DNA from: Pseudomonas fulva
GTDB lineage: Bacteria; Pseudomonadota; Gammaproteobacteria; Pseudomonadales; Pseudomonadaceae
Reading direction: 5' to 3'
DNA: 64,000 nt
Assembly: GCF_023517795.1 (NCBI RefSeq)
Contig: NZ_CP082928.1
Location: 3,906,001 to 3,970,000 of the forward strand
Shown: positions 1 to 64,000 of the stretch, piece after piece
Layout of the letters: each line of letters begins with the position of its first letter
Numbering within the stretch: position 1 is the first letter of the stretch
Made by a program: the position numbers and the translations under genes
Notes under the pieces: generated by a model
Told to the model about the DNA's origin: nothing
The model's database searches: none
What the model saw: the letters and a program-made list of their open reading frames with translations, nothing else

Positions 1-186
1 GTTGCCGAGCTTGAGGCGGGCGTCGTCGAGGCGCTTGCTGACGGCGCATTCGCTGATGCCCATATCGCGGGCAATCTGCTTGAAGGGCTTGTCCTGCGCG
101 ACGCCGAGCAGCGCCTGCAGCTGGCGCAGCGGCAGCCCCGCATTCAGCCGGCCACGCCAGCCGGGTACGGTGATGGTGTTTTCCAT
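1..186 (-). CDS. LuxR-type HTH protein, partial at the window edge
   Basis: Reading leftward from an ATG at 184-186, preceded by an AGGAAG ribosome-binding site, the visible 62 residues are open to the edge. The segment LRQLQALLGVAQDKPFKQIA followed by RDMGISECAVSKRLDDARLK resembles the LuxR/GerE DNA-binding helix-turn-helix (spaced leucines, IA, G-IS, TV-like recognition helix, KLG end). It is probably a small transcription regulator of the prophage left arm; the C-terminus lies outside the window, so its full architecture cannot be judged. Confidence 0.55.
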   Translation of the reverse strand, partial: MENTITVPGWRGRLNAGLPLRQLQALLGVAQDKPFKQIARDMGISECAVSKRLDDARLKLGN

Positions 187-330
187 GGTTCTTCCTTGGG
201 TAACCGCATTGGCCCAGCCACCAGGCGCGGGTGACCAAACCCTGCGTGAATAGCGCAGGCCTGGGGGCTGGCCGATGCGGTTGCGGTGTGGATAGCGCGG
301 CCATTTGGGCCGCGCGTTTCGCGGGTTGGA

Positions 331-1077
331 TCAGTCGTAGATGCCGTAGCTGAAATCGTCATCGTCGCAGTCGACGACGATCTTGCTGGCGCCGTAGTAG
401 AGGGCTGCAACGAGCTTGTCGAACTTCGAGCGGAACTTGATGACCTGGCCGATCTTGTCGCCATCAAGCCGAGCTGCGTAAACAGAGCCGATCTTGTTGC
501 CGCGCTCGTCGCGCTCTGGTTCCCGGCGGTCGAAGGAGATGTGTATGGCGTTATCCAGGCTGTACTCGCTACGGCCACGGAAGCTGCCTTCATCTGGCTG
601 CTTGTCGAAGTAAATGTGAAGGCCGCCGTAGTCCGAATTTTGGAAGCGGATATCCGGCGCTTCCCAGTGATTCTCAGCAGCGCTCTCTTTGTGCTCTTCG
701 ATAAACGCTTCCATCAGGTCGTTGAGGCTGATGAATTCAGGCATCTGATCCTTCTTCAGCACCTCGTCGATCGATTCCTGAGCGCGGCGCACCATGTCCG
801 CTTCAACGCCGCTGTTTTCCCAGCGATCCTGCAGCGCCTTGGCGATCATGGCGTTGTAGCGGGTCAGTTCAAACACCGAACCCAGGTTGGCCGGCAGTGC
901 GGCCTTGATGGCCTCCTCGACCTGCTTGCCCATATCGCCGTAACGACCAAAGCAGTTATCGATGACCTTGGTGAACATCACCTGAACGTGCTCGTCGATG
1001 ATTTCTGCCGGTTTGCCGCTCTCTGCGAAGGCCGTTACGCGCTCGACCAGTAGCTGTTCCAGTGTCTGCTTGCTCAT
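331..1077 (-). CDS. Hypothetical prophage protein (248 aa)
   Basis: The frame is intact and preceded by a good AGGAGC ribosome-binding site 5-6 bases before the ATG. The protein is acidic and soluble, with no signal peptide or membrane segment. The N-terminal half looks helical and the C-terminal half carries mixed beta-like stretches (IRFQNSDYGGLHIYF, YAARLDGDKIGQVIKF) and ends in a CDDDD acidic cluster. I do not recognise a family. It lies between the HTH fragment and the DUF4124 pair, in the repressor-side arm of the prophage. Confidence 0.7.
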   Translation of the reverse strand: MSKQTLEQLLVERVTAFAESGKPAEIIDEHVQVMFTKVIDNCFGRYGDMGKQVEEAIKAALPANLGSVFELTRYNAMIAKALQDRWENSGVEADMVRRAQESIDEVLKKDQMPEFISLNDLMEAFIEEHKESAAENHWEAPDIRFQNSDYGGLHIYFDKQPDEGSFRGRSEYSLDNAIHISFDRREPERDERGNKIGSVYAARLDGDKIGQVIKFRSKFDKLVAALYYGASKIVVDCDDDDFSYGIYD

Positions 1078-1488
1078 GTCCCGCTCCTTGCTGTTCGGTT
1101 GATTTCCCAGATGCCCCTGTCGCCAAGGGCATCGAGTGAAATCTGTCTTGCGCCGCTGCGCGCCCAGGTCATTCGCACGGTTGGGTCAGCACCTCGTTTG
1201 CAGCTCGGCCCCTCTGTTGGCTCTGCTGCAGTACGCCGGTCGCTGGTGCGCGCTGCGGTGTGTTGCTCACCTGACTTTCTGTCGCCCCACAGGTGATGGC
1301 CGGGGCTGCCTCGCCGGTTGCCCGGCTAGCTGTTCATGGCGCTGGTTGTTAAAGAGCGGTTCGAGGCGGTGTGCTGCTTCGATGGCTCAAATATCAACTA
1401 CAGGTTGAGATATGTCAACTATCAGTTGATGTTTTTGATTGTGACGGTGCAGCCCTATAGCCTTGTGCCTTCACAAGGAGGGCTCCCA
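1078..1488. other. Divergent intergenic region (411 bp) with two operator-like palindromes
   Basis: No convincing gene is seen here. The region separates the leftward hypothetical gene from the rightward DUF4124 pair. It contains two 17-bp operator-like sequences (listed separately) about 60-95 bp before the first DUF4124 start. A TATAGC at 1456-1461 could be a -10 element. Confidence 0.6.
1393..1430. promoter_or_regulatory. Two 17-bp CI/Cro-like operators upstream of the DUF4124 genes
   Basis: ATCAACTACAGGTTGAG (1393-1409) and GTCAACTATCAGTTGAT (1414-1430) have the same length and TCAAC/GTTGA half-sites as the sequences between the repressor and cro genes (3140-3212). Their centres are 21 bp apart, about two helical turns, which suits cooperative binding on one DNA face. 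The inference is that the prophage repressor or Cro also controls the DUF4124 pair. Confidence 0.65.
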
Positions 1489-1902
1489 ATGAAATGGATG
1501 TTCGTGCTGCTGGCGCTGCCTGCGGCTTCTGCGTTCGGTGATGTTTACAAGTGCCCCGATTCCAGTGGCCGTGTGACGTTTACGGATCAGCCTTGCGCCG
1601 GATCTAGCGGGCAGAGGATCGAAATTGCGCCGCTGGCGCCTGCCGCTTCTTCCCGCGCAGTGGAGCCCGCCAATGACGATGAAGCCCGCAAGTTCATTTA
1701 CGTCGAACTGCCGGAAATAGAGCGCGAGGCGCGGGAGCTCATGCGCTCGAACGACCCAGCGCAGCAGGAGTTGGGCCGGCGCATGGCGTGGCAAGCGCAG
1801 CGCGCCCGCGAAGCACACGAGGAAGTTGAGGCGGCAAAAGCCGCGAGAGCCGAGACCAAAAGGAGGTACGAGGATGCGTATCGCAAGTTTGGCGGCTATT
1901 AG
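1489..1902 (+). CDS. Secreted DUF4124 protein (137 aa)
   Basis: The start chosen is the ATG at 1489, preceded by AAGGAGGG; it gives a clean signal peptide (MKWMFVLLALPAASAFG) that upstream in-frame starts would spoil. The mature N-terminus has the DUF4124 pattern DVYKCPDSSGRVTFTDQPC with two cysteines. The rest (about residues 70-135) is charged, helical and coiled-coil-like, rich in E, R and A. A periplasmic location is expected. It overlaps the next DUF4124 gene by 29 bases, so the two form an operon. DUF4124 has no defined biochemical role. Confidence 0.75.
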   Translation: MKWMFVLLALPAASAFGDVYKCPDSSGRVTFTDQPCAGSSGQRIEIAPLAPAASSRAVEPANDDEARKFIYVELPEIEREARELMRSNDPAQQELGRRMAWQAQRAREAHEEVEAAKAARAETKRRYEDAYRKFGGY

Positions 1903-2374
1903 CCTGGCACTGCTTTGCTCAGGCGCTGAGGCGGACGTTTACAAATGCACCGATGCAGCGGGCCGCGTGTCTTTCTCGAAGGTGCCGTGTGGCGGCACGC
2001 TCGGTAACGAGGCCGACAAGGTCGAGATCAAGCCCAATAAGATCGGCGGCACACTGGGCGTATCCAAGGAGCAGCAGCGCATCTGGAAACAAGAGGAGCA
2101 GCGCAGGGCCGCAGAGGCGCCATCGCTTCCGGCCTATCGGCCACCAACCTACTGCAAGAGCTACAGCAGCACCGCCCTGCGTAGCATTGTTGTTGGCAGG
2201 GGCGTTGAGCCCGGGATGACGATGAGTGATGTACAGCGTTCGTGGGGGCCGCCGACGCGGGTGAATGGCTCGGCTGACCCCATCCAATGGGTGTACCGCT
2301 GGCGCTCGAGCGTGGCCTACGTGTATTTCATTGACCGCTGTGTATGGCAGATGGAAGGCAGTTATGGCGGGTAG
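1874..2374 (+). CDS. Secreted DUF4124 protein with BamE/OmlA-like C-terminus (166 aa)
   Basis: The ATG at 1874 follows AGGAGG inside the end of the upstream gene and opens a signal peptide (MRIASLAAISLALLCSGAEA). The mature protein starts DVYKCTDAAGRVSFSKVPC, a DUF4124 motif. Residues about 120-165 (GVEPGMTMSDVQRSWGPP, then WVYRW and YVYFIDRCVWQ) resemble the BamE/SmpA fold seen in small envelope proteins. It could be an envelope-modifying lysogenic conversion protein; that function is inference. It is convergent with the repressor gene, 3 bp apart. Confidence 0.75.
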   Translation: MRIASLAAISLALLCSGAEADVYKCTDAAGRVSFSKVPCGGTLGNEADKVEIKPNKIGGTLGVSKEQQRIWKQEEQRRAAEAPSLPAYRPPTYCKSYSSTALRSIVVGRGVEPGMTMSDVQRSWGPPTRVNGSADPIQWVYRWRSSVAYVYFIDRCVWQMEGSYGG

Positions 2375-2377
2375 GCG

Positions 2378-3148
2378 TCATTCACTCATCTGAAACATCG
2401 AGCCTTTGACTATCGCGCCAACGTACTGGATCGATTCCACCTGGTGCTCGTCGAGGATAACCGGCGCGTACTCGGCATTGATGCTTTCAAAGCGATACTG
2501 GCCATCCTTGAGATAGGCATACGCCTTGATCATGGATTGGCCCGCCACAGTCTTAACCAGCACCTCGTCGCCCGGGCCGAAGGCGTGATTCGGCTCGATC
2601 AGTACGAACTCGTTATGCTTGATGCGCGGCGCCATGCTGTGCCCGACCACCCGCAAGCCATAAGCGTTTTCGTCACGGCTGGTGACATTCAGAACGCCCT
2701 CACCATGGCCGGTCGGGTAGTCGAGCGCCTCGAAGTAACCCTCCACCCCAAGCATTGCCTTGCCGACCACTGGGACGCTCCTTGTCCTGACCTCGATGCG
2801 CTCGCCCTGGATATTGCTATCCATTGGCGTGGCTGATCCGTAGGTGTGCTGCTGCTCGCGCAGGACCCATGCTTCTTGCTGGCGCTTGGGCAGCACGCCG
2901 TACTCGAGCCATTCAGCCCGCACGCCTAGCCATTTTGCGAGCGTCAGCATGTTGTCTTTCTTGGGCATCGACTCACCGCGCAGCCATTTGCTAGTGGCTT
3001 GGGTGGTAGTTACGAGCCCGACCCCTTCGAGACCCTTCTTCAAGTCGATGTTTCGCCCGTGCGACTCCCGCGTTAAGTCGGGGTGGTCATTCAGGGCCTC
3101 ATTGAGGCGCGCGGCGAACTGTTCGCGGATGTTTTCGATATCAACCAT
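2378..3148 (-). CDS. CI-like phage repressor, HTH plus S24 peptidase domain
   Basis: The start taken is the ATG at 3148 (MVDIENIREQ), which lies inside an operator; an upstream in-frame start would add 12 residues. Residues about 10-85 form an HTH region (GLVTTTQATSKWLRGESMPK). Residues about 125-256 form a LexA/CI-type S24 domain, with the serine in VVGHSMAPRIKHNEFVLIEP and the lysine in EVLVKTVAGQSMIKAY. The protein is expected to hold the prophage silent and respond to RecA during the SOS response. It is divergent from the cro-like gene, as in lambdoid immunity regions. Confidence 0.9.
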   Translation of the reverse strand: MVDIENIREQFAARLNEALNDHPDLTRESHGRNIDLKKGLEGVGLVTTTQATSKWLRGESMPKKDNMLTLAKWLGVRAEWLEYGVLPKRQQEAWVLREQQHTYGSATPMDSNIQGERIEVRTRSVPVVGKAMLGVEGYFEALDYPTGHGEGVLNVTSRDENAYGLRVVGHSMAPRIKHNEFVLIEPNHAFGPGDEVLVKTVAGQSMIKAYAYLKDGQYRFESINAEYAPVILDEHQVESIQYVGAIVKGSMFQMSE

Positions 3149-3212
3149 AGGTTGATGGTGACACGTCAGTTGATAAACAGTCATTTGATGTTAAGATCAA
3201 CCGCAAGTTGAT
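3140..3212. promoter_or_regulatory. Repressor/Cro operator region
   Basis: Two good 17-bp dyads bracket the region: ATCAACCATAGGTTGAT (3140-3156, a perfect 7+3+7 dyad covering the repressor start codon) and ATCAACCGCAAGTTGAT (3196-3212). Weaker copies ending in GTTGAT (3158-3174) and TTTGAT (3173-3189) lie between them. A rightward promoter TTGATA (3170-3175), 16 bp, TAAGAT (3192-3197) overlaps the sites, consistent with repression of cro transcription. Confidence 0.75.
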
Positions 3213-3227
3213 ATTGAGGGCGTTGTT

Positions 3228-3467
3228 ATGAGTGCCATTGCTGATGCGGTTACGGCTGCCGGCGGCCCAGTGAGTGCTGCGAAAGCCTGCGGCATCAGCC
3301 GGCAGGCGGTTGATAAGTGGCTTGCCAATGAGTGCTTGCCGCGCACCGATTACACCGGTGAGACGAACTACGCCCAGGTGCTGGCGCATGCGGCTGAGCA
3401 GCGTGGCGAGGGCTTCGCGGTGGAGTGGTTGCGCGATAACGCCAGGCCTAAGCCGCGGGCCGCCTGA
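3228..3467 (+). CDS. Cro-like regulator, YdaS type (79 aa)
   Basis: A small HTH protein divergent from the repressor. The segment VTAAGGPVSAAKACGISRQAVDKWLANE is the YdaS/Cro-type helix-turn-helix (G...AA...GIS..AV..W). The length matches phage Cro repressors. The start codon follows a GAGGG ribosome-binding site and the promoter overlaps the operator cluster. It probably shuts off the repressor promoter and starts the early operon. Confidence 0.85.
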   Translation: MSAIADAVTAAGGPVSAAKACGISRQAVDKWLANECLPRTDYTGETNYAQVLAHAAEQRGEGFAVEWLRDNARPKPRAA

Positions 3468-3560
3468 TCACGCTGCACATCCTACCCAGGCGTTGGCCGG
3501 TACGGCAGGCGGGTGAGGGGGATGGGTTTTTATCCAGTGCCCGAATCGCGGGCAATAAAA

Positions 3561-3582
3561 AGCCCGGTGGCTAGACCGGGCT
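3561..3582. terminator. Hairpin before the replication genes (possible leftward terminator)
   Basis: AGCCCGGT (3561-3568) and ACCGGGCT (3575-3582) form a perfect 8-bp stem with a 6-base loop. The A-run at 3557-3561 would give a U-tract only for leftward transcription, so it may stop antisense or leftward RNA; rightward it has no U-run. Confidence 0.45.
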
Positions 3583-3612
3583 CCATGTAACGCAACATCA
3601 AGAGGCCTGATT

Positions 3613-3708
3613 ATGGGCATTTCCCCTTTCAACCGCAACTCAGGACGTGGCGCGCCACGTTTTGGTGTGGCGTGTTTCGTGGCGCGTGGTGTTAGCCATG
3701 GCCGGTGA
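3613..3708 (+). CDS. Possible 31-aa leader ORF overlapping the replication gene start
   Basis: ATG at 3613 follows AGAGG by 6 bases; the reading frame (MGISPFNRNSGRGAPRF...) ends in TGA at 3706-3708, 10 bases past the start of the replication gene at 3698. The overlap and the hairpin just upstream suggest translational coupling, but the peptide itself has no recognisable features and could be chance. Confidence 0.3.
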   Translation: MGISPFNRNSGRGAPRFGVACFVARGVSHGR

Positions 3709-4480
3709 CTGGATCAAGTTCGAGCTGGCGACGCTCGACAAGCCCGAGGTGTGCCAGATCGCCGACCTGGCAAACATCGACCTGGATGCGGTGGTGGGCA
3801 AGCTGCTGCGCGTTTGGGGTTGGTTCGATCAGCAGACCGAACTGGGTAACGCTCCGAGCGTTACCAAAAAGTTACTGGATCGTTTGGTTGGCGTTAGCGG
3901 CTTCTGCGATCACATGGTTTCGGTCGGTTGGCTGATCGAGGCGGAAGGGGTGATCAGCATCCCGAATTTCGACCGCCACAACGGCAAGACCGCCAAGAAT
4001 CGCTCGCTCACGGCTCTGCGTGTGGCCAGCCACAAGAAAGGTAACGGCAAAGGTAACGCTGCGAGCGTTACCCAGCCGTTAGCAGATGCGTTACCTAGAG
4101 AAGAGAAGAGAAGAGTTAAAAGCAATACCCCCTTACCCCCTAATGCGCCGAAGCCCAAACCGGCGAAGTTCGACCCGCTGAAGGCCTGCCCGGCGAACGT
4201 GACGCCAGCGGTGTGGGCGCAGTGGGTGGCCTGCCGCAAGGAGCAGGGTAAGCCGCTTAAGGAAACCACCTGCACGGCCCAGGCTGAGCAGCTGGCTGGC
4301 CACCCGAACCCTGACGAGGTGATTCGCCGCTCGATCGCCGGCGGCTGGCAGGGCCTGTTCCCGGACAAGGTGACCAGTGCGAGCGTGCACCAGCACCCGG
4401 CCAGCAAGCACACCAATTTCGATGATCTCGACTACACCGCTGGCACTCGCCAGCTGGAGGACGGCAGCCGTGCGTTCTGA
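3698..4480 (+). CDS. Phage replication initiator-like protein (260 aa)
   Basis: The ATG at 3698 (MAGDWIKFELATLDKPEV) is chosen because this N-terminus is the usual start of phage/conjugative replication proteins of the DnaT/O-like type. Residues 1-110 form a winged-helix-like region (VVGKLLRVWGWFDQQTEL, VGWLIEAEGVISIPNFDRHN). A basic, proline-rich linker (KPKPAKFDP) leads to a C-terminal domain (PAVWAQWVACRKEQGKPLKE) like primosomal DnaT ends. The neighbouring downstream gene is a DnaC-like loader, the classic initiator-loader pair. Confidence 0.75.
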   Translation: MAGDWIKFELATLDKPEVCQIADLANIDLDAVVGKLLRVWGWFDQQTELGNAPSVTKKLLDRLVGVSGFCDHMVSVGWLIEAEGVISIPNFDRHNGKTAKNRSLTALRVASHKKGNGKGNAASVTQPLADALPREEKRRVKSNTPLPPNAPKPKPAKFDPLKACPANVTPAVWAQWVACRKEQGKPLKETTCTAQAEQLAGHPNPDEVIRRSIAGGWQGLFPDKVTSASVHQHPASKHTNFDDLDYTAGTRQLEDGSRAF

Positions 4481-5285
4481 CAAACCTGTGAACCTCGATA
4501 TCGCGCCGCTCGAGCGTACCCTGGGCGTGGTGGCGAAGGAGCTGGCGCGCTGTGACAAACCTGGCCACGGGGCGTACGCCTCGATCACCAGCAGCAAGTC
4601 GTCGGTTCCGAGCGGTTGCCCGGTGTGTGCCGAGGAGGCGCGCCGTGTGGCCGACGAAGCGGAGCAGGGCGAGCAGAGGGCCCGGGCGGTGCGTGAGCGG
4701 ATGGAGCGCCGGCTGGGCGAGGCGATGATCCCCAAGCGCTTCCAGGGCAAACGGTTCGATGCGTACCGCGCGGAGACGCCTGAGCAGCAGCAGGCGCTGC
4801 GCATCTGCGAGGCGTATGCGCGAGACTTTCCGCAGAACTACGAGGCCGGGCGCTGCCTGCTGCTGCTGGGCACGGTGGGCACGGGCAAGACGCACCTGGC
4901 GAACGCCATCCTGCACGAGGTGGTGACGCGCCACGGGATGCTGGGCGTGTACCGCACGGTTACGGGGATTCTGCAGTACGTGAAGGGCAGTTACGACCAC
5001 GCCGCCACGTACAGCGAGGCCGAGGCCTTCCAGGCGCTGGTGGCGCCGCACCTGCTGGTGATCGACGAGGCCGGCGCGACGAAGGCGACGGAGTTCGAGC
5101 TGGCCACGCTGTTCACGGTGATCAACGGCCGGTACGAGCAGCAGAAGCCGACGGTGGTGATTTCCAACCTGGAACTGGACGGCCTGCACCGCGCCATCGG
5201 TGACCGCTGCGTGGACCGCCTGCGCGAGGGTGGCGGCCGCATGGTGCCGTTCAAGTGGCAGAGCGCCCGCCGGGGTGTGGCATGA
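4470..5285 (+). CDS. DnaC-like helicase loader, AAA+ ATPase (271 aa)
   Basis: The start is the GTG at 4470, overlapping the end of the initiator gene and preceded by GGAGG at the right distance; a more upstream start gives unrelated sequence. A CPVC pair near residue 50 may bind metal. The AAA+ core shows Walker A GTVGTGKTHLANA, Walker B HLLVIDEAG and sensor-like VVISNLELDGL. It should load the host replicative helicase at the phage origin. Confidence 0.85.
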   Translation: MRSDKPVNLDIAPLERTLGVVAKELARCDKPGHGAYASITSSKSSVPSGCPVCAEEARRVADEAEQGEQRARAVRERMERRLGEAMIPKRFQGKRFDAYRAETPEQQQALRICEAYARDFPQNYEAGRCLLLLGTVGTGKTHLANAILHEVVTRHGMLGVYRTVTGILQYVKGSYDHAATYSEAEAFQALVAPHLLVIDEAGATKATEFELATLFTVINGRYEQQKPTVVISNLELDGLHRAIGDRCVDRLREGGGRMVPFKWQSARRGVA

Positions 5286-5440
5286 CCGGCGCGCAGGCCC
5301 AGGCCCTGCAGCAGTTGCTGCTGGTGGGCTTTCGGGTGGAGCAGATGGGTAAGCGGGTGATCAGGGTGCAGCGCGGGAACGATTACCGGCTGGTGCTGCA
5401 GGACGGTGGGTTGAAGCGGGCGATGGGGGCTAGGCGATGA
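5282..5440 (+). CDS. Small hypothetical phage protein (52 aa)
   Basis: It starts at an ATGA overlapping the stop of the helicase loader, indicating translational coupling. The product (MTGAQAQALQQLLLVGFRVE...) is small and basic. No family is recognised; position in the early operon is the only clue. Confidence 0.6.
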   Translation: MTGAQAQALQQLLLVGFRVEQMGKRVIRVQRGNDYRLVLQDGGLKRAMGARR

Positions 5441-5796
5441 ATTTTTTCGAACTTATTGGAGGTGTTGAGGTGGCTCAATTGAATTGCGATTGCAACTGGA
5501 ATCCAGATCGTCATGCGGACAGCTGCCCTGCGCGCCACCACGAGTATTTGTCCTCATTGGCCAGCAAGTGCCAGGCCGTAGCGAGCTGCTTGAGTTACAG
5601 CGGTGGTGAGCATGAAGAGTCAGCTAAGCGCACCCTCAAAGATGCGCAGCACGCACTAGACAGTGAGTCTGTCCGCGTGAGCAATACCAGTGATGGCGTG
5701 CTGATAAGGAACGCGCTCGGCAAAGCCCGGCACATGACCTTTCGCGAAAGGATTGCATTCTGGATGCTTCGCGGTAAGACGGAAATCCGCCCGTGA
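5437..5796 (+). CDS. Hypothetical phage protein with N-terminal Cys/His cluster (119 aa)
   Basis: The ATG at 5437 overlaps the preceding stop as ATGA; a GTG at 5470 after GGAGGTGTTGAGG is an alternative start. Residues about 16-35 hold CDCNWNPDRHADSCPARHH, a possible zinc site. The C-terminus (MTFRERIAFWMLRGKTEIRP) looks amphipathic. It has a lower GC content than its neighbours. The function is unknown. Confidence 0.6.
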   Translation: MNFFELIGGVEVAQLNCDCNWNPDRHADSCPARHHEYLSSLASKCQAVASCLSYSGGEHEESAKRTLKDAQHALDSESVRVSNTSDGVLIRNALGKARHMTFRERIAFWMLRGKTEIRP

Positions 5797-5999
5797 GCCT
5801 CCTGCGCATCCGCATCGTCCCAAACCGCCAGCACTGCTACCGCACGCCTGACGGCTACGTGCTGTTCAGCTGCCGCTACCAGCATGCCCGCGTTGCGGTG
5901 ATCCGCCCGGGCGAGGGCGTGCCGTTCGTGTACTGCCTAACCGCCTTCGGCGCAACCGATGCCATCGAGGCGGATCGTGCCGCCAGGGCGGTGCGCTGA
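5793..5999 (+). CDS. Small hypothetical phage protein (68 aa)
   Basis: GTG start overlapping the upstream stop (GTGA). The product begins MSLLRIRIVPNRQHCYRTPD and appears to be a small beta-rich basic protein. Tight coupling to both neighbours supports it as real. No family is recognised. Confidence 0.6.
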   Translation: MSLLRIRIVPNRQHCYRTPDGYVLFSCRYQHARVAVIRPGEGVPFVYCLTAFGATDAIEADRAARAVR

Positions 6000-6226
6000 T
6001 GACCAGCCCAACGATCGAAGATCTGCTGGCGCTTGCTGAGGCTTGCCAGGATTTAGAGGGTAGCAGGCAAGTGCGCCCATGGCGTGACGGAAGTCCTGAC
6101 AGGTTTCGCGACACCGTGGTGTACATGTTCGGCGACGACATCGAGATGGCCAAGGCCTTGATTGGCCAGATCCACGCGCTGCAGGCGCAGATCCGCGCTA
6201 TGCGCGCCGAGCAGGAGGCCAGCTGA
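5999..6226 (+). CDS. Small hypothetical phage protein, coiled-coil C-terminus (75 aa)
   Basis: The start codon shares a base with the preceding stop (TGATG) and its own stop does the same with the recombinase start. The C-terminal third (MAKALIGQIHALQAQIRAMRAEQEA) is a predicted coiled coil. The role is unknown; it sits directly before the tyrosine recombinase and could be an accessory protein, which is inference only. Confidence 0.6.
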   Translation: MTSPTIEDLLALAEACQDLEGSRQVRPWRDGSPDRFRDTVVYMFGDDIEMAKALIGQIHALQAQIRAMRAEQEAS

Positions 6227-7257
6227 TGGCAAAGAAACCAGGCTTCCGCACCCTTGGCGACGTGGTCGAGTGGTGGCTGTCGCGCATCGAGGGCGATCGC
6301 ACGCGCAGCGAGAAGTACCGGGCGAGCATGGCCTGCCTGATGCGCAAGCACGTGCTGCCGCGCGTGGGTAAGGTGGCGCTGCGCAAGGTGGACCGGGTGA
6401 CGCTGGACGACCAGCTGGTGTTCCCGATGCACCAGGAGCTGGCGCCGCGCACGGTGCAGAAGGCGCTGCAGGGCCTGCGCCAGGCGTTCGCCATGGCCGA
6501 GACCCAGAAGCGCATGGACAGCAACCCGCTGGCCGGCACGACCTTTCGGGACTTCTACAAGGGCAAGCTGCGGCCGAAGCCGGCGGCGCTGTCGAGGGTC
6601 GACCTGGCCGAGCTGGTTCAGCACCTGGTGAGCGTGTTCAACGCCGACCCGGCAAAGGGCATGTTGCCGCTGATGATGCTGGCCCACGGCACTCGCATCG
6701 CCGAGACGCTGGCGGCGCGCTGGGGCCATGTGTCGCTGGATGAGCGGGTGTGGGTCATCCCGGAGGCGAACACGAAGAGCCGCCGCGAGCATGTGCTGCC
6801 GCTGACCACCCAGGTGCTGGGCCTGTTGCGCCGGTACCGCGCCGCGCTGCCGGATGCTCGCCTGAAGACGGCCTGGCTGTTCCCGGTGCGCGGTGGTGCT
6901 GGCATGGCGCTGACCAGCGGCCACGCGCTGATGCGTGAGGTAAGCGGCCGCCAGTGGACCAGTCACGACCTGCGCAAGCTGATGCGATCCAGCCTGGCGG
7001 ACATTGGCGTCGATCACATGGTTGGTGAGCTGCTGATCAACCACGCCCTGGGCGTGACCACCGAGACCTACCTGACCCGCGACGCCATGGACCGCCGCCG
7101 CGAGGCACTGGAACGCTGGCATGCCCGCCTCGACGAGTGCGGCTTTGCCGATGCACACGGCCAAAAAGTGGCCGTTCCTGCACTTCTTAAAAATGACTGC
7201 AAGCCAGAAGCGGCGGGCGATAGCGCCGTTTCCGGTATTTCTACGTGGGGAGGGTGA
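6226..7257 (+). CDS. Tyrosine recombinase / phage integrase (343 aa)
   Basis: An N-terminal core-binding region (residues about 8-105) precedes a catalytic domain with the family residues: Arg in MMLAHGTRIAETLAARW, Lys in NTKSRREHVLPL, the HxxR box SHDLRKLMRS, the second His in LLINHALGVTTETYL and the Tyr in the same segment. It should catalyse site-specific integration or excision. It is buried in the early operon, codirectional and start/stop-overlapped with its neighbour, rather than next to a visible attachment site. Confidence 0.9.
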   Translation: MAKKPGFRTLGDVVEWWLSRIEGDRTRSEKYRASMACLMRKHVLPRVGKVALRKVDRVTLDDQLVFPMHQELAPRTVQKALQGLRQAFAMAETQKRMDSNPLAGTTFRDFYKGKLRPKPAALSRVDLAELVQHLVSVFNADPAKGMLPLMMLAHGTRIAETLAARWGHVSLDERVWVIPEANTKSRREHVLPLTTQVLGLLRRYRAALPDARLKTAWLFPVRGGAGMALTSGHALMREVSGRQWTSHDLRKLMRSSLADIGVDHMVGELLINHALGVTTETYLTRDAMDRRREALERWHARLDECGFADAHGQKVAVPALLKNDCKPEAAGDSAVSGISTWGG

Positions 7258-7260
7258 AAA

Positions 7261-7509
7261 ATGGCCTGTGATCGGTGTTTCTTGACCCAGGGCCGGGAAG
7301 GCGAGAAGGGCTCGTGGTGCACCACCTGCGGTGAAAAGCGCTTCGATGTAGACCAGCGGGTGTGTGGTGATTGCGCGCACTACAGCTCTCACGGGCGCAT
7401 CGGTAACTGCCGACGTCATCTCATGGCTGTCAGTCCGACGATGAACGTCACCTTCAGCGTTGAGGAAGGCAGTTGCTGGGCTGCTGCGGAGACTCAGACA
7501 TGCGCCTGA
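7261..7509 (+). CDS. Cys-rich zinc-ribbon-like phage protein (82 aa)
   Basis: Cysteines occur as CDRC near the N-terminus, CTTC about residues 20-23, then CGDC and single C/H residues (NCRRH, SCWA), a pattern of two small zinc-binding knuckles. It starts 3 bp after the recombinase. It may be a DNA- or protein-binding early regulator; no family is certain. Confidence 0.6.
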   Translation: MACDRCFLTQGREGEKGSWCTTCGEKRFDVDQRVCGDCAHYSSHGRIGNCRRHLMAVSPTMNVTFSVEEGSCWAAAETQTCA

Positions 7510-7793
7510 CCGCCACCCACCAGTACCAACGCTGCGAGATCTGCCAGGGCTCCGGCGTGTACCGAGGCATCTACCACCTAAACGGCTGTGTGGCCTGCAA
7601 CGGCGCCGGCGTGGTGCTGGCCGGCGGCGAGGCTATGACACCGGAGCAGGCGATCGCCTACCTGCGCCAGGAGCTGACCGCCGCCGAGCGCCGAGCACCA
7701 CGGCCAGCGCGCCAGGCCATCGCCGGCGATGCCGAACGTTACCAGCAAGCCAACACACGCGGCCCAGGCGGCACGCATTACTCGGGGGATTGA
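7500..7793 (+). CDS. DnaJ-type zinc-finger protein (97 aa)
   Basis: The ATG at 7500 lies within the end of the upstream gene. Residues about 11-40 contain two CxxCxGxG knuckles (CEICQGSG and CVACNGAG), the zinc motif of DnaJ central domains that also occurs in small phage proteins. The remainder is helical and Ala/Arg-rich. The function is unknown; it may bind nucleic acid or a host chaperone. Confidence 0.65.
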   Translation: MRLTATHQYQRCEICQGSGVYRGIYHLNGCVACNGAGVVLAGGEAMTPEQAIAYLRQELTAAERRAPRPARQAIAGDAERYQQANTRGPGGTHYSGD

Positions 7794-7795
7794 GC

Positions 7796-8248
7796 ATGGC
7801 TGAAGCGATCAAGAGCTGGCGGCTGGCCAAGCCGAGTACACGCCGCCCGGCGGTGGACTATGAGGGCATGGAGCAAGCCGCGCTGTTCAACTGGCTGCGA
7901 GTGCGCCACCCGGTCGCCGCCGGGATGGCATACCACGTGCCCAATGGCGGGCACAGGGTGAAGGCGGTGGCCGCGAAGCTGAAGGCCCAGGGCGTGAAGG
8001 CTGGCGTCAGCGACATCGTGCTGCCCATGGCGCGCGGTGGGTTCTTCGGCCTGTACATCGAGTTCAAGGCTTCGGCGCCGCATAGCGCCGTGGTCAGCCA
8101 GTCACAGCGGGACTTCCTACATGACGTGGCGCAGCAGGGCTATAAGGCGGTGGTGTGCCGCGGGATGGATGAGGCAATCAAGGTGATCGACGCGTATCTG
8201 GCGAGCGCGCCGACTGTGGCGGTGGTTCAAGTGGGGGAAGGGCGATGA
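7796..8248 (+). CDS. VRR-NUC domain nuclease (150 aa)
   Basis: The ATG at 7796 begins 2 bp after the previous stop. The motif run YHVPNGGHR, GVKAGVSDIVLPMARGG and LYIEFKA gives the PD-(D/E)xK-type residues (D in SDIV, ExK in EFK) of VRR-NUC phage nucleases, which are often stand-alone domains of this size. Such proteins are thought to act on branched DNA, for example as Holliday-junction resolvases in place of RusA. Confidence 0.85.
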   Translation: MAEAIKSWRLAKPSTRRPAVDYEGMEQAALFNWLRVRHPVAAGMAYHVPNGGHRVKAVAAKLKAQGVKAGVSDIVLPMARGGFFGLYIEFKASAPHSAVVSQSQRDFLHDVAQQGYKAVVCRGMDEAIKVIDAYLASAPTVAVVQVGEGR

Positions 8249-8799
8249 TTTATCCGAGCGTGCAGAGTGCAGTGGTATCGGCCCTGGCGGCCGAGTGCAT
8301 CGACAACACCAGTAAGCAGGCCTGGCAGAAGCTGATCGACCTGGACACGGTGCGGGTTGGGTCGGGTGTATCCGGCTCGGATCGCATGCAGGCTGACTGC
8401 TGGGTGTTCGCCCGGCTGCACAGCCAGCTGATCCCCAGGCACTGGAACGCGCTGGTGGCGAAGTTCAGCACGCACAAGGCGCGGAAGGTGCAGGCGATCA
8501 GCGCATTGGTGCCGATGGTGGCGTCACCGTCCAAGCAGCTGTTCAAGGCCAAGGCGGTGACGGTGTGGGCCATCCCGAAGTTGCGAGGGGTAGAGGGCAA
8601 ACGCTCTGCCGACATCATCGTGCTGCCGGCCGAGTTCTACGATATGAACACCTGGGACCTAGACGGCCGCCCGGAGTCGACCCGGCGCGAGTGGCGCCGC
8701 AACATCCACAAGGTGCTGGAGGAGATGGTTGGCGAGGCTCTGAAGGCTGCCGAAGAGATCCTGCTGGCCGAGGGTGTGCTGCACCAGCAGGCCGCATAA
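8245..8799 (+). CDS. Candidate late-gene regulator (Q-like position), 184 aa
   Basis: It starts in an ATGA overlap with the nuclease gene. The protein is basic and soluble, with HARKVQAIS, KAVTVWAIPKL and a charged C-terminal helix. No family can be named from motifs alone. It is the last early gene and is followed at once by a good promoter and a terminator ahead of the holin genes; in lambdoid phages this is where the antiterminator Q sits. The regulator role is inferred from position. Confidence 0.55.
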   Translation: MIYPSVQSAVVSALAAECIDNTSKQAWQKLIDLDTVRVGSGVSGSDRMQADCWVFARLHSQLIPRHWNALVAKFSTHKARKVQAISALVPMVASPSKQLFKAKAVTVWAIPKLRGVEGKRSADIIVLPAEFYDMNTWDLDGRPESTRREWRRNIHKVLEEMVGEALKAAEEILLAEGVLHQQAA

Positions 8800-8806
8800 T
8801 TATCTG

Positions 8807-8835
8807 TTGACACAACGCCAGCGCTCCATCACTAT
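8807..8835 (+). promoter_or_regulatory. Candidate late promoter
   Basis: TTGACA (8807-8812) is a consensus -35 box. It is followed after 17 bp by CACTAT (8830-8835), a weak -10. It lies between the last early gene and a terminator that precedes the late operon. Confidence 0.6.
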
Positions 8836-8880
8836 TTTTCACATCCTGCCGATCTTACGTATGAAGGATCGTCACACAGA

Positions 8881-8906
8881 AGCCCCGCCATTGAGCGGGG
8901 CTTTTT
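8881..8906 (+). terminator. Rho-independent terminator ahead of the late operon
   Basis: AGCCCCGC (8881-8888) pairs with GCGGGGCT (8895-8902), followed by a run of T to 8906. It sits about 45 bases after the predicted late-promoter start, so late transcription would need read-through or antitermination. Confidence 0.8.
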
Positions 8907-8935
8907 CGTTTCTGCACCCAGACCGGGACAAGCCC

Positions 8936-9268
8936 ATGTTCGAAGCCTTGCCCACAACTATTTCGGGCTGGCTTGGGTGGGCCGCCATGGCCTTGGTAAC
9001 TGCCGTCGTCTACTTCCCGAAAGCCTGGGCCGAGCGCCGAGGGGAGAGCCGGGAGAACGACAGGCTGATTAATGCACTCGCCGAAGAGCGGGCCCTTCGA
9101 AAGGAAGCTGAGTCTCAGCTCGAGCAAGCCAACCAGCAAATCTACGCCCTGATCCGGGAGTTCAGCGACATCAAAGCAGCCAATGCCCAGATGGAGCTGA
9201 AGATCAGTTACCTCACCAGAGAGATCGAGGCCCTGCGGCAGCAGCTGCAGCGGAGTGACCAATCATGA
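8936..9268 (+). CDS. Holin-like small membrane protein (110 aa)
   Basis: The ATG at 8936 follows the terminator. One membrane segment (about residues 8-28, ISGWLGWAAMALVTAVVYF) is followed by a long coiled coil (LAEERALRKEAESQLEQANQ...). The size, topology and place at the start of the late operon fit a holin or holin-associated protein. It overlaps the next gene by ATGA. Confidence 0.65.
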   Translation: MFEALPTTISGWLGWAAMALVTAVVYFPKAWAERRGESRENDRLINALAEERALRKEAESQLEQANQQIYALIREFSDIKAANAQMELKISYLTREIEALRQQLQRSDQS

Positions 9269-9615
9269 GTGACGAAGAACTGAAGCGCCGGATGGGTAAA
9301 GGCCGGCGCCTGTGGGACCACCACGGCAGCTGGTTGCTGCTGGTGGTGATCGGTATCAGCTGCTTCATGGCTGGTGGCCAGTTCCAGGCCTATAGCAACG
9401 AGAAGACGCTGAAGACTGTGATCGAGTCGCACGAGCGGCAGGATGCTGATCGGGTGAAGCGTATCCGAGAGCTCCTGGCGGACAACAAGCTGTTGACCGA
9501 TCAGCTTGGCCCTAAGGTTGAACGTGCTGCCAAGACCGCTGAGCGGGCCGCCGTGAAGGCCGAGCAGGCCGTAGAGAAGGCTGCTGAAGCTTCGCAGCCT
9601 TCAGCGGAGCGCTGA
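9265..9615 (+). CDS. Second holin-like membrane/coiled-coil protein (116 aa)
   Basis: It begins in an ATGA overlap. Residues about 18-38 (HGSWLLLVVIGISCFMAGG) form one membrane span; the rest is a helical, Lys/Ala/Glu-rich tail (AERAAVKAEQAVEKAAEA). Paired small membrane proteins at this spot are common in Pseudomonas phages as holin/antiholin candidates, but roles cannot be assigned from sequence. Confidence 0.6.
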   Translation: MSDEELKRRMGKGRRLWDHHGSWLLLVVIGISCFMAGGQFQAYSNEKTLKTVIESHERQDADRVKRIRELLADNKLLTDQLGPKVERAAKTAERAAVKAEQAVEKAAEASQPSAER

Positions 9616-9618
9616 GAT

Positions 9619-10020
9619 ATGCCAGTCCGCCCCCTTAAGCCCTGCGCCTGGCCAGGCTGCAGCACGTTAGTGCGCGGCGACTACTACTGCGGGCGGCACG
9701 CGCCGTTGGCCGCCGAGAAGCAGCAGGCAGCCAGGCGCACGGTGCACAAGCGCTACAACGAGCGCCGTGATGAGTCGGACGCGTTCTATAAGACAGAGCG
9801 CTGGAAGAAGCTGAGCGCCTACTACCGCAAGAAGCATCCGGTGTGTGAGCACTGTGACAACGCCGCAAGCGACATCACCGACCACATCAAGCCCGTGAAG
9901 ACTCACCCAGAGCTTGCAACGGACTGGGACAACCTGCGAGCACTGTGCCGGCCATGCCACAACAGAATCGGCGAGCGTGTTGGTCTGGTGCGTGAAGGCG
10001 CGAGCCGAGCAGCGGGCTGA
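9619..10020 (+). CDS. HNH endonuclease (133 aa)
   Basis: An N-terminal Cys cluster (CAWPGCSTLV, YYCGRH) is followed by the HNH core: PVCEHCDNAASDITDHIKPV, then NLRALCRPCHNRIG. The DH, N and H residues are all present with two CxxC zinc knuckles. HNH proteins next to terminase genes in HK97-like cos phages act with the terminase in DNA packaging and cutting. The location just before the small terminase fits. Confidence 0.9.
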   Translation: MPVRPLKPCAWPGCSTLVRGDYYCGRHAPLAAEKQQAARRTVHKRYNERRDESDAFYKTERWKKLSAYYRKKHPVCEHCDNAASDITDHIKPVKTHPELATDWDNLRALCRPCHNRIGERVGLVREGASRAAG

Positions 10021-10130
10021 TCGCCCAGAGGGGTGGGGGTGGGTCAAAAGTCTGGACCTGCAGACCGCCCGAACGACGGGGGGAGCCAAATTTTCACACC
10101 CGCGAAAAATGAAATTCAGGAGTTCGGCCC
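10021..10130. other. Probable cos/packaging region
   Basis: This 110-bp non-coding stretch between the HNH and small terminase genes contains G-runs (GGGGTGGGGGTGGG near 10030-10043 and CGGGGGGAG near 10078-10086). In HNH-containing cos phages the cohesive-end site usually lies exactly here. The cut position cannot be read directly. Confidence 0.5.
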
Positions 10131-10604
10131 ATGCCTGGTGTTGCAGGGCGATCCGGCCGGCGCCCGAAACCCACGGCCAAGAAGGCTCTGGCGGGAAATC
10201 CTGGTAAGCGGGCGCTCAATAGAGCTGAACCCAAGTTCGCCGAGATAACGCACGTTGACCCGCCCGAGTGGATGCAGCCGTTGGCCATCCAGATGTGGCA
10301 GACAGTCGTGCCGGAACTGCTCGCGCAGCACATCGTGTGCATCACCGATCTGCATAACGTCGAAGCGTTCTGTACTGCCTACGCCAACTGGCGCTCCGCT
10401 CAGGAGCTGGTGGTTCAGCACGGGCCGATTGTTGAGTCGGCGATGGGCAGCCCCATAAAGAATCCGGCACTCACCGCTGCCAAAGAAGCCATGTCCCAGA
10501 TGGTCACCTTCGGCGCGATGCTGGGCCTCGATCCATCGAGCCGTTCCCGCCTGATCGGCGGCAAGAAGGCGAAAGCCGCAAACCCATTCGCAGATCTCGT
10601 CTGA
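10131..10604 (+). CDS. terS: Terminase small subunit, P27 family (157 aa)
   Basis: The N-terminus GRSGRRPKPTAKKALAGNPG and the helical body (WQTVVPELLAQHIVCITDLHNVEAFCTAYA) match P27-type small terminases. A CAGGAG ribosome-binding site lies before the ATG. It recognises the packaging site and loads the large subunit encoded 12 bp downstream. Confidence 0.9.
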   Translation: MPGVAGRSGRRPKPTAKKALAGNPGKRALNRAEPKFAEITHVDPPEWMQPLAIQMWQTVVPELLAQHIVCITDLHNVEAFCTAYANWRSAQELVVQHGPIVESAMGSPIKNPALTAAKEAMSQMVTFGAMLGLDPSSRSRLIGGKKAKAANPFADLV

Positions 10605-10616
10605 CCGCAGGCTCAC

Positions 10617-12344
10617 ATGGCAACGAAGTACCCCAACGTCGAATCCGCGATTCGGTGGGGGAAGCGTGTCATTGCCGGCAAAGTGCCGTGTTGCAAGTAC
10701 GTGCGGGAGGCGGTTGAGCGCCATTTTTGCGACCTGGCCAAGAGCCGGGGCGCCAGGTTCCCGTATCGCTTCGACCCGGCCAAGGCCGAGAAGAAGCTGC
10801 GGCTGATGCAGATGCTCCCGCACACCAAGGGGGAGTGGGCATTCAAGCGGCAGCTGGTCACACTTGAGCCGTGGCAGCTGTTCGGCTTCGCCATGACCTT
10901 CGGCTGGGTGCGCAAGCACACGGGCTTTCGCCGGTTTCGCGTCAGCTACTGGGAGGTGCCCAGGAAGAACGGCAAGAGCGTGGTCGCCGCTGGCGTGGGC
11001 ATCGGCATGTTCACCTCTGACGACGAGTTCGGCGCCGAAGTCTATGCCGGTGCGACGACAGAGAAGCAGGCCTGGGAGGTGTTCCGCCCGGCGCGCCTGA
11101 TGGTCAAGCGCTCGCCCATGCTGATGGAAGCGGCCGGGATCGAGGTCAATGCCTCGAACATGAACCGCCCGCTGGACGGCAGCCGCTTCGAGCCGCTGAT
11201 CGGCAACCCGGGCGACGGCGCCTCGCCGAGCTGCGCAATCGTCGACGAATACCACGAGCACCAGACTGCCGCGCTGTACGAGACGATGCTCACCGGCATG
11301 GGCGCTCGCCGCCAGCCGCTGATGTTCATCATCACCACCGCCGGCTCCGATATCGAAGGCCCGTGCTATGACCTGCGCCGCCAGGTGATCGAGATGCTCG
11401 CCGGCGACGTGCCGGATGACGAGCTTTTCGGGTGGATCTGGACCATCGACGAAGGCGACGAATGGACCGACCCCAAGGTGCTGGCCAAGGCCAACCCAAA
11501 CTTCGGCATCTCGGTGTTCCGCGAGTACCTGGAGAGCCAGCAGCAGCGTGCCATCCGTACCGCGCGGTTCACCAACACCTTCAAGACCAAGCACCTCAAC
11601 ATCTGGGTGTCGGCGAAGGCGGGCTTCTACAACATGGAAGCCTGGCGCAACAGCGCCGATGCCAGCCTGACCCTGGAGCAGTTCGAGGGGCAGGACTGTG
11701 TGCTGGGCTTCGACCTGGCCCGCAAGCTCGACATGAACAGCATGGCGCGCGTGTTCTGGCGCGTGATCGACGACCGCATCCACTACTTCTGCGTGGCGCC
11801 GCGCTTCTGGGTACCGGAAGACACCGTGCGCAGCGTGGAAAACCAGCGGATGTCCGAGCGGTATCAGGCCTGGGTAAACACCGGTGACCTCATAGAGACG
11901 GCCGGCGCCGAGGTGGACTACCGCGAGATCCTGGAAGAAGCCAAGGACGCCGGCCGGCTGAGCGCCGTGAAGGAATGCCCGATCGACCCGCACGGTGCCA
12001 CGGGCCTCTCGCACGAGCTCGAAGACGAAGGCCTTACGCCCGTCGTCATCACCCAGAACTACACCAACATGTCCACGCCCATGAAAGAGCTGGAGGCCGC
12101 CATTCTCAGTGGCCGCTTCCACCATGACGGCAACCCCATCATGACCTGGTGCATGGGCAACGTGATCGGCAAGAACCTGCCTGGCAACGACGATGTCGTG
12201 CGGCCGATCAAGCAGGGCAACGACAACAAGATCGACGGCGCCGTGGCGCTGATCATGGCAGTTGGGCGGGTGCTAGCCCAGGCCACAACGCCCAACACTG
12301 ACGACGACTGGTTCGACGCCATACGGAATCCCATCATCACATGA
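10617..12344 (+). CDS. terL: Terminase large subunit (575 aa)
   Basis: The packaging motor ATPase-nuclease of HK97-like phages. Walker A-like [12 protein letters not shown] is near residue 115 and Walker [11 protein letters not shown] near residue 205; the C-terminal nuclease domain contains [15 protein letters not shown] with a likely metal-binding Asp. The length is typical for the family. It overlaps the next small gene by ATGA. Confidence 0.95.
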
Positions 12345-12502
12345 ACGCCTTCCATGCATTCCTGCTGGTCAGCCTGGCCGGCTTCGCGCTGTTGTGCGCG
12401 GGCGTCTGGTGGCTGGTTGGTACCGGCTGGGCGCTGATCGCCGGCGCGTGCTCGCTGTTCTGCATCGCAGGCTTCATCCGCCGGGGTATGACCAATGGGT
12501 AA
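12341..12502 (+). CDS. Small two-span membrane protein between terminase and portal (53 aa)
   Basis: It starts at an ATGA overlap with the terminase stop and ends inside the portal start region. The translation begins [20 protein letters not shown] and has two hydrophobic stretches (about residues 5-22 and 24-47) with aromatic-rich WWLVGTGW between them. The coupling on both sides supports a real gene. The function is unknown. Confidence 0.65.
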
Positions 12503-13799
12503 AAGCCTCATGCAGGCGCTGGTCACCTCGGCGCAGCGGCCTGCCGCCAGCCTCACGGAGTGGGTCGGCAAACCGATTCGCCTGAGTGACGGCGGGTTCT
12601 GGAGCAGCTATTTCGGTAGCCAGTCCAGCTCAGGCAAGACGGTGAACGTCGACAACGCCATGCGCCTGTCAACCGTGTGGGCCTGTGTACGCATCATCTC
12701 GATGTCCGTCGCTGGCCTTCCGCTCAATATCTACCGCCGCAAGGCAGACGGCAGCCGCGAGACGGCGCGGGACTTCCCGCTGTATGACGTGGTGCACACC
12801 AGCCCCAACGAAGACACGACCGCCTTTCACTTCTGGCAGGCCGTTGTCGCCTCGATGCTGCTGTGGGGCAACGCCTACTGCGAGATCCACCGATCCGCCG
12901 GCCGCGTGATCGCCATCGACTTCCTGCTGCCGGGCCGCGTGAAGCCCGAAACGGACGATGACGGCCGGCTGCGCTACTGGTACTCGCCCAAGAAGGGCCC
13001 GCGCCGCGAGATCCGCCGCGAGAACATGCTGCACATCCCGGCCTTCACCCTGGACGGCAAGATGGGCCTCTCGGCCATTCGCTACGGCGCCGACGTGTTC
13101 GGCTCGGCGATGTCAGCGGATGACGCCGCCAACAGCACCTTCAAGAACGGCATGATGCCTACCGTCGCGTTCAAGATGGATCGGGTACTGACGCCCGAGC
13201 AGCGGACGGACTTCCGCGAGTACGCCAAGACCATTAGCGGCGCCATGAACGCCGGCAAGTCACCAGTGCTGGAATATGGCATCACGCCTGAGGCGATCGG
13301 CATAAACCCCGCCGATGCCCAACTGCTGGAGTCCCGCGGGCACAGCGTCGAAGAAATCTGCCGTTGGTTCGGTGTGCCGGCCTGGATGGTCATGAAGACC
13401 GACAAAGGCAGCAACTGGGGCACAGGGCTGGAGCAGCAGCAGCTAGCGTTCCTGACCTACTGCATCATGAGCTACACCGCGCCCATCGAGCAGTGCGTGG
13501 AGAAGAAGCTGCTCACCGCAGTGGATCGCATCACCTATTACGCCGAGTACTCGCTCGAAGCGTTCCTGCGCGCCGACAGTGCAGGGCGCGCCGCCTATTA
13601 CGCCACCATGACTCAGAACGGGAACATGACCCGCGGCGAAGTGCGGCGCAAAGAGAACCTGCCTTCCAAGCCAGGCGACGACATCCTCACCGTGCAATCC
13701 AACCTCGTGCCGCTCGACCAACTGGGCAAGCAGAGCGAAAGCCAATCCGTTCGCGCCGCCCTGATGAACTGGCTCAACGCCGACAAGCCAAAGGAATAA
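12495..13799 (+). CDS. Portal protein, HK97 family (434 aa)
   Basis: Typical portal features are VNVDNAMRLSTVWACVRIISMSVA near residue 55 and DFPLYDVVHTSPNEDTTAFHFWQAVVASMLLWGNAYCEI near residue 100, with SVEEICRWFGVPAWM later. The dodecameric portal forms the DNA entry vertex. The length and place between terminase and protease are standard. Confidence 0.95.
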   Translation: MGKSLMQALVTSAQRPAASLTEWVGKPIRLSDGGFWSSYFGSQSSSGKTVNVDNAMRLSTVWACVRIISMSVAGLPLNIYRRKADGSRETARDFPLYDVVHTSPNEDTTAFHFWQAVVASMLLWGNAYCEIHRSAGRVIAIDFLLPGRVKPETDDDGRLRYWYSPKKGPRREIRRENMLHIPAFTLDGKMGLSAIRYGADVFGSAMSADDAANSTFKNGMMPTVAFKMDRVLTPEQRTDFREYAKTISGAMNAGKSPVLEYGITPEAIGINPADAQLLESRGHSVEEICRWFGVPAWMVMKTDKGSNWGTGLEQQQLAFLTYCIMSYTAPIEQCVEKKLLTAVDRITYYAEYSLEAFLRADSAGRAAYYATMTQNGNMTRGEVRRKENLPSKPGDDILTVQSNLVPLDQLGKQSESQSVRAALMNWLNADKPKE

Positions 13800-13802
13800 C
13801 CC

Positions 13803-14666
13803 ATGAAGCTGAAGATCCAGTCTCGCGGCCTGCGCAGCGAGCTGAGCCCGCGCGCGCTGGAGAAATGGAACCCCGCCATCCAGGCGGCGGTGGAGAGCAC
13901 CTCCGACACCATCACCATCTATGGCGTGATCGGTGAAGACTGGTACGGCGAAGGCGTGACCCTCAAGCGCATTGACGCCGCGCTGCGCGCCATTGGCGAG
14001 CGTGACGTGACCGTCTACATCAACTCCCCGGGCGGCGACATGTTCGAGGGCATCGCCATCTACAACCGCCTGCGCGAGCACAGCCACAAGGTCAGCACCA
14101 AGGTGCTGGGCATGGCCGCCAGCGCCGCCTCGGTGATTTACCTGGCCGGCGAAGAGCGTCAGGTGGCCAGCAGCGCTTTCTTGATGATCCACAACTGCTG
14201 GACGGTGGCGGGCGGCAATCGCCATTACTTCCGCGATATTGCCGACGACATGGAAGAGTTCGACGCCGCCATGGGCGACCTCTACGCCGAAACCAGCGGC
14301 CAGGCGGTCGAGAGCATGGCCGAGATGATGGACGACGAAACGTTCATCCGCGGCAAGCGTGCCGTCGAGCTGGGGCTGGCCACCGGGCTGCTGGCGGCCG
14401 ACGAGGTGACCGAACGCGCCACCACCGAAACCCAGCAGAACAACGCCCTCAAGGCCATGGACATCGCCCTGGCCAAAGCCGGCGTGCCGCGCTCCGAGCG
14501 CCGCGAACTGTTCGCCAATTTTAAGTCCGGCACGCCTCGCGCTGCCGGCGGGGACACGCCGCGCGCTGTCCCGACCGATAAGCCCCGCGCTGTCGCTCCT
14601 GACCTGTCCGCATCGGTTGATGCGGTGAAAAACCTTCTCTCGCAATTAGGAGGCACACATGCCTAG
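13803..14666 (+). CDS. ClpP-like prohead protease (287 aa)
   Basis: A ClpP/S14-type serine protease: VTVYINSPGGDMFEGIAIYN, the catalytic serine in LGMAASAASVIYLAG and the histidine in SAFLMIHNCW. A helical, Ala/Pro-rich tail follows after residue 200 (repeated PRA motifs near 240-262). It should cleave the scaffold-like region of the capsid during head maturation. It overlaps the capsid gene by 8 bases. Confidence 0.95.
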   Translation: MKLKIQSRGLRSELSPRALEKWNPAIQAAVESTSDTITIYGVIGEDWYGEGVTLKRIDAALRAIGERDVTVYINSPGGDMFEGIAIYNRLREHSHKVSTKVLGMAASAASVIYLAGEERQVASSAFLMIHNCWTVAGGNRHYFRDIADDMEEFDAAMGDLYAETSGQAVESMAEMMDDETFIRGKRAVELGLATGLLAADEVTERATTETQQNNALKAMDIALAKAGVPRSERRELFANFKSGTPRAAGGDTPRAVPTDKPRAVAPDLSASVDAVKNLLSQLGGTHA

Positions 14667-15855
14667 CGAAAACTTCGATGCACAGGTCAAAGAGCTCAAC
14701 GCTTCTCTGACCCAAATTGGCGACCAGATCAAGGCTCAGGCTGAGAAGGTCGAAAAGCAGATCAAGGCATCCGGCGAGCTGCAGGGTGAAACCCGCGCCA
14801 AGGTCGACGAAATGCTGACCAAGCAGGGTGAGCTTCAGGCCCGTCTGCAGGAGGCCGAGCAGAAGCTGGTGAACGCCAGCGCCGGCCGTAGCCAGGACGA
14901 ACGCCAACAGTCCGCCGGCGAGTTGGTCGCCAGTTCCGAGCAGATGGAGGGCTTCAATAGCTCCTTCCGCGGCTCGCGCCGTGTGTCGGTGCCGCGCGCT
15001 GCGATCACCACCGTAACCGGTGGCGCTGTGGTCGCGCCTGATCGTCGTGCCGACATCATCCTGCCGCCGGAGCGTCGCCTAACCATCCGTGACCTCATTG
15101 CGCCGGGCGAAACTCAAAGCAACTCCTACGAGTACGTCCGCGAAACTGGCTTCACCAACAACGCCGCTCCAGTGGCGGAAGGTGCTGCCAAGCCATACTC
15201 CGACATCACCTTCGAGCTGGTAACTGCGCCGGTGCGCACCATCGCTCACCTGTTCAAGGCCAGCCGGCAGATCCTGGATGACTCCGCAGCGCTGCGCAGC
15301 TACATCGACGCCCGCGCTCGTTACGGCCTGATGATCGCCGAAGAGCTGCAGCTGCTGTACGGCAACGGCACTGGCGTGAACCTCGAAGGCCTGATGACCC
15401 TGGCCGAGGAATATGCGGCGCCGAGCGGCATCGTCGTAACTGGCGAGCAGCGCATCGACCGCCTGCGCCTGGCCCTGCTGCAGGCAGAGCTGTCCGAGTT
15501 CCCGGCCGATGGCATCGTGCTGAACCCGATCGACTGGGCGGCCATCGAGCTGACCAAGGACGGCGAAGGCCGCTACATCATCGGCAACGGCCAGGATGGC
15601 GCTACCCCGCAGCTGTGGCGCCGCCCGGTTGTGTCGACCCAGGCCATGCAGCAGAACGACTTCCTGACTGGCGCGTTCCGCCTCGGTGCCCAGATCCTCG
15701 ATCGCATGGATGTCGAGATCCTGATCTCCACCGAGAACGCCGACGACTTCGAGAAGAACATGGTGTCCATCCGCGCTGAAGAGCGCCTGGCGTTCGCCGT
15801 GTACCGCCCCGAAGCCTTCGTCACCGGCCCGCTGACCGGCGCCGCCGGCGGCTGA
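14659..15855 (+). CDS. Major capsid protein, HK97 gp5 fold (398 aa)
   Basis: Residues 1-80 are a coiled-coil delta domain (LNASLTQIGDQIKAQAEKVE...), expected to be removed by the adjacent protease. The rest follows the HK97 pattern: VVAPDRRADIILPPERRLTIRDLI, the E-loop-like ETGFTNNAAPVAEGAAKPYS, ELVTAPVRTIAHLFKASRQILDD and the C-terminal DFEKNMVSIRAEERLAFAVY. Confidence 0.95.
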   Translation: MPSENFDAQVKELNASLTQIGDQIKAQAEKVEKQIKASGELQGETRAKVDEMLTKQGELQARLQEAEQKLVNASAGRSQDERQQSAGELVASSEQMEGFNSSFRGSRRVSVPRAAITTVTGGAVVAPDRRADIILPPERRLTIRDLIAPGETQSNSYEYVRETGFTNNAAPVAEGAAKPYSDITFELVTAPVRTIAHLFKASRQILDDSAALRSYIDARARYGLMIAEELQLLYGNGTGVNLEGLMTLAEEYAAPSGIVVTGEQRIDRLRLALLQAELSEFPADGIVLNPIDWAAIELTKDGEGRYIIGNGQDGATPQLWRRPVVSTQAMQQNDFLTGAFRLGAQILDRMDVEILISTENADDFEKNMVSIRAEERLAFAVYRPEAFVTGPLTGAAGG

Positions 15856-15915
15856 TCCTCAATTCGTCGATAACCCAAGGCGCCCGAGCCGGGCGCCGAA
15901 CACGAGGGCATTCCC

Positions 15916-16317
15916 GTGGAAGGTACCGAGAACAGCAACACCCAGACCGCCTCCGGCGCAGGTGATGGCGCGAATGGCGCAGCGCCTGCAGCCACTGGCC
16001 AAGCCAACCCCCCAGCCACCGCCCCAGCCGCCGCTGCAGCTCCGGCCAAGCCGGCTGTCGGCAAGGCTGCCGGCAAGCAGGGCAAAAAGAACGCTGGCAC
16101 CGCTGAGCAAGCCGATACAGGCGCAGCAGGCAAGGCCAACGCCAACCCGCAAACCGTCGAAGTCTGGCCGCTGCGCTCCTACCAGGACGCCGGCGAGATC
16201 AAGCGCCGTGGCGGGCCAGGCTATAGCGTTCCCAAGCGCCACTCCGATGCACTGATCACCCGTGGCCTGGCCACTGACGAGCAGCCGGCCTGGGCCAAAA
16301 CCGACAGCACCGAGTAA
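15916..16317 (+). CDS. Ala/Pro-rich head protein with C-terminal domain (133 aa)
   Basis: The GTG at 15916 starts the frame after the capsid gene. Residues 1-75 are low-complexity Ala/Pro/Gly/Lys; residues about 77-125 form a small conserved-looking domain (VEVWPLRSYQDAGEIKRRGG, KRHSDALITRGLA). It could be a head accessory or decoration protein by position. No named family is evident. Confidence 0.65.
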   Translation: MEGTENSNTQTASGAGDGANGAAPAATGQANPPATAPAAAAAPAKPAVGKAAGKQGKKNAGTAEQADTGAAGKANANPQTVEVWPLRSYQDAGEIKRRGGPGYSVPKRHSDALITRGLATDEQPAWAKTDSTE

Positions 16318-16328
16318 GGAACCATCCC

Positions 16329-16637
16329 ATGCCCATGCCGACCCTCGCGGACCTTAAAACCCACCTGCGGATCCGGCACGGGCATGAGGATGCGGATTTG
16401 CAGATGAAGCTGGACGCGGCCATCGACAACGCCAGCCAGTTCATCAACCGCCCGATCCCCTGGGCGGACGAAGCCGGGGACCCCGTGGACGTACCCAACA
16501 GCGTACGTCTGGGCATCCTCATCATCGCCGCCGAGCTGTACGCCAACCGCGAACAGTCCGTGGTGGGCACGAGCTACACGCCCATCCCCAAGGCCGAGAA
16601 CATGCTGCACTTCTACCGCGTGGGGCTGGGCATATGA
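16329..16637 (+). CDS. Head-tail connector, gp6-like (102 aa)
   Basis: LADLKTHLRIRHGHEDADLQMKLDAAIDNASQFINRP followed by SVRLGILIIAAELYANRE is the characteristic pattern of the HK97 gp6/phage DNA-packaging-like connector. It overlaps the next gene by ATGA. Confidence 0.9.
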   Translation: MPMPTLADLKTHLRIRHGHEDADLQMKLDAAIDNASQFINRPIPWADEAGDPVDVPNSVRLGILIIAAELYANREQSVVGTSYTPIPKAENMLHFYRVGLGI

Positions 16638-17185
16638 GAGCAGGGCGCCTCAACACCCCGGCCACGCTGCTGGAGCTCAACGCCGACATCCAGGCCTGCG
16701 AGCTCGACTGGCTTTGGTGCGGCATCGACACCAAGGAAAGCGCCGAACCGCCGTACCCCACCGGCCTGCGCAACCCCGCCAAGGTCGCCATCCGCGCTTG
16801 GTGGGACGAACGCCTGCGCCAGGGCCGCTACCTGCGTACCGAACACCGCCTGTTCCACATCGACAGCGCCCGCGACTACCGCGGCGACCGCGCCGAGCTG
16901 GCCATCACCGCCACCGAGTTCATCGGCGAGCAGGCCCAGCTGCTGCGCCCCGGTCAGCCGCCGCGCTGTGTGAGGGTGTTCATGATCTACGACGCGCCTT
17001 ACCGCGATGACTTAGGTCAGGTGATCGAGTACCGCATCCGTGCCGAAGTCGCGCTGATTGAATCGGGCAGAGTTGAGAAGGGTGACCGCATCAATCTGGC
17101 CGGCCGAGCGTACTCGGTCACCAACCAGGCCGACGATGAGAACGACGGCATAGTGAGGGGCCTATGGCTCGCCGAGATGGAATGA
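16634..17185 (+). CDS. Head closure/adaptor protein (183 aa)
   Basis: The N-terminus MRAGRLNTPATLLEL is the usual opening of SPP1 gp16-like head closure proteins. Near the centre WWDERLRQGRYLRTEHRLFHIDSARDYRG matches the beta-barrel core. At 183 residues it is longer than the usual 105-115. The second half (RVFMIYDAPYRDDLGQVIEY... GDRINLAGRAYSVTN) could be a second barrel, so a duplication or fusion is possible. Confidence 0.7.
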   Translation: MRAGRLNTPATLLELNADIQACELDWLWCGIDTKESAEPPYPTGLRNPAKVAIRAWWDERLRQGRYLRTEHRLFHIDSARDYRGDRAELAITATEFIGEQAQLLRPGQPPRCVRVFMIYDAPYRDDLGQVIEYRIRAEVALIESGRVEKGDRINLAGRAYSVTNQADDENDGIVRGLWLAEME

Positions 17186-17763
17186 CCATCACGCTGCGCG
17201 GCGCTGACTCGCTGCTCAGGCAGCTCGATGCGGTCACCAAGAACGTGGCGCCGATGGTTCGCGGTGCCTTGAACACCACGGCCGCGAAGGCGCGCAACCA
17301 GCTCTACATCTCGCCGCTGCGGGCATCTATCAAGGCCGGCAAGCTGCGGCGCGCGCTGAAGCTCAAGCGGGCCAATACCCGGCACATGAACGCCCGGATC
17401 ATCCCGTCCAGTTCGGGCATCCCCGTGCCGGAGTACCGCGGCTGGGGGTTCGACCGTATCGACGCCACCCGCGGGCGGATCTGGGTCACCGGCCCGCACG
17501 GCAGAAAGATCGCCGCCGGCTTCGTGAACCCGGCCTCGGTAGGTCGCCAGCCGCTGGCGACACGCAGCGAGGTCACCCGGCAACTCAAGGGGCGTGCGAA
17601 GGCGACCACGTACAGCTACCGCCGATCACTGGGCACAGCCCTCGGCCCGAGCCTGGCGTACTGGTTCAAGCAACTGACCACCCAGGGCGACATCGAATGG
17701 ATTGGCGACGAGCTCGCCAAAGAGTTCGAGCGGCGCCTGGACCAAACACTCAGGACACGATGA
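17164..17763 (+). CDS. HK97 gp10-like tail completion protein (199 aa)
   Basis: Begins MARRDGMTITLRGADSLLRQ; the internal ATG at 17182 (ATGA with the upstream stop) is an alternative start. ALNTTAAKARNQLYISPLRASIKA and RGRIWVTGPHGRKIAAGF fit the gp10/minor tail protein Z group. It is strongly basic. It likely completes the neck-tail joint. Confidence 0.75.
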   Translation: MARRDGMTITLRGADSLLRQLDAVTKNVAPMVRGALNTTAAKARNQLYISPLRASIKAGKLRRALKLKRANTRHMNARIIPSSSGIPVPEYRGWGFDRIDATRGRIWVTGPHGRKIAAGFVNPASVGRQPLATRSEVTRQLKGRAKATTYSYRRSLGTALGPSLAYWFKQLTTQGDIEWIGDELAKEFERRLDQTLRTR

Positions 17764-18194
17764 TGAGCAGAGCCGCTGAACTGTCGACCGCGATCATGGA
17801 GCGCCTGTCGTCCATCAAGCCGGCCGATGGCTTCAACACGCAGATCGACAGGGTGTACGGCTTCGGCGACGTGAAGCCAGAGCGTGCCCAGCCTCCGTAT
17901 CTGCTGGTGCGCATCGCAGGCGATAGCCTCAAGGAAATGGCCGGCACAGTGGCCAGCCGCGAAGTCACCTACGAGATAGAGGGCGTGCTGGGCCGCGATG
18001 CCAGCCTGCAGGATCTGCAGCATCTGCACTACGACGTGCTCGTCACCCTGGGTACAGGCCAGCTGCCGCACATCAGCCCGCTCAAGACTGGCCGACCATT
18101 CGAAGAATCAGCCGAATTCACGCCCGACGTGAACGGCTCCAACGCCCGCAGCTTCGTCAGCTCAGTAACGCTGGTCTACGTCGAGCGGTACTGA
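17760..18194 (+). CDS. Tail completion/terminator protein, gpU-like (144 aa)
   Basis: The start is the ATG at 17760 within an ATGA overlap. The pattern ELSTAIMERLSSIKPADGFNTQI...VYGFGD and PYLLVRIAG, with a C-terminal VSSVTLVYVERY, fits minor tail proteins that cap the tube. Position directly before the tail tube gene agrees. Confidence 0.75.
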   Translation: MMSRAAELSTAIMERLSSIKPADGFNTQIDRVYGFGDVKPERAQPPYLLVRIAGDSLKEMAGTVASREVTYEIEGVLGRDASLQDLQHLHYDVLVTLGTGQLPHISPLKTGRPFEESAEFTPDVNGSNARSFVSSVTLVYVERY

Positions 18195-18212
18195 ACACAC
18201 CACCCCAACAAG

Positions 18213-18235
18213 CCGGCCATGCGCCGGTTTTTTTT
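18213..18235 (+). terminator. Short hairpin with T8 before the tail tube gene
   Basis: CCGGC (18213-18217), loop CATGC, GCCGG (18223-18227), then eight T. The stem is only 5 bp but the U-tract is long; it may reduce read-through into the highly expressed tail tube gene or protect its message end. Confidence 0.55.
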
Positions 18236-18253
18236 CGCCAAGAGGAAACCCGC

Positions 18254-18778
18254 ATGGCCAACTATGCATACATGGGCAAGGGCATCGTCAGGATGCAGAA
18301 AGAGGGGTCGACCGAACCGGCGATCGACCTCGGCAACGTTTCGAACCTCACCTTCAACGTGAACGAGAACGTCATCAACCTGGCCAACTACCGTACCGCC
18401 GGCGGCGGCAACTACGCCCAGGTGCGCCGCATCGAAACGGTCGAGGTCAGCATGACCCTCACCGACCTCTCGCCCGAGAACCTCGCCATGGTGCTGTTCG
18501 GTACCGCCACGGTTGAGGCCAACGTGGCCACCATCGAAGCGCTTACCACCGGCGCCCAGACCTTCACCATGTTGTTCGAGGGCGTGAACGAGGCCAACAC
18601 CGGCAAGACCGTGAACGTCACCGTGCACCGCCTCAAGGTCGGCGCCTCTCAAGGCCTGGGCCTGATCGGCGACGAATTCGCCGCCCTGGAAGTAACCGGA
18701 GAAGCGCTGCTCGACACCAGCATCACCGACCCGGGACTGTCGCAGTTCTTCCGCGTCGAGATGGACGTGATCACCTGA
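18254..18778 (+). CDS. Major tail tube protein (174 aa)
   Basis: MANYAYMGKGIVRMQKEGSTEPAIDLGNVSNLTFN followed by an alternating beta pattern (VEVSMTLTDLSPENLAMVLFG; EFAALEVTGEALLD) is typical of siphovirus tail tube subunits. It is followed by a strong terminator, after which the accessory segment begins. Confidence 0.85.
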   Translation: MANYAYMGKGIVRMQKEGSTEPAIDLGNVSNLTFNVNENVINLANYRTAGGGNYAQVRRIETVEVSMTLTDLSPENLAMVLFGTATVEANVATIEALTTGAQTFTMLFEGVNEANTGKTVNVTVHRLKVGASQGLGLIGDEFAALEVTGEALLDTSITDPGLSQFFRVEMDVIT

Positions 18779-18782
18779 AAGC

Positions 18783-18956
18783 CTGATCGGCACCGCAGCA
18801 AACGGTCGGGAAACCGACCGATTTATTCCGTTTCACTCAAGCCCTGGCGGGCCATCCCGCCGGGGCTTTTTGTTTTTGGCTGCAGCTAGGGGGCACCCGA
18901 ACGCGCCTTCCCTGGGGCGCTGCTGCAGCCGATCTATTCCAGGGCTATTGCAGGGG
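18783..18956. repeat. Direct repeat copy 1 (R1, ~174 bp)
   Basis: This stretch and 19848-20020 are nearly the same over about 173 bp. Both copies contain, in order, a CGGTCGG/CCGACCG hairpin, a GCCCTGGCGGG terminator with T5, and a GGCTGCAGC...GCTGCAGCC stem (18878-18886 with 18922-18930) with GCGCC/GGCGC inside. The two copies flank the KilA-N gene and the hairpin array. Confidence 0.9.
18841..18871 (+). terminator. Terminator after the tail tube gene (in R1)
   Basis: GCCCTGGCGGG (18841-18851), loop CCAT, CCCGCCGGGGC (18856-18866) and T5. It separates tail tube transcription from the accessory genes. Confidence 0.85.
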
Positions 18957-18963
18957 ATATGCC

Positions 18964-19461
18964 ATGAAGAACGTGATTCCTTTCAACTACCAAGGCCAGC
19001 CGGTGCGCTTCAGCAGCGAAGGCTGGATTAATGCCACTGACATCGCGGCCAAGCACGGCCTTCGCCTCGACAACTGGCTGCGCAACAAGGAAACGATCGA
19101 TTACATCGACGCCCTGGCACGGCATTTAAATACCTCGGTTTCGAGGGATTTAATCCAGAGCCAGCGCGGCCGCGCCGGCGGCACCTGGCTTCATCCCAAG
19201 CTGGCTGTCGCGTTCGCCCGCTGGATCTCGCCAGACTTCGCCGTCTGGGCAGACCTGCACATCGACGCGCTGATCCGCGGCGAGCTGAACGAAAAGCAGC
19301 AGTTCGACAGGGCCTGTAAGCGGCTCAACGATGCCCAGGCCGTTGCAAGCTTGAGCGGGCGTGAGCTGGCCGCGTGGCGCTGGAAGAAGCCGGAGCTGGT
19401 CGAGCAGGTTGAGCACTGGCGCCATGAGCTTCAGCTGACGCTCGGGCTTGAGGTTGCTTAA
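18964..19461 (+). CDS. KilA-N domain protein (165 aa)
   Basis: Residues 1-105 match the KilA-N fold: IPFNYQGQPVRFSSEGWINATDIAAKHG, LDNWLRNKETIDYI, then GRAGGTWLHPKLAVAFARWISPDFAVW. The remainder is helical (RGELNEKQQFDRACKRLNDA). KilA-N proteins are DNA-binding phage antirepressor-like or moron proteins. It lies between two direct repeats after a terminator, so it probably has its own control and came in as cargo. Its stop codon is part of the first hairpin of the array. Confidence 0.85.
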   Translation: MKNVIPFNYQGQPVRFSSEGWINATDIAAKHGLRLDNWLRNKETIDYIDALARHLNTSVSRDLIQSQRGRAGGTWLHPKLAVAFARWISPDFAVWADLHIDALIRGELNEKQQFDRACKRLNDAQAVASLSGRELAAWRWKKPELVEQVEHWRHELQLTLGLEVA

Positions 19462-19847
19462 GGGTAGGCAGATTGTGCCGACCCTTTGAATCTAACCCGA
19501 ACAATCTTCGTGTTCGGCAAAGCAGGAATTCCTGCTTTGGGTCAGGCTGATGGAGCTACCTGGCGCCTTGAGTGAGCAAACGCCAGATCTGGCGTTAGTA
19601 GTTGGTGGCCACGGCAAACCGGGAATTCCCGGTTTGCCGTTGTTTTAACTCTTCTCGGTGGAAGAGTTAGAGGAGAGCGCCGCGCGGGTGCTCAGAATGT
19701 GCGTACTGCCATCGGCTACTGGGTAGCGAACCATGCGAAGCCGCGAATGAAAAGCAAAGCCGGAGTAACGGCTTTGACACCCAAAGCGGGAATTCCCGCT
19801 TTGGGCGTACGGAAGGGTGTCCACTCAATGGACCCATTTCACCGGGA
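19460..19847. repeat. Array of about ten consecutive hairpins/perfect palindromes (non-coding)
   Basis: No gene is seen. Stems in order: 19460-19486; 19497-19517 (CCGAACA/TGTTCGG); 19518-19539 (22-bp perfect palindrome); 19579-19596 (AACGCCAGATCTGGCGTT); 19611-19640 (30-bp perfect palindrome); 19646-19669 (AACTCTTC/GAAGAGTT); 19715-19727 (GCTAC/GTAGC); 19755-19776 (CAAAGCCG/CGGCTTTG); 19780-19805 (26-bp perfect palindrome); 19815-19835 (imperfect). Three palindromes share the centre GGAATTCC inside CAAA..TTTG arms, with paired differences between copies. It may be a structured RNA or a set of protein-binding sites; function unknown. Confidence 0.85.
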
Positions 19848-20020
19848 CTGATCAGCACTTCAGCAATCGGTCGGTGGACCGACCGATTTACCTTGATTCA
19901 CTCAAGCCCTGGCGGGTCATCCCGCCGGGGCTTTTTGTATTTGGCTGCAGCTAGGGGCGCCCGAAAGCGCCTTCCCTGGGGCGCTGCTGCAGCCGATCTA
20001 CGCCAGGGCTATTGCGGGCG
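19848..20020. repeat. Direct repeat copy 2 (R2, ~173 bp)
   Basis: Near-identical to R1 (18783-18956). The differences partly keep pairing: its first hairpin is AATCGGTCGGT/ACCGACCGATT (19865-19888), an 11-bp stem, where R1 has a GAAA loop. The terminator (19906-19936) and the GGCTGCAGC/GCTGCAGCC stem (19943-19951 with 19986-19994) are retained. Confidence 0.9.
19906..19936 (+). terminator. Terminator within R2
   Basis: GCCCTGGCGGG, loop TCAT, CCCGCCGGGGC and T5, the same as the R1 terminator with one loop change. It would end transcripts that run through the hairpin array. Confidence 0.8.
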
Positions 20021-20188
20021 GTTGGAACTAGAACCACAGATCATGGAGGCAGCAATTGCCCTATCTACAGGAGGAAAACAAAACCCCTCACTGGTAGGCC
20101 CTCGCTCGTGCTGTGAGTAAAGCGCACGAGTTGGGCTGAATTGCACCCCCGATCTCTGGCTGAATGATTTCAGCCAGCCAATAAAGCA
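20021..20188. other. Non-coding stretch with two further hairpins
   Basis: CTCGTGC/GCACGAG (20105-20111 with 20124-20130) and CTGGCTGA/TCAGCCAG (20156-20163 with 20170-20177) extend the run of hairpins beyond R2. A 25-codon frame from an ATG at 20043 exists but has no supporting features. Confidence 0.5.
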
Positions 20189-20222
20189 AAACCCCCGAGG
20201 CCGGCCAGCCTCGAGGGTTTTT
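20189..20222 (+). terminator. Strong terminator
   Basis: AAACCC and CGAGGC pair with GCCTCG and GGGTTT around one mismatch, followed by T. It ends the hairpin-rich region. Confidence 0.8.
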
Positions 20223-20297
20223 ATTCCCATTCCTTACAGCACAAGGAACAGAACATTGCTCAATTATAGGCCCAAACACCGGGTCAAGGTAGATGGA

Positions 20298-20417
20298 ATG
20301 ATGCATCCAGAAGACGCTGGCATCGTAGGTAAGCGCTTAGCCAACGCGGCAGTGATTGCAGCTATTGGTTTCAGCTCTGCGGCAATCATCGCGGCGCTCG
20401 GCACGTTGCTTTCCTAA
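20298..20417 (+). CDS. Possible small membrane protein (39 aa)
   Basis: Starts ATGATG at 20298 after AAGGTAGATGG. The product has one hydrophobic helix (ANAAVIAAIGFSSAAIIAALG), like single-span phage peptides or toxins. It lies alone between a terminator and a convergent gene, so the evidence is modest. Confidence 0.4.
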   Translation: MMHPEDAGIVGKRLANAAVIAAIGFSSAAIIAALGTLLS

Positions 20418-20436
20418 AAAGTCAGAGCGCGCAGGT

Positions 20437-20694
20437 CTACACGTCTGTAGTCCGAGCATCCAGCTCGGCAAGATCGCCGGGCGCCTGGTAGTCGGATTTG
20501 GCAGGCTCGATCAAAAGAAAGTCTCTCCCAGATGCTTTGAGCTTTTCGAAAACCTCATCGAAGGCTGCATCAGCCTGGAAAGAGTGAATGGATCCTCTGG
20601 CAGTGAATACATCGACTGCTGCAATCGATTGCGCAGCCAAAACGGTGTTCGCGTCGTCGGTGATGAGGAAGTAGGGGAACCGGGTCTGAGACAT
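20437..20694 (-). CDS. Small opposite-strand accessory protein (85 aa)
   Basis: An excellent GGAGGTCAC ribosome-binding site precedes the ATG at 20694. The protein (MSQTRFPYFLITDDANTVLA...) looks like a small soluble alpha/beta protein. It runs against the late operon and diverges from the C4 promoter, as expected of a moron expressed from the lysogen. No family is recognised. Confidence 0.65.
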   Translation of the reverse strand: MSQTRFPYFLITDDANTVLAAQSIAAVDVFTARGSIHSFQADAAFDEVFEKLKASGRDFLLIEPAKSDYQAPGDLAELDARTTDV

Positions 20695-20789
20695 GTGACC
20701 TCCATGGTCGATGTACGGCGGTCGGTATGACCGGCGCCCGGTAACGCTAGCCGATGGAGTGGCAATCGGACAGCTGTCTTTGAGATAGC

Positions 20790-20818
20790 TTGACCACCAC
20801 CCGAACCCGGTGCATAGT
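20790..20818 (+). promoter_or_regulatory. Promoter for the C4/icd/antirepressor transcript
   Basis: TTGACC (20790-20795), 17 bp, CATAGT (20813-20818). The expected start near 20825 falls at a 5' hairpin (CTCTG/CAGAG within ACCCG/CGGGT, 20821-20849). Confidence 0.55.
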
Positions 20819-20877
20819 TCACCCGCCTCTGCAAATTCAGAGGTCGGGTTTGGCGACTCGGAAAAGTCAGGCGCACG

Positions 20878-20898
20878 ACGCCTTAATGGCGTTTTTTT
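20878..20898 (+). terminator. Short hairpin plus T7 upstream of the C4 core
   Basis: ACGCC, loop TTAAT, GGCGT, then T-run to 20898. It lies within the leader of the C4 transcript and could attenuate it. Confidence 0.45.
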
Positions 20899-21020
20899 GT
20901 GCCCGCGTTATGGCGGGCCGTGCGTGGGAGTCCTTCGGGGCTGCCGGGTTCCCTGACCCCGGTTCGCCAACCCGCGTACGGTTCGTCACCATCTTTTGGC
21001 GAAGATGTGGCGAACCCTAA
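20886..21020 (+). CDS. Icd-like ORF overlapping C4 RNA
   Basis: The frame MAFFCARVMAGRAWESFGAA... runs through the C4 region and stops at 21018-21020, 18 bp before the antirepressor start. Such frames are the Icd-like reading frames of P1-type immI loci, where icd translation is coupled to ant. A TTG at 20790 would give a longer version. Because it overlaps a structured RNA, protein function is uncertain. Confidence 0.45.
   Translation: MAFFCARVMAGRAWESFGAAGFPDPGSPTRVRFVTIFWRRCGEP
20899..20990 (+). ncRNA. c4: C4-type antisense RNA controlling the antirepressor
   Basis: Conserved C4 features are present: CCCGC/GCGGG hairpin, a GTCC-TTCG-GGGC stem, a CCGGG/CCCGG stem, and the outer pairing of TGCGTGGG with CCCGCGTA. 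GGTTCGCCA (20961-20969) is perfectly complementary to TGGCGAACC (21008-21016). GTCACC (20985-20990) is complementary to GGTGAC (21029-21034), which overlaps the antirepressor ribosome-binding site. This two-site pairing is how phage P1 C4 RNA blocks icd-ant translation. Confidence 0.85.
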
Positions 21021-21038
21021 ACGATCAGGGTGACCACA

Positions 21039-21881
21039 ATGCAAAACGCTCAAGTAATTCCGTTCCGCTTCGAAGCTCGTGAAGTCCGCACCATGTTGAT
21101 CGATGATCAGCCGTGGTTCGTCGCAGCCGACGTGTGCCAAGCACTGGCGATACGCAATAGCCGCGATGCTTTCGCCCGGCTCGACGAGGACGAGAAGGGT
21201 GTCGCTAATGCCGACACCCTTGGTGGTACTCAGAATGTGAGTATCCTTAACGAGTCTGGCCTCTACTCGCTCATCCTCACCAGCCGCAAGGCCGAGGCGA
21301 AGCGCTTCAAGAAGTGGGTGACCGCAGAGGTGCTGCCAGCGATCCGCAAGCACGGCCGTTACGAAGACGAGCAGGGCAAGATGGCCACCCTGATCGGCGA
21401 GACGATTGGCACCGACGGATTCCATATGCTGGGCGCCCTGATTAAGGGAAAGGTCGCCAGCCTGCCGGCCGCTGTGCAGCGAAAAGCCAAATCAAAGATC
21501 TGGTCGCAGACTCACGCCGCGTTCGGTGTGCGCAGTGCGGCCGACATCCCGGCCAGCCAGTTGGACAGCGCCCGCAACTTCATTGCCGCCTACGCGCTTG
21601 AAGGTGAGTGGTTACCCAAGGATGCGCGCCCGAAGATTCTCTCCAGGGAACACCGTGTACTGGGATACCTGGACCTCAATGGCGTTGAGCGCTGGGAGGA
21701 CATTGCTGCAGGAGCCTACATCCTGACGCGCAGGGAGTTCATCGACTCAATGCTGGTTCACTGCGACATGCCAGTGACAACGGACGAGATGTTCGAGTTT
21801 GCGCAGCTTGCGCTGGCCAATCTGAACAGCCGCAGCAACTGCATGGCCGCGCAGCTGAAAGCCTTACGCAAGCGGGACTGA
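21039..21881 (+). CDS. BRO-N antirepressor (280 aa)
   Basis: The ATG at 21039 (MQNAQVIPFRFEAREVRTML) follows AGGGTGA; a GTG at 21030 is possible. Residues 1-105 are a BRO-N domain (WFVAADVCQALAIRNSRDAF, ESGLYSLILTSRKAEAKRFKKWV, TAEVLPAIRKHGRY). The C-terminal part (about 130-280) is an antirepressor-type domain. It should inactivate a phage repressor, and its translation is set by the C4 RNA upstream. Confidence 0.85.
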   Translation: MQNAQVIPFRFEAREVRTMLIDDQPWFVAADVCQALAIRNSRDAFARLDEDEKGVANADTLGGTQNVSILNESGLYSLILTSRKAEAKRFKKWVTAEVLPAIRKHGRYEDEQGKMATLIGETIGTDGFHMLGALIKGKVASLPAAVQRKAKSKIWSQTHAAFGVRSAADIPASQLDSARNFIAAYALEGEWLPKDARPKILSREHRVLGYLDLNGVERWEDIAAGAYILTRREFIDSMLVHCDMPVTTDEMFEFAQLALANLNSRSNCMAAQLKALRKRD

Positions 21882-21938
21882 TTTCCGTCATAGCCGAGAA
21901 CCCAGTCATGCGCTGGGTTTCGGTGCTGGCAGATCCGA

Positions 21939-22823
21939 TCAGTAGATAAGTTTTGCCAATTTGATCAGCTCCTTGAAGTCGGTTTCAGCGACTATTCGCA
22001 GAGGTTTGCCTTCTGCAATGAGTTTCTCTGCCTTCAAGTGCTTACTGCTCTTTCCTGTTTCATTGAGGCGCCAAATGTCTTGGTCACCCATGACGAGTAG
22101 TGTTGTGTGTTTCGTAACGCCCTTTTCGACAGCGCAGCCCGCCTGAGCTGCTAATGATCCTGCTTCGCTACGCGTGATGCTGAGCGCGCCAGTGAAAGCT
22201 ACGCGCTCGCCATATAGAGGGCCATCAGCGTTCACGTCATGTATGGGATCATCTGGTTTTATGCTGATCCTGTCTTTGACCTTGGCAAGCCAGCCGTGGT
22301 TATCAAGGCCGCTATCGAATAATGCATGCAGGTAGACGTAACCCGCAGCCCTGGCATCGCAAAGTGCGTCGTGGTGCTTATCTAGTGGGATTTTGAAATC
22401 GCGACAAACATTGGCAAGGTTGTAGCCTATTTTCCCATATTTTTCCGGCCAGGCGCGGCGAACCACCTGATGGAGGTTCAGCCAAGTTAAGTCATTAGGT
22501 ATCTCGATGCTGTGCCTATGACAAGCCCGGCCGAACGCAGCGAAATCAAAGTTTCCATAGCAAGTAAGGAGTTTTCCAGATGCTCTGCTCCAAACGTCCC
22601 GGATGACCTCTGGAAACGTAGGGGCGCCTCTGACGCTGTCCGAGCTTATTCCGTGAAGAAAGACATTGAATTCATCAAAGTCCTCTTCTGGGTCGACCAG
22701 TGATGACCACTCTGCCGTGATCTCACCATGTTCGTCGAACTCCACGATACCGATCTGACAAATCGAGCCTAGCCATGAATTAGCTGTTTCAACATCAATC
22801 GATAAAAAACCCTTTGAGTTCAT
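21939..22823 (-). CDS. DEDDh exonuclease-BRCT fusion (294 aa)
   Basis: The second ATG (22823) fits the AAGGA ribosome-binding site best. Residues 1-175 are a DnaQ-like 3'-5' exonuclease with SIDVETANSWLG (D, E), CYGNFDFAAFG (D) and HHDALCDARAAG (H, D). Residues about 205-290 are a BRCT domain (GERVAFTGALSITRSEAGSLAAQAG, TTLLVMGDQ). It is encoded against the tail operon and has lower GC than its neighbours, marking it as cargo. Its role could be DNA repair, host-DNA processing or defence; unproven. Confidence 0.85.
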   Translation of the reverse strand: MNSKGFLSIDVETANSWLGSICQIGIVEFDEHGEITAEWSSLVDPEEDFDEFNVFLHGISSDSVRGAPTFPEVIRDVWSRASGKLLTCYGNFDFAAFGRACHRHSIEIPNDLTWLNLHQVVRRAWPEKYGKIGYNLANVCRDFKIPLDKHHDALCDARAAGYVYLHALFDSGLDNHGWLAKVKDRISIKPDDPIHDVNADGPLYGERVAFTGALSITRSEAGSLAAQAGCAVEKGVTKHTTLLVMGDQDIWRLNETGKSSKHLKAEKLIAEGKPLRIVAETDFKELIKLAKLIY

Positions 22824-22964
22824 AGTCATCTTCCTTGCTGAGATGGCAGGAAGCTACTACGCCGAAGGCTGAATAGGGTAGCTGGGCTTTCATACAGGCT
22901 GGGCCTGGGTTACGCATCTGGCGCTGCGATGGTAGATTCCCGACCTCAAACGGGAGGGAAGCCA

Positions 22965-23288
22965 ATGAACAAAGCCGCCATGATGTTGCTGGGATTATCG
23001 ATGCTTGCTGGATGCGGTAAAGCTGAGTTCACCTGCAGTGAAACCCGAGCTTACGGCGCTGCACAGAGGATCATCGAGAGACACTTGAAAGCCCCATCAA
23101 CAGCCGACTTTCCCTCCTCGAACTCGTCACAGGTGAAAGTCACTGAGGTGTCCAAGTGCAAGTATCGAATTCAGGCTTATGTCGACGCTCAGAACGCTTT
23201 CGGCGCCAAGATCCGCACCCCTTTTTCTATAACCGTTGAGGGTTTTCCGGCCAAGGACGAATGGCAGGGGTCTGATCTATCAATGTAA
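22965..23288 (+). CDS. Small lipoprotein (107 aa), possible exclusion moron
   Basis: The ATG at 22965 after GGGAGGGAAG opens a lipoprotein signal (MNKAAMMLLGLSMLAGCGK) with lipobox LAGC. The mature part has two further cysteines (FTCSE, SKCKY) and a beta-rich C-terminus. It is followed by a terminator. Prophage lipoproteins of this kind often act in superinfection exclusion; that role is inference. Confidence 0.7.
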   Translation: MNKAAMMLLGLSMLAGCGKAEFTCSETRAYGAAQRIIERHLKAPSTADFPSSNSSQVKVTEVSKCKYRIQAYVDAQNAFGAKIRTPFSITVEGFPAKDEWQGSDLSM

Positions 23289-23304
23289 TTTCTACATCAC
23301 CCAA

Positions 23305-23328
23305 AACCCGCCTCGGCGGGTTTTTTTA
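23305..23328 (+). terminator. Terminator between lipoprotein and tail chaperone genes
   Basis: AACCCGCC, loop TC, GGCGGGTT followed by T. It isolates the accessory block from the resuming tail operon. Confidence 0.85.
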
Positions 23329-23343
23329 TACCTGGAGAAAAGC

Positions 23344-23691
23344 ATGACTGATTCAGCTGCAAAGGCAGTTGTGACCCTGCGTGATGGCGAGGAAAAGCTC
23401 GAAGTGGTGGTCAGGGAGCTGACTGTAGGGCAGATGCGGCAGGCAATGCTGCAGGACCCGTTCCCCGGCGCTGACGCCGCGCCGGAAGAGAGCTGCTACT
23501 ACCAGCTGGACTGCACCCTGTTTCAGGACTGCAGGCTCTGCGACCTCTCGCTGATGACCAGCTTGGACAAGGACGCAATTTGCGGGCTGACCGGTGGCGA
23601 GCTGCGCAAGATCCTGGCGAAATCCAAGGAGCTGAACCCCGATTTTTTCGGCGCACTGGGGCGGCTGGCACGAGCAAAGAGCGCGCCCTGA
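23344..23691 (+). CDS. Tail assembly chaperone, short form (115 aa)
   Basis: The ATG at 23344 lies 13-14 bases after the terminator, preceded by GGAGAAA. The small acidic protein (RELTVGQMRQAMLQDPFP, CRLCDLSLMTS) has the size and place of lambda gpG: immediately before the tape measure. Near its end it carries a slippery sequence that gives the longer GT-like product. Confidence 0.75.
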   Translation: MTDSAAKAVVTLRDGEEKLEVVVRELTVGQMRQAMLQDPFPGADAAPEESCYYQLDCTLFQDCRLCDLSLMTSLDKDAICGLTGGELRKILAKSKELNPDFFGALGRLARAKSAP

Positions 23692-23789
23692 GCAACCTCG
23701 AAACCTGCATTGCGGCCCTTGGCCGCCTTGGCCACCCCAACGCCCTGAGCTACCCCTGGCGCTTGTTCAAGCGCTGCCTGAAAGGTTGA
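23344..23789 (+). CDS. Tail assembly chaperone, -1 frameshift long form
   Basis: After T TTT TTC at 23643-23649 a -1 shift continues the reading frame as RRTGAAGTSKERALSNLETC...FKRCLKG, ending at 23789, just before the tape measure start. The product would be about 148 residues. The G/GT expression strategy is conserved in long-tailed phages. This is inferred from sequence and position. Confidence 0.75.
23643..23649 (+). other. Programmed -1 frameshift slippery heptamer
   Basis: T TTT TTC is in the correct phase for simultaneous slippage (zero frame GAT TTT TTC). A GC-rich segment follows within ten bases. Confidence 0.8.
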
Positions 23790-23795
23790 CCCGCC

Positions 23796-26700
23796 ATGAC
23801 TGACGTTGAACTGCGCCTCACTGCCGACACGGCTGGTGCCGAGAAGGGTATTGCCGGTTTCCGCAAGGAATACGTGGAGCTGGTGCGTGCGATCGAGAAG
23901 CCCCTGAGGCAGATCGATGCCCTGCAAAAGGCGCAGGAGTCGGCCAAGAAAGCGAGCACAGAATTCTTCGCGGCCAAGAACCGCGTCGACCAGCTACGCA
24001 CCGCCATGGAGTCGGCCGGCCAGCCAGTGAAAGACCTGGAGCGCGAGCTGCTCGCCGCCGAGCGGGCCCTGGCCAAATCCACCCGCGCATTCGATGTGCA
24101 GAAGGAGCGAGTGAAGGCCCAGCGCGCCGAGCTGCGTGCCGCCGGCATCGACTACCGCAACCTGGCTGCCGAGCAGACGAGGCTGCAGGGCGCCCTGGCC
24201 GGCGCCATGGGTAAGGGTCAGGCGGACGCCACCATAAGCCGGGCGCTGGACACCTTCGGCGTTAACAAACTTCGCGAGTTGCGGGCGCAGCTGGTGCAGT
24301 TGCGCTCTGATTACGCACGGCTTTCGCAGTCCGGACAGATGGCCGCCACTGAGCGCATCGCCGCCGAGATCAGCTATCAGGCTTCGTTGCGGCGGACACA
24401 GCAGCAGATTCAAGCCCTGACCACGGCAGATGCGGGTGGGGGTAGTGGTGGCATTGCTGCAATAACCGCCCGCCTTGCGGCTATCACGGCCGCGGCTTAC
24501 ACCGTGCAGCGCGTGGCCGGGTTCTACTTCAATGCTGCAGATGCAGTTGGCGAGCTTGAAGATCGGATGCGCAACGCGTTGCCGGTTCAAGAGGATTATG
24601 AGCGCTCCCAGGCCCGACTCGAGGACATATCGAGGCGAGTGCGCATCCCAATTGCCCAGGCTGGCGAACTGTTTCTGGGGGCTATTGGCCCGCTCAGAGA
24701 TCTGGGGTTTACCGCTGCGCAAACCACCGATTTGGTAGGCGCACTGACAGCGGGCCTAGTAGCGAACAGTGTGAAGGGTGAAAAGGCTGCGTCGGTCATC
24801 GACCAGATAAGCAAGTCGCTGCAGACAGGCGCGATCAATACAGATGCGCTTAGTAGCATTGTGAAGAACTCTCCAGCCCTCACTGATGCGCTCGTTCGTG
24901 GGCTCGGTAAAAGTCGCGATGAGCTTCAGCGAATGGCATCTACCGGTGAGCTGACGGCTGACAAGTTCGTCACAGCACTGTCCGGCCAGTCTGACGCACT
25001 ACTCAAGCTCGCAGATAACATGCGAGTGACTGGCGCAGATGCCGCGGGAACCTTTTCTCAGTCAATTGAAAAACTGATTGGATCGATCGATAAGATAACC
25101 GGCGCATCTGCTGCCGCCACCGCTGGCCTCGACAAAATTTCTGATTCGATCAGTGATCTAGCAGATGGGAAAAGCCAGAAGGCGCTGAATTTGCTGAACA
25201 GTTTCGCTATCACGGCGGGCAAGCAACTGGGCACTCTGCTTCCCGGGGCTGGAGCTATTGCGAACCTGGCAGATGGATATCAGCAATACAGCGCCCAAGC
25301 TGTCAGCGCAATTGAGGATGTCACCGCCGCAGAGGAACTTGGCCGAACCGAGTCAGAGCGAATCAACGAGCAGCGCGGCGAAGAGCAGCGAGCTTGGGCC
25401 GCCAAGTTCAACGAGTCGATCCAGAACGACCTGGTGAATCCGTTCAAAACGGCGCTCAATGATCAGGTGGCGGCGCAGAACCGCGCCAACTCCAAGCTGC
25501 GCAAGGCTCAGGAAGAGCAGATCGCTACCCAGAAGCGCTACAGCGATGCGCTGAACAAGCTGCGCAACGGCGCCACCGGCCCGGCAACGTTCGGCAACGC
25601 ACAGGACCTGCGCGTTGCTGCCCGCCGGGCGCTTACGGACGGCGACTTCAAACGCGCCAAGGAGTACGCCCAGCAGTCCCTAGACATGCTGATGAAGATC
25701 GCCGAGGAGGGCGGCAACACCTACGGCTTTGCCGGCCTGATCAAGGGGCTGCAGGCAATCGAGGAGCAAGCGGACAAGTCGCTGGTCGCCACAGCGGACG
25801 CGGAGCGTACGGCTCAGATCGAGAAGGTCAGGGCTTGGAAAAAGGAGTTCGAGGAGCTCAAGAACTTCAAGATAGCGCCCACCATCGACGACGCCGCACT
25901 GGCCGAGGCGACGGCGAAGATGAAGCGATGGTCGGACATGATCGGCAAATCGTTCACCTTCAGCCCGTTTTCGTCCAGCACCACCCCAGCAGCCAAAGCG
26001 CCGGAAGGCTGGAGGCCGCCGATGGCGCTGCCAACGCCTGGCGCCTCGCCGGCCGGCAAGCCTGCGACCACGCCGAGCACGGTCAGCGTCACCAAGCCGA
26101 GCACCACACCAACGGTGCAGGCGGTGATCGAGCCGGTGGCCATCCAGAAGCCGAAGACGCCCACCCTGGTTGCGCTCGAAGTACCAGCGAATCCGAACTG
26201 GATTAGGGAAGGAAACTCGTACAGGCAAAAGCCACTGGATGTGGACGCCAAGCCCAAATGGGTGAGGGACGGAAACTCCTATACGGATAGGCCGGTGGAT
26301 GTTGAGGCGAAGCCGAAGTGGGTCCGTAATGGCAACAGCTACACCGATGCTCCGGTAGAGGTGGACGTGGTCGCCAAGAAGGTGGCCACGCCCGAAGGCG
26401 AGCCGCTGAAGGTGCCGGCGCTGCTGCAGCCCCTGCCGCCGGCCGTTGATACGCCGCCGGTCGAGGTGAAGAGCGCTGTGGATACCGAGTCGCTGGCGGC
26501 TGTTACGCAGCAGTTCGGCGCGTTCATCACCGAGCTGGCCAAGGGCGCGGTGGTACCGCTGCGCACCACGCTGCTCGGTCCGGATACCGGGCCGCTGCCG
26601 CAGTACGCCACCGGCGGCATTCTCCGCGGCCCTGGTACCGGCACGAGCGATAGCATCCTGGCCAGGCTCTCGAACGGCGAGGGCGTCATCAACGCCCGGG

Positions 26701-26975
26701 CGGTTCGTCACTACGGCCCCAGCCTGGTGCACCAGATCAACCGCCTGCAGTTGCCGGCCTACGCCACCGGCGGGGTGCTGGACATGTCCGGCATGGGTAT
26801 TCCCGACATCCCAACACCGAGCCCTGAGCTGCTTGCGCGGGCTGCAGGGCCTGAGCATCTCGGTTCGCTTGATCTGACCCTGGGTGGCGAGACCCACACG
26901 GTTTATGTGGATCGGCAGCAACGCGACGGCCTTGCGAGGCTTGCAAGAAAATTCGGCGGTACAAGCCGCAGCTAA
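23796..26975 (+). CDS. Tape measure protein (1059 aa)
   Basis: Long helical protein with coiled-coil N-terminus, a tape-measure core (AADAVGELEDRMRNALPVQ, FTAAQTTDLVGALTAGLV, SIVKNSPALTDALVRGLGKS, TGELTADKFVTALSGQ) and the common C-terminal ATGGILRGPGTGTSDSILAR motif. A Pro/Thr-rich linker at about 735-860 contains three 20-residue repeats (800-859) built on W-(I/V)-R-x-G-N-S-Y. It sets tail length and helps DNA injection. Confidence 0.95.
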   Translation: MTDVELRLTADTAGAEKGIAGFRKEYVELVRAIEKPLRQIDALQKAQESAKKASTEFFAAKNRVDQLRTAMESAGQPVKDLERELLAAERALAKSTRAFDVQKERVKAQRAELRAAGIDYRNLAAEQTRLQGALAGAMGKGQADATISRALDTFGVNKLRELRAQLVQLRSDYARLSQSGQMAATERIAAEISYQASLRRTQQQIQALTTADAGGGSGGIAAITARLAAITAAAYTVQRVAGFYFNAADAVGELEDRMRNALPVQEDYERSQARLEDISRRVRIPIAQAGELFLGAIGPLRDLGFTAAQTTDLVGALTAGLVANSVKGEKAASVIDQISKSLQTGAINTDALSSIVKNSPALTDALVRGLGKSRDELQRMASTGELTADKFVTALSGQSDALLKLADNMRVTGADAAGTFSQSIEKLIGSIDKITGASAAATAGLDKISDSISDLADGKSQKALNLLNSFAITAGKQLGTLLPGAGAIANLADGYQQYSAQAVSAIEDVTAAEELGRTESERINEQRGEEQRAWAAKFNESIQNDLVNPFKTALNDQVAAQNRANSKLRKAQEEQIATQKRYSDALNKLRNGATGPATFGNAQDLRVAARRALTDGDFKRAKEYAQQSLDMLMKIAEEGGNTYGFAGLIKGLQAIEEQADKSLVATADAERTAQIEKVRAWKKEFEELKNFKIAPTIDDAALAEATAKMKRWSDMIGKSFTFSPFSSSTTPAAKAPEGWRPPMALPTPGASPAGKPATTPSTVSVTKPSTTPTVQAVIEPVAIQKPKTPTLVALEVPANPNWIREGNSYRQKPLDVDAKPKWVRDGNSYTDRPVDVEAKPKWVRNGNSYTDAPVEVDVVAKKVATPEGEPLKVPALLQPLPPAVDTPPVEVKSAVDTESLAAVTQQFGAFITELAKGAVVPLRTTLLGPDTGPLPQYATGGILRGPGTGTSDSILARLSNGEGVINARAVRHYGPSLVHQINRLQLPAYATGGVLDMSGMGIPDIPTPSPELLARAAGPEHLGSLDLTLGGETHTVYVDRQQRDGLARLARKFGGTSRS

Positions 26976-26976
26976 A

Positions 26977-26998
26977 AAGCCCGCCACCCGGCGGGCTT
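26977..26998 (+). terminator. Hairpin after the tape measure gene
   Basis: AAGCCCGCC, loop ACCC, GGCGGGCTT, then CTTGTTT. The U-tract is weak, so it may act as an attenuator or message-stabilising end. Confidence 0.6.
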
Positions 26999-27018
26999 CT
27001 TGTTTCTGGAGCAATCAC

Positions 27019-27528
27019 ATGTCCCTCGCACCCATCATGCTCGGCGGCCTGCCGATCGTGGCGCACTCTGGCGCGCCCGAAGAAACCATCGAGCCCATCG
27101 GTGGGAATGCCGTGCTGCGAATGAGCGACGGCTCGGCGGTCAAGCAGCAGCACTGGAGCCGCATGTCTGGCTCCATCAACGGCCAGGGCTTCATGCCGCC
27201 CGGCCTTGACGGCCTGGACTACACCCAGCCGCTGGAGCTGCGCAGCACCAAGGTGCAGAACATGGTGGATGAGTCGCCCACGTTCGTGCTGATCGGCACG
27301 CCACGCCCGGACGTTGAGCCCTGGGCACAGGCACTGGTCGGTGAGCAGTGGGTGGCCACGGCGAGCACCTTCGAAGATGGTCAGCTCACTGCCGTGGCGG
27401 TGCCTGGTGCTTCGCTCTACCAGGCCAGCTGGCTGCCGGTGTACTCCGTTTTCGGTAACAAGCCGTCGGGCTCGCAGAGCACTGGCACGGCCATGCACAG
27501 CTGGACGTTCAACTGGGAAGAGGCCTGA
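27019..27528 (+). CDS. Distal tail protein-like (169 aa)
   Basis: Start ATG at 27019, GGAGC upstream. Begins MSLAPIMLGGLPIVAHSGAP and contains DYTQPLELRSTKVQ and a C-terminal MHSWTFNWEE. The position after the tape measure fits a distal or minor tail protein. The family is not certain. Confidence 0.65.
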   Translation: MSLAPIMLGGLPIVAHSGAPEETIEPIGGNAVLRMSDGSAVKQQHWSRMSGSINGQGFMPPGLDGLDYTQPLELRSTKVQNMVDESPTFVLIGTPRPDVEPWAQALVGEQWVATASTFEDGQLTAVAVPGASLYQASWLPVYSVFGNKPSGSQSTGTAMHSWTFNWEEA

Positions 27529-27529
27529 C

Positions 27530-29239
27530 ATGATCAACGGATCCCCGCTCAACAGCGGCCCGCTGAACACGCTTCGGGCCGGGGTGGCGCCGCAGCCTGA
27601 GCCGGAGTACCGGGTGCACGGCACCTCGTACGTGTGGCGGGTGCGGCTGATGATCGGCGGGGTGGACATGACGGCCATTCTCACCGGCCAGCTGGACGTC
27701 GACCGGGAAGAGGGCGCCGCCGCGGTGGCGGGCTTCAGCCTGTACCTGGCGCCCGGTCAGCCGGTGGTGCCCACGCAGTGGATCGGCAAGGCCGTGACGC
27801 TCGACTACATCAGCCGTGACCGCTACGGTGTGGTGACCGAGGCGCGCCTGTACACCGGCCTGCTCGAGCTGCCCACCTGGGACGCCACCACCCGCGTGCT
27901 GGGCTGCGAGTGCAGCGACCAGCTGCAGCAGCGCATCGAGGGCCTGACCCTGGAGCAGATCGACGATCTGTGCGGCGGCCACTGGTCGGCGGACGTGTTC
28001 GAGCCCGTGGAAGGTCGCAGCCGCTGGGACTACGCCGGCGAGCGCATGAGCACCCGCCCGGCCAGCCTGGATGCGGACACCCTGGGCAACCTGCGCACCA
28101 CCAGCTGGTACGCCGCCGCCAAGCCGCACTTCGTGTTCGGCCCAGGCCAGACGCTGGACGGCAGCGTGCAGCTTGAGCTGCAGGCCCACGGCGGCACCAC
28201 CAACTATGTGGAGATCACGCTGGACTATCGGTACAGCCGGTTGTGGCAGCTGGCCCAGGGCTTCGGCTGGACGCATGACGGCATGGCGGGGCTTAGCGGC
28301 CTGCAGGGCTTCTGCCAGTGGCGCCGCGATTCGACTGAGCTGCCGACCACCGAGATGGTGGAGTCAGCCATTACTGGTGCCGGCTTGACCCTTGTCGGCG
28401 GTGTTGGGGGTTACAAGCTGCCGCCAGGCATGACGAACCCCTGTGGCGACGGCATACCCTGGATCAATACCTTCGACAATCTCTGGCTCAGCGTGAGCGT
28501 TACCGGCTCGCGTCGCTGGGTGCAGACGGTAACCGAGCAGTACAAGCTCGAGATGTATACGCCTCTAGGTGAGGACGAAGCCACCCGAGTGATCAGCCGC
28601 GAGTCGACGAGCTTCGAGGTGGAGAACAGCCGTGCCGACGACTGGGAGAGCACCAACCCCGACGCCGGCTCCCGGCACGAGGATCTGACGGACGACGGCC
28701 GGCTCTTCTCAGCGCTGGTCTGCTTGCTAAACCGCGGCAGCACCACGCTGAACGGTGCGCACCGAGGTACGACGCTGAACTGGCAGGTGCCGACGGATAT
28801 GGCGCTGGATATCGACCTGGTGCACACCCTGAAGCTGAGCGACCGTGCGAACGGGCAGGGCAAGTGCCGGCGCATCCAGCACGTGCTTGACCTGGGTGCC
28901 GGCACGGCGATTACCACACTCAGCGTGGCGATCGCCCAGGGCGGGGGCGAAAGTGACCCGCTCACGCCGCCGGCCGCGCCGGACACCGATCTGCCACCCA
29001 TGCCAGGCGGTGCGCCGTTGCTCACCACCCATATTGGCGGCCGGCCAGATGCCCCGCCGTACAACGAAAGCTGGATGGGCTTCACCGGTAACTACTCGTT
29101 CACCACGAGCGATAACACCTACCCACGCCAGTTCAAAGCCCAGGCGCGGGACATCCCCGGCGAGTACCGCGACGAGCGCACGGCCACGGCTGAGCGCTCG
29201 TACCGGGTGGGCATCCCCGTTGATCTGCTGGAGCTGTAA
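27530..29239 (+). CDS. Tail-tip structural protein (569 aa)
   Basis: The ATG at 27530 overlaps the region after the previous stop by coupling. Beta-rich with motifs such as YVWRVRLMIGGVDMTAILTGQLDVDREEG and LGCECSDQLQQRIEG, as in gp27-like hub or baseplate proteins of siphoviruses. The second half has a linker rich in Pro (LTPPAAPDTDLPPMPGG). It likely forms the tail tip hub. Confidence 0.65.
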   Translation: MINGSPLNSGPLNTLRAGVAPQPEPEYRVHGTSYVWRVRLMIGGVDMTAILTGQLDVDREEGAAAVAGFSLYLAPGQPVVPTQWIGKAVTLDYISRDRYGVVTEARLYTGLLELPTWDATTRVLGCECSDQLQQRIEGLTLEQIDDLCGGHWSADVFEPVEGRSRWDYAGERMSTRPASLDADTLGNLRTTSWYAAAKPHFVFGPGQTLDGSVQLELQAHGGTTNYVEITLDYRYSRLWQLAQGFGWTHDGMAGLSGLQGFCQWRRDSTELPTTEMVESAITGAGLTLVGGVGGYKLPPGMTNPCGDGIPWINTFDNLWLSVSVTGSRRWVQTVTEQYKLEMYTPLGEDEATRVISRESTSFEVENSRADDWESTNPDAGSRHEDLTDDGRLFSALVCLLNRGSTTLNGAHRGTTLNWQVPTDMALDIDLVHTLKLSDRANGQGKCRRIQHVLDLGAGTAITTLSVAIAQGGGESDPLTPPAAPDTDLPPMPGGAPLLTTHIGGRPDAPPYNESWMGFTGNYSFTTSDNTYPRQFKAQARDIPGEYRDERTATAERSYRVGIPVDLLEL

Positions 29240-29241
29240 AC

Positions 29242-29724
29242 ATGGCGACGAACGAGGAGATTCGCCGGGGCATCGGAAAGACCAACGAGGCCAACCGGCG
29301 CAGCATCGGCAAGAACAACGAAGCCCAGCGGCGCCAAATCGGCCGCGACATGATCGAGCGCCGCACCGGCCAGCAGCAGGTGCAGGACATCAACGCCCTC
29401 GTCAGCCAGCCTAGGCAGCAGCGCACACTGCAACGGCAGGAACCGCGTGGCGGCCTGGCCGGCAACGTCGGCACGGGCGTTTATACCCCGCCGCCGGCCA
29501 GCTCCGGCGGTGGTGGCATCGCCAGCCCGCTGACCGTGCAACAGATCATCTATTCGGAAGAGCCCAGCTACGTGCCGACTTTCGATGCCAGCGGCTATTT
29601 CGCGGTGAAGAAGATCGCCCGCATGGTGATGGTCGACGCCGAGGGCCGGCAGATCATCGTCGAGGGCTTTGCCGACCTGGACGAAAACGGCAACCCGAAA
29701 CCACCGGAGAACCCGAATGGCTAG
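29242..29724 (+). CDS. Minor tail protein with repetitive helical N-terminus (160 aa)
   Basis: Begins with repeats of the type R-x-x-IG-(K/R)-x-NEA (RRGIGKTNEANRRSIGKNNE), a helical segment, then a Gly/Ser-rich linker and a small C-terminal domain (IARMVMVDAEGRQIIVEGFADL). It starts 2 bp after its neighbour. Function unknown beyond tail location. Confidence 0.6.
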   Translation: MATNEEIRRGIGKTNEANRRSIGKNNEAQRRQIGRDMIERRTGQQQVQDINALVSQPRQQRTLQRQEPRGGLAGNVGTGVYTPPPASSGGGGIASPLTVQQIIYSEEPSYVPTFDASGYFAVKKIARMVMVDAEGRQIIVEGFADLDENGNPKPPENPNG

Positions 29725-31306
29725 CAACTGGCCGCCCAGCGCGATCACGGCCATCGACCCGCTGCCGTACCACGGCCTGGTGTACACCATCCAGGGCAAC
29801 CCGCAAATCATGCTTGACCCCTTGGACGGCCGGCCGCCGGTGCCCATGCCGGCGTTCTACTCAAGGTACCTGGGCGAGAACCACCGGATGGCGGACTACG
29901 CCGCGCAGCAGGACGGCTTCTTGTGGGACATCGGCATGCCGGACCCGCCACCCAACGCAGAGATCGAGGCCGCTGGCGGCAAGCTGCTCGGCCGTCGGAT
30001 TGTGGGCGGCGGGTTGTTCTTACCGGTGCGCCTGGGTGAGTTGACCCGCCATTTGTTCATTTCCGGCAGTGTGTTCGATGGGCAGTTGCTGTTCGAGGCA
30101 CAGCCGCGCGGCGGCGTGGGCCGGACGCTTGCGCAGATGCCGCTGGCTGACGTCGAGCTCGACTGGTCCAAGGCCGCGATCGAGTACGACGGCTCGCTGG
30201 CCTCGAGGATAATGCCCGTGCCGAGCTACGGGCTGAGTAAGCTGGATATCAGCCCGGACGGCACGCGCCACCTGTTCGGTGTAAGCCTGGCCGGCCTGGC
30301 AGATACCGCGGGCTGGGCCACCACCATGGTGGCGATCATCGAGCTGGTGCTGAGCCTGGATGAGGAGGGCGAGGTAAAGGGTGCGGCTACGATTCGGCGC
30401 ACTGCAGCCGAGCTGCTGGGCAATTACAGCTTCACGGTGAGCAGCAGCCTCCAGCGCCTGACCAGCGTTTCGGACGGTTACCCGAGCTGTACCTCGCATC
30501 CCGAAGTGCAGGACAGGCCCAACGAAACCAGCGGCGATAACGGGTCGCGTGGGTGGGAGAGCAAGCGCACGGGTGTGGTGATCGGCGCGGTGTATGCGGG
30601 TGATGACATTGACTTCATCACCGCAAGCTATGCCGACCAGCGTAGCGAGACGATCAGTACCACAACTGATTCATACCAGTGGGGCAAGCCCAACGCTGAA
30701 TCTGGCACCTGTGAGCCCTGGCAGCCCGGTGAAGAACCGCCCAGGCCACCGACGCGGCAGCGCTATACGTCGACTTATCACTATGAGCTGGCCTTCAGCT
30801 TCAGGGGCGCGAGCATCGACACCAGCATGGATTCCGATCGGCTGGTTACGCTCACGCAGCCTTCGGGTGGGCGGGCTACCGGCACTTCGGTAACCAATGA
30901 CTCGGCATCCGCGGGCCTGCAGCGCACGCTTGAAGAGGAGGTTGCCCCCGGCACATTGCAATCGCTGGACAAGCTGAACCCTCGAAATGACGCGGGCCTG
31001 ATCTACTTGCCCGCGGCGCTGTGGGCCACAAACTACTTCACGGTGAGCGCGGTGGTCCGGCGCAACTGGGTGTCGCTCGCCACGTTCGAGAGCTACACCC
31101 TGACCGGCCAGCCCGGCTACAAAACGTTCTGGGGTCCGCTGCTCACGCCGCTGGGGGTGGTGGGTGAAACCACCGAATACCCGATCCGCACTTCTGGCAG
31201 CGGCCTGGTACCGAACTTCATCTACAACGCCGCCTATAACCCCATCACCGGCCAGGCCGTGCGCGAGTGCGATATGCCTGGGCGAACCATCGCAGGATTC
31301 ATATGA
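29717..31306 (+). CDS. Tail structural protein (529 aa)
   Basis: The ATG at 29717 overlaps the previous gene by 8 bases. The protein is beta-rich with repeated short strands (HLFGVSLAGLADTAGW; FTASYAD-like stretches) and no enzymatic motif. A long tip or fibre-base protein is likely from its place between hub and fibre genes. Confidence 0.6.
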   Translation: MASNWPPSAITAIDPLPYHGLVYTIQGNPQIMLDPLDGRPPVPMPAFYSRYLGENHRMADYAAQQDGFLWDIGMPDPPPNAEIEAAGGKLLGRRIVGGGLFLPVRLGELTRHLFISGSVFDGQLLFEAQPRGGVGRTLAQMPLADVELDWSKAAIEYDGSLASRIMPVPSYGLSKLDISPDGTRHLFGVSLAGLADTAGWATTMVAIIELVLSLDEEGEVKGAATIRRTAAELLGNYSFTVSSSLQRLTSVSDGYPSCTSHPEVQDRPNETSGDNGSRGWESKRTGVVIGAVYAGDDIDFITASYADQRSETISTTTDSYQWGKPNAESGTCEPWQPGEEPPRPPTRQRYTSTYHYELAFSFRGASIDTSMDSDRLVTLTQPSGGRATGTSVTNDSASAGLQRTLEEEVAPGTLQSLDKLNPRNDAGLIYLPAALWATNYFTVSAVVRRNWVSLATFESYTLTGQPGYKTFWGPLLTPLGVVGETTEYPIRTSGSGLVPNFIYNAAYNPITGQAVRECDMPGRTIAGFI

Positions 31307-32067
31307 ACTACGTCAACAACTGGAGCCGGCCCGTCACCCTGGCGCTCGGCGCGACGTCGCTCGCGCTGGATCTGCCGGATGGGCCGTACCGCCTGACCCT
31401 GACGGACAGTGCCGCCGAGCCGACGCGCTGGGAAATCATCGACGCGGTGGTGGCCAGCGGCACTGCCACGTTGCAGCGCGGCCGGGAGGGCACGCTCGAG
31501 CAGAACTGGCCGGCTGGCAGCGTGATTTACAACGCGCTCACCGCCGGTGTGCTCACGGACTTGCTGCAGGCGGTGGCTGATCTACAGGCCCGCGTGGCGG
31601 CGCTGGAAGGCGGCGCGGGCGGACAGCTGGTGACGGTGGGCGACAACGGCTTTTTCCTGGGCTACTTCCTTGACGCCCAGGGCAACCAGCTCGGCAGTAT
31701 CGAGCCGCAATCCGTATCGGTGCCTGGGGCTGGCGATCGCCAGTTGATCGGCGTGGCCTTTCTGCAGGGTGCCGATCTGTTCGTGCTCGGCCTGGCCGGC
31801 GGCGAGGTGCCGGGTGATGTGCTTCAGGCTGTCGAGGTGGAAGGCTACGGCCTGCTGCTGGCGGCTGATGCCACCTTCACGCCAAGCGAGGACGGCGGCC
31901 AGTGGCAATGGACGGTCACTAGCACAGGCGGCTGGGCGGCCGGCGAGCAGCGCCGCATCGATATCCAGGTTAGCGGCGCGGGCGGTGCTAACGAGCTCAC
32001 CGATTCACAAGGCCAGCCGCTGGTAGACAGCGCCGGCAATCAACTGACTACAGGGGCAACCGCGTGA
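31303..32067 (+). CDS. Tail fibre-region structural protein (254 aa)
   Basis: ATGA overlap at 31303. MNYVNNWSRPVTLALGATSLALDLPDG, with GTATLQRGREGTLEQNWPAGSVIYNALTAGVL, resembles an adaptor domain found in tail tip modules; a helical segment (LLQAVADLQARVAALEG) may trimerise. The C-terminus repeats DSQGQPLVDSAGNQL. Confidence 0.6.
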   Translation: MNYVNNWSRPVTLALGATSLALDLPDGPYRLTLTDSAAEPTRWEIIDAVVASGTATLQRGREGTLEQNWPAGSVIYNALTAGVLTDLLQAVADLQARVAALEGGAGGQLVTVGDNGFFLGYFLDAQGNQLGSIEPQSVSVPGAGDRQLIGVAFLQGADLFVLGLAGGEVPGDVLQAVEVEGYGLLLAADATFTPSEDGGQWQWTVTSTGGWAAGEQRRIDIQVSGAGGANELTDSQGQPLVDSAGNQLTTGATA

Positions 32068-32453
32068 GCGTACAACATGAATACCAGGGTGCCGGCGACC
32101 CGAACGGCGTCGTGACCGCCGAAATCAACAGCCACTACTTCAACCGTGATGATCAAGGCGTTTGGATTTGCACGGGCCGAACCGAGAATGTGTCGCAGTG
32201 GGCGCTGATCGGCGGTCCATTGAGCGATGCGGCGGGTGAGCGCTATGACATCAACGACTTGCAGTACTTCGACGGCGTTGTAGCGACGAGCGTGCAGTTC
32301 GTTTTCAACCTGCCCAATCGACTGCTCTCCAACGTCGAGATCAGCGGCAGCCCACCCAGTTTTCTAACCTCGGCGCGTCATTCACGCGTCGAACTCCGGC
32401 CGGTGGCCAACGGCGACCTGATGGTTTGCGTAACCCCGCTCACCGAGTACTGA
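32064..32453 (+). CDS. Small tail-module protein (129 aa)
   Basis: GTG start in a GTGA overlap. Contains YFNRDDQGVWICTGRTENVSQWALIGG and a beta-rich C-terminus. No family recognised; probably part of the fibre base. Confidence 0.55.
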   Translation: MSVQHEYQGAGDPNGVVTAEINSHYFNRDDQGVWICTGRTENVSQWALIGGPLSDAAGERYDINDLQYFDGVVATSVQFVFNLPNRLLSNVEISGSPPSFLTSARHSRVELRPVANGDLMVCVTPLTEY

Positions 32454-32478
32454 TCCCCTTGCCCTGGAGTAGCCAGCC

Positions 32479-33057
32479 ATGCAGCCGGCCTGCCTCGACC
32501 TGCCCGTAACGAAAGGCGCCACGCTGCGCAAACCGCTGCTGCTGATGCAGCCCACCTACACCTACCGTCCGATCACGGCCATCCAGCAGAGTGCGCCGCT
32601 GCGCCTCACCGTGCCAGCGCATGGCCTGCCCGGCGACTGGCCGACGTGGGTGGAGGGCAGCAGTTGGTCAGCGCTGAACCGCGACAAGCAGCGCGAGCCG
32701 TTCCGTATCGCCAGGGCGGTGGACGCGGACACCCTCGACTACAACGACCTCAACGGCCTGGGCCAGCGCGCCCAGGGCGGCACGCTGGTGTATCAGCTGC
32801 CCGTTGACCTGGCCGGATGCCGCGCCGTGCTGCTGATCACCCCAGATGCTGCCCAGCCGATCGAGTTGACAACCGAGAACGGTGGCCTGGCCATCGCCGG
32901 CCTGGGCCGCCTGCTGCTGGAGATGACCGCCGTTCAAACGGCAGCCATCGACTGGAACGAGGCCCGCTACAACTTGGACATCACCTTCACCGACGGCAGC
33001 GTGCAGCGCTGGCTGCAGGGCAGGGTGACAGTCAACGGAGGCTGCTGCCATGGCTGA
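32479..33057 (+). CDS. Tail-module protein (192 aa)
   Basis: ATG at 32479 preceded by CTGGAGTAG. The segment LDLPVTKGATLRKPLLLMQPTYTYRPITAIQQSAPLRLTVPAHGLP and SVQRWLQGRVTVNGG are beta-type and typical of phage tip accessory proteins. It overlaps the next gene by 8 bases. Confidence 0.6.
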   Translation: MQPACLDLPVTKGATLRKPLLLMQPTYTYRPITAIQQSAPLRLTVPAHGLPGDWPTWVEGSSWSALNRDKQREPFRIARAVDADTLDYNDLNGLGQRAQGGTLVYQLPVDLAGCRAVLLITPDAAQPIELTTENGGLAIAGLGRLLLEMTAVQTAAIDWNEARYNLDITFTDGSVQRWLQGRVTVNGGCCHG

Positions 33058-33538
33058 AGCACCGACCGTGCTCGTCGACGCCGCGCCCTTCGTGCTGGTG
33101 GTCGAGCCGCAGCAGGTGGCGGCGGTGGTGGTGGCCAGTGGGGAGCAGGGGCCGGCTGGTCGCCAGGGTGATCCCGGCCCTGCCGGCGGCTCGGCTGTGC
33201 AGCGCATCGCCGGCGAACAGCTCAGCGCTCTGCGCGTCGTGTACGAGTGGGCAGGGGTTGTGCGCTACCTAGACCTGCAGGACGCCGAGCATATCGACCA
33301 GGTGGCCGGCATCACGCTCACGGCGGTGGAGCAGGGCGAGCTCATCAACCTGCAGCTTTCCGGCCCGCTCGATGACGCCGCCTGGAGCTGGCAGCCCGGC
33401 CCGGTGTGGCTTGGCCCCGCCGGCACCCTAACTCAGATCCCTCCGCTGGATGGACACCTGTTGTTCATCGGCAACGCCGTTTCACCCACCCGCATCATCA
33501 TCAACATCGACCAGCCGATCGCGCTGGCAGAGGAGTAA
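33050..33538 (+). CDS. Tail protein with short collagen-like segment (162 aa)
   Basis: Residues about 31-46 contain GEQGPAGRQGDPGPAG, a short Gly-x-Y run that can trimerise, as in phage fibre shafts. The rest (LSALRVVYEWAGVVRYLDLQDAEHIDQVAGI) is a small beta domain that recurs in fibre modules. Confidence 0.65.
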   Translation: MAEAPTVLVDAAPFVLVVEPQQVAAVVVASGEQGPAGRQGDPGPAGGSAVQRIAGEQLSALRVVYEWAGVVRYLDLQDAEHIDQVAGITLTAVEQGELINLQLSGPLDDAAWSWQPGPVWLGPAGTLTQIPPLDGHLLFIGNAVSPTRIIINIDQPIALAEE

Positions 33539-33542
33539 CACC

Positions 33543-34070
33543 ATGGCTGCAAAAACTTACCTGCGTCTGGTCAGCGGCAAGCTGCGGCAGATCGTGGCGA
33601 CCGTGATCTCTGGCGGCGCGGCCAACGCCGGCGACCTGGTGGCGCTAGACGATACCGGCCGCCTGGACTCCAGCGTGCTGCCCGTCGGCATTGGTGCCAA
33701 CACCAAGCAGATCCCGGCCAGCGAGGCGCTGACGGCTGGCAACTTCGTCAACTTCCACACCAATGCGGGCGCCCTCAACGTGCGCAAGGCGGACAACAGC
33801 AACGGACGCCGCGCCGATGGTTTCGTGCTGGCCGCCGTTGCCAACGCTGCCACGGCTACCGTATACCCGCTGGACTCGGCCAACACCGCCCTGACCGGTT
33901 TGACGCCTGGCGCTGACTACTGGCTCGGCACCGCGGGTGCTGTGACCAACACGCCGCTGGACGAGACCCTACCGGCCAACCAGGGCGGCACCAAGGTCAG
34001 CCAGCTGATCGGCACTGCGATCTCGGCTACTGAGCTGGTGACCAACGACTACGACCCGGTGATTCTGTAA
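33543..34070 (+). CDS. Fibre/decoration-type protein (175 aa)
   Basis: The ATG at 33543 begins MAAKTYLRLVSGKLRQIVATVISGGAANAGDLVALDDTGRLDSSVLPVG, a capsid/tail decoration-like domain seen in fibre operons. It ends with NDYDPVIL and shares its stop with the start of the fibre gene (TAATG). Confidence 0.65.
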   Translation: MAAKTYLRLVSGKLRQIVATVISGGAANAGDLVALDDTGRLDSSVLPVGIGANTKQIPASEALTAGNFVNFHTNAGALNVRKADNSNGRRADGFVLAAVANAATATVYPLDSANTALTGLTPGADYWLGTAGAVTNTPLDETLPANQGGTKVSQLIGTAISATELVTNDYDPVIL

Positions 34071-35029
34071 TGACTGCCCGCCGTCCACTCGTCCGCGTCG
34101 GCGGGCGCGATCAGCAGCTGCCAGCAGGTGACACGCTCGACCTGCCGCTGGCCACCACGCTCGAAGCCGGGCTGATGCCCTCCGCCGACAAGGCCAAGCT
34201 CAACGGCGTGCAGAATGGCGCTACTGCGAACAGCACCGACGCTACGCTGCTCAACCGGGCGAACCATACGGGAACGCAGCCGGCCAGCACGGTTACTGGG
34301 TTAGGAAGTGCTGCATTTAAAAATGCCACCCTGGACGCAAACCCTGGAGACGTCATGCTAGTGGAATCGGGCGGATGGATGGGGCATTCCGCACGGACTA
34401 GTCTGCAGGCGCCCGGAAGCGATACCAAGGCGCTTTACGAATACCCGACTGCTGCCTATGGATTCGGTGCTGGGGGATATTTAAACCCTGCCCCCGGCGA
34501 TTACTACAACGTTCTTCACATTAAAAACGTCAACACAGCTTTCGATATATCGGCGGCTATGTTGAGTAATGAGTTTGCGGTGCGTAGGGGGTACAACGGC
34601 GCCTATGAGCCTTGGGTCACGCTGCTGCACACGGGCAATACAAATCTAAGCAACTACTCATCTATCTCGCAGACCCAGGCGGCTATTGTCGCGGCCACTA
34701 CTGGCGCTCGTGTTGTCGAGTTAGCTTCTGCGTCAGGCAACACAGTTGGGGTAGGCGACTTTTATGCAGGCGCTCTCTACTGTCGCCTGACGGCTCCCAG
34801 TGCTACGACATTCACTATCCCTGCCAACAGCTCCCAGCCAATTCCAATCGGAGCCGAAGTAACCCTGCGCCGTGCATCGAACGCCAACCTCACTATTGCC
34901 GCCGCTTCAGGTGTAGTCATCAACCCTCCGGCCGGCGGCACACTGGTGATGACGCAGAACATGACAGCCACCCTCAAGAAGGTTGCCACCAACGAGTGGG
35001 ATCTGATCGGCCAGACCGTGGCCGCTTAA
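34070..35029 (+). CDS. Tail fibre protein (319 aa)
   Basis: N-terminal repeats common to fibres (LATTLEAGLMPSADKAKLNGVQNGATANSTDATLLNRANHTGTQPAST) are followed by a central domain (about 105-200) and a beta-rich end (IPIGAEVTLRRASNANLTIAAASG). The middle, about 34,310-34,650, has visibly lower GC than the flanks, suggesting domain exchange of the receptor-binding part. Confidence 0.75.
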   Translation: MTARRPLVRVGGRDQQLPAGDTLDLPLATTLEAGLMPSADKAKLNGVQNGATANSTDATLLNRANHTGTQPASTVTGLGSAAFKNATLDANPGDVMLVESGGWMGHSARTSLQAPGSDTKALYEYPTAAYGFGAGGYLNPAPGDYYNVLHIKNVNTAFDISAAMLSNEFAVRRGYNGAYEPWVTLLHTGNTNLSNYSSISQTQAAIVAATTGARVVELASASGNTVGVGDFYAGALYCRLTAPSATTFTIPANSSQPIPIGAEVTLRRASNANLTIAAASGVVINPPAGGTLVMTQNMTATLKKVATNEWDLIGQTVAA

Positions 35030-35040
35030 TGGAGAAAACC

Positions 35041-35451
35041 ATGGCACTCACTGAACAAACCCGCGTTCGCCAGATCATCCTGGATTTCCCAACTGCTATC
35101 GGCTACACGTTGCGGTACCGCGAGGCGGTCGACCTGATGCGAGACGGCGTGTTCGATCAAGAGCTGCGCGTAAGCGAGCCCATGCCAGTGGTCGGTGTTG
35201 GCGAGCCACTGCCGAGCGCGCTTGCAGAGTTGTTTGGCCAGGAGGCCGGCAAGATCATCCTCGGCTCACACGAGGCAGCGCTCGAACACGAAGCGCGTCT
35301 GCAACTGCTGGCCGACGAAACCCGGCGAGCCGATACCGCTGAACAGCAGATCGAGGAGCAGGCGCGGCGCGCTGATGTGGCCGAAGCGAAGCTGGCCGCG
35401 GTGATGAAGGCGCTAAGCCCGGATTCCGCGGCACTGGCTATTCAGCCGTGA
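35041..35451 (+). CDS. Fibre-associated coiled-coil protein (136 aa)
   Basis: ATG at 35041 after GGAGAAAACC. Helical C-terminus (ALEHEARLQLLADETRRADTAEQQIEEQARRADVAEAKL) with an EARL/RAD periodic coiled coil; the N-terminus is globular. Likely fibre assembly or attachment factor; family not certain. Confidence 0.55.
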   Translation: MALTEQTRVRQIILDFPTAIGYTLRYREAVDLMRDGVFDQELRVSEPMPVVGVGEPLPSALAELFGQEAGKIILGSHEAALEHEARLQLLADETRRADTAEQQIEEQARRADVAEAKLAAVMKALSPDSAALAIQP

Positions 35452-35771
35452 TACCGGGCGTAGTGGCGGGCTTCACCCGGCCCCGAGCGCTTACTCCGCC
35501 CGGGGCGCCGCAGAACCTTCGAACCCAGGGTGGCGGCTCATCGAGCCAAATCAACGCTGCATGGGATCGCGGGTCTGGTGGCCTGCCGGATCAATACGAA
35601 GTGTGGCACCGCGCTGGCAGTTCTGGATCTTTCACTCTGCGGGGCACAACGGCCAGTACCAGCTTCCTGTTCAGCATCAACACCTCAGTGATCAACCACT
35701 TCGTTTATGTGGTGGCCCGCAACAGCGCCGGATCGGCGCAGTCCGCAACGATGCAGGTCACGGTGGCCTGA
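35448..35771 (+). CDS. Fibronectin type III-like protein (107 aa)
   Basis: One Fn3-like domain after a Pro-rich start: PGAPQNLRTQGGGSSSQINAAW, QYEVWHRAGSSGSFT, NHFVYVVARNSAGSAQS. Fn3 domains on phage tails are thought to help weak surface binding. ATGA overlap with the upstream gene and a terminator follows. Confidence 0.75.
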   Translation: MIPGVVAGFTRPRALTPPGAPQNLRTQGGGSSSQINAAWDRGSGGLPDQYEVWHRAGSSGSFTLRGTTASTSFLFSINTSVINHFVYVVARNSAGSAQSATMQVTVA

Positions 35772-35787
35772 TCCCACAGTATCCATC

Positions 35788-35811
35788 AAGCCCGCCGCGT
35801 GCGGGCTTTTT
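35788..35811 (+). terminator. Terminator before the lysis genes
   Basis: AAGCCCGC, loop CGCGT, GCGGGCTT plus T-run. It partly separates tail and lysis transcription. Confidence 0.8.
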
Positions 35812-35828
35812 AATGCCCGGAGAGAACC

Positions 35829-36368
35829 ATGGCCCGAATTTATGCTGCCCAGGCGGGCGGCCCGAACGTGCTCGCCTTTCTCGATATGCTCGCGTGGAGC
35901 GAAGGCACATCGACCATCAAGGCCAGCGACGACGGCTACAACGTGCTGGTCGGTGGCAAGCTGTTCACCGACTACAGCAAGCACCCGCGCGTGCTTGTGC
36001 CTCTGCCGCGCTACGGCATCAAGTCCACCGCCGCCGGCCGCTACCAGTTCCTGGCGCGCACTTGGGACAGCATCGTGCGCCTCTACAACTTCCGCGGCCG
36101 CTTCACGCCCGAAGCGCAGGACCTGGCCGCCGTGAAGCTGCTCACCGAGTGCGGCGCGCTTCCCCACATCCAGGCCGGTCGCATCAAAGAAGCCATCGCC
36201 GCCGCCGCCCCCATCTGGGCCAGCCTGCCCGGCGCCGGCTACGGCCAGCGCGAGCATGCCCTGAAAACCCTGCTGCAGATCTACGACGAAGAACGCGCGG
36301 CCGAGCCGTGCGCCGAGGGCGAGCTGCTGGCGATGTTCACTGCGTGTGGCGGGGAGATGGCGGCATGA
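35829..36368 (+). CDS. Endolysin, lambda R-type (GH104) (179 aa)
   Basis: NVLAFLDMLAWSEGTSTIKASDDGYNVLVGGKLFTDY with the catalytic Glu in WSEGT, followed by STAAGRYQFLARTWDSIV, is the lambda R/GH104 lytic transglycosylase pattern. No signal peptide, so it needs a holin, probably from the 8.9-9.6 kb pair. It overlaps the spanin gene by ATGA. Confidence 0.9.
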   Translation: MARIYAAQAGGPNVLAFLDMLAWSEGTSTIKASDDGYNVLVGGKLFTDYSKHPRVLVPLPRYGIKSTAAGRYQFLARTWDSIVRLYNFRGRFTPEAQDLAAVKLLTECGALPHIQAGRIKEAIAAAAPIWASLPGAGYGQREHALKTLLQIYDEERAAEPCAEGELLAMFTACGGEMAA

Positions 36369-36952
36369 GCTGGCCAGCATTCATCCCCGTGCAGTACCGG
36401 GCCCTGGCCCTGGGTGTGCTGGCGCTGGCGTTGATCGCCGCCGGCGCCGGCATTGGCTGGGCCGCTCAAGGCTGGCGCCTGGGCGAGCAGATGGCCGAGC
36501 AGGGCCGGGCGCTTGAGTCGCAGCTCGCTGACCGGGACAGGTTGCATGCCGCCACCCTGGCCGAGATCGGCCGCGCCGCCGCGGATCAGGAGCGCCGCAA
36601 CCAGGAACAGCGCCTGCTGCTCGAGCAACAGCTGCAGGCATCATCCGCCGCCCAATACGGGAAACTCTCCGATGCTGAAAAGAATGCTGCTCGCCTGCGC
36701 GATCGCCTCGCTACTGCTGAGCTCCGGCTGTCAGTCCTCATCGCCAACCCCGGCGCCGCAGGTAGTGGCAGTAGCAACGCACTGCCCACGCCCGCCGGCG
36801 CCGGATGCCTGGTGGATGGCGCCGGCCGAGCCGACATTGACCCAGGAGCTGCTCAACGAATTGTCGGCATCGCCAACCGAGGCGACCGGGCGATCATCGC
36901 CCTGACGGCATGCCAGGCGTACGTTGAAAAGGTGTCGAAAGGGGGAGGGTAA
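36365..36952 (+). CDS. Inner-membrane spanin, Rz-like (195 aa)
   Basis: ATGA start at 36365. N-terminal membrane anchor (YRALALGVLALALIAAGAGIGWAA) followed by a long periplasmic coiled coil (LESQLADRDRLHAATLAEIGRAAAD...) and a Gly/Ser-rich turn. The o-spanin is encoded inside it in another frame. Confidence 0.85.
   Translation: MSWPAFIPVQYRALALGVLALALIAAGAGIGWAAQGWRLGEQMAEQGRALESQLADRDRLHAATLAEIGRAAADQERRNQEQRLLLEQQLQASSAAQYGKLSDAEKNAARLRDRLATAELRLSVLIANPGAAGSGSSNALPTPAGAGCLVDGAGRADIDPGAAQRIVGIANRGDRAIIALTACQAYVEKVSKGGG
36672..36905 (+). CDS. Outer-membrane spanin, Rz1-like lipoprotein, nested (77 aa)
   Basis: Fully embedded in the i-spanin gene in a different frame. Begins MLKRMLLACAIASLLLSSGC with lipobox SSGC, then a Pro-rich mature part (CPRPPAPDAWWMAPAEP), exactly the Rz1 style. 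Confidence 0.85.
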   Translation: MLKRMLLACAIASLLLSSGCQSSSPTPAPQVVAVATHCPRPPAPDAWWMAPAEPTLTQELLNELSASPTEATGRSSP

Positions 36953-37227
36953 GTGTGCCCAGGACGGGCGAGACGGGTGTCTAATACTAAGTTCGGCAAT
37001 CTCGCATTTACTGGCCTGTAGCCCAGCTAAATGCTGGCAGAGTATTAGACCAGATAGGGCAGGGAGCCACGCACGGCGGGGCTTTCAGCCACGATAATCC
37101 GCTAATGCTGCATCATCGGGGTGTGGCTGGAGAGGTCGCTTTGGCTCATCGTGTCGAGTGTCCGGCTGAATCGCAAAAGCGCGTAGTGTACGGTATCGAC
37201 ACCCCCCGCTTTAACCCCGGAGCGCAG
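36953..37227. other. Prophage-host junction region
   Basis: Non-coding stretch between the spanin genes and cinA. It contains GTCTAATACT (36979-36988) and its exact inverse AGTATTAGAC (37041-37050), 52 bp apart; these could be recombinase or arm sites. The attachment core cannot be fixed without the left end or an empty-site sequence. No tRNA is seen. Confidence 0.5.
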
Positions 37228-37740
37228 ATGAATATCGATGATCGGCCCATCACCGCACTTGCCGCCCGTCTCGGCCAGGCACTGCTGACCAAGGGCGCCC
37301 AGGTGAGCACCGCCGAATCCTGTACCGGCGGCGGCATAGCCGAGGCCATTACCCGTGTAGCCGGCAGTTCGGCCTGGTTCGAGGCCGGCTTCGTGACCTA
37401 TTCCAATGCCCAGAAGACCCGCCAGCTGGGCGTGCCCGAAGCGCATTTCGCCCGGGTGGGCGCGGTCAGCCGCGAGGTGGTCGAGGCCATGGTGCAGGGT
37501 GCCCGGACGCAGAGTGGCGCCCGCTATGCGGTGGCGGTCAGCGGCGTGGCCGGGCCGGGTGGCGGTAGCCAGGAGAAGCCGGTCGGCACCGTGTGGATCG
37601 CCTGGGGCGATGGCGAAACGCTGTTCAGTCGGCGCTTCCAGTTCCCCGGTGACCGTGATGCGGTGCGCCGGCAGACGGTGGAAGCCGCACTGCGGGGGCT
37701 GTTGCGACTACTGGTCGAAGAAAATCCTGCTGCGGGGTAG
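37228..37740 (+). CDS. pncC: CinA-family nicotinamide-nucleotide amidase (170 aa)
   Basis: The ATG at 37228 ([20 protein letters not shown]) gives the usual stand-alone CinA C-terminal domain: [37 protein letters not shown] and [24 protein letters not shown]. It deamidates NMN to NaMN in NAD recycling. It lies immediately upstream of recA, a common Pseudomonas order. Confidence 0.92.
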
Positions 37741-37767
37741 GCGAGTGCCGAACCCTGTGGAATAATA

Positions 37768-37783
37768 CTGTCTACTTATACAG
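37768..37783. promoter_or_regulatory. LexA (SOS) box of recA
   Basis: CTGTCTACTTATACAG matches the CTGT-N8-ACAG LexA site, 40 bp before the recA start. Confidence 0.9.
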
Positions 37784-37823
37784 TTATTGGCCGTCAGGCC
37801 CTTCTGATCACGTGAGGAATACA

Positions 37824-38873
37824 ATGGACGAGAACAAGAAGCGCGCGTTGGCGGCTGCCCTGGGCCAGATCGAGAAACAGTTCGGCAAGGGCGCGGTTAT
37901 GCGCATGGGCGATCACGACCGTCAGGCCATTCCGGCCATCTCCACCGGTTCCCTGGGCCTGGACATCGCACTGGGCATTGGCGGTCTGCCGAAGGGCCGT
38001 ATCGTGGAAATCTACGGCCCGGAATCCTCGGGTAAGACCACGCTGACCCTGCAGGTCATCGCCGAAGCGCAGAAGGCCGGTGCCACCTGCGCCTTCGTCG
38101 ACGCCGAGCACGCGCTGGATCCCGACTACGCCGGCAAGCTGGGCGTCAACGTCGACGACCTGCTGGTCTCGCAGCCGGATACCGGCGAGCAGGCCCTGGA
38201 AATCACCGACATGCTGGTGCGCTCCAACGCCATCGACGTGATCATCGTCGACTCCGTTGCCGCCCTGGTGCCGAAGGCGGAAATCGAAGGTGAGATGGGC
38301 GACATGCACGTCGGCCTGCAGGCTCGCCTGATGAGCCAGGCGCTGCGCAAGATCACCGGCAACATCAAGAATGCCAACTGCCTGGTGATCTTCATCAACC
38401 AGATCCGCATGAAGATCGGCGTGATGTTCGGCAGCCCGGAAACCACCACCGGCGGTAACGCCCTGAAGTTCTACGCCTCGGTTCGTCTCGACATCCGCCG
38501 TACCGGCGCGGTGAAGGAAGGCGACGAGGTGGTCGGCAGCGAAACCCGCGTCAAGGTCGTCAAGAACAAGGTGTCTCCGCCGTTCCGTCAGGCCGAGTTC
38601 CAGATCCTCTACGGCAAGGGCATCTACCGCAACGGCGAGATCATCGATCTCGGCGTGCAGCAGGGCCTGGTCGAGAAATCCGGGGCCTGGTACAGCTACA
38701 AGGGCAACAAGATCGGTCAGGGCAAGGCCAACGCCGCCAAGTTCCTGGAAGACAACCAGGAAGTGGCCCGCGAGATCGAAGGTCAGATCCGTGACAAGCT
38801 GCTGGTGGTTTCCGGTCCTGCCAAGGCCAATGCGCCGGCCAATGACCTGGTGGATACCGAAGCGGACTTCTGA
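37824..38873 (+). CDS. recA: Recombinase A (349 aa)
   Basis: Start ATG at 37824 ([20 protein letters not shown]) after GTGAGGAAT. Walker [11 protein letters not shown], the L1/L2 loops ([30 protein letters not shown]) and a full C-terminus are present. It drives homologous recombination and LexA/CI self-cleavage, so it controls the adjacent prophage indirectly. Confidence 0.99.
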
Positions 38874-39337
38874 TGCCCGCTGTTCTGGATAACGCCGCAG
38901 CGGTGCGGCATGCCGCCATGGATCTGCTGGCGCGTCGCGAACATGGCCGCGTCGAGCTGGCGCGCAAGTTGCGCCAGCGCGGCGCCAGCGACGAGCACAT
39001 CGAAACAGCCCTCGATCGCCTGAGCGAAGAAGGGCTGTTGTCCGAGGCGCGTTATCTGGAGAGTTTCATCAGTTACCGCGCGCGCTCGGGTTTCGGCCCG
39101 CAGCGCATCCGCGATGATCTCTCCCAGCGCGGCCTGGCGCGAGCGGATATCGACCAGGCGCTGCGTGACAGCGGTATCGATTGGCGTGAAGGCTTGCGAG
39201 AAACCTGGCAACGCAAGTTTGCCGGCGAGCTTCCGGCCGAGGCTCGCGAGCGAGCCAGGCAGATGCGGTTCCTAGTGTATCGCGGCTACCCGATGGATCT
39301 GGTCGGTCAGTTGCTGCGTGGCGGGTTCGACGACTGA
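38873..39337 (+). CDS. recX: Regulatory protein RecX (154 aa)
   Basis: The start overlaps the recA stop (TGATG). Tandem three-helix repeats ([64 protein letters not shown]) are typical of RecX, which limits RecA filament growth. Confidence 0.95.
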
Positions 39338-39360
39338 TCCACAGCCCCAGCCATTCAGGT

Positions 39361-39399
39361 TGAACCGCCCGGTTCACCGCCCCCTGACGCCCAGGCGTC
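39361..39399. terminator. Two small hairpins between convergent genes
   Basis: TGAACC/GGTTCA (39361-39376) and GACGCC/GGCGTC (39386-39399) lie between recX and the leftward LOG gene and may stop both. Confidence 0.4.
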
Positions 39400-39419
39400 C
39401 CTTTCCTTTCAACGTGTGT

Positions 39420-40481
39420 TCAGCTCAGCCAATGCTCCGGCTGGTTGATCACGTCGAGCAACTCCCGCAAACGTCCCGCATTACGTCCGCTGAAGGCGAA
39501 CGTCAGCCTTGGCAGTTTATGCAGCTCGGCGCCGTCGACGAGTTCGTCACCGGCTGGTTGTTGCTGAATGTCGCCGTGCTTGCACAGGTCGCTGAACTGC
39601 AGGTTCAGCTGGGCGATTGCGTCTTCCCTGAGCGCATGGCGCATGCGCACCACGAACTGATCCTTCAGCCAGCGGCTGGAGTGGTAGTTGGCGTAGAAAC
39701 GATCGATTTCCTGGGCGGCCGACTCGGCATCCTGTACCAGGCGCATCAGGTTCATGTCGCTGGCCAGGATGTAGCCGTTGCTGTCCAGGTTCTGCCGGAT
39801 GTAATCGAGCAGGCCCTGCCAGAAGGTGCCATTCGGCTCGTCGAGCAGAATCACCGGCACCAGCGGGCTCTTGCCGGTCTGGATCAGGGTGATGACTTCC
39901 AGGGCCTCGTCCAGGGTGCCGAAGCCGCCGGGGCAGAGCACCAGCGCATCGGCTTCCTTGACGAAGAACAGCTTGCGCAGGAAGAAGAAATGAAAGGACA
40001 GCAGGTTGTCGCTGCCTTGCATGACCGCATTGGCGGATTGCTCGAAGGGCAGGGTGATGTTGAAGCCCAGGCTGTTGTCGCGGCCCGCGCCCTCGTGGGC
40101 GGCAGCCATGATGCCGCCACCGGCGCCGGTGATCACCATCAGGTCATGGCGGGCCAGGGTGCTGCCCAGCTCCCGGGCCAGGGCGTAGACCGGGTGACCG
40201 GGCTGGGTGCGCGCCGAGCCGAACACGGTGACCTTGCGGCGGTGGCGGAAGCGCTCGAGCATGGCAAAGGCGCGTTCCAGTTCGCGCAGGGTCTGCAGCA
40301 TGATCTTGGCGTCCCAGCGGTTGCGGTCGGCCTGGGCCATGCGCGCGACGGTGGCGAGCATTTCCCGGTACAGCGCAACGTTGGCGCTGCCGGCGGGGGT
40401 CATCCGCGTTGCCAGGGCGTCCAGCTCGGCCGCCAGCGCATCACCGCTGGCAGGCAGGTTGCCGTTCGCGTGGTCGTCCAT
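39420..40481 (-). CDS. LOG-family protein (353 aa)
   Basis: Rossmann-type LOG motifs are VTVFGSARTQPGHPVYALARELG, VITGAGGGIMAAAHEGA and PGGFGTLDEALEVITL (the PGGxGTxxE signature). The family includes nucleotide 5'-monophosphate phosphoribohydrolases; this longer version with C-terminal extension is conserved near recA in Pseudomonas. Its substrate is not shown. Confidence 0.85.
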   Translation of the reverse strand: MDDHANGNLPASGDALAAELDALATRMTPAGSANVALYREMLATVARMAQADRNRWDAKIMLQTLRELERAFAMLERFRHRRKVTVFGSARTQPGHPVYALARELGSTLARHDLMVITGAGGGIMAAAHEGAGRDNSLGFNITLPFEQSANAVMQGSDNLLSFHFFFLRKLFFVKEADALVLCPGGFGTLDEALEVITLIQTGKSPLVPVILLDEPNGTFWQGLLDYIRQNLDSNGYILASDMNLMRLVQDAESAAQEIDRFYANYHSSRWLKDQFVVRMRHALREDAIAQLNLQFSDLCKHGDIQQQPAGDELVDGAELHKLPRLTFAFSGRNAGRLRELLDVINQPEHWLS

Positions 40482-40532
40482 TGCGCTACTCCTTATGCGT
40501 CAATGCCGCGAGTTCTAGCACAGTCCAGTGAC

Positions 40533-40934
40533 TTACAGACGGCAGTCGACCTTGTTGAATCGCTCGGTGGTGATGGGGCGGTTGCTCTGGATCTCGCTGA
40601 ACTCATAGCGCAGCACCGCGCCACTGGCCAGCAGCTTGCGAAACCCCGGGTTGCTGCACACGCTGTTGGTCAGTTGCGCGCGAACCGTATCGGGGTTGCC
40701 GCGCATCTGCGAGGCGTGCGAGGGGCGCACGCTGAGGTGATTGATCAGCTCGTTGCCTTCGACGCTGTAGCCGCGGTCGAGAATGTCCTCGTTGATGGCC
40801 CGTGGCGTACCGGCGCTGCTTTCCTTGGCCACTTTTTCCAGCGTCTTGGTGAGCTCATAATCCTTGAGCGACGCGGCGTGAGCGGCTGGCAGGAGCAGGC
40901 TGGCGAGGATAACGGATAGGGCGATGCGCTGCAT
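40533..40934 (-). CDS. PA3611-like secreted protein (133 aa)
   Basis: Signal peptide MQRIALSVILASLLLPAAHA, mature protein of about 113 residues with two cysteines (SVCSNPGF, KVDCRL) and the motif RGYSVEGNELINHLSVRPSHASQMR. It resembles the PA3611 family, described as quorum-regulated in P. aeruginosa. Periplasmic or secreted. Confidence 0.75.
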   Translation of the reverse strand: MQRIALSVILASLLLPAAHAASLKDYELTKTLEKVAKESSAGTPRAINEDILDRGYSVEGNELINHLSVRPSHASQMRGNPDTVRAQLTNSVCSNPGFRKLLASGAVLRYEFSEIQSNRPITTERFNKVDCRL

Positions 40935-41175
40935 GGGCAGACTCCTGAAGGCAGTGAGCGGTAATAGACCGGGTGCTGCTGGTTATGTTCGTTCTGGCGA
41001 ATCAAGTCGACGACCGATGATCGATGTTACCAAGCTTGCGGTCACTGCGGCGTGCGTATTGAGCGGCACCGGGCGGCCTGCCCTTGATAAACTATGGGCC
41101 CCTCTCGTCAGGCGGTTCGCCAGCCATGCATTTCCCTGCTTTTCATCGCGTGATCTCCAAACCGGGCGTACGCCC

Positions 41176-41886
41176 ATGAGCCATGCCGTTCACGCATTGC
41201 GCGCCGCACGCCTGGCACGCAGCGTCAAACCGTTTCTGGCCAGGGGCTCGCGAGCGGCGCGCTGCCCGGACTGCCGGCTGGCCGCCAGCCATTGCCTGTG
41301 CGCGTGGAAGCCGCAGGTATCCGCCCGCTCGGGGGTGTGCCTGGTGATGCACGATGTCGAGGCGCTGAAACCGAGCAATACCGGCTGGCTGATCGCCGAC
41401 GTGGTGGCCGATACCTCGGCCTTCGGCTGGTCACGCACCGAAGTCGATCCGGCGCTGCCGGCCCTGCTCGATGACGGGCAATGGCAACCCTATCTGGTGT
41501 TTCCTGGCGAATATGCCGGGCCCGAGCGGGTGGTGACCTGCGTGGAGCCGACGGCGGGCAAGCGGCCGCTGTTCGTGCTGCTCGATGCCACCTGGACCCA
41601 GGCGCGCAAGATGTTTCGCAAGAGCCCGTATCTGGACGGCCTGCCGGTTCTCAGTCTGCAGCCGGAGGCGCTGTCGCGCTATCGGCTACGGCGCTCCAAG
41701 CGTGACGATCACCTGTGCACCGCCGAGGTCGCGGCCATGTGCCTGGAGCTGGCCGGCGACGAGCGTGCCGCCGATGCGCTGAACGCCTACCTGGATGTGT
41801 TCAGCGAGCATTACCTGGCCGCCAAGGCGCCCCGTGCCGTGGATCTCGGCGATGCCCTGCACGAGCGCCTCAAGACCTTCCTGTAA
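41176..41886 (+). CDS. DTW-domain tRNA-uridine aminocarboxypropyltransferase (236 aa)
   Basis: The ATG at 41176 is chosen because it keeps the N-terminal zinc knuckle CPDCRLAASHCLC close to the start. The DTW/catalytic motif is VLLDATWTQARKMFRKSPYL, with RYRLRRSKRDDHLCTAEVAA later. Such enzymes place acp3 on tRNA uridine. Its 3' end overlaps the convergent EamA gene by 17 bases. Confidence 0.85.
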   Translation: MSHAVHALRAARLARSVKPFLARGSRAARCPDCRLAASHCLCAWKPQVSARSGVCLVMHDVEALKPSNTGWLIADVVADTSAFGWSRTEVDPALPALLDDGQWQPYLVFPGEYAGPERVVTCVEPTAGKRPLFVLLDATWTQARKMFRKSPYLDGLPVLSLQPEALSRYRLRRSKRDDHLCTAEVAAMCLELAGDERAADALNAYLDVFSEHYLAAKAPRAVDLGDALHERLKTFL

Positions 41887-42766
41887 GCGCAGCAGGTTTC
41901 GGCCACAGCTGGGCGAGCAGCATGCCGGCGAACATCAGCGCGCAGCCGAGGTAGCCGCGCGAGGACAGCGATTCGCCCAGCAGCAGGGCACCGGCAATGG
42001 CGGCGAACACCGCCTCCAGGGACAGGATGATCGCCGCGTGGGAGGCGATTGCATGCTTCTGGGCGATGACCTGCAAGGTGAAGCCCACCGCCACGCCAAA
42101 CAGGCCGCCATAGAGGATCGCAGGTAGCGCCTGGATGATCTCGGCGCCGGGCAGGTGCTCGAAGGCCAGCGCCAGGGCGAGGCTGATCACGGCGCAGGTG
42201 ATGAATTGCACCAGGGCCAGCAGCAGGGCGTCGTGGCGGGCGGCGAACACGCTCACCAGCAGCACGTGGATGCCCCACACGAAGGCGCCGGCCAGCTGCA
42301 GCAGGTCGCCGGAGGCGACATGAAAACCATCGCCGACGCTGAGCAGGAACATGCCGACCACCGCCAGCGAGGCGCCCAGCCAGATGCCCAGGCCGGTCTT
42401 GTGGCCCAGCAGCAGGCCGAGCAGGGGCACCACGATCACGTAGAGGCCGGTGATGAAGCCCGAGTTGGTGACGCTGGTGAACAGCAGGCCGACCTGCTGC
42501 AGGTTGATGCCCAGCGCCAGTACGGCGCCCATCAGGCTGCCGCCGAGCAGCAGCGGGCGGCTGATGGACGAGGCCGGCTGCGCGCGGCGGCGACGCAGCA
42601 GCATGATCACCGGCAACAGCACCGCCACCGCCAGGGCGAAACGCAGGCCGCTGTAGAGGAACGGCCCGATGGCGTCCATCCCCAGCCGCTGGGCGACGAA
42701 GGACGAGCCCCAGATCATCGCGGTGACCAGCATCAGCAGGTCGGCGCGCAGCGCGTGGTTGGCCAT
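41870..42766 (-). CDS. EamA/DMT-family transporter (298 aa)
   Basis: Start ATG at 42766 (MANHALRADLLMLVTAMIWGSSFVAQRLG). About ten membrane helices in two five-helix repeats; second-half motif VGFTLQVIAQKHAIASHAAIILSLEAVFAAIAGALLLGE is typical of EamA. It exports a small metabolite; substrate unknown. Confidence 0.85.
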   Translation of the reverse strand: MANHALRADLLMLVTAMIWGSSFVAQRLGMDAIGPFLYSGLRFALAVAVLLPVIMLLRRRRAQPASSISRPLLLGGSLMGAVLALGINLQQVGLLFTSVTNSGFITGLYVIVVPLLGLLLGHKTGLGIWLGASLAVVGMFLLSVGDGFHVASGDLLQLAGAFVWGIHVLLVSVFAARHDALLLALVQFITCAVISLALALAFEHLPGAEIIQALPAILYGGLFGVAVGFTLQVIAQKHAIASHAAIILSLEAVFAAIAGALLLGESLSSRGYLGCALMFAGMLLAQLWPKPAALTGRS

Positions 42767-42923
42767 GGTGGTGAGCTCCCTGCAAAAGGGCGCAGACTTT
42801 GCCGCAAAGCGCTGTGCTTGACCACCCCGCCTGCGCTCGGCATGCTGGTGGGCGCCGTACGTCATGCTGTCAGGCAGATGGGGTCTGCAGCACGGTATGC
42901 CTATAAAAAGAACAGGATCTGCA

Positions 42924-43574
42924 ATGGTCGCTTACGAAATCCTGATAGCTGATGATCATCCTCTGTTTCGCAGCGCGCTGCAGCAGGCCCTGACGATGGG
43001 CCTCGGCTCCGGCGTGCGGTTGGTGGAAGTCGCCAGCATCGCCGAGCTGGAAGCCCGGCTGGCCGAGAAGACCGACTGGGATCTGGTCCTGCTCGATCTC
43101 AACATGCCCGGCGCCTACGGCTTCTCCGGGTTGGTGCTGCTGCGCGGGCAGTACCCGCAGATTCCGGTGGTGATGATCTCCGCCCAGGAAGAAGCGGCCG
43201 TGGTGGTACGCGCCCGCGAATTCGGCGCCAGCGGGTTCATTCCCAAGTCCAGCTCGCTGGAAGTGCTGCAGCAGGCCGTACGCCAGGTGCTGGAAGGCGA
43301 AGTCTGGTGGCCACCGCAAAGCGAGGAGGCGGTCAGCCTGTCCTCCGAGGCGAAAGCCGCCAGCGCCGGGCTGGCCAGCCTCACGCCCCAGCAGTTTCGC
43401 GTGCTGACCATGGTCTGCGAAGGCCTGTTGAACAAGCAGATCGCCTATGAGCTGAGCGTCTCCGAAGCGACGGTCAAGGCCCACGTCACGGCGATCTTCC
43501 GCAAGCTGGGGGTGCGCACCCGTACCCAGGCGGCGCTGCTGTTGCAGCAGCTGGAGTCCGTGCCGGCTGCCTGA
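42924..43574 (+). CDS. erdR: Response regulator ErdR-like (216 aa)
   Basis: Receiver domain with ADDH near the N-terminus, phospho-acceptor in DLVLLDLNMPG and KSS in IPKSSSLEV; LuxR-type HTH (LTPQQFRVLTMVCEGLLNKQIAYELSVSEATVKAHVTAIFRKL). Start at ATG 42924. Matches ErdR, a regulator of ethanol/acetate metabolism in Pseudomonas, by sequence and by dgkA neighbour. Confidence 0.85.
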   Translation: MVAYEILIADDHPLFRSALQQALTMGLGSGVRLVEVASIAELEARLAEKTDWDLVLLDLNMPGAYGFSGLVLLRGQYPQIPVVMISAQEEAAVVVRAREFGASGFIPKSSSLEVLQQAVRQVLEGEVWWPPQSEEAVSLSSEAKAASAGLASLTPQQFRVLTMVCEGLLNKQIAYELSVSEATVKAHVTAIFRKLGVRTRTQAALLLQQLESVPAA

Positions 43575-43660
43575 TTGCAGCTTCGTCCCGTGGATTTCAC
43601 GGGATTTTCACGGTGTGCTCGCGTACCCTGCGCGCCTTTCCCTGTCATAGCTCACTGCCC

Positions 43661-44026
43661 ATGTCGCCGTTCAAAGGACAAACCGGTCTCAAGCGTATTC
43701 TCAATGCCGCAGGCTATTCGCTCGATGGCCTGCGCGCCGCATTTACCGGCGAGGCCGCATTTCGCCAGCTGGTGCTGCTCAACGTGGTGCTGATTCCGAT
43801 CGCCCTGCTGGTCGATGTCAGTCGCGTAGAGCGGGCGCTGATGGTGGCCGTCTGCCTGCTGGCGCTGATCGTCGAGCTGCTCAACTCGGCGGTCGAAGCG
43901 GCGATCGACCGCATATCCCTCGACCTGCATCCACTGTCCAAGACTGCCAAGGACATGGGCAGCGCTGCCCAGCTGGTTGCCCTGACCCTGATCGCCAGCG
44001 TCTGGGCGATCATCCTGCTTGGCTAG
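43661..44026 (+). CDS. dgkA: Diacylglycerol kinase (121 aa)
   Basis: Small three-span membrane enzyme: GLKRILNAAGYSLDGLRAAFTGEAAFRQ, LLALIVELLNSAVEAAIDRIS (the ELLNSAVEAAID signature) and KDMGSAAQLV. It recycles diacylglycerol to phosphatidic acid. Confidence 0.95.
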   Translation: MSPFKGQTGLKRILNAAGYSLDGLRAAFTGEAAFRQLVLLNVVLIPIALLVDVSRVERALMVAVCLLALIVELLNSAVEAAIDRISLDLHPLSKTAKDMGSAAQLVALTLIASVWAIILLG

Positions 44027-44032
44027 CAGCGG

Positions 44033-44959
44033 CTAGCGCACTGGCGGCAGCACGATCTCGTCGCTGCGGCGGATACCGGCGGTCAACGCCCGGCACATGT
44101 CTAGGAACTCGCGCATGGCGGCGGTCTGGTACTTCTGCCGGTGCCAGATGAAATAGAACTGCCGGCGCAGGTCCAGGTCCGGCGTTTCCACCGGCACCAG
44201 GCTGCCACGGCGAAAGGCATCGCGCAGTGCCAGCCGTGAAATGCAGCTGATACCCAGGCCTGACTCCACGGCGCGCTTGATCGCTTCGGTGTGTTCCAGC
44301 TCGAGGCGCACGTTGAGGGCGTCGGAGTGGTGGCGCATGGCCTGGTCGAAGGTCAGGCGTGTGCCCGAGCCCTGCTCACGCAGGATCCAGTCCTCGCCGC
44401 TCAGTTCGCGGATGCCGGCATGCCCGCGTTTGGCCAGCGGGTGGTGCGGCGCGCAGAACACCACCAGTTCGTCCTCGACCCAGCTCTGCACCTCGATGTC
44501 CGGGTGATTGCAGTCGCCCTCGATCAGACCCAGATCAATTTCGTAATGGGCCACCTGCTGCACGATATGTGCGGTGTTCTGCACGTGCAGTTTTACCTGG
44601 CTTTCCGGGTGCACCTTCATGAAGCCGCCAATCAGCAGGGTGGCCAGGTAGTTGCCGATGGTCAGGGTGGCGCCGACGGCCAGCGAGCCGAAGCCTGACT
44701 TGCCGTTCAGAAGGTCTTCGATCTCCTTGGCCTGGTCGAGCAGGGCGACCGCCTGGGGCAACAACTGGCGGCCCATGGCGTTGAGGCTCAGGCGCTTGCC
44801 GGCGCGATCGAACAGCTGGCAGCTGGACTGTCGCTCCAGCTCGCTGATCGAAGTACTCGCCGCCGACTGCGACAGGGCCAGCTGTGAGGCCGCCCTGGAG
44901 ACGCTCTCCTGCTGAGCAGCGGCGACGAATACCTGGAGTTGACGCAATGTGAATCGCAT
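44033..44959 (-). CDS. finR: LysR-family regulator FinR (308 aa)
   Basis: N-terminal LysR HTH (LRQLQVFVAAAQQESVSRAA; LALSQSAASTSISELERQS) and an effector domain. It is divergent from fpr across 121 bp, as for Pseudomonas FinR, which activates fpr under oxidative stress. AT-rich dyads (ATATC...GATA) in the intergenic region could be its sites. Confidence 0.9.
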   Translation of the reverse strand: MRFTLRQLQVFVAAAQQESVSRAASQLALSQSAASTSISELERQSSCQLFDRAGKRLSLNAMGRQLLPQAVALLDQAKEIEDLLNGKSGFGSLAVGATLTIGNYLATLLIGGFMKVHPESQVKLHVQNTAHIVQQVAHYEIDLGLIEGDCNHPDIEVQSWVEDELVVFCAPHHPLAKRGHAGIRELSGEDWILREQGSGTRLTFDQAMRHHSDALNVRLELEHTEAIKRAVESGLGISCISRLALRDAFRRGSLVPVETPDLDLRRQFYFIWHRQKYQTAAMREFLDMCRALTAGIRRSDEIVLPPVR

Positions 44960-45080
44960 ATCTATATAACCGATAACCCATATCTTGATAATTCATTTAA
45001 CAGATATTCTGGCCGCGATTAGAATGCCGCGCAATTGCGCTTACGAATCAGCGCGCCCGACGTATTCAGGAGCCCCGTAC

Positions 45081-45860
45081 ATGAGCAACATGAACCACGA
45101 ACGCGTTCTGAGTGTTCACCACTGGAATGACACGCTGTTCAGCTTCAAGTGCACCCGCGACCCGGGTCTGCGCTTCGAGAATGGCCAGTTCGTGATGATC
45201 GGCCTGCAGCAGGAAAACGGCCGTCCGCTCATGCGTGCTTACTCCATCGCCAGCCCCAACTGGGAGGAGCACCTGGAGTTCTTCAGCATCAAGGTGCCCG
45301 ATGGCCCGCTGACCTCGCAGCTGCAGCACCTCAAGGAAGGCGACGAGGTGATCATCAGCAAGAAGCCCACCGGCACCCTGGTGCTCGACGACCTCAACCC
45401 GGGCAAGCACCTGTACCTGCTCAGCACCGGCACCGGCCTGGCGCCGTTCATGAGCGTGATCCAGGACCCGGAAACCTATGAGCGCTTCGAAAAGGTGATC
45501 CTGGTGCACGGTGTGCGCTACGTCAACGAAGTGGCCTACCGCGAGTTCATCACCGAGCACCTGCCGCAGAACGAGTTCTTCGGCGACGCGCTGAAGGAAA
45601 AGCTGATCTATTACCCCACCGTGACCCGCGAGCCGTTCGAGAACCAGGGCCGCCTGACCGACCTGATGCGCAGCGGCAAGCTGTTCGCCGATATCGGCCT
45701 GCCACCCATCAACCCGCAGGACGATCGGGCGATGATCTGCGGTAGCCCAAGCATGCTCGACGAAACTAGCGAAGTACTCGACAGCTTCGGCCTGAAGATT
45801 TCGCCGCGCATGCGCGAACCCGGTGACTACCTGATCGAGCGCGCATTCGTCGAGAAGTAA
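45081..45860 (+). CDS. fpr: Ferredoxin-NADP+ reductase (259 aa)
   Basis: The ATG at 45081 (MSNMNHERVLSVHHWNDTLF) is the usual start. FAD motif RAYSIASPNWEEHLEFFS, NADP motif LLSTGTGLAPFMSVIQDPETYERFEKV, and C-terminus YLIERAFVEK are those of Fpr. It supplies electrons to ferredoxins and to Bfd, whose gene is 1 kb away. Confidence 0.95.
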   Translation: MSNMNHERVLSVHHWNDTLFSFKCTRDPGLRFENGQFVMIGLQQENGRPLMRAYSIASPNWEEHLEFFSIKVPDGPLTSQLQHLKEGDEVIISKKPTGTLVLDDLNPGKHLYLLSTGTGLAPFMSVIQDPETYERFEKVILVHGVRYVNEVAYREFITEHLPQNEFFGDALKEKLIYYPTVTREPFENQGRLTDLMRSGKLFADIGLPPINPQDDRAMICGSPSMLDETSEVLDSFGLKISPRMREPGDYLIERAFVEK

Positions 45861-45894
45861 GTTAGGACCAGCTGCGCGTCGGCCCAGCTGCGTT

Positions 45895-45952
45895 GAAAAC
45901 TGGCTCAAAATGCTCATGTACAAAAGTACACTCCGCTTTTTCGCCAGTTTTC
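45895..45952. repeat. Inverted repeat, probable dispersed Pseudomonas repeat
   Basis: GAAAACTGGC (45895-45904) and GCCAGTTTTC (45943-45952) pair perfectly around an inner TGTAC-AAAA-GTACA stem (45917-45930). The form resembles interspersed intergenic repeats of Pseudomonas genomes. Confidence 0.6.
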
Positions 45953-45994
45953 GCCTTGCAGGGCTCTAGCTCGCAAGCTCCTAGCGCCTGTATT

Positions 45995-46030
45995 AAAAAA
46001 CCGGAGTGTCTTTGGGCGCTCCGGTTTTTT
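45995..46030. terminator. Bidirectional terminator after fpr
   Basis: AAAAAACCGGAG and CTCCGGTTTTTT with a 12-base loop; works in both directions. Confidence 0.85.
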
Positions 46031-46049
46031 ATGCCCAGATCAAAGGTTA

Positions 46050-46078
46050 AAAAAACGGGAGCCTTGGCTCCCGTTTTT
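46050..46078. terminator. Bidirectional terminator after bfr
   Basis: ACGGGAGCC, loop TT, GGCTCCCGT flanked by A- and T-runs; serves the leftward bfr gene. Confidence 0.85.
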
Positions 46079-46097
46079 CTGTACAGCTGCTCCCAGC

Positions 46098-46568
46098 TTA
46101 TTCTTCCATCTGCGACTGCAGGTAGTTTTGCAGACCTACCGCCTTGATCAGGCTCAGCTGGGTTTCCAGCCAGTCGATGTGTTCTTCCTCGGACTCGAGG
46201 ATGTCTTCGAGCAGTTCGCGGCTGGCGTAGTCGCCGACGCTTTCGCAGTAGGCGATGGCCGCTTTCAGGTCGATGTGTGCCTTGTGCTCGATCCGCAGGT
46301 CGCATTCGAGCATTTCCTGGGTGTTCTCACCGATCAGGATCTTGCCCAGGTCCTGCAGGTTCGGCAGGCCTTCGAGGAACAGGATGCGCTTGATGAGCTT
46401 GTCGGCGTGTTTCATCTCGTCGATGGACTCGTGGTACTCGTGCTTGCCCAGCTTGGTCAGGCCCCAGTCTTCGTACATGCGGGCGTGCAGAAAGTACTGG
46501 TTGATCGCGACCAGCTCGTTGCCGAGGATCTTGTTCAAGTGCTGAATTACTGTCTTGTCGCCTTTCAT
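46098..46568 (-). CDS. bfr: Bacterioferritin (156 aa)
   Basis: Start ATG at 46568 ([21 protein letters not shown]). Four-helix ferritin with the ferroxidase/heme residues of Bfr: [44 protein letters not shown] and the heme Met in the central helix. Stores iron; Bfd and Fpr nearby mobilise it. Confidence 0.95.
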
Positions 46569-46733
46569 GATGAAGCCCGTCCTGCCTGGAATTAAGTAAC
46601 CGATGGCGAATTCTGGGCTTGCCAAATACGACTGTCAAACGTAAGTTATTGAAATATAAGTGAAAATAAATATAAATGAGAGTGTTTAAGTTGTGCGTCT
46701 TGGCGCTAAATCATTGAATTTCGGGCATAAAAA

Positions 46734-46754
46734 AACCGGATACGAGATCCGGTT
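46734..46754 (-). terminator. Terminator of bfd
   Basis: AACCGGAT, loop ACGAG, ATCCGGTT with an A-run on the left, which reads as a U-tract for the leftward gene. Confidence 0.8.
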
Positions 46755-46772
46755 CTTGAAAAAAACGCTTAT

Positions 46773-46991
46773 TCAGGCCGCAACAAAATTTCCCGGGTAG
46801 GCCATCGCTACCTGACTTTGCTGCACTTCACCCAGGGTTTCACGTACCACCTGCTTGGCCAGGCAAGCGCATTTGCCACACTGACTGGCTACGCCCAGCG
46901 TTTCACGGACTTCACGGTAGCTGCAGCAACCTTCATAGATCGCTTCGCGGATCTGACCGTCGGTGACACCTTCGCAGAGGCAGACATACAT
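46773..46991 (-). CDS. bfd: Bacterioferritin-associated ferredoxin (72 aa)
   Basis: The [2Fe-2S] ligand pattern CLC...CGKCAC in MYVCLCEGVTDGQIREAI and GVASQCGKCACLAKQ is that of Bfd. It passes electrons from Fpr to the bacterioferritin heme to release iron. Upstream lies a candidate Fur box. Confidence 0.95.
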   Translation of the reverse strand: MYVCLCEGVTDGQIREAIYEGCCSYREVRETLGVASQCGKCACLAKQVVRETLGEVQQSQVAMAYPGNFVAA

Positions 46992-47038
46992 AGGCTTGGC
47001 CCGTCGCTTGGCTGAGACTGATGGCGAAGGATACTAAT

Positions 47039-47057
47039 GTTAATGAGAATGCGTGTC
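47039..47057. promoter_or_regulatory. Candidate Fur box upstream of bfd
   Basis: GTTAATGAGAATGCGTGTC matches the 19-bp Fur consensus at 13 positions by eye and lies about 48 bp before bfd. bfd is iron-repressed through Fur in Pseudomonas. Confidence 0.5.
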
Positions 47058-47154
47058 AAAGATAAACCGACTCTTGATTGGGACGCTTGGACAGGCGGTA
47101 CTCTGCGCCGGCAAACGGCCTTGAAAATCGGCCGGACAGCTGACGCGCAGGCAA

Positions 47155-47181
47155 TAAAAAACCGGCCTGTGGCCGGTTTTT
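47155..47181 (-). terminator. Terminator of the rnt-argC operon
   Basis: ACCGGCC, loop TGT, GGCCGGT, flanked by A- and T-runs, just past the argC stop. Confidence 0.85.
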
Positions 47182-47198
47182 CGGGGGGCGGGCAGGGC

Positions 47199-48131
47199 TC
47201 AGCCGATCTGCGTGCACAGCCCTTCTTCGAGCCCCAGCATGATGTTCAGGTTCTGCACCGCAGCCCCCGAGGCTCCCTTGCCCAGGTTGTCCAGCTTGGC
47301 TACCAGCAGCGCCTGCTGACCATTGCTCGCACCGAACACCTGCAGCTCGGCGCGGTTGCTGCCGCTCAGGCCGTGGGGGGTGATGAAGGGTGCAGTGTCG
47401 GCCGCGATCTCGTTGTAGGGCTGCACCTGAACGAACTGCTCACCCTGATAATAGGCGCTCAGTGCCTGGTGCAGCTCGGCACCGTTGCTGCCCTGCAGGG
47501 GGATCATCACCAGCATGCCCTGGTCATAGCTGCCGACCGCCGGCTGGAAGATCGGGCGCGCCTCGAGGCCGCTCCAGTGCTGGATTTCCGGGATGTGCTT
47601 GTGATCGAAGCCCAGGCCGTAGGCCGCATAGACCGGCGCGCCTTCGCCCTCGTAGCGTTCGACCATCTTGGTGCCGCCGCCGGTGTAGCCGGACACGGCG
47701 TTGATGCACAGCTCACGATCCGCGCTCAGCAGCCCGGCATCGATAAGCGGGCGCAGCAGCAGAATGGCGCCCGTGGCGTAGCAGCCCGGGTTGCTCACCG
47801 CAGCGGCCTTGGCGATGGCCTCGCGTTGGCCCTTGGCCAGTTCGGCCATGCCGAACACCCAGTCGCTGGCGGTGCGGTGCGCGGAGCTGGCGTCCAGTAC
47901 CCGGCAGCCGACTTCACGGGCCTGGGCGGCGGTTTCCTTGGCAGCGTCGTCAGGCAGGCACAGCACGGTCACGTCGACCGAGCGCATCAGCGCGAGCTTG
48001 GCCTCGACGTCGCGACGCTTGTCATGGTCGATGGTGACCACCTCGATCTGCGGGTGGTTGGCCAGGCGCTGGCGGATCTGCAGGCCGGTGGTGCCGGCCT
48101 GGCCATCGATGAAGATCTGGTATTTTTTCAT
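47199..48131 (-). CDS. argC: N-acetyl-gamma-glutamyl-phosphate reductase, type 2 (310 aa)
   Basis: The ATG at 48131 (MKKYQIFIDGQAGTTGLQIR) is preferred to a GTG three codons upstream. Short-type ArgC with active-site Cys in AVSNPGCYATGAILLLRPL. Third step of arginine synthesis. It follows rnt closely in one operon. Confidence 0.92.
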   Translation of the reverse strand: MKKYQIFIDGQAGTTGLQIRQRLANHPQIEVVTIDHDKRRDVEAKLALMRSVDVTVLCLPDDAAKETAAQAREVGCRVLDASSAHRTASDWVFGMAELAKGQREAIAKAAAVSNPGCYATGAILLLRPLIDAGLLSADRELCINAVSGYTGGGTKMVERYEGEGAPVYAAYGLGFDHKHIPEIQHWSGLEARPIFQPAVGSYDQGMLVMIPLQGSNGAELHQALSAYYQGEQFVQVQPYNEIAADTAPFITPHGLSGSNRAELQVFGASNGQQALLVAKLDNLGKGASGAAVQNLNIMLGLEEGLCTQIG

Positions 48132-48136
48132 GGCAT

Positions 48137-48811
48137 TCACTCGTCGAAGTCTTCCCAGCCGCCCATTTCCTTCCAGCGATTGACGATGCCGCAGAACAGC
48201 TCGGCGGTCTTCTCGGTGTCATAGCGGGCGGAATGGGCTTCACGGCCATCGAACTCGATGCCGGCGGCCTGGCAGGCTTTGGCCAGCACGGTCTGCCCAT
48301 AGGCAAGGCCGGCGAGGCTGGCGGTGTCGAAGCTGGAGAAGGGGTGGAAGGGATTGCGCTTGAGGTCGCAGCGGGCGACCGCGGCATTCAGGAAGCCCAG
48401 GTCGAAGCTGCTGTTGTGGCCGACCAGAATGGCGCGTTTGCAGCCATTGGCCTTCAGGGATTTACGCAAGCCACGGAAGATTTCCGTCAGGGCGTGCTCT
48501 TCGCTCACCGCCATGCGCAGCGGATGGTCGAGCTTGATGCCGGTGAAATCCAGCGCCGCCTGTTCGATATTGGCGCCTTCGAACGGTTCGACCCGGAAGA
48601 AATGGGTGTGATCGGGATACAGGAAGCCACCTTCGTCCATGCCGATGGTGGTTGCGGCGATTTCCAGCAGCGCGTCGGTGGCACTGTTGAAGCCACCGGT
48701 CTCGACGTCCACCACCACCGGCAGATAACCGCGAAAGCGCGCGGCCATCGGATGGCGCGGGCCGCCGCTGCTCGGTTGATCCTGATCGTCTTCGTAGAGT
48801 TCTTCGCTCAT
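48137..48811 (-). CDS. rnt: Ribonuclease T (224 aa)
   Basis: DEDDh exonuclease with [36 protein letters not shown] and [14 protein letters not shown]. It trims tRNA 3' ends. The start overlaps the pyrC stop in ATGA fashion. Confidence 0.95.
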
Positions 48812-49854
48812 TGACCCGCCTCCAGCAAGCGCCAGCGCAGGGTTTCGCCAGCGCGTAGCGGAATCACCGTCTGCTCGCCGAACGGCAGGCTGGCCGGTGC
48901 CACCCAGGATTCACGCACCAGGGTGATGGTGTCGGTATTGCGTGGCAGGCCGTAGAAGTCCGGGCCGAAGTGGCTGGCGAAACCTTCCAGCTTGTCCAGT
49001 GCGCCACGCTCCTCGAACGCCTCGGCGTACAGTTCGATGGCGGCATAGGCGGTGTAGCAACCGGCGCAGCCACAGGCGTTTTCCTTGGCGTGCCTGGCGT
49101 GGGGGGCCGAGTCGGTGCCGAGGAAGAACTTCGGGCTGCCGCTGGTGGCGGCCTCCAGCAGTGCCTGCTGATGGGTGTTGCGCTTGAGGATCGGCAGGCA
49201 ATAGAAGTGCGGCCGGATACCACCCACCAGCATGTGGTTGCGGTTGTACAGCAGGTGCTGGGCGGTGATGGTGGCGCCGACGTTGGCCGGTGCCTCCCTG
49301 ACGAACTGCGCGGCATCGGCGGTGGTGATGTGCTCGAACACCACCTTGAGCGTCGGGAAACGCTCGACGACGCGGCACAGGTGCTCGTCGATAAAGGCCT
49401 TTTCGCGGTCGAAGACGTCGATTTCCGCGCGCGTCACCTCGCCGTGCACCAGCAGCGGCAAGCCGGTTTCCGCCAGGGCTTCCAGTGCACCGCTGATGTT
49501 GTCCAGGCTGGTTACGCCGGAGTCGGAGTTGGTGGTCGCGCCCGCCGGGTACATCTTCGCCGCATACACGTAGCCGCTGGCCTTGGCGGCGCGAATGTCC
49601 TCTGCCGTGGTGCGGTCGGTGAGGTACAGCACCATCAGCGGCTGGAACTGGCTGCCAGCCGGCCGTGCGGCCAGAATGCGCTGGCGATAGTCACCTGCTT
49701 CGGCGGCGTTGCGCACCGGCGGCACCAGGTTGGGCATGATGATCGCGCGGGCGAAGGTGCGGGCCACATCACCAACGGTGTGCGGCAGTACGGCGCCGTC
49801 GCGCAGGTGAATGTGCCAGTCGTCGGGACGCAGCAGGGTGATGCGGTCGGTCAT
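48808..49854 (-). CDS. pyrC: Dihydroorotase (348 aa)
   Basis: Metal site [11 protein letters not shown] at the N-terminus, [15 protein letters not shown] (carbamylated Lys), LLVHGEVT and [19 protein letters not shown] are class II dihydroorotase signatures. Pyrimidine synthesis. Confidence 0.97.
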
Positions 49855-50268
49855 TGAGGCTTCCAGGCGGGGCGAAACATGCCCGGAATGCTACCGGAAA
49901 AGGGCGGCGGGGGCACGCCGCAGATGGGTAGGGTCTGTTGCCGTTTCACGCACGGCCGCGCCGGAGCCCGTTTTGTCACGAGGCAAGGCACGAGCCGCGA
50001 AGTTTAGCTGGCTAAATGAGCCGGCGAGAAACGCCGCATCGTGACAAAACGGGCCCGGCCCTACGGGTTGCGCGAGAAATCTCGCCATGCGTCGTTGGAG
50101 GACTTGGCAAGGGAACAACCATTGCCTGCGTCCTCCGCCTAGCCTGGCGAGATTTCTCGCGGCAACGCGGCTCGCGTTGAAACGGCAACAGACCCTAGGC
50201 TACGCACTCAAGTTTTTCCGCCGGCCACCGATACCAGAAGGGTAAGGTGCATTTACCCGGAGCTCGCT
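49855..50268. other. Intergenic region (414 bp), mostly a MITE-like element
   Basis: No gene is seen. The region between pyrC and motY is filled by the 49,929-50,197 palindromic element; the short flanks contain the motY ribosome-binding region. Confidence 0.8.
49929..50197. mobile_element. MITE-like palindromic element (269 bp)
   Basis: Perfect 20-bp terminal inverted repeats TAGGGTCTGTTGCCGTTTCA (49929-49948) and its inverse (50178-50197), starting and ending in TA. Inside are two more perfect long stems: 16 bp at 49966-49981/50039-50054 and 17 bp at 50071-50087/50145-50161. The RNA or DNA would fold as a three-stem, two-arm structure. There is no coding capacity, so it would move in trans. 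Confidence 0.75.
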
Positions 50269-51210
50269 GTGCGTCTGCCTCTTTTGCTCATCATCGGCTT
50301 GGCCGTCAGTGCTGGCGCGAGCCTGCCTGCCGCGGCGATCAGCTTCCAGACCCGCCTGGAAAAGGTCGAATGGCAGGTGGCCGGCGACAAGTTCGAGTGC
50401 CGCCTCAGCCAGCCGATCACCGATTTCGGCGCTGGGGAATTCGTGCGCCGCGCCGGCGAGCAGGCGACCTTCCGCCTGCAGGCGCGCGAGCGCTGGCTGG
50501 GCAGTGGCTCTGCCACCTTGCTGGCCGCCGCAGCGCCCTGGCAGCCGGGGCGTGGTGACATCAACCTCGGTGCTGTCAGTGTCGGCAGCGGCGAGGTGCC
50601 GTTCAACAGCAGCCAGGAGCAGGCCGGGCGCCTGCTTACCGGTCTGCTGGAAGGGCGTAGCCCGTTGGTCCGCCACCGCACCTCGCTGGGCAGCGAAAGT
50701 CTGGAAGTGCGGCTGCTGCCGGTGCGTTTTCGCAAGGCCTACGAGGATTACCTCGATTGCACCGCCAAGCTGCTGCCGGTCAATTTCGACCAGGTGCGCC
50801 AGTCCAATATCGGCTTTCCCGGCGGCGGCACCGAGCTCGATGCCATGGCCAAGGCCAGGCTGGAGATCATCCTCGACTTCATGAAGGCCGACCCCACGGT
50901 CAACCGCATCGAACTCGACGGCCACTCCGACAACAGCGGCAATCGCCTGACCAACCGCGACCTGTCGCGCCGCCGTGCCCTGGCGGTGATGGAGTATCTC
51001 AAGGCCCAGGGCGTGCCCGAGGAGCGCATCATCATGCGTTTTCACGGCGAGCGATATCCGCTGGTGCCCAACAACAGCGTGGCCAACCGTGACAAGAACC
51101 GTCGTGTGTCGGTGCGGCTCGACAAGGTGCCGGAAGCGCCGGTGCAACCGACCGAGCAGGCCACCCCGGCGGCGCCACCGGTGCCGGCAACGCCCGCTGC
51201 CACTTCCTGA
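50269..51210 (+). CDS. motY: Sodium-type flagellar motor protein MotY (313 aa)
   Basis: GTG start; signal peptide MRLPLLLIIGLAVSAGASLPAAA. N-terminal MotY-type domain (FQTRLEKVEWQVAGDKFECRLSQPITDFG) and a C-terminal OmpA peptidoglycan-binding domain (RIELDGHSDNSGNRLTNRDLSRRRALAVMEYL). It forms part of the T-ring around the flagellar motor. Confidence 0.92.
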   Translation: MRLPLLLIIGLAVSAGASLPAAAISFQTRLEKVEWQVAGDKFECRLSQPITDFGAGEFVRRAGEQATFRLQARERWLGSGSATLLAAAAPWQPGRGDINLGAVSVGSGEVPFNSSQEQAGRLLTGLLEGRSPLVRHRTSLGSESLEVRLLPVRFRKAYEDYLDCTAKLLPVNFDQVRQSNIGFPGGGTELDAMAKARLEIILDFMKADPTVNRIELDGHSDNSGNRLTNRDLSRRRALAVMEYLKAQGVPEERIIMRFHGERYPLVPNNSVANRDKNRRVSVRLDKVPEAPVQPTEQATPAAPPVPATPAATS

Positions 51211-51309
51211 GTCTGTCGCCTTGACGCCATCGCCTGTCGCACCCCTGTAAATCGCGGCCCGTGGCAAGTAGAATCACGGGCTTTCGAACAACCCCGTGGA
51301 GTGGATGGC

Positions 51310-52527
51310 ATGGCGGACGTCAAAAAGGTAGTTCTGGCCTATTCCGGTGGCCTGGACACCTCGGTGATCCTCAAGTGGCTGCAAGATACCTATAACTGTG
51401 AAGTGGTGACCTTCACCGCCGATCTCGGTCAGGGCGAAGAGGTCGAGCCGGCCCGCGCCAAGGCCCAGGCCATGGGCGTCAAGGAAATCTACATCGACGA
51501 CCTGCGCGAAGAATTCGTGCGCGATTTCGTGTTCCCGATGTTCCGCGCCAACACTGTCTACGAAGGCGAGTACCTGCTGGGTACCTCCATCGCCCGTCCG
51601 CTGATCGCCAAGCGCCTGATCGAGATCGCCAACGAGACCGGCGCCGACGCCATCTCCCACGGCGCCACCGGCAAGGGTAACGACCAGGTGCGTTTCGAAC
51701 TCGGCGCCTACGCGCTCAAGCCAGGCGTGAAAGTCATCGCCCCTTGGCGCGAGTGGGATCTGCTGTCGCGTGAGAAGCTGATGGATTATGCCGAAAAGCA
51801 TGCCATCCCGATCGAGCGTCACGGCAAGAAGAAGTCGCCGTACTCCATGGATGCCAACCTGCTGCACATCTCCTATGAAGGCGGCGTGCTGGAAGACACC
51901 TGGACCGAGCACGAAGAAGACATGTGGCGTTGGACCAAGTCGCCGGAAGCGGCGCCGGATACGCCGACCTACATCGAACTGACCTACCGCAACGGTGACA
52001 TCGTCGCCATCGACGGCAAGGAGCTGAGCCCGGCCACCGTGCTGGCCGAGCTGAACCGCATCGGCGGCGAGAACGGCATCGGCCGTCTGGACATCGTCGA
52101 GAACCGTTTTGTCGGCATGAAGTCCCGCGGCTGCTACGAGACCCCGGGCGGCACCATCATGCTCAAGGCCCACCGCGCCATCGAGTCGATCACCCTCGAC
52201 CGTGAAGTCGCGCACCTCAAAGACGAGCTGATGCCCAAGTACGCCAGCCTGATCTACAACGGCTTCTGGTGGAGCCCGGAGCGTCTGATGCTGCAGCAGA
52301 TGATCGACGCCTCCCAGGCCAGCGTGAACGGCGTGGTACGCCTGAAACTGTACAAGGGCAACGTCATCGTCACCGGCCGCAAGTCCGACGACTCGCTGTT
52401 CGACGCCAACATCGCCACCTTCGAAGAAGACGGCGGCGCCTACAACCAGGCCGATGCGGCGGGCTTCATCAAGCTCAACGCCCTGCGCCTGCGTATCGCT
52501 GCCGGCAAGGATCGCAAGCTGCTGTAA
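51310..52527 (+). CDS. argG: Argininosuccinate synthase (405 aa)
   Basis: ATG at 51310 ([20 protein letters not shown]) with the ATP PP-loop [22 protein letters not shown] and the full-length C-terminus. Penultimate arginine step. Confidence 0.98.
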
Positions 52528-52547
52528 GCGCTGGCATCCCGCTCAAC

Positions 52548-52576
52548 GCGCCGCCCCGCATTTGCCGGGGCGGCGC
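52548..52576 (+). terminator. GC hairpin after argG
   Basis: GCGCCGCCCCG and CGGGGCGGCGC, an 11-bp perfect stem with 7-base loop; no U-tract follows. Confidence 0.5.
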
Positions 52577-52683
52577 TGGGCGATTCACGATTCTGTTTCC
52601 TTCACCCGCACCTCTTTTACCGCTCTGGCTCTACGGCCGGCAGGGGCGATGGGCTGTGGGCGTGATGATTTGATGTGCGGAAT

Positions 52684-52710
52684 GCACCCGCCAGGCGTGC
52701 TAGCGGGTGC
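52684..52710 (-). terminator. Hairpin after hopJ
   Basis: GCACCCGC and GCGGGTGC with an 11-base loop, directly past the hopJ stop. Confidence 0.45.
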
Positions 52711-52720
52711 GGGGAGAGCG

Positions 52721-53062
52721 TCAGGCTTTGCGGGTCAGCGGTTGCTGATCGAATTCGACGCCGGCCAGGCCGCTCTTCATCAGGGCGCGGATGTTGCCGT
52801 GGTCGCTGCCTTCGGGGGTGGCCAGCACGCTGCGGTAGTGTTCGCCGAAGCACAGCAGGGCTTCCTGGTCGCTCAGGCCTTCGAGAAGGGCTAGGCCCAG
52901 GGTCTTGCACGAGCCTTCGTTCTGGCCGGCGGCGTTGCTCACTTCGCCGTTGCGAAAGGCGCTGGGCTGGTAGTCGTAGTGCTCGGCGACGAAGGCCAGG
53001 GTTTCGGCGAAGGCGAAGTGCTCGGCGCCCAGGCGGGCACGGAAGTCGTTCAGATGGCTCAT
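52721..53062 (-). CDS. HopJ-family protein (113 aa)
   Basis: Start ATG at 53062 (MSHLNDFRARLGAEHFAFAE). The pattern FAETLAFVAEHYDYQPSAFRNG, AGQNEGSCKTLGLALLEGLSDQEALLCFGEHYR and GSDHGNIRALM is the HopJ type III effector domain, which is widespread in non-pathogens, so an effector role is not implied. It overlaps the DUF1244 gene by 4 bp. Confidence 0.9.
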   Translation of the reverse strand: MSHLNDFRARLGAEHFAFAETLAFVAEHYDYQPSAFRNGEVSNAAGQNEGSCKTLGLALLEGLSDQEALLCFGEHYRSVLATPEGSDHGNIRALMKSGLAGVEFDQQPLTRKA

Positions 53063-53361
53063 GCGGATCCTTTCGGGTTCTTGGCGGTGAAGGCGGCCTG
53101 TTGCTCGGCGCTGGCTTCGGTCTGGTACCTGGCTTTCCACTCGGCGTAGGGCATGCCGTAGACCTCTTCACGGGCCTGGTCCGGGGTGATGGCGATGTCC
53201 AGGTCGTCGGCCGCGGCCTTGTACCACTTGGACAGGCAGTTGCGGCAGAAACCGGCCAGGTTCATCAGCTCGATGTTCTGCACGTCCGGGCGTTCGCGCA
53301 GGTGCTGAACCAGGCGGCGATAGGCGGCAGCTTCCAGTTCGAGGCGTTGTTGGTCGTTCAT
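53059..53361 (-). CDS. DUF1244 protein (100 aa)
   Basis: ATG at 53361. ELEAAAYRRLVQHLRERPDVQNIELMNLAGFCRNCLSKWYKAAADD and EVYGMPYAEWKARYQ match DUF1244, with a CRNC pair. Function unknown; coupled to hopJ. Confidence 0.9.
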   Translation of the reverse strand: MNDQQRLELEAAAYRRLVQHLRERPDVQNIELMNLAGFCRNCLSKWYKAAADDLDIAITPDQAREEVYGMPYAEWKARYQTEASAEQQAAFTAKNPKGSA

Positions 53362-53436
53362 GGCGATGCTCTCTCCGGGAGGGATGGCGGCGATGATAGA
53401 AGCCGGCAGGCTGCTCGGCAACCGGGCGGCCGTGGC

Positions 53437-53808
53437 TCAGCGATGCCCGGCGAGGGTGATCGATACCGACTCGGCGAAGCGCAGGGCGTGGGGTTTGTCG
53501 ACCTCCACCTCGGCGTAGCGCACGGCCTCGTGGGTCATCACCAGGTCGAGAATCTCCTGGGTCAGCCGCTCCAGCAGGGCGAAACGGTTGCCTTCCACGT
53601 GGGCGATGATGGCCTTGGTGATGGTGCGGTAGTTGAGGGCGTGTTCGATGTCGTTGTCACGCACCGCATCGACGGCAGGGTAGAGGATGGTCAGGTTGAT
53701 CAACACGTCCTGCTTGTTGTTGATCTCCTCTTCCTTGATGCCGATGAAGGTGCGCAGGCACAAGTCCTTGACGCGGATGCGCGCCATGCCGGGTTCGAGT
53801 CTGGGCAT
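53437..53808 (-). CDS. folX: Dihydroneopterin triphosphate 2'-epimerase (123 aa)
   Basis: ATG at 53808 ([20 protein letters not shown]). FolB/FolX fold: [51 protein letters not shown]. Next to folE and folM, it makes dihydromonapterin precursors. Begins 2 bp after folE. Confidence 0.92.
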
Positions 53809-53810
53809 CT

Positions 53811-54371
53811 TTACTTGCTCCGTCCGATCAGTTGCAGGAATTCGTGACGGGTATTGTAGGACTCGCGGAAGGCGCCGAGCATCACCGAGGTGCTCATCAC
53901 CGAGTTCTGCTTCTCCACACCGCGCATCATCATGCACATGTGCTGGGCCTCGATGACCACGGCCACGCCGGCGGCCTGGGTGACCTCCTCGATGGCACTG
54001 GCGATCTGCCGGGTGAGGTTTTCCTGGATCTGCAGGCGGCGCGCGTACATGTCGACGATGCGCGCGATCTTCGACAGGCCGAGCACCTTGCCGGTGGGGA
54101 TGTAGGCCACGTGCGCCTTGCCGATGAAGGGCAGCAGGTGGTGCTCGCACAGCGAGTAGAGTTCGACGTCCTTGACGATCACCATCTCGTCGCTGTCGGA
54201 GCTGAACAGCGCGCCGTTGACGACTTCCTCGAGGGTTTTCTCATAGCCGTTGCACAGGTACTGCATGGCCTTGGCGGCGCGCTTGGGGGTGTCGAGCAGG
54301 CCTTCGCGCTCGGGGTCTTCACCGAGGCCGAGGAGGATTTCACGGTAGTGGTTGGGCAGTAATGGGTTCAT
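53811..54371 (-). CDS. folE: GTP cyclohydrolase I (186 aa)
   Basis: Zinc/active-site segments [47 protein letters not shown] and [14 protein letters not shown] are FolE hallmarks. Start of pterin synthesis. Confidence 0.97.
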
Positions 54372-54392
54372 CGTCAGGGTCCTCGCGGCGCC

Positions 54393-55103
54393 TCATCTAA
54401 GGTGGCGGCCGCCGTTCACGGTCAGGGTGGTGCCAGTGATATAGGGGGTGTCCAGCAGGTAGCGCAGGCTCTGGTAGATCACCTGGGGGCCGGGTTCGAA
54501 GCCCAGGGCGGATTTGCTCAGGGCCTTGGCGCGGTATTGGGCGTCGTCGTCTTCGTTGAACATCAGCAGTGCCGGGGCGATGCCGTTGACCTTGATGGCT
54601 GGCGCCAAGCGCGCGGCGAACGACAGGGTCAGGCTGTCCAGGCCCGCCTTGCTGGCGCAGTAGGCCGGGCGGTTGGCGGAGCCCTTGCGCACCACGTCGT
54701 CGCTGATGTGGATGATGTCCGCCTGCGCGCTGCGCTGCAGCAGTTCGGCGCAGTGCAGGTTGATCAGGTAAGGCGCCAGCATGTGCACGGTGAACAGCTG
54801 CGCGAAGGCCGCCGCTTCCTCGCCAGGTGCTTCGGCGAACCAGGCCGAGGCGTTGTGCACGATCGCACGCAGGCTGTCGGTATGGCGCTTCAACTCCTCG
54901 ATGAAGGCGAGGATGCTGGCTTCGTCGCGGAAATCGGCCTGCAGGGTCAGCGCCCCGCGCTCGCGCAGGCGCTGCAGGGCAGGCTTTTCGCGGCGAAAGG
55001 TCACGATCAGCGGGTGGCCATCGTCGAGCAGGCGCTCGGCGCAATGCAGGCCGACTCGCTGGCTGGCGCCGGTGATCAGGATCGGGGCGTTGCTGACGCT
55101 CAT
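54393..55103 (-). CDS. folM: Dihydromonapterin reductase (236 aa)
   Basis: SDR fold: ILITGASQRVGLHCAERLLDDG, IVHNASAWFAEAPGEE, PAYCASKAGLDSLTLSFA, GTTLTVNGGRHLR. With folE and folX it completes tetrahydromonapterin, the cofactor of phenylalanine hydroxylase in Pseudomonas. Confidence 0.93.
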   Translation of the reverse strand: MSVSNAPILITGASQRVGLHCAERLLDDGHPLIVTFRREKPALQRLRERGALTLQADFRDEASILAFIEELKRHTDSLRAIVHNASAWFAEAPGEEAAAFAQLFTVHMLAPYLINLHCAELLQRSAQADIIHISDDVVRKGSANRPAYCASKAGLDSLTLSFAARLAPAIKVNGIAPALLMFNEDDDAQYRAKALSKSALGFEPGPQVIYQSLRYLLDTPYITGTTLTVNGGRHLR

Positions 55104-55158
55104 GGGTAGTCGACCGCAGGTAGGCGAAGAGGCGCCGCGATGAACGCCGGCTGGCCAG

Positions 55159-55195
55159 GTTGTACAACGTTATAGCAGCCGTACAACCTGTACAA
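55159..55195. promoter_or_regulatory. TGTACA-type boxes upstream of folM operon
   Basis: GTTGTACAAC (55159-55168, a perfect palindrome) plus CGTACAA (55180-55186) and TGTACAA (55189-55195). They resemble the boxes in front of the nearby MerR/LitR-like gene. Confidence 0.6.
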
Positions 55196-55255
55196 CCCTT
55201 CGAGCGCTACGGGCAAGCGAGGCGCCATCACCTTTTGCCGGCGACGGCGCCTAGG

Positions 55256-55828
55256 TCAACTGCTGGTCGAGGGGCTGGCTCGGCGCGGCAACGCGGCGCT
55301 GCGGGTTCCCTGCAGCCAGGGGGCGAGCAGGCGGGTGACCAGGGGAATGAACAGATAGGTCATCAGCGGCGTCAGGGCCAGGGTGCTGAGCAACACCCGG
55401 GTGATCAGCGACACATCCACCAGCAGGTTGCCGAACAACAGGTTGAAACACAATGACACCGGGAAGAAGGCCAGCCAGATGGCGATGGTCTGTTTCCAGC
55501 GTGGCGGTTGCCGCTGGCCACTGCCGAACCAGGCGTCGAGGCCCAGGGCACGGTGCTCGTGGGGTTGGGCGAACAGGCCTTTGCCACGCTCCAGCCAGGC
55601 ACGTCGCGAGGCGGAGTGTTCCCAGGTGGCCATGGTGTGCTCGTCGGTAAAGCGGAAGATCATCTGGAATTCGTCGTCGCCAGGCGGTGGGGCGAGTACG
55701 CCGGAGCCCAGATAGCCGGGAAAGTCGGTGGCCAGCTGTTCGCCTTCGCGCAGCCAGGCGATGAAATCGTGATAGCGCTCGCTGGCGACGCGGCGCGCCA
55801 CCATCAGGGTGACCGGTTCGGTAGACAT
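55256..55828 (-). CDS. Antibiotic-biosynthesis-monooxygenase-like membrane protein (190 aa)
   Basis: ATG at 55828. N-terminal ABM domain (VTLMVARRVASERYHDFIAWL; EFQMIFRFTDEHTMATWEHSASRRAWL) and two C-terminal membrane spans (TIAIWLAFFPVSLCFNLLFG, VLLSTLALTPLMTYLFIPLV). Reaction unknown. It is in the light-box neighbourhood. Confidence 0.8.
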   Translation of the reverse strand: MSTEPVTLMVARRVASERYHDFIAWLREGEQLATDFPGYLGSGVLAPPPGDDEFQMIFRFTDEHTMATWEHSASRRAWLERGKGLFAQPHEHRALGLDAWFGSGQRQPPRWKQTIAIWLAFFPVSLCFNLLFGNLLVDVSLITRVLLSTLALTPLMTYLFIPLVTRLLAPWLQGTRSAALPRRASPSTSS

Positions 55829-56214
55829 CGTATATCTCCTGCTGAGCACATGGCCAGGGTAGGGCCAGGCGATAGGCGCGGTTCGGGGTGGTGAACCGCG
55901 TCGTGATTGCAGCAAGGATTATTCCTATTTCCGGCCAATTAGCTAGAGCAGTTCGCCGTCGGATCGAGAAAAGTGGCCAGGTGCCGCCATATACAAGGAC
56001 GGCTGGCGACTTGCCGTTCGTCGGCAGGCACCGCCCGCACCGCTCGGCTTGCGGAAATTCACCTCAACTTTGCACCGGCTGGAGCAGTCAGGATTCGTTA
56101 TGGAGCACTGCAGCCGGGTCCTTATCGCCTGTACAGGGCTTGTACAAGTAAAGTCAATGGCGGCTCGAGCTGGAGTAGACTTGTGAAATCCTGACCTCTG
56201 CAACGGTTTTTTCT
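55829..56214. other. Divergent intergenic region (386 bp)
   Basis: No gene is seen. It holds the promoters of the ABM protein and the MerR gene and two TGTACA palindromes near the right end. Confidence 0.6.
56128..56148. promoter_or_regulatory. Tandem TGTACA palindromes upstream of the MerR/LitR gene
   Basis: CCTGTACAGG (56128-56137) and CTTGTACAAG (56139-56148), both perfect 10-bp palindromes with centres 11 bp apart, one helical turn. They suggest autoregulation by the adjacent MerR protein. Confidence 0.7.
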
Positions 56215-57186
56215 ATGTCCGATCTGGTTGGTTCTGCACCTTTCAACGTCAATGCTTTCAAGGAGGAGGACCTGTTCCCGATCCGCGAGGTGGCGCGGTT
56301 GACAGGCGTGAACCCGGTGACGCTGCGCGCCTGGGAACGGCGTTACGGCCTCATCCAGCCGGTGCGCACCGACAGCGGCCATCGGCTCTATTCGCCCGCT
56401 GACGTGGAAACGGTTCGCAGCGTGCTGGCGTGGATCGAGCGTGGCGTGCCGGTCAGCAAGGTCGGTCGCATCCTCACGCGCAACGAGACCACCCAGGCCA
56501 GCTCGACGCCCACCTACGAATCAGCCACCTCGGGCGAATGGGCGCAATGGCAGACTCGGCTGCTCGCGGCGGTGCAGGCGTTCGATGAGGCCGAGCTGGA
56601 TCGCGTCTATGGCCAGGTGTTTTCCAGCTATCCGCTGTCGGTGACCTTCCAGGACATCATCATGCCGCTCTGGCAGCGGTTGCTGCTGCGTTACGGGCGC
56701 CCAGGCTATGGCAGCGAATGGCTGTTCTTCGACACCTACCTGCGTGGCCGGGTGTTGCAGCGGCTGCACAATCTGCGTGACCAGCCGGGGCATCGCCTGC
56801 TGCTGGTGGCTTTGCCAGGCCGCTGCCGCGAGTTGGAGCTGCTGGTGACCGGGCTGCTGCTCAACCCCACCGACGCCGCCGTGCACGTCCTTGGCATCGG
56901 CCAGGCGCTGGAGGAGTTGCCCCAGGTGTGCGCCAAGATGCAGCCGGTGGCCGTGGCGGTGTTTTCCAATCAGCCCCCGGCAGCCGATACCCAGCAGTTG
57001 CTGGAGCGCCTGTCGCTGAGCCTGGCCTGTCCGGTCGCGCTGGTAGGCGAGGGGGCGGATCTGTTGGAAGAGAGTTTCCGGGGTTCGCCGATCGCCTGTC
57101 TCGGCAGCGATGGGCCGTCTGATACGTCGTCGCCTGCGGCAGTTCCTGGCCGGGCGCCTGGATACCTGAAGCGGGTTACAGGCTGA
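56215..57186 (+). CDS. MerR-family regulator, class II LitR-like (323 aa)
   Basis: MerR HTH (FPIREVARLTGVNPVTLRAWERRYGLIQPVRTDSG) and a C-terminal B12-binding-like fold, but the E/DxHxxG cobalamin signature is replaced by LLVALPGRCRELELL, lacking the His. This is the class II LitR pattern, which in P. putida works with a LOV photoreceptor instead of B12. A LOV gene lies about 0.65 kb downstream. Confidence 0.8.
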   Translation: MSDLVGSAPFNVNAFKEEDLFPIREVARLTGVNPVTLRAWERRYGLIQPVRTDSGHRLYSPADVETVRSVLAWIERGVPVSKVGRILTRNETTQASSTPTYESATSGEWAQWQTRLLAAVQAFDEAELDRVYGQVFSSYPLSVTFQDIIMPLWQRLLLRYGRPGYGSEWLFFDTYLRGRVLQRLHNLRDQPGHRLLLVALPGRCRELELLVTGLLLNPTDAAVHVLGIGQALEELPQVCAKMQPVAVAVFSNQPPAADTQQLLERLSLSLACPVALVGEGADLLEESFRGSPIACLGSDGPSDTSSPAAVPGRAPGYLKRVTG

Positions 57187-57778
57187 GCGCGTGGGGGTAC
57201 AGCTTGCGGTGCTGCTGGTAGAGATGCGCCTGGAGGCGTTCGCTGCTGTCCTCGTCAAGCGTCAGTTCGTAGGCGAGCAGGCCATCGTCGGTAATGCGCA
57301 CCAGGCTGCCCTGCAGGATCACCGGTTCGACATCCTCGATATCCAGACCCAGGCTGAAGCGTTCGGGCGGTGAAGCCTTGGCCGTCTGTGCCACCAGCAG
57401 GCCGCTCAGCGACAACTCGTGAACCACCAGGCTGCTGGGCTGACCGTCACGGCGCAGCAACGGCTGCGGCGGGTCGAGCTGCAGGCGCCAGGCGCGGTGG
57501 AAGGAGCCTTCCTCGAAGATCTGCGGGATACCCAGTTCCAGGTGCGGGGTGTTCTGGGCATCGGTGATCAGGTGCGGCTTGAACGTCAGGCGCTGGTTGT
57601 CGATATGCGCCTCGATGGTCAGTTGCTCCTTGGCGGCGCAGCTGGCGAGCAGCTCGGCCGTCTGGCGCGCGGCATCGACCTGCAGAGCCGGGGCCGGTTC
57701 GGCTGGGGCGGGAGCGTTTTCCGTAAGCTGCTGGATGAATTCCATTTCGAGGGGGGTTAACAGCGACGAGTCCTGCAT
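57176..57778 (-). CDS. PilZ-domain protein (200 aa)
   Basis: C-terminal PilZ-like features: RAWRLQLDPPQPLLRRDG, VVHELSLSGLLVAQTAK and DDGLLAYELTLDE. Probably a c-di-GMP-binding adaptor. It overlaps the end of the MerR gene by 11 bases on the opposite strand. Confidence 0.7.
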   Translation of the reverse strand: MQDSSLLTPLEMEFIQQLTENAPAPAEPAPALQVDAARQTAELLASCAAKEQLTIEAHIDNQRLTFKPHLITDAQNTPHLELGIPQIFEEGSFHRAWRLQLDPPQPLLRRDGQPSSLVVHELSLSGLLVAQTAKASPPERFSLGLDIEDVEPVILQGSLVRITDDGLLAYELTLDEDSSERLQAHLYQQHRKLYPHALSL

Positions 57779-57840
57779 TACGACTTCTGCGCAAGGTGGT
57801 GGGACTCCCTTGTGACAACTCGTCGGATGTTTCGTTACCG

Positions 57841-58293
57841 TTACCGCGATTTTTTCAGTTCGGCCAGTTCGGCCCGCAGGGTTGTCAGCTCGGTTTCCAG
57901 GGCCTGTATGCGCTGCTGGGCTTCGACGTGCTCGCTGACATTCTTCTGGATGCCGATGAAATAGGTCAACTGGTCGGCTTCGTTGAACAGCGGAGTGATC
58001 GACAGCTCGTTCCAGAAAGTGCTGCCGTCCTTGCGGTAGTTGCGAATCACCTCGCGACAGGGCTGCCGGCTATGGATGGCCTTGCGGATCAGCGCGGCGG
58101 CGGGCTGATCACGGTCGTCGCCCTGCAGGAATCGGCAATCCTGGTAGAGAATTTCCTCGCTGCTGTAACCGGTAAGTCTTTCGAACGCCGGATTGGCATA
58201 GATGAGGATATGGTCCTCGCCTTCCTGTTCGGCGACGACGATGCCGTCGTTCGAGGCCTCGACCACCCGTTGCAGCAAGTTGGCATTGATCAT
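57841..58293 (-). CDS. Short LOV-domain photoreceptor (150 aa)
   Basis: ATG at 58293 (MINANLLQRVVEASNDGIVVAE). The flavin Cys motif reads DCRFLQGDDRDQ, with GYSSEEILYQ before and YRKDGSTFWNELSITPLFNEADQLTYFIGIQKNVS after, and a C-terminal coiled coil. It closely resembles the short LOV proteins of P. putida (PpSB1-LOV type), which pass the light signal to LitR. Confidence 0.9.
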   Translation of the reverse strand: MINANLLQRVVEASNDGIVVAEQEGEDHILIYANPAFERLTGYSSEEILYQDCRFLQGDDRDQPAAALIRKAIHSRQPCREVIRNYRKDGSTFWNELSITPLFNEADQLTYFIGIQKNVSEHVEAQQRIQALETELTTLRAELAELKKSR

Positions 58294-58414
58294 CACAAGG
58301 GCCCCCGTCGATTTTCCACAGTCTACCAGAGGCGCACAGATTGCCGCCTGGCTGTGCACGGCAGCGGGCGAGGCGATGCGGCATAATGGGGCAGTTCTAG
58401 TCGATGGAGTTTCC

Positions 58415-58882
58415 ATGAAAATCGCGATTCTCTCCGGTTCGGTCTACGGCACCGCTGAAGAAGTGGCCCGCCATGCCGAGTCGCTGCTCAAACAGGCCGG
58501 TATCGAAGCCTGGCACAACCCCCGCGCCACCCTCGAGGAGGTAAAGGCATTCGCGCCCGAAGCGTTTCTGGTGGTTACCTCGACCACCGGCATGGGCGAG
58601 CTGCCGGATAACCTGCAACCGCTGTATCACGATATCCGCGACCAGTTGCCGGCCTGGAGCGGGTTGCCAGGCGGGGTGATCGCCCTGGGTGATTCCAGCT
58701 ACGGCGATACCTATTGCGCGGGCGGCGAACAGGCACGTGAGTTGTACGGCGAATTGGGCATTCGCGAAGTGCTGCCGATGCTGCGGATCGACGCCAGCGA
58801 AAGCGTCACGCCCGAGCAGGATGCCGAGCCCTGGATCGGCGAATTTGTCGGGATGTTGCAGAAAAGCGACCGTTTATCCTGA
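58415..58882 (+). CDS. Flavodoxin/MioC-like (155 aa)
   Basis: FMN-binding ILSGSVYGTAEEVARHAESLL, VVTSTTGMGELPDN and VIALGDSSYGDTYCAGG. Single flavodoxin domain, electron carrier. Start ATG at 58415. Confidence 0.85.
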   Translation: MKIAILSGSVYGTAEEVARHAESLLKQAGIEAWHNPRATLEEVKAFAPEAFLVVTSTTGMGELPDNLQPLYHDIRDQLPAWSGLPGGVIALGDSSYGDTYCAGGEQARELYGELGIREVLPMLRIDASESVTPEQDAEPWIGEFVGMLQKSDRLS

Positions 58883-58986
58883 TTTACGAACGTTGTCGAA
58901 CGCAGGCCAGTCGGGTGTAGGGAGCGTTCGCTGTCATTGATGAAAGCGGATGAGCTTGCACACCAACTGGATGAAAGGTGACGACA

Positions 58987-59394
58987 ATGAACAAGATGAA
59001 GATTCCTGCCCTCGTACTCAGCGGCCTGCTGGCCGGTGCCGTTCTGCCTGCCGTTGCGGATTCCAGCGCGCCGGCTCCGGGCACCACCACGCCGCAGCAG
59101 TCGACCACTCCGGGAGCTCCGCCTACCGATAACGGCATGATGACCCCAGGCACCCCGGCACCTGGTACCGATGGCACCACCACCACGCCGGGCACCGGTA
59201 CCGGTACGGGCAATGGCACCGGTGCTGGCTCCGATCCGATGCCAGGCGGCACGGGCACCAACGGTGGTGGCACCGGCGGTTCGGGCAGCGGTACCGGCAC
59301 GGGTACCGGTACCGGCGGCGGCACCGGTGGCGGCACTGGCGGTAGCGGTGGCGCAGGTGGCGCTGGTGGCGGCGCCGGTGGTTCCGGCCAGTAA
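58987..59394 (+). CDS. Gly/Thr-rich secreted protein (135 aa)
   Basis: Signal peptide MNKMKIPALVLSGLLAGAVLPAVA. The mature part is almost only Gly, Thr, Pro, Ser and Ala, with repeated GTGT and GGTGG units. Intrinsically disordered, perhaps cell-surface or matrix. Similar low-complexity proteins are common in Pseudomonas; function unknown. Confidence 0.7.
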   Translation: MNKMKIPALVLSGLLAGAVLPAVADSSAPAPGTTTPQQSTTPGAPPTDNGMMTPGTPAPGTDGTTTTPGTGTGTGNGTGAGSDPMPGGTGTNGGGTGGSGSGTGTGTGTGGGTGGGTGGSGGAGGAGGGAGGSGQ

Positions 59395-59463
59395 GCCTCC
59401 CCAGGGGTGTGGGTGTTTCTGCCTCCATGGTCGGAGCACCCGCCCGCCTAGGGTCATGGGGCC

Positions 59464-60996
59464 CTAGCGGCTTGCCTTGATCCCGTATTTGCGCAGCCGT
59501 GTGGCAATGGCGCTGTGTGAAGTTTGCAGACGCGCTGCCAATTGCCTCGTCGAGGGATGGCTGGCGTAGTAGGTTTCCAACAATTCCTTTTCGAAGGCCG
59601 ACACAGCCGCTTCCAGGCTGGTCACCTCACCCCCAGCCTGCTGCTGGGCTACCGCCGTCCCGGCAATGTCCAGATCACCGACCTGCACCAGATTGCTTTC
59701 GCAGATGGCCGCTGCCCGGAAAATCACGTTCTGCAACTGGCGCACGTTGCCCGGCCAGCGGTTGCCGAGCAGGGCCGGGTAGGTGTCAGGCGTGAGGCGA
59801 CACTGGGTACGCTGGATCTGCGCGCAGGCCTGCTGCATGAAGTGGCGGGCCAGCAGCACGATGTCCTGGCCGCGCTCGCGCAGCGGCGGCACCTGCAGGT
59901 TCAGCACGTTGAGACGGTAGAACAGATCCTCGCGAAACTCCCCCTCGGTGACCATGCGCTCCAGATCGCGGTGGGTGGCGCTGATGATGCGCACGTTGAC
60001 GCGCTCCTCCCGATCACCGCCGACCCGGCGAAAGGTGCCGTCACTGAGAAAGCGCAGCAGCTTGGCCTGCAGGTAGGGGGACATCTCGCCGATCTCGTCG
60101 AGAAACACCGTGCCGTGATTGGCCAGTTCCAGCAGCCCGGGCTTGCCACCGCGCTGGGCGCCGGTGAAGGCACCGGGGGCATAGCCGAACAGCTCGCTTT
60201 CGGCCAGGCTCTCCGGCAGCGCCGCGCAGTTGAGCGCCAGGAAGGGCGCGGCATGGCGCGGGCTCAGGGCATGGCAGGCGCGCGCCACCAGCTCCTTGCC
60301 GGTTCCGGTTTCGCCATGGATCAGCAGCGGGGCGTCCAGCGTCGCCACCCGCTGTGCCCGCGCTTTCAGGGTGCGGATCGGCGTCGAGTCGCCCAGTAGC
60401 GAGTCGAAGCCCTCGGCATGGTCATGGTGCAGCGCTGCCAGGCGCGCGCCGATGCGGCTGGGCTCGTAGAGGGTGAGCAGGGCGCCGGCCAGTTGGCCGG
60501 TTTCGGCGGTTTCGCTGATCGGCGCGGCGTCGAGCAGCAGCGCCTGGCCGTTGAGCGTCACCTCGCGCAGTGGCAGACGAAAATGCTGATCGAGCAGGGC
60601 CTGCTGCAAATCGGCGTCGGCGAACAACTCGCCCAGCGCTTCGCCCTCCGGCTCACGGCCACACAGGGCGATCAGTGCCGGGTTGGCCAGCAGCACCCGG
60701 CCGCCGCCATCGACGGCCAGTACCGGATCGCTCATGGCCGCCAGCAATGCATCGAGCTGCAGGCGCCGGCGTTGCCCGGGCAGGATATCGACCACCTTCA
60801 CCGCCTGCACACCACGTACCTTGAACAGCGCATCGCGCAACTCTTCGAGCACCGCGGCGCTGAGGGTCGGCGCGTCGATATAGACGTTCGGCGGCACCAT
60901 CTCCACGGCGTCGAGGTTGAGGTTGCGACCGCCCAGCAGGGCAAGCACTTCCTGGGTGATTCCAACGCGGTCGATAAAGGTGACGTGAATACGCAT
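59464..60996 (-). CDS. phhR: TyrR-type sigma54-family regulator PhhR (510 aa)
   Basis: ACT domain (MRIHVTFIDRVGITQEVLAL), PAS-like middle, AAA+ domain (HGETGTGKELVARACHALS; ALPESLAESELFGYAPGAFTGA) and C-terminal HTH (STRQLAARLQTSHSAIATRLRKYG). Matches PhhR, the aromatic amino acid regulator. Its target phhA uses the monapterin made by folE-folX-folM in this window. Confidence 0.92.
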   Translation of the reverse strand: MRIHVTFIDRVGITQEVLALLGGRNLNLDAVEMVPPNVYIDAPTLSAAVLEELRDALFKVRGVQAVKVVDILPGQRRRLQLDALLAAMSDPVLAVDGGGRVLLANPALIALCGREPEGEALGELFADADLQQALLDQHFRLPLREVTLNGQALLLDAAPISETAETGQLAGALLTLYEPSRIGARLAALHHDHAEGFDSLLGDSTPIRTLKARAQRVATLDAPLLIHGETGTGKELVARACHALSPRHAAPFLALNCAALPESLAESELFGYAPGAFTGAQRGGKPGLLELANHGTVFLDEIGEMSPYLQAKLLRFLSDGTFRRVGGDREERVNVRIISATHRDLERMVTEGEFREDLFYRLNVLNLQVPPLRERGQDIVLLARHFMQQACAQIQRTQCRLTPDTYPALLGNRWPGNVRQLQNVIFRAAAICESNLVQVGDLDIAGTAVAQQQAGGEVTSLEAAVSAFEKELLETYYASHPSTRQLAARLQTSHSAIATRLRKYGIKASR

Positions 60997-61052
60997 GACG
61001 GGCCGGGCGAGGGGATAACGGTGGCTCAGTATGCCCGGTCTGCGCCGCCCCT

Positions 61053-61075
61053 GTTAACCGCTGCGGATCGTTAAC
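61053..61075. promoter_or_regulatory. Possible LysR-type box upstream of mdcA
   Basis: GTTAAC (61053-61058) repeated as GTTAAC (61070-61075) with 11 bp between, an inverted pair about 90 bp before mdcA. It could bind the malonate regulator MdcR, whose gene is not in the window. Confidence 0.35.
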
Positions 61076-61167
61076 TTGAGCGTAACTATCTGTCGTCGGG
61101 CTTGATTGATGGGCTTCGCGGCGACTCCTAAGGTGCCCTCACGACAGCGGAACTCGTGGAGTCTTCA

Positions 61168-62835
61168 ATGACAACAACCCTTTCCCCACCGCCGCAATGG
61201 TCGCGGCGCCGTGCCGAAAAGGCCCGGCGGCTCGATCAGGCGCGCCACCTCGCCGAGGGTGTGGTGCTGCCGGGCGACAGGATCGTCGCCGCCCTCGAAG
61301 CGCTGATCGCCCCCGGCGACCGCGTGGTGCTCGAAGGTAACAACCAGAAGCAGGCGGACTTCCTTTCCCGCTCCCTGGCCCAGGCCGATCCCGGGCGCCT
61401 GCACGACCTGCACATGATCATGCCCAGCGTCAGCCGCGCCGAGCACCTGGACCTGTTCGAGCGCGGCATCGCCCGCAAGCTCGACTTCTCCTTCGCCGGG
61501 CCGCAGAGCCTGCGCATCGGCCAGTTGCTGGAAGACGGCCTGCTGGAAGTCGGCGCCATCCACACCTACATCGAGCTGTACTCGCGCCTGCTGGTGGACC
61601 TGATCCCCAACGTCGCCCTGGTCGCCGGCTTCCAGGCCGACCGCTACGGCAACATCTATACCGGGCCGAGTACCGAGGACACCCCGGCGCTGGTCGAGCC
61701 CACCGCGTTCAGTGACGGCATCGTGATCTTTCAGGTCAACGAAATCGTCGACGAGCTGCCGCGGGTGGACATTCCCGCTTCCTGGGTGGACTTCGTGGTG
61801 GTGGCCGACAAGCCCTTCTATATCGAGCCGCTGTTCACCCGCGACCCGCGCCATATCAAGCCGGTACACGTACTGATGGCGATGATGGCGATCCGCGGCA
61901 TCTACGAAAAACACAAGGTGCAGTCGCTCAACCATGGCATCGGCTTCAATACCGCTGCCATCGAGCTGATCCTGCCCACCTACGGTGAGTCCCTGGGCCT
62001 GAAGGGCAAGATCTGCCGCAACTGGACGCTCAACCCGCACCCGACGTTGATCCCGGCCATCGAGACCGGCTGGGTGGAAAGCGTGCACTGCTTCGGCACC
62101 GAGCTGGGTATGGAGGGCTATATCGCCCAGCGCCCGGACGTGTTCTTCACCGGCCGCGACGGCTCCATGCGCTCCAACCGCATGATGTGCCAGCTGGCCG
62201 GGCAGTACGCGGTCGACCTGTTTATCGGCGCCACCCTGCAGGTGGATGGTGATGGCCATTCCTCCACCGTGACCCGCGGCCGCCTGGCCGGCTTCGGCGG
62301 CGCGCCGAACATGGGCCACGACCCGCGCGGTCGACGCCACAGCACGCCGGCCTGGCTGGACATGGCGACGCCGGGCGGCGAAGGCCCGGTGACCCTGCTC
62401 GAACGTGGCAAGAAGCTGGTGGTGCAGATGGTCGAGACCTTCCAGGAGGGCGGCAAACCCACCTTCGTCGAGCGCCTGGATGCGGTGGACGTGGCGAAGA
62501 AGTCCGGCATGCCGCTGGCGCCGATCATGATCTACGGCGACGACGTCACTCACCTGCTCACCGAGGAAGGCATCGCCTACCTGTACAAGGCGCGCTCGCT
62601 GGAGGAACGCCAGGCGATGATCGCCGCGGTCGCCGGCGTCACCGCCATCGGCCTGCGTCATGACCCGAAAGCCACCGCACGCATGCGTCGGGAAGGGCTG
62701 ATCGCCCTGCCCGAAGACCTCGGCATTCGCCGCACCGACGCCAGCCGCGAACTGCTTGCGGCCAAAAGCATCGCCGAGCTGGTCGAGTGGTCGGGGGGGC
62801 TCTACAACCCGCCCGCCAAGTTCAGGAGCTGGTGA
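61168..62835 (+). CDS. mdcA: Malonate decarboxylase subunit alpha (555 aa)
   Basis: The ATG at 61168 follows GGAG. CoA-transferase-like subunit: [65 protein letters not shown] and [15 protein letters not shown]. It moves the malonyl/acetyl group onto the ACP subunit MdcC. Confidence 0.96.
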
Positions 62836-63713
62836 TGAATGCACTGACTGCAATTCAGCCTCAGCTCTCTTTAGGCGACTGGCTGGCGGATCTGGCCGTC
62901 GACGCGCTGATCGACGAGGCCGACCTGTCGCCCAAGCCGGGGTTGGTGGACCGTCGTGGCAGCGGCGCCCATACCGACCTGCACCTGGGCCTGATGCATG
63001 CCTCGGCGCTGGCTCTGTGGCCCAGTTTCAAGGCCATGGCCGAGGCCGCCCAGCAACGGGGCGAGATCGATCTGCATCTGCGTGAGTCGGTTGGCCGTAT
63101 CGGCCGCGAAGGCGAGGAGGAGATGCTGCGCGTTACCGGCGGCGTCAACACCCACCGCGGCGCGATCTGGGCGCTGGGCCTGCTCAGCAGTGCTGCCGCG
63201 CTGGACGTTCGAACCCTGTCACCGGCCCAGGTGGCCGTGCGCGCCGCGCGTCTGGCTCTGCTCGATGACCGCGCTGCACCGCTCACTGGCGACAGCCATG
63301 GCGCCCAGGCCTGCCGCCGGTACGGCGTGTACGGGGCCCGTGAGGAAGCGCAGCTGGGTTTCCCCGCGGTGCTCCAGCAGGCGCTGCCGCAACTGGCGCG
63401 CAGCCGCGCCGCCGGGGCAGGGGAGCAGAACGCTCGCCTCGATGCGCTGCTGGCGATCATGACCCAACTGGCCGACACCTGCGTGCTCTACCGCGCGGGC
63501 ATGGCCGGGCTGATGCGCATGCAGAGCGGTGCCCGCGCGGTGCTCGCCGCCGGCGGCTGCGCCAGCCTCGACGGTCGCCGCTGCCTGCGCGAGCTGGAGC
63601 GCGACATGCTGCACCTGCGTGCCTCGCCTGGCGGTGCTGCCGATCTGCTCGCCGCCACCCTGTTCCTCGACCGCCTGCAGCATGGGCTGCCGGCGCCGCT
63701 TGGGAGTCTGTGA
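62835..63713 (+). CDS. mdcB: Triphosphoribosyl-dephospho-CoA synthase (292 aa)
   Basis: Starts in the mdcA stop (TGATG). CitG/MdcB motifs [56 protein letters not shown]. Makes the prosthetic-group precursor for MdcC. Confidence 0.95.
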
Positions 63714-63714
63714 A

Positions 63715-64000
63715 ATGGAAACCCTGTCTTTTCGATTTCCCGCCGGGCAACCGGCTCAGGGCCGTGCGCTGGTGGGCTGCGTCGGCTCCGGCGACCTGGA
63801 AGTGATGCTCGAACCCGGCCTGGCCGGCACGCTGGCCATTGAGGTGGTCACCTCGGTCAACGGCAGTTCGCCACGCTGGCAGCTGCTGTTCGAGCGCATG
63901 TTCGGTGAGCAGCAACTGCCGGCGTTGAACATCGCCATTCATGATTTCGGCGCCACGCCCGGCGTGGTGCGCCTGCGCCTGGAACAGGGCCTGGAGGAAC
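63715..64000 (+). CDS. mdcC: Malonate decarboxylase ACP subunit, partial
   Basis: ATG at 63715. METLSFRFPAGQPAQGRALV followed by GCVGSGDLEVMLEP, where the serine of VGSGDLEV carries the prosthetic group. The 95 visible residues are nearly the full family length (about 99); the end is beyond the window. Confidence 0.95.
   Translation, partial: METLSFRFPAGQPAQGRALVGCVGSGDLEVMLEPGLAGTLAIEVVTSVNGSSPRWQLLFERMFGEQQLPALNIAIHDFGATPGVVRLRLEQGLEE

Follow-up and report, generated by a model that had tools for sequence, protein, structure and literature searches.

The 64,000-nt stretch of Pseudomonas fulva DNA analysed here (the window) includes a prophage in which a row of hairpins, at positions 19460–19847, occupies a place where no gene lies, and the question raised by this locus is where such an array comes from and what it might do. 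A sequence-only reading had described about ten consecutive stems, among them perfect palindromes of 22 bp (19518–19539), 18 bp (19579–19596), 30 bp (19611–19640) and 26 bp (19780–19805), and these coordinates proved exact. The row itself was also borne out, as it comprises seven hairpins with at least seven uninterrupted Watson-Crick pairs, compared to a mean of 0.42 (maximum 3) in 647 other 388-nt windows and of 0.22 (maximum 2) in 300 dinucleotide shuffles. A count of about ten units is reached only if H1 (one A·G mismatch), H11 (one-base deletion) and one half-decayed unit are included. Four of the six perfect palindromes of at least 16 bp in the window belong to the array, and RNA folding of positions 19440–19900 yields z = −9.96 for the plus strand and −9.16 for the minus strand. 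The absence of a gene between the stop codon of the preceding KilA-N gene (19461) and the following repeat R2 was likewise confirmed, with no ORF of more than 63 aa in this interval.

The array is located in the late-gene region of the prophage, capsid and tape-measure genes being present in the window. Directly 5' of it lies a KilA-N + ORF11CD3 gene of the D3 orf11 type, identified by domain match (18964–19461, plus strand). Gene and array are flanked by a repeat of about 155 bp, parts of which are 88–92% identical. The first copy, R1 (18800–18954, plus strand), consists of a hairpin, a terminator-like hairpin (18839–18868) and an int-alpA RNA (18879–18944; 37.2 bits against a gathering score of 35.8, a match from a local Rfam scan that is absent from the whole-window Rfam list). 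The second copy, R2 (19865–20018, plus strand), has the same composition (terminator-like hairpin 19904–19933, int-alpA RNA 19944–20008) and would end a transcript reading through the array. Since R1 and R2 each carry a terminator-like hairpin and an int-alpA RNA, the KilA-N gene and the array together resemble a moron unit with set boundaries. Roughly 1 kb beyond the array begin the isrK and C4 antisense RNAs (20825–20993, plus strand, by Rfam; C4 at 20906–20993) and an antirepressor-type Bro-N gene (21030–21881, plus strand), which contains two tandem hairpins of the same class (21195–21221 and 21222–21248). No promoter-like site was found within 18700–20500. Past R2, positions 20156–20221 hold a hairpin of 22 nt as well as a strong one resembling a terminator, and positions 20183–20256 match P. 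aeruginosa phages weakly. The gene 5' of KilA-N (18254–18778) has a distantly related homologue elsewhere in the host genome, near 4178 kb, perhaps in another prophage.

Comparison with known classes of repeats and RNAs did not account for the array. Within 19460–19860, no Rfam family reached its gathering score; the C4 model matches at 20906–20993, outside the array, and the two int-alpA copies (RF02996) are a separate RNA which flanks the KilA-N gene and the array. A further int-alpA RNA is found at the start of a KilA-N gene in another phage sequence (L239). The sequence-only reading had recognised neither a CRISPR array nor a REP-like pattern, and both were in fact rejected: spacings within unit family D3 are 97, 140 and 27 with no constant repeat, and matches in the own genome are confined to the array. 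REP and CRISPR loci are arrays of palindromic or repeated units; in the present array, no repeat is shared among the units, whose sequences vary and find their matches in antirepressor genes. A remnant of one long gene was also rejected, as the units stand in different frames and tblastn with 42 KilA-N-like ORFs gave a best E of 0.003, mainly through hairpin words; H9, H10 and H11 do share one open frame, so that these three might conceivably derive from a single loop with tandem hairpins that has decayed.

The probable identity of the units became apparent from pattern searches outside the window. The pattern CAAAGC-GGAATTCC-GCTTTG, which represents the KilA-N-type palindrome, matched 32 viral contigs, and in 31 of these the match lies inside a KilA-N gene at one and the same position (translations read by eye). 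Four matches to the palindrome pattern occur in the window where none is expected, all of them in the array. Among the signs that would speak against its interpretation, the sequence-only reading had named a lack of homologues next to KilA-N genes; the outcome was the opposite, as homologues lie within the genes themselves. The site lies between the helix ending in ..QELIEEI and the strand ..RGG..GTY, and the hairpin is mostly read as KAGIPAL, in some genes as QSRNSCF. It was single-copy, at up to three mismatches, in all 16 viral records searched out of the 32 matching contigs. A scan of species genomes yielded 83 stretches; 80 were examined, some of which are KilA-N genes, chiefly proteobacterial, and others of which proved to be palindromes resembling terminators, or unrelated genes, from other phyla. 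Palindromes of the form AAAGC-GGAATTCC-GCTTT with A/T tracts were seen in Bacteroidota and Firmicutes records, where they resemble bidirectional terminators.

The hairpin is not confined to this one pattern. Among 45 non-redundant KilA-N genes, retrieved with patterns that lie 3' of the loop (21 of 170 loci were lost to the text rule used for gene finding), the best segment stem falls in the loop in 26, as opposed to 7.5 expected, and the mean z is 1.63 for the loop and 0.20 for the control segment. The classical kilA of phage P1 (L443) has a hairpin at the same kind of loop (z 1.5). When the protein serves as the anchor, 81 of the 105 core cells are paired, compared to 42.1 (sd 5.5), a count that still contains wrong anchors. 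Furthermore, in genes chosen by a loose text rule, two third codon positions that are synonymous in the KAGIPAL frame complement each other in all 33 distinct loops (14 A-T, 12 G-C and 7 C-G); counting all complementary loops gives 39 of 39, made up of these 33, five of the QSRNSCF frame and one (L173) that is probably no KilA-N gene. Conversely, KilA-N genes of the D3 orf11 type, to which the gene next to the array belongs, show no enrichment of the hairpin (4 of 14 distinct genes parsed from 80 loci, 25% being expected). No array was seen by eye downstream of nine close relatives of the adjacent gene, and the array is not general to this gene type.

Bro-N genes contain hairpins of their own at one variable loop. 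Genes were retrieved with peptide patterns placed outside the hairpin, and among 57 distinct loops from them, related ones being counted apart, 46 hold the best segment stem (10.2 expected), with a mean z of 3.15 against synonymous shuffles. The stem core is Watson-Crick paired in 120 of 140 cells compared to 64.2 (sd 5.1) after permutation, in 35 distinct sequences from 69 genes (11 of 80 loci lost). In an alignment of 32 Bro-N hairpins (A4), from which three KREHE-type rows were left out, 91.7% of cells pair and 50 cells are altered on both sides against 14.3 (sd 3.6); covariation amounts to 0.458 against 0.118 (sd 0.021) in shuffled and at most 0.141 in slid versions, kinship among the sequences inflating the covariation counts. 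The number of pair types in this alignment is not above that of shuffles. The encoded amino acids swap in reverse-complementary codon pairs (R/P, T/R, T/S, L/Q, V/H, I/N, A/S), and the swapping residues are the variable ones within an otherwise conserved Bro-N stretch. These results show that KilA-N and Bro-N antirepressor-type genes hold a stem-loop at a constant position, one particular loop of the N-terminal domain, where pairing is kept by compensatory change across genes despite amino-acid change.

A third hairpin-bearing family, P22_AR_N, is less firm, and compensation is weaker there. In eight of nine genes, including ant of phage P22 (L538; z 3.2), codons 49–59 hold the gene's best stem, and only three of the nine best stems are clearly above synonymous shuffles, one being weak. 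The Roi protein of phage HK022 binds inside its own gene; in the unannotated part of HK022, no strong stem was found in four forward ORFs of at least 120 codons, one of them Rha-like by eye. In phage CUS-3 (L535), ‘boundary sequences’ are annotated on both sides of ant and could be relevant to the exchange of such genes.

The gene-embedded relatives also settle how the paired differences among the array units are to be read. These differences had been taken as a sign of selection on structure, and selection on pairing is indeed supported by the genes; the differences inside the array are not independent evidence, because perfect palindromes of equal length can differ only at paired positions. 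The dyad structure and the ideas of a decoy or of binding sites agree with the reading proposed below, but the adjacent KilA-N protein, named there as a possible binder, is of the D3 orf11 type, whose genes show no hairpin enrichment. The link to KilA-N genes was similarly right in that homologues lie inside such genes, but Bro-N and P22_AR_N genes, the orientation of H2, and the local C4 and isrK RNAs with their Bro-N gene had been missed.

Most of the array units were then assignable one by one. H1 (19460–19486, plus strand; AAGGGTAGGCAGATTGTGCCGACCCTT) is a Bro-N-type hairpin whose first 25 nt are those of a Pseudomonas Bro-N gene and which matches the hairpin model with E = 1.1e-6. In its first search it matched the Bro-N gene of one Pseudomonas genome among 199 (E = 6e-4), and against five phage records annotated as antirepressor or anti-repressor the match (E = 5) is alone not significant; a wider pattern found it with 25 of 25 nt in one locus (L530) and also in P. 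guariconensis (L134), where a KilA-N gene with a palindrome follows about 900 bp past the Bro-N match. H2 (19494–19517, minus strand) is oppositely oriented to H1 and matches a Bro-N subfamily hairpin on the opposite strand at 21 of 23 positions (L523). H3 (19518–19539; CAAAGCAGGAATTCCTGCTTTG) is a KilA-N-type palindrome identical over 24 of 24 nt to a KilA-N gene. The palindrome H4 (19579–19596; AACGCCAGATCTGGCGTT) was found exactly in seven contigs, four of which represent one family; in another (L231), H4 sits in the hairpin-bearing loop of a KilA-N gene and matches over 23 of 23 nt including flanks. The 30-bp palindrome H5 (19611–19640) is a variant of H3 that would read KPGIPGL. The arms of H6 (19643–19672), AACTCTTC and GAAGAGTT, are found again within the KilA-N loop of another phage (L239), one of 17 contigs matched by the arms, the others looking like chance. 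The KilA-N domain was confirmed by Pfam in both L231 and L239.

With the exception of H10, the remaining units are less clear. A half Bro-N-type hairpin with a decayed second arm (19686–19701) is a weak match (15 of 16 to L518, 24.3 bits). H9 (19755–19776) is a variant with a GGAGTAAC centre that would read KAGVTAL, and a scan with this centre returned 13 contigs and no KilA-N gene among them. H10 (19780–19805) is a 26-bp KilA-N-type palindrome and a variant of H3, and H11 (19813–19837, plus strand) is a weak Bro-N-type hairpin (10 bits, E = 2.3) with arms resembling those of the window's own Bro-N gene. Overall, stem-loop sequence is shared with the variable loop of antirepressor genes by H1, H2, H3, H4, H6 (arms) and H10, and by H5 and H9 as variants only; the other units are weak or unassigned. 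The exact matches of 25, 24 and 23 nt (H1, H3 and H4) extend over the hairpin and no more than a few bases beyond it. Compared to 100 antirepressor loops the array scores 46.1 bits and compared to 97 other segments of the same genes 20.3 bits; the loops were fetched by protein similarity to genes first found via the array, and the control therefore lies in the contrast with the other segments, not in the match. Apart from segments overlapping the array, only two segments of the own Bro-N gene and one at 28.2 bits reach 28 bits or more. Judged from these sequence matches, the array is very probably a non-coding collection of hairpins from antirepressor genes of at least two families, some of them identical to real gene copies.

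Smaller non-coding clusters exist elsewhere. In Pseudomonas mendocina (L169), a putative tail gene (by eye) precedes one H4-type and one H5-type hairpin, ordered as in the window; next come a short gene, the isrK and C4 RNAs and a Bro-N-like gene, which lies 1.25 kb past the hairpins and has its own hairpin inside; this arrangement is that of the window. In Oceanospirillum maris (L010, the same sequence as L135), one of two non-coding hairpins is of the KilA-N type and the other has 17 nt in common with the hairpin of a P22_AR_N gene starting about 0.3 kb on, with sRNA-Xcc1 just 5' of that gene. All three clusters are located upstream of antirepressor-type genes and contain units of more than one type. 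Stem clusters at three other loci were explained by stems within coding sequence, by terminator-like hairpins or by a further Bro-N gene. No second long array was detected by single-unit patterns in 388–398 Pseudomonas genomes; the palindrome pattern occurred in only five of 398, the own genome included, a class-wide profile search matched one of 274 genomes, and the gene 5' of KilA-N, used as a query, matched 14 of 298.

How these observations fit together can be proposed with less certainty. The hairpin in the genes may be a dyad or stem-loop site recognised by a dimeric or RNA-binding factor, and the single copy of the KilA-N palindrome per phage record fits a cis site. The simplest reader would be the antirepressor itself, with the hairpin as an autoregulatory site. 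The array might be transcribed together with KilA-N, as the 3' portion of an RNA that stops at the R2 terminator, or act as DNA, and its extra copies would titrate the factor that reads the hairpins. Such a bank of decoys could dampen antirepressors, those of rivals above all, and so protect lysogeny. As a whole, this account of gene-embedded sites and an array of decoys is held at slightly less than even confidence, and the decoy mechanism of the array, a proposal built on sequence comparison, likewise falls somewhat short of an even chance. An AlphaFold model of a KilA-N protein (mean pLDDT 87, pTM 0.54) places the hairpin-coded residues in a less certain stretch between helix 45–56 and strand 68–71; its nearest folds are all weak (E > 0.06) and include the DNA-binding DdrC (E 0.07) and Mbp1 (E 0.2), and sequence searches of the PDB led nowhere. 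Against the decoys stand the finding of only one long array, the nine close KilA-N relatives without an array downstream (by eye) and the fact that phages with gene hairpins need no array. Neither is the array purely non-self, because H11 resembles the Bro-N hairpin of the prophage itself. Further points against are the intervals between units that have no assignment, the H9 centre missing from the KilA-N genes scanned, the lack of a promoter-like site within 18700–20500 and the P22_AR_N stems, of which only three of nine are clearly above synonymous shuffles. A bolder version, in which type-specific hairpin tags are control sites of antirepressors and prophages bank the tags of rivals for a sequence-specific superinfection immunity that is neither CRISPR nor repressor-operator, would seem rather doubtful.

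The main rival to the decoy reading is an RNA acting by self-complementary pairing. Antisense control of ant genes is exerted by the C4 and sar RNAs. A transcribed array might likewise act on antirepressor mRNAs, with an array arm pairing to the opposite arm of a matching target hairpin and a translation block or RNase III as the consequence; arm-to-arm pairing is possible because each hairpin is nearly self-complementary. The C4 and isrK RNAs at this locus and in P. mendocina, the sar RNA annotated for P22 ant and the terminator-like hairpins bounding the unit all agree with such a role, and the variation among stems would restrict pairing to matching types. However, H1 and H2 are oppositely oriented, loops such as GATTG are not self-complementary, the same phage is without a partner copy, and intramolecular hairpins should outcompete the duplexes, so that this mechanism is considered unlikely. 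Mismatch statistics of G·U against A·C in KilA-N and Bro-N stems do not separate RNA from DNA. Recombinational exchange could have brought the copies into the array under any reading. A different proposal goes further and treats the hairpins as short dyads for the recombination or conversion of antirepressor genes and moron slots, the array being a by-product of this or else a store of loop cassettes, in either case without a direct part in regulation. Matches which stop at or near the hairpins, tandem hairpins in some loops, encoded residues that are the variable ones in a conserved Bro-N stretch and the boundary sequences around CUS-3 ant are all compatible with it, but compensation at synonymous sites calls for selection or for a strong mutational bias limited to one loop, and the palindrome is single-copy in 16 of 16 records; it is accordingly rated improbable.

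Two further alternatives are far less probable. Rickettsia palindromic elements are dispersed repeats. As with the hairpins described here, they are palindromes within ORFs that can be read in more than one frame, and a similar mobile element tolerated in coding regions could explain the two frames (KAGIPAL and QSRNSCF) at the same KilA-N site as well as the non-coding copies in the window, P. mendocina and O. maris. Unlike such elements, the KilA-N hairpins occur once per phage record searched and at one codon position (31 of 32 matches in KilA-N-like genes, a single copy in each of the 16 records); in other domain families, loops of this kind carry stems of unrelated sequence, and only five of 398 Pseudomonas genomes have the palindrome pattern. 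A Rickettsia-type element was rejected on these grounds, and mobility in this broader sense, already weakened, is now very unlikely. A row of intrinsic terminators or stabilisers of mRNA 3' ends would draw on the terminator-like GGAATTCC palindromes with A/T tracts in other phyla and on a loose terminator scan which H5, and H9 on the minus strand, pass. Yet these two are the only array units flagged, the gene-embedded relatives sit mid-ORF, and sequence identity to antirepressor genes is left unexplained, which makes such a row highly improbable.

The nearest known systems differ in kind. Antirepressor genes of temperate phages are controlled at the RNA level by C4, isrK and sar, and the likeness consists in the C4 and isrK RNAs encoded about 1 kb downstream of the array. 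C4 is a single antisense RNA with an Rfam model, whereas the array consists of hairpins found inside ant-type coding sequences and has no C4 match. Inverted repeats kept in protein-coding genes have been described in the mitochondria of Nematomorpha (PMC6649704); in the part of that report considered here, these palindromes are long, lie in unrelated mitochondrial genes and are not accompanied by mention of a trans array. Literature searches over titles and abstract openings for hairpins in antirepressor genes returned nothing comparable among the matches listed. As far as Rfam and these searches reach, the gene-embedded hairpins and their array are thus a new kind, with a mechanism that we infer. 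Antirepressors decide whether a prophage wakes and whether a superinfecting phage breaks immunity, and a covarying stem-loop in their coding sequences, including the classical P1 kilA and P22 ant, offers a concrete site in model phages that have been studied in depth. It also illustrates clearly how nucleic-acid structure shapes amino-acid sequence. Array units that are hairpins of other phages' antirepressor genes suggest that phages collect one another's hairpin sites, and hint at a new layer of control or at rivalry between viruses.

Leaders similar to that of the KilA-N gene in the window were noticed by eye in PS-1, D3 and PACT201, before KilA-N or other genes and at other positions. Within the window, a second, weaker cluster of six stems is located at 54642–55041.
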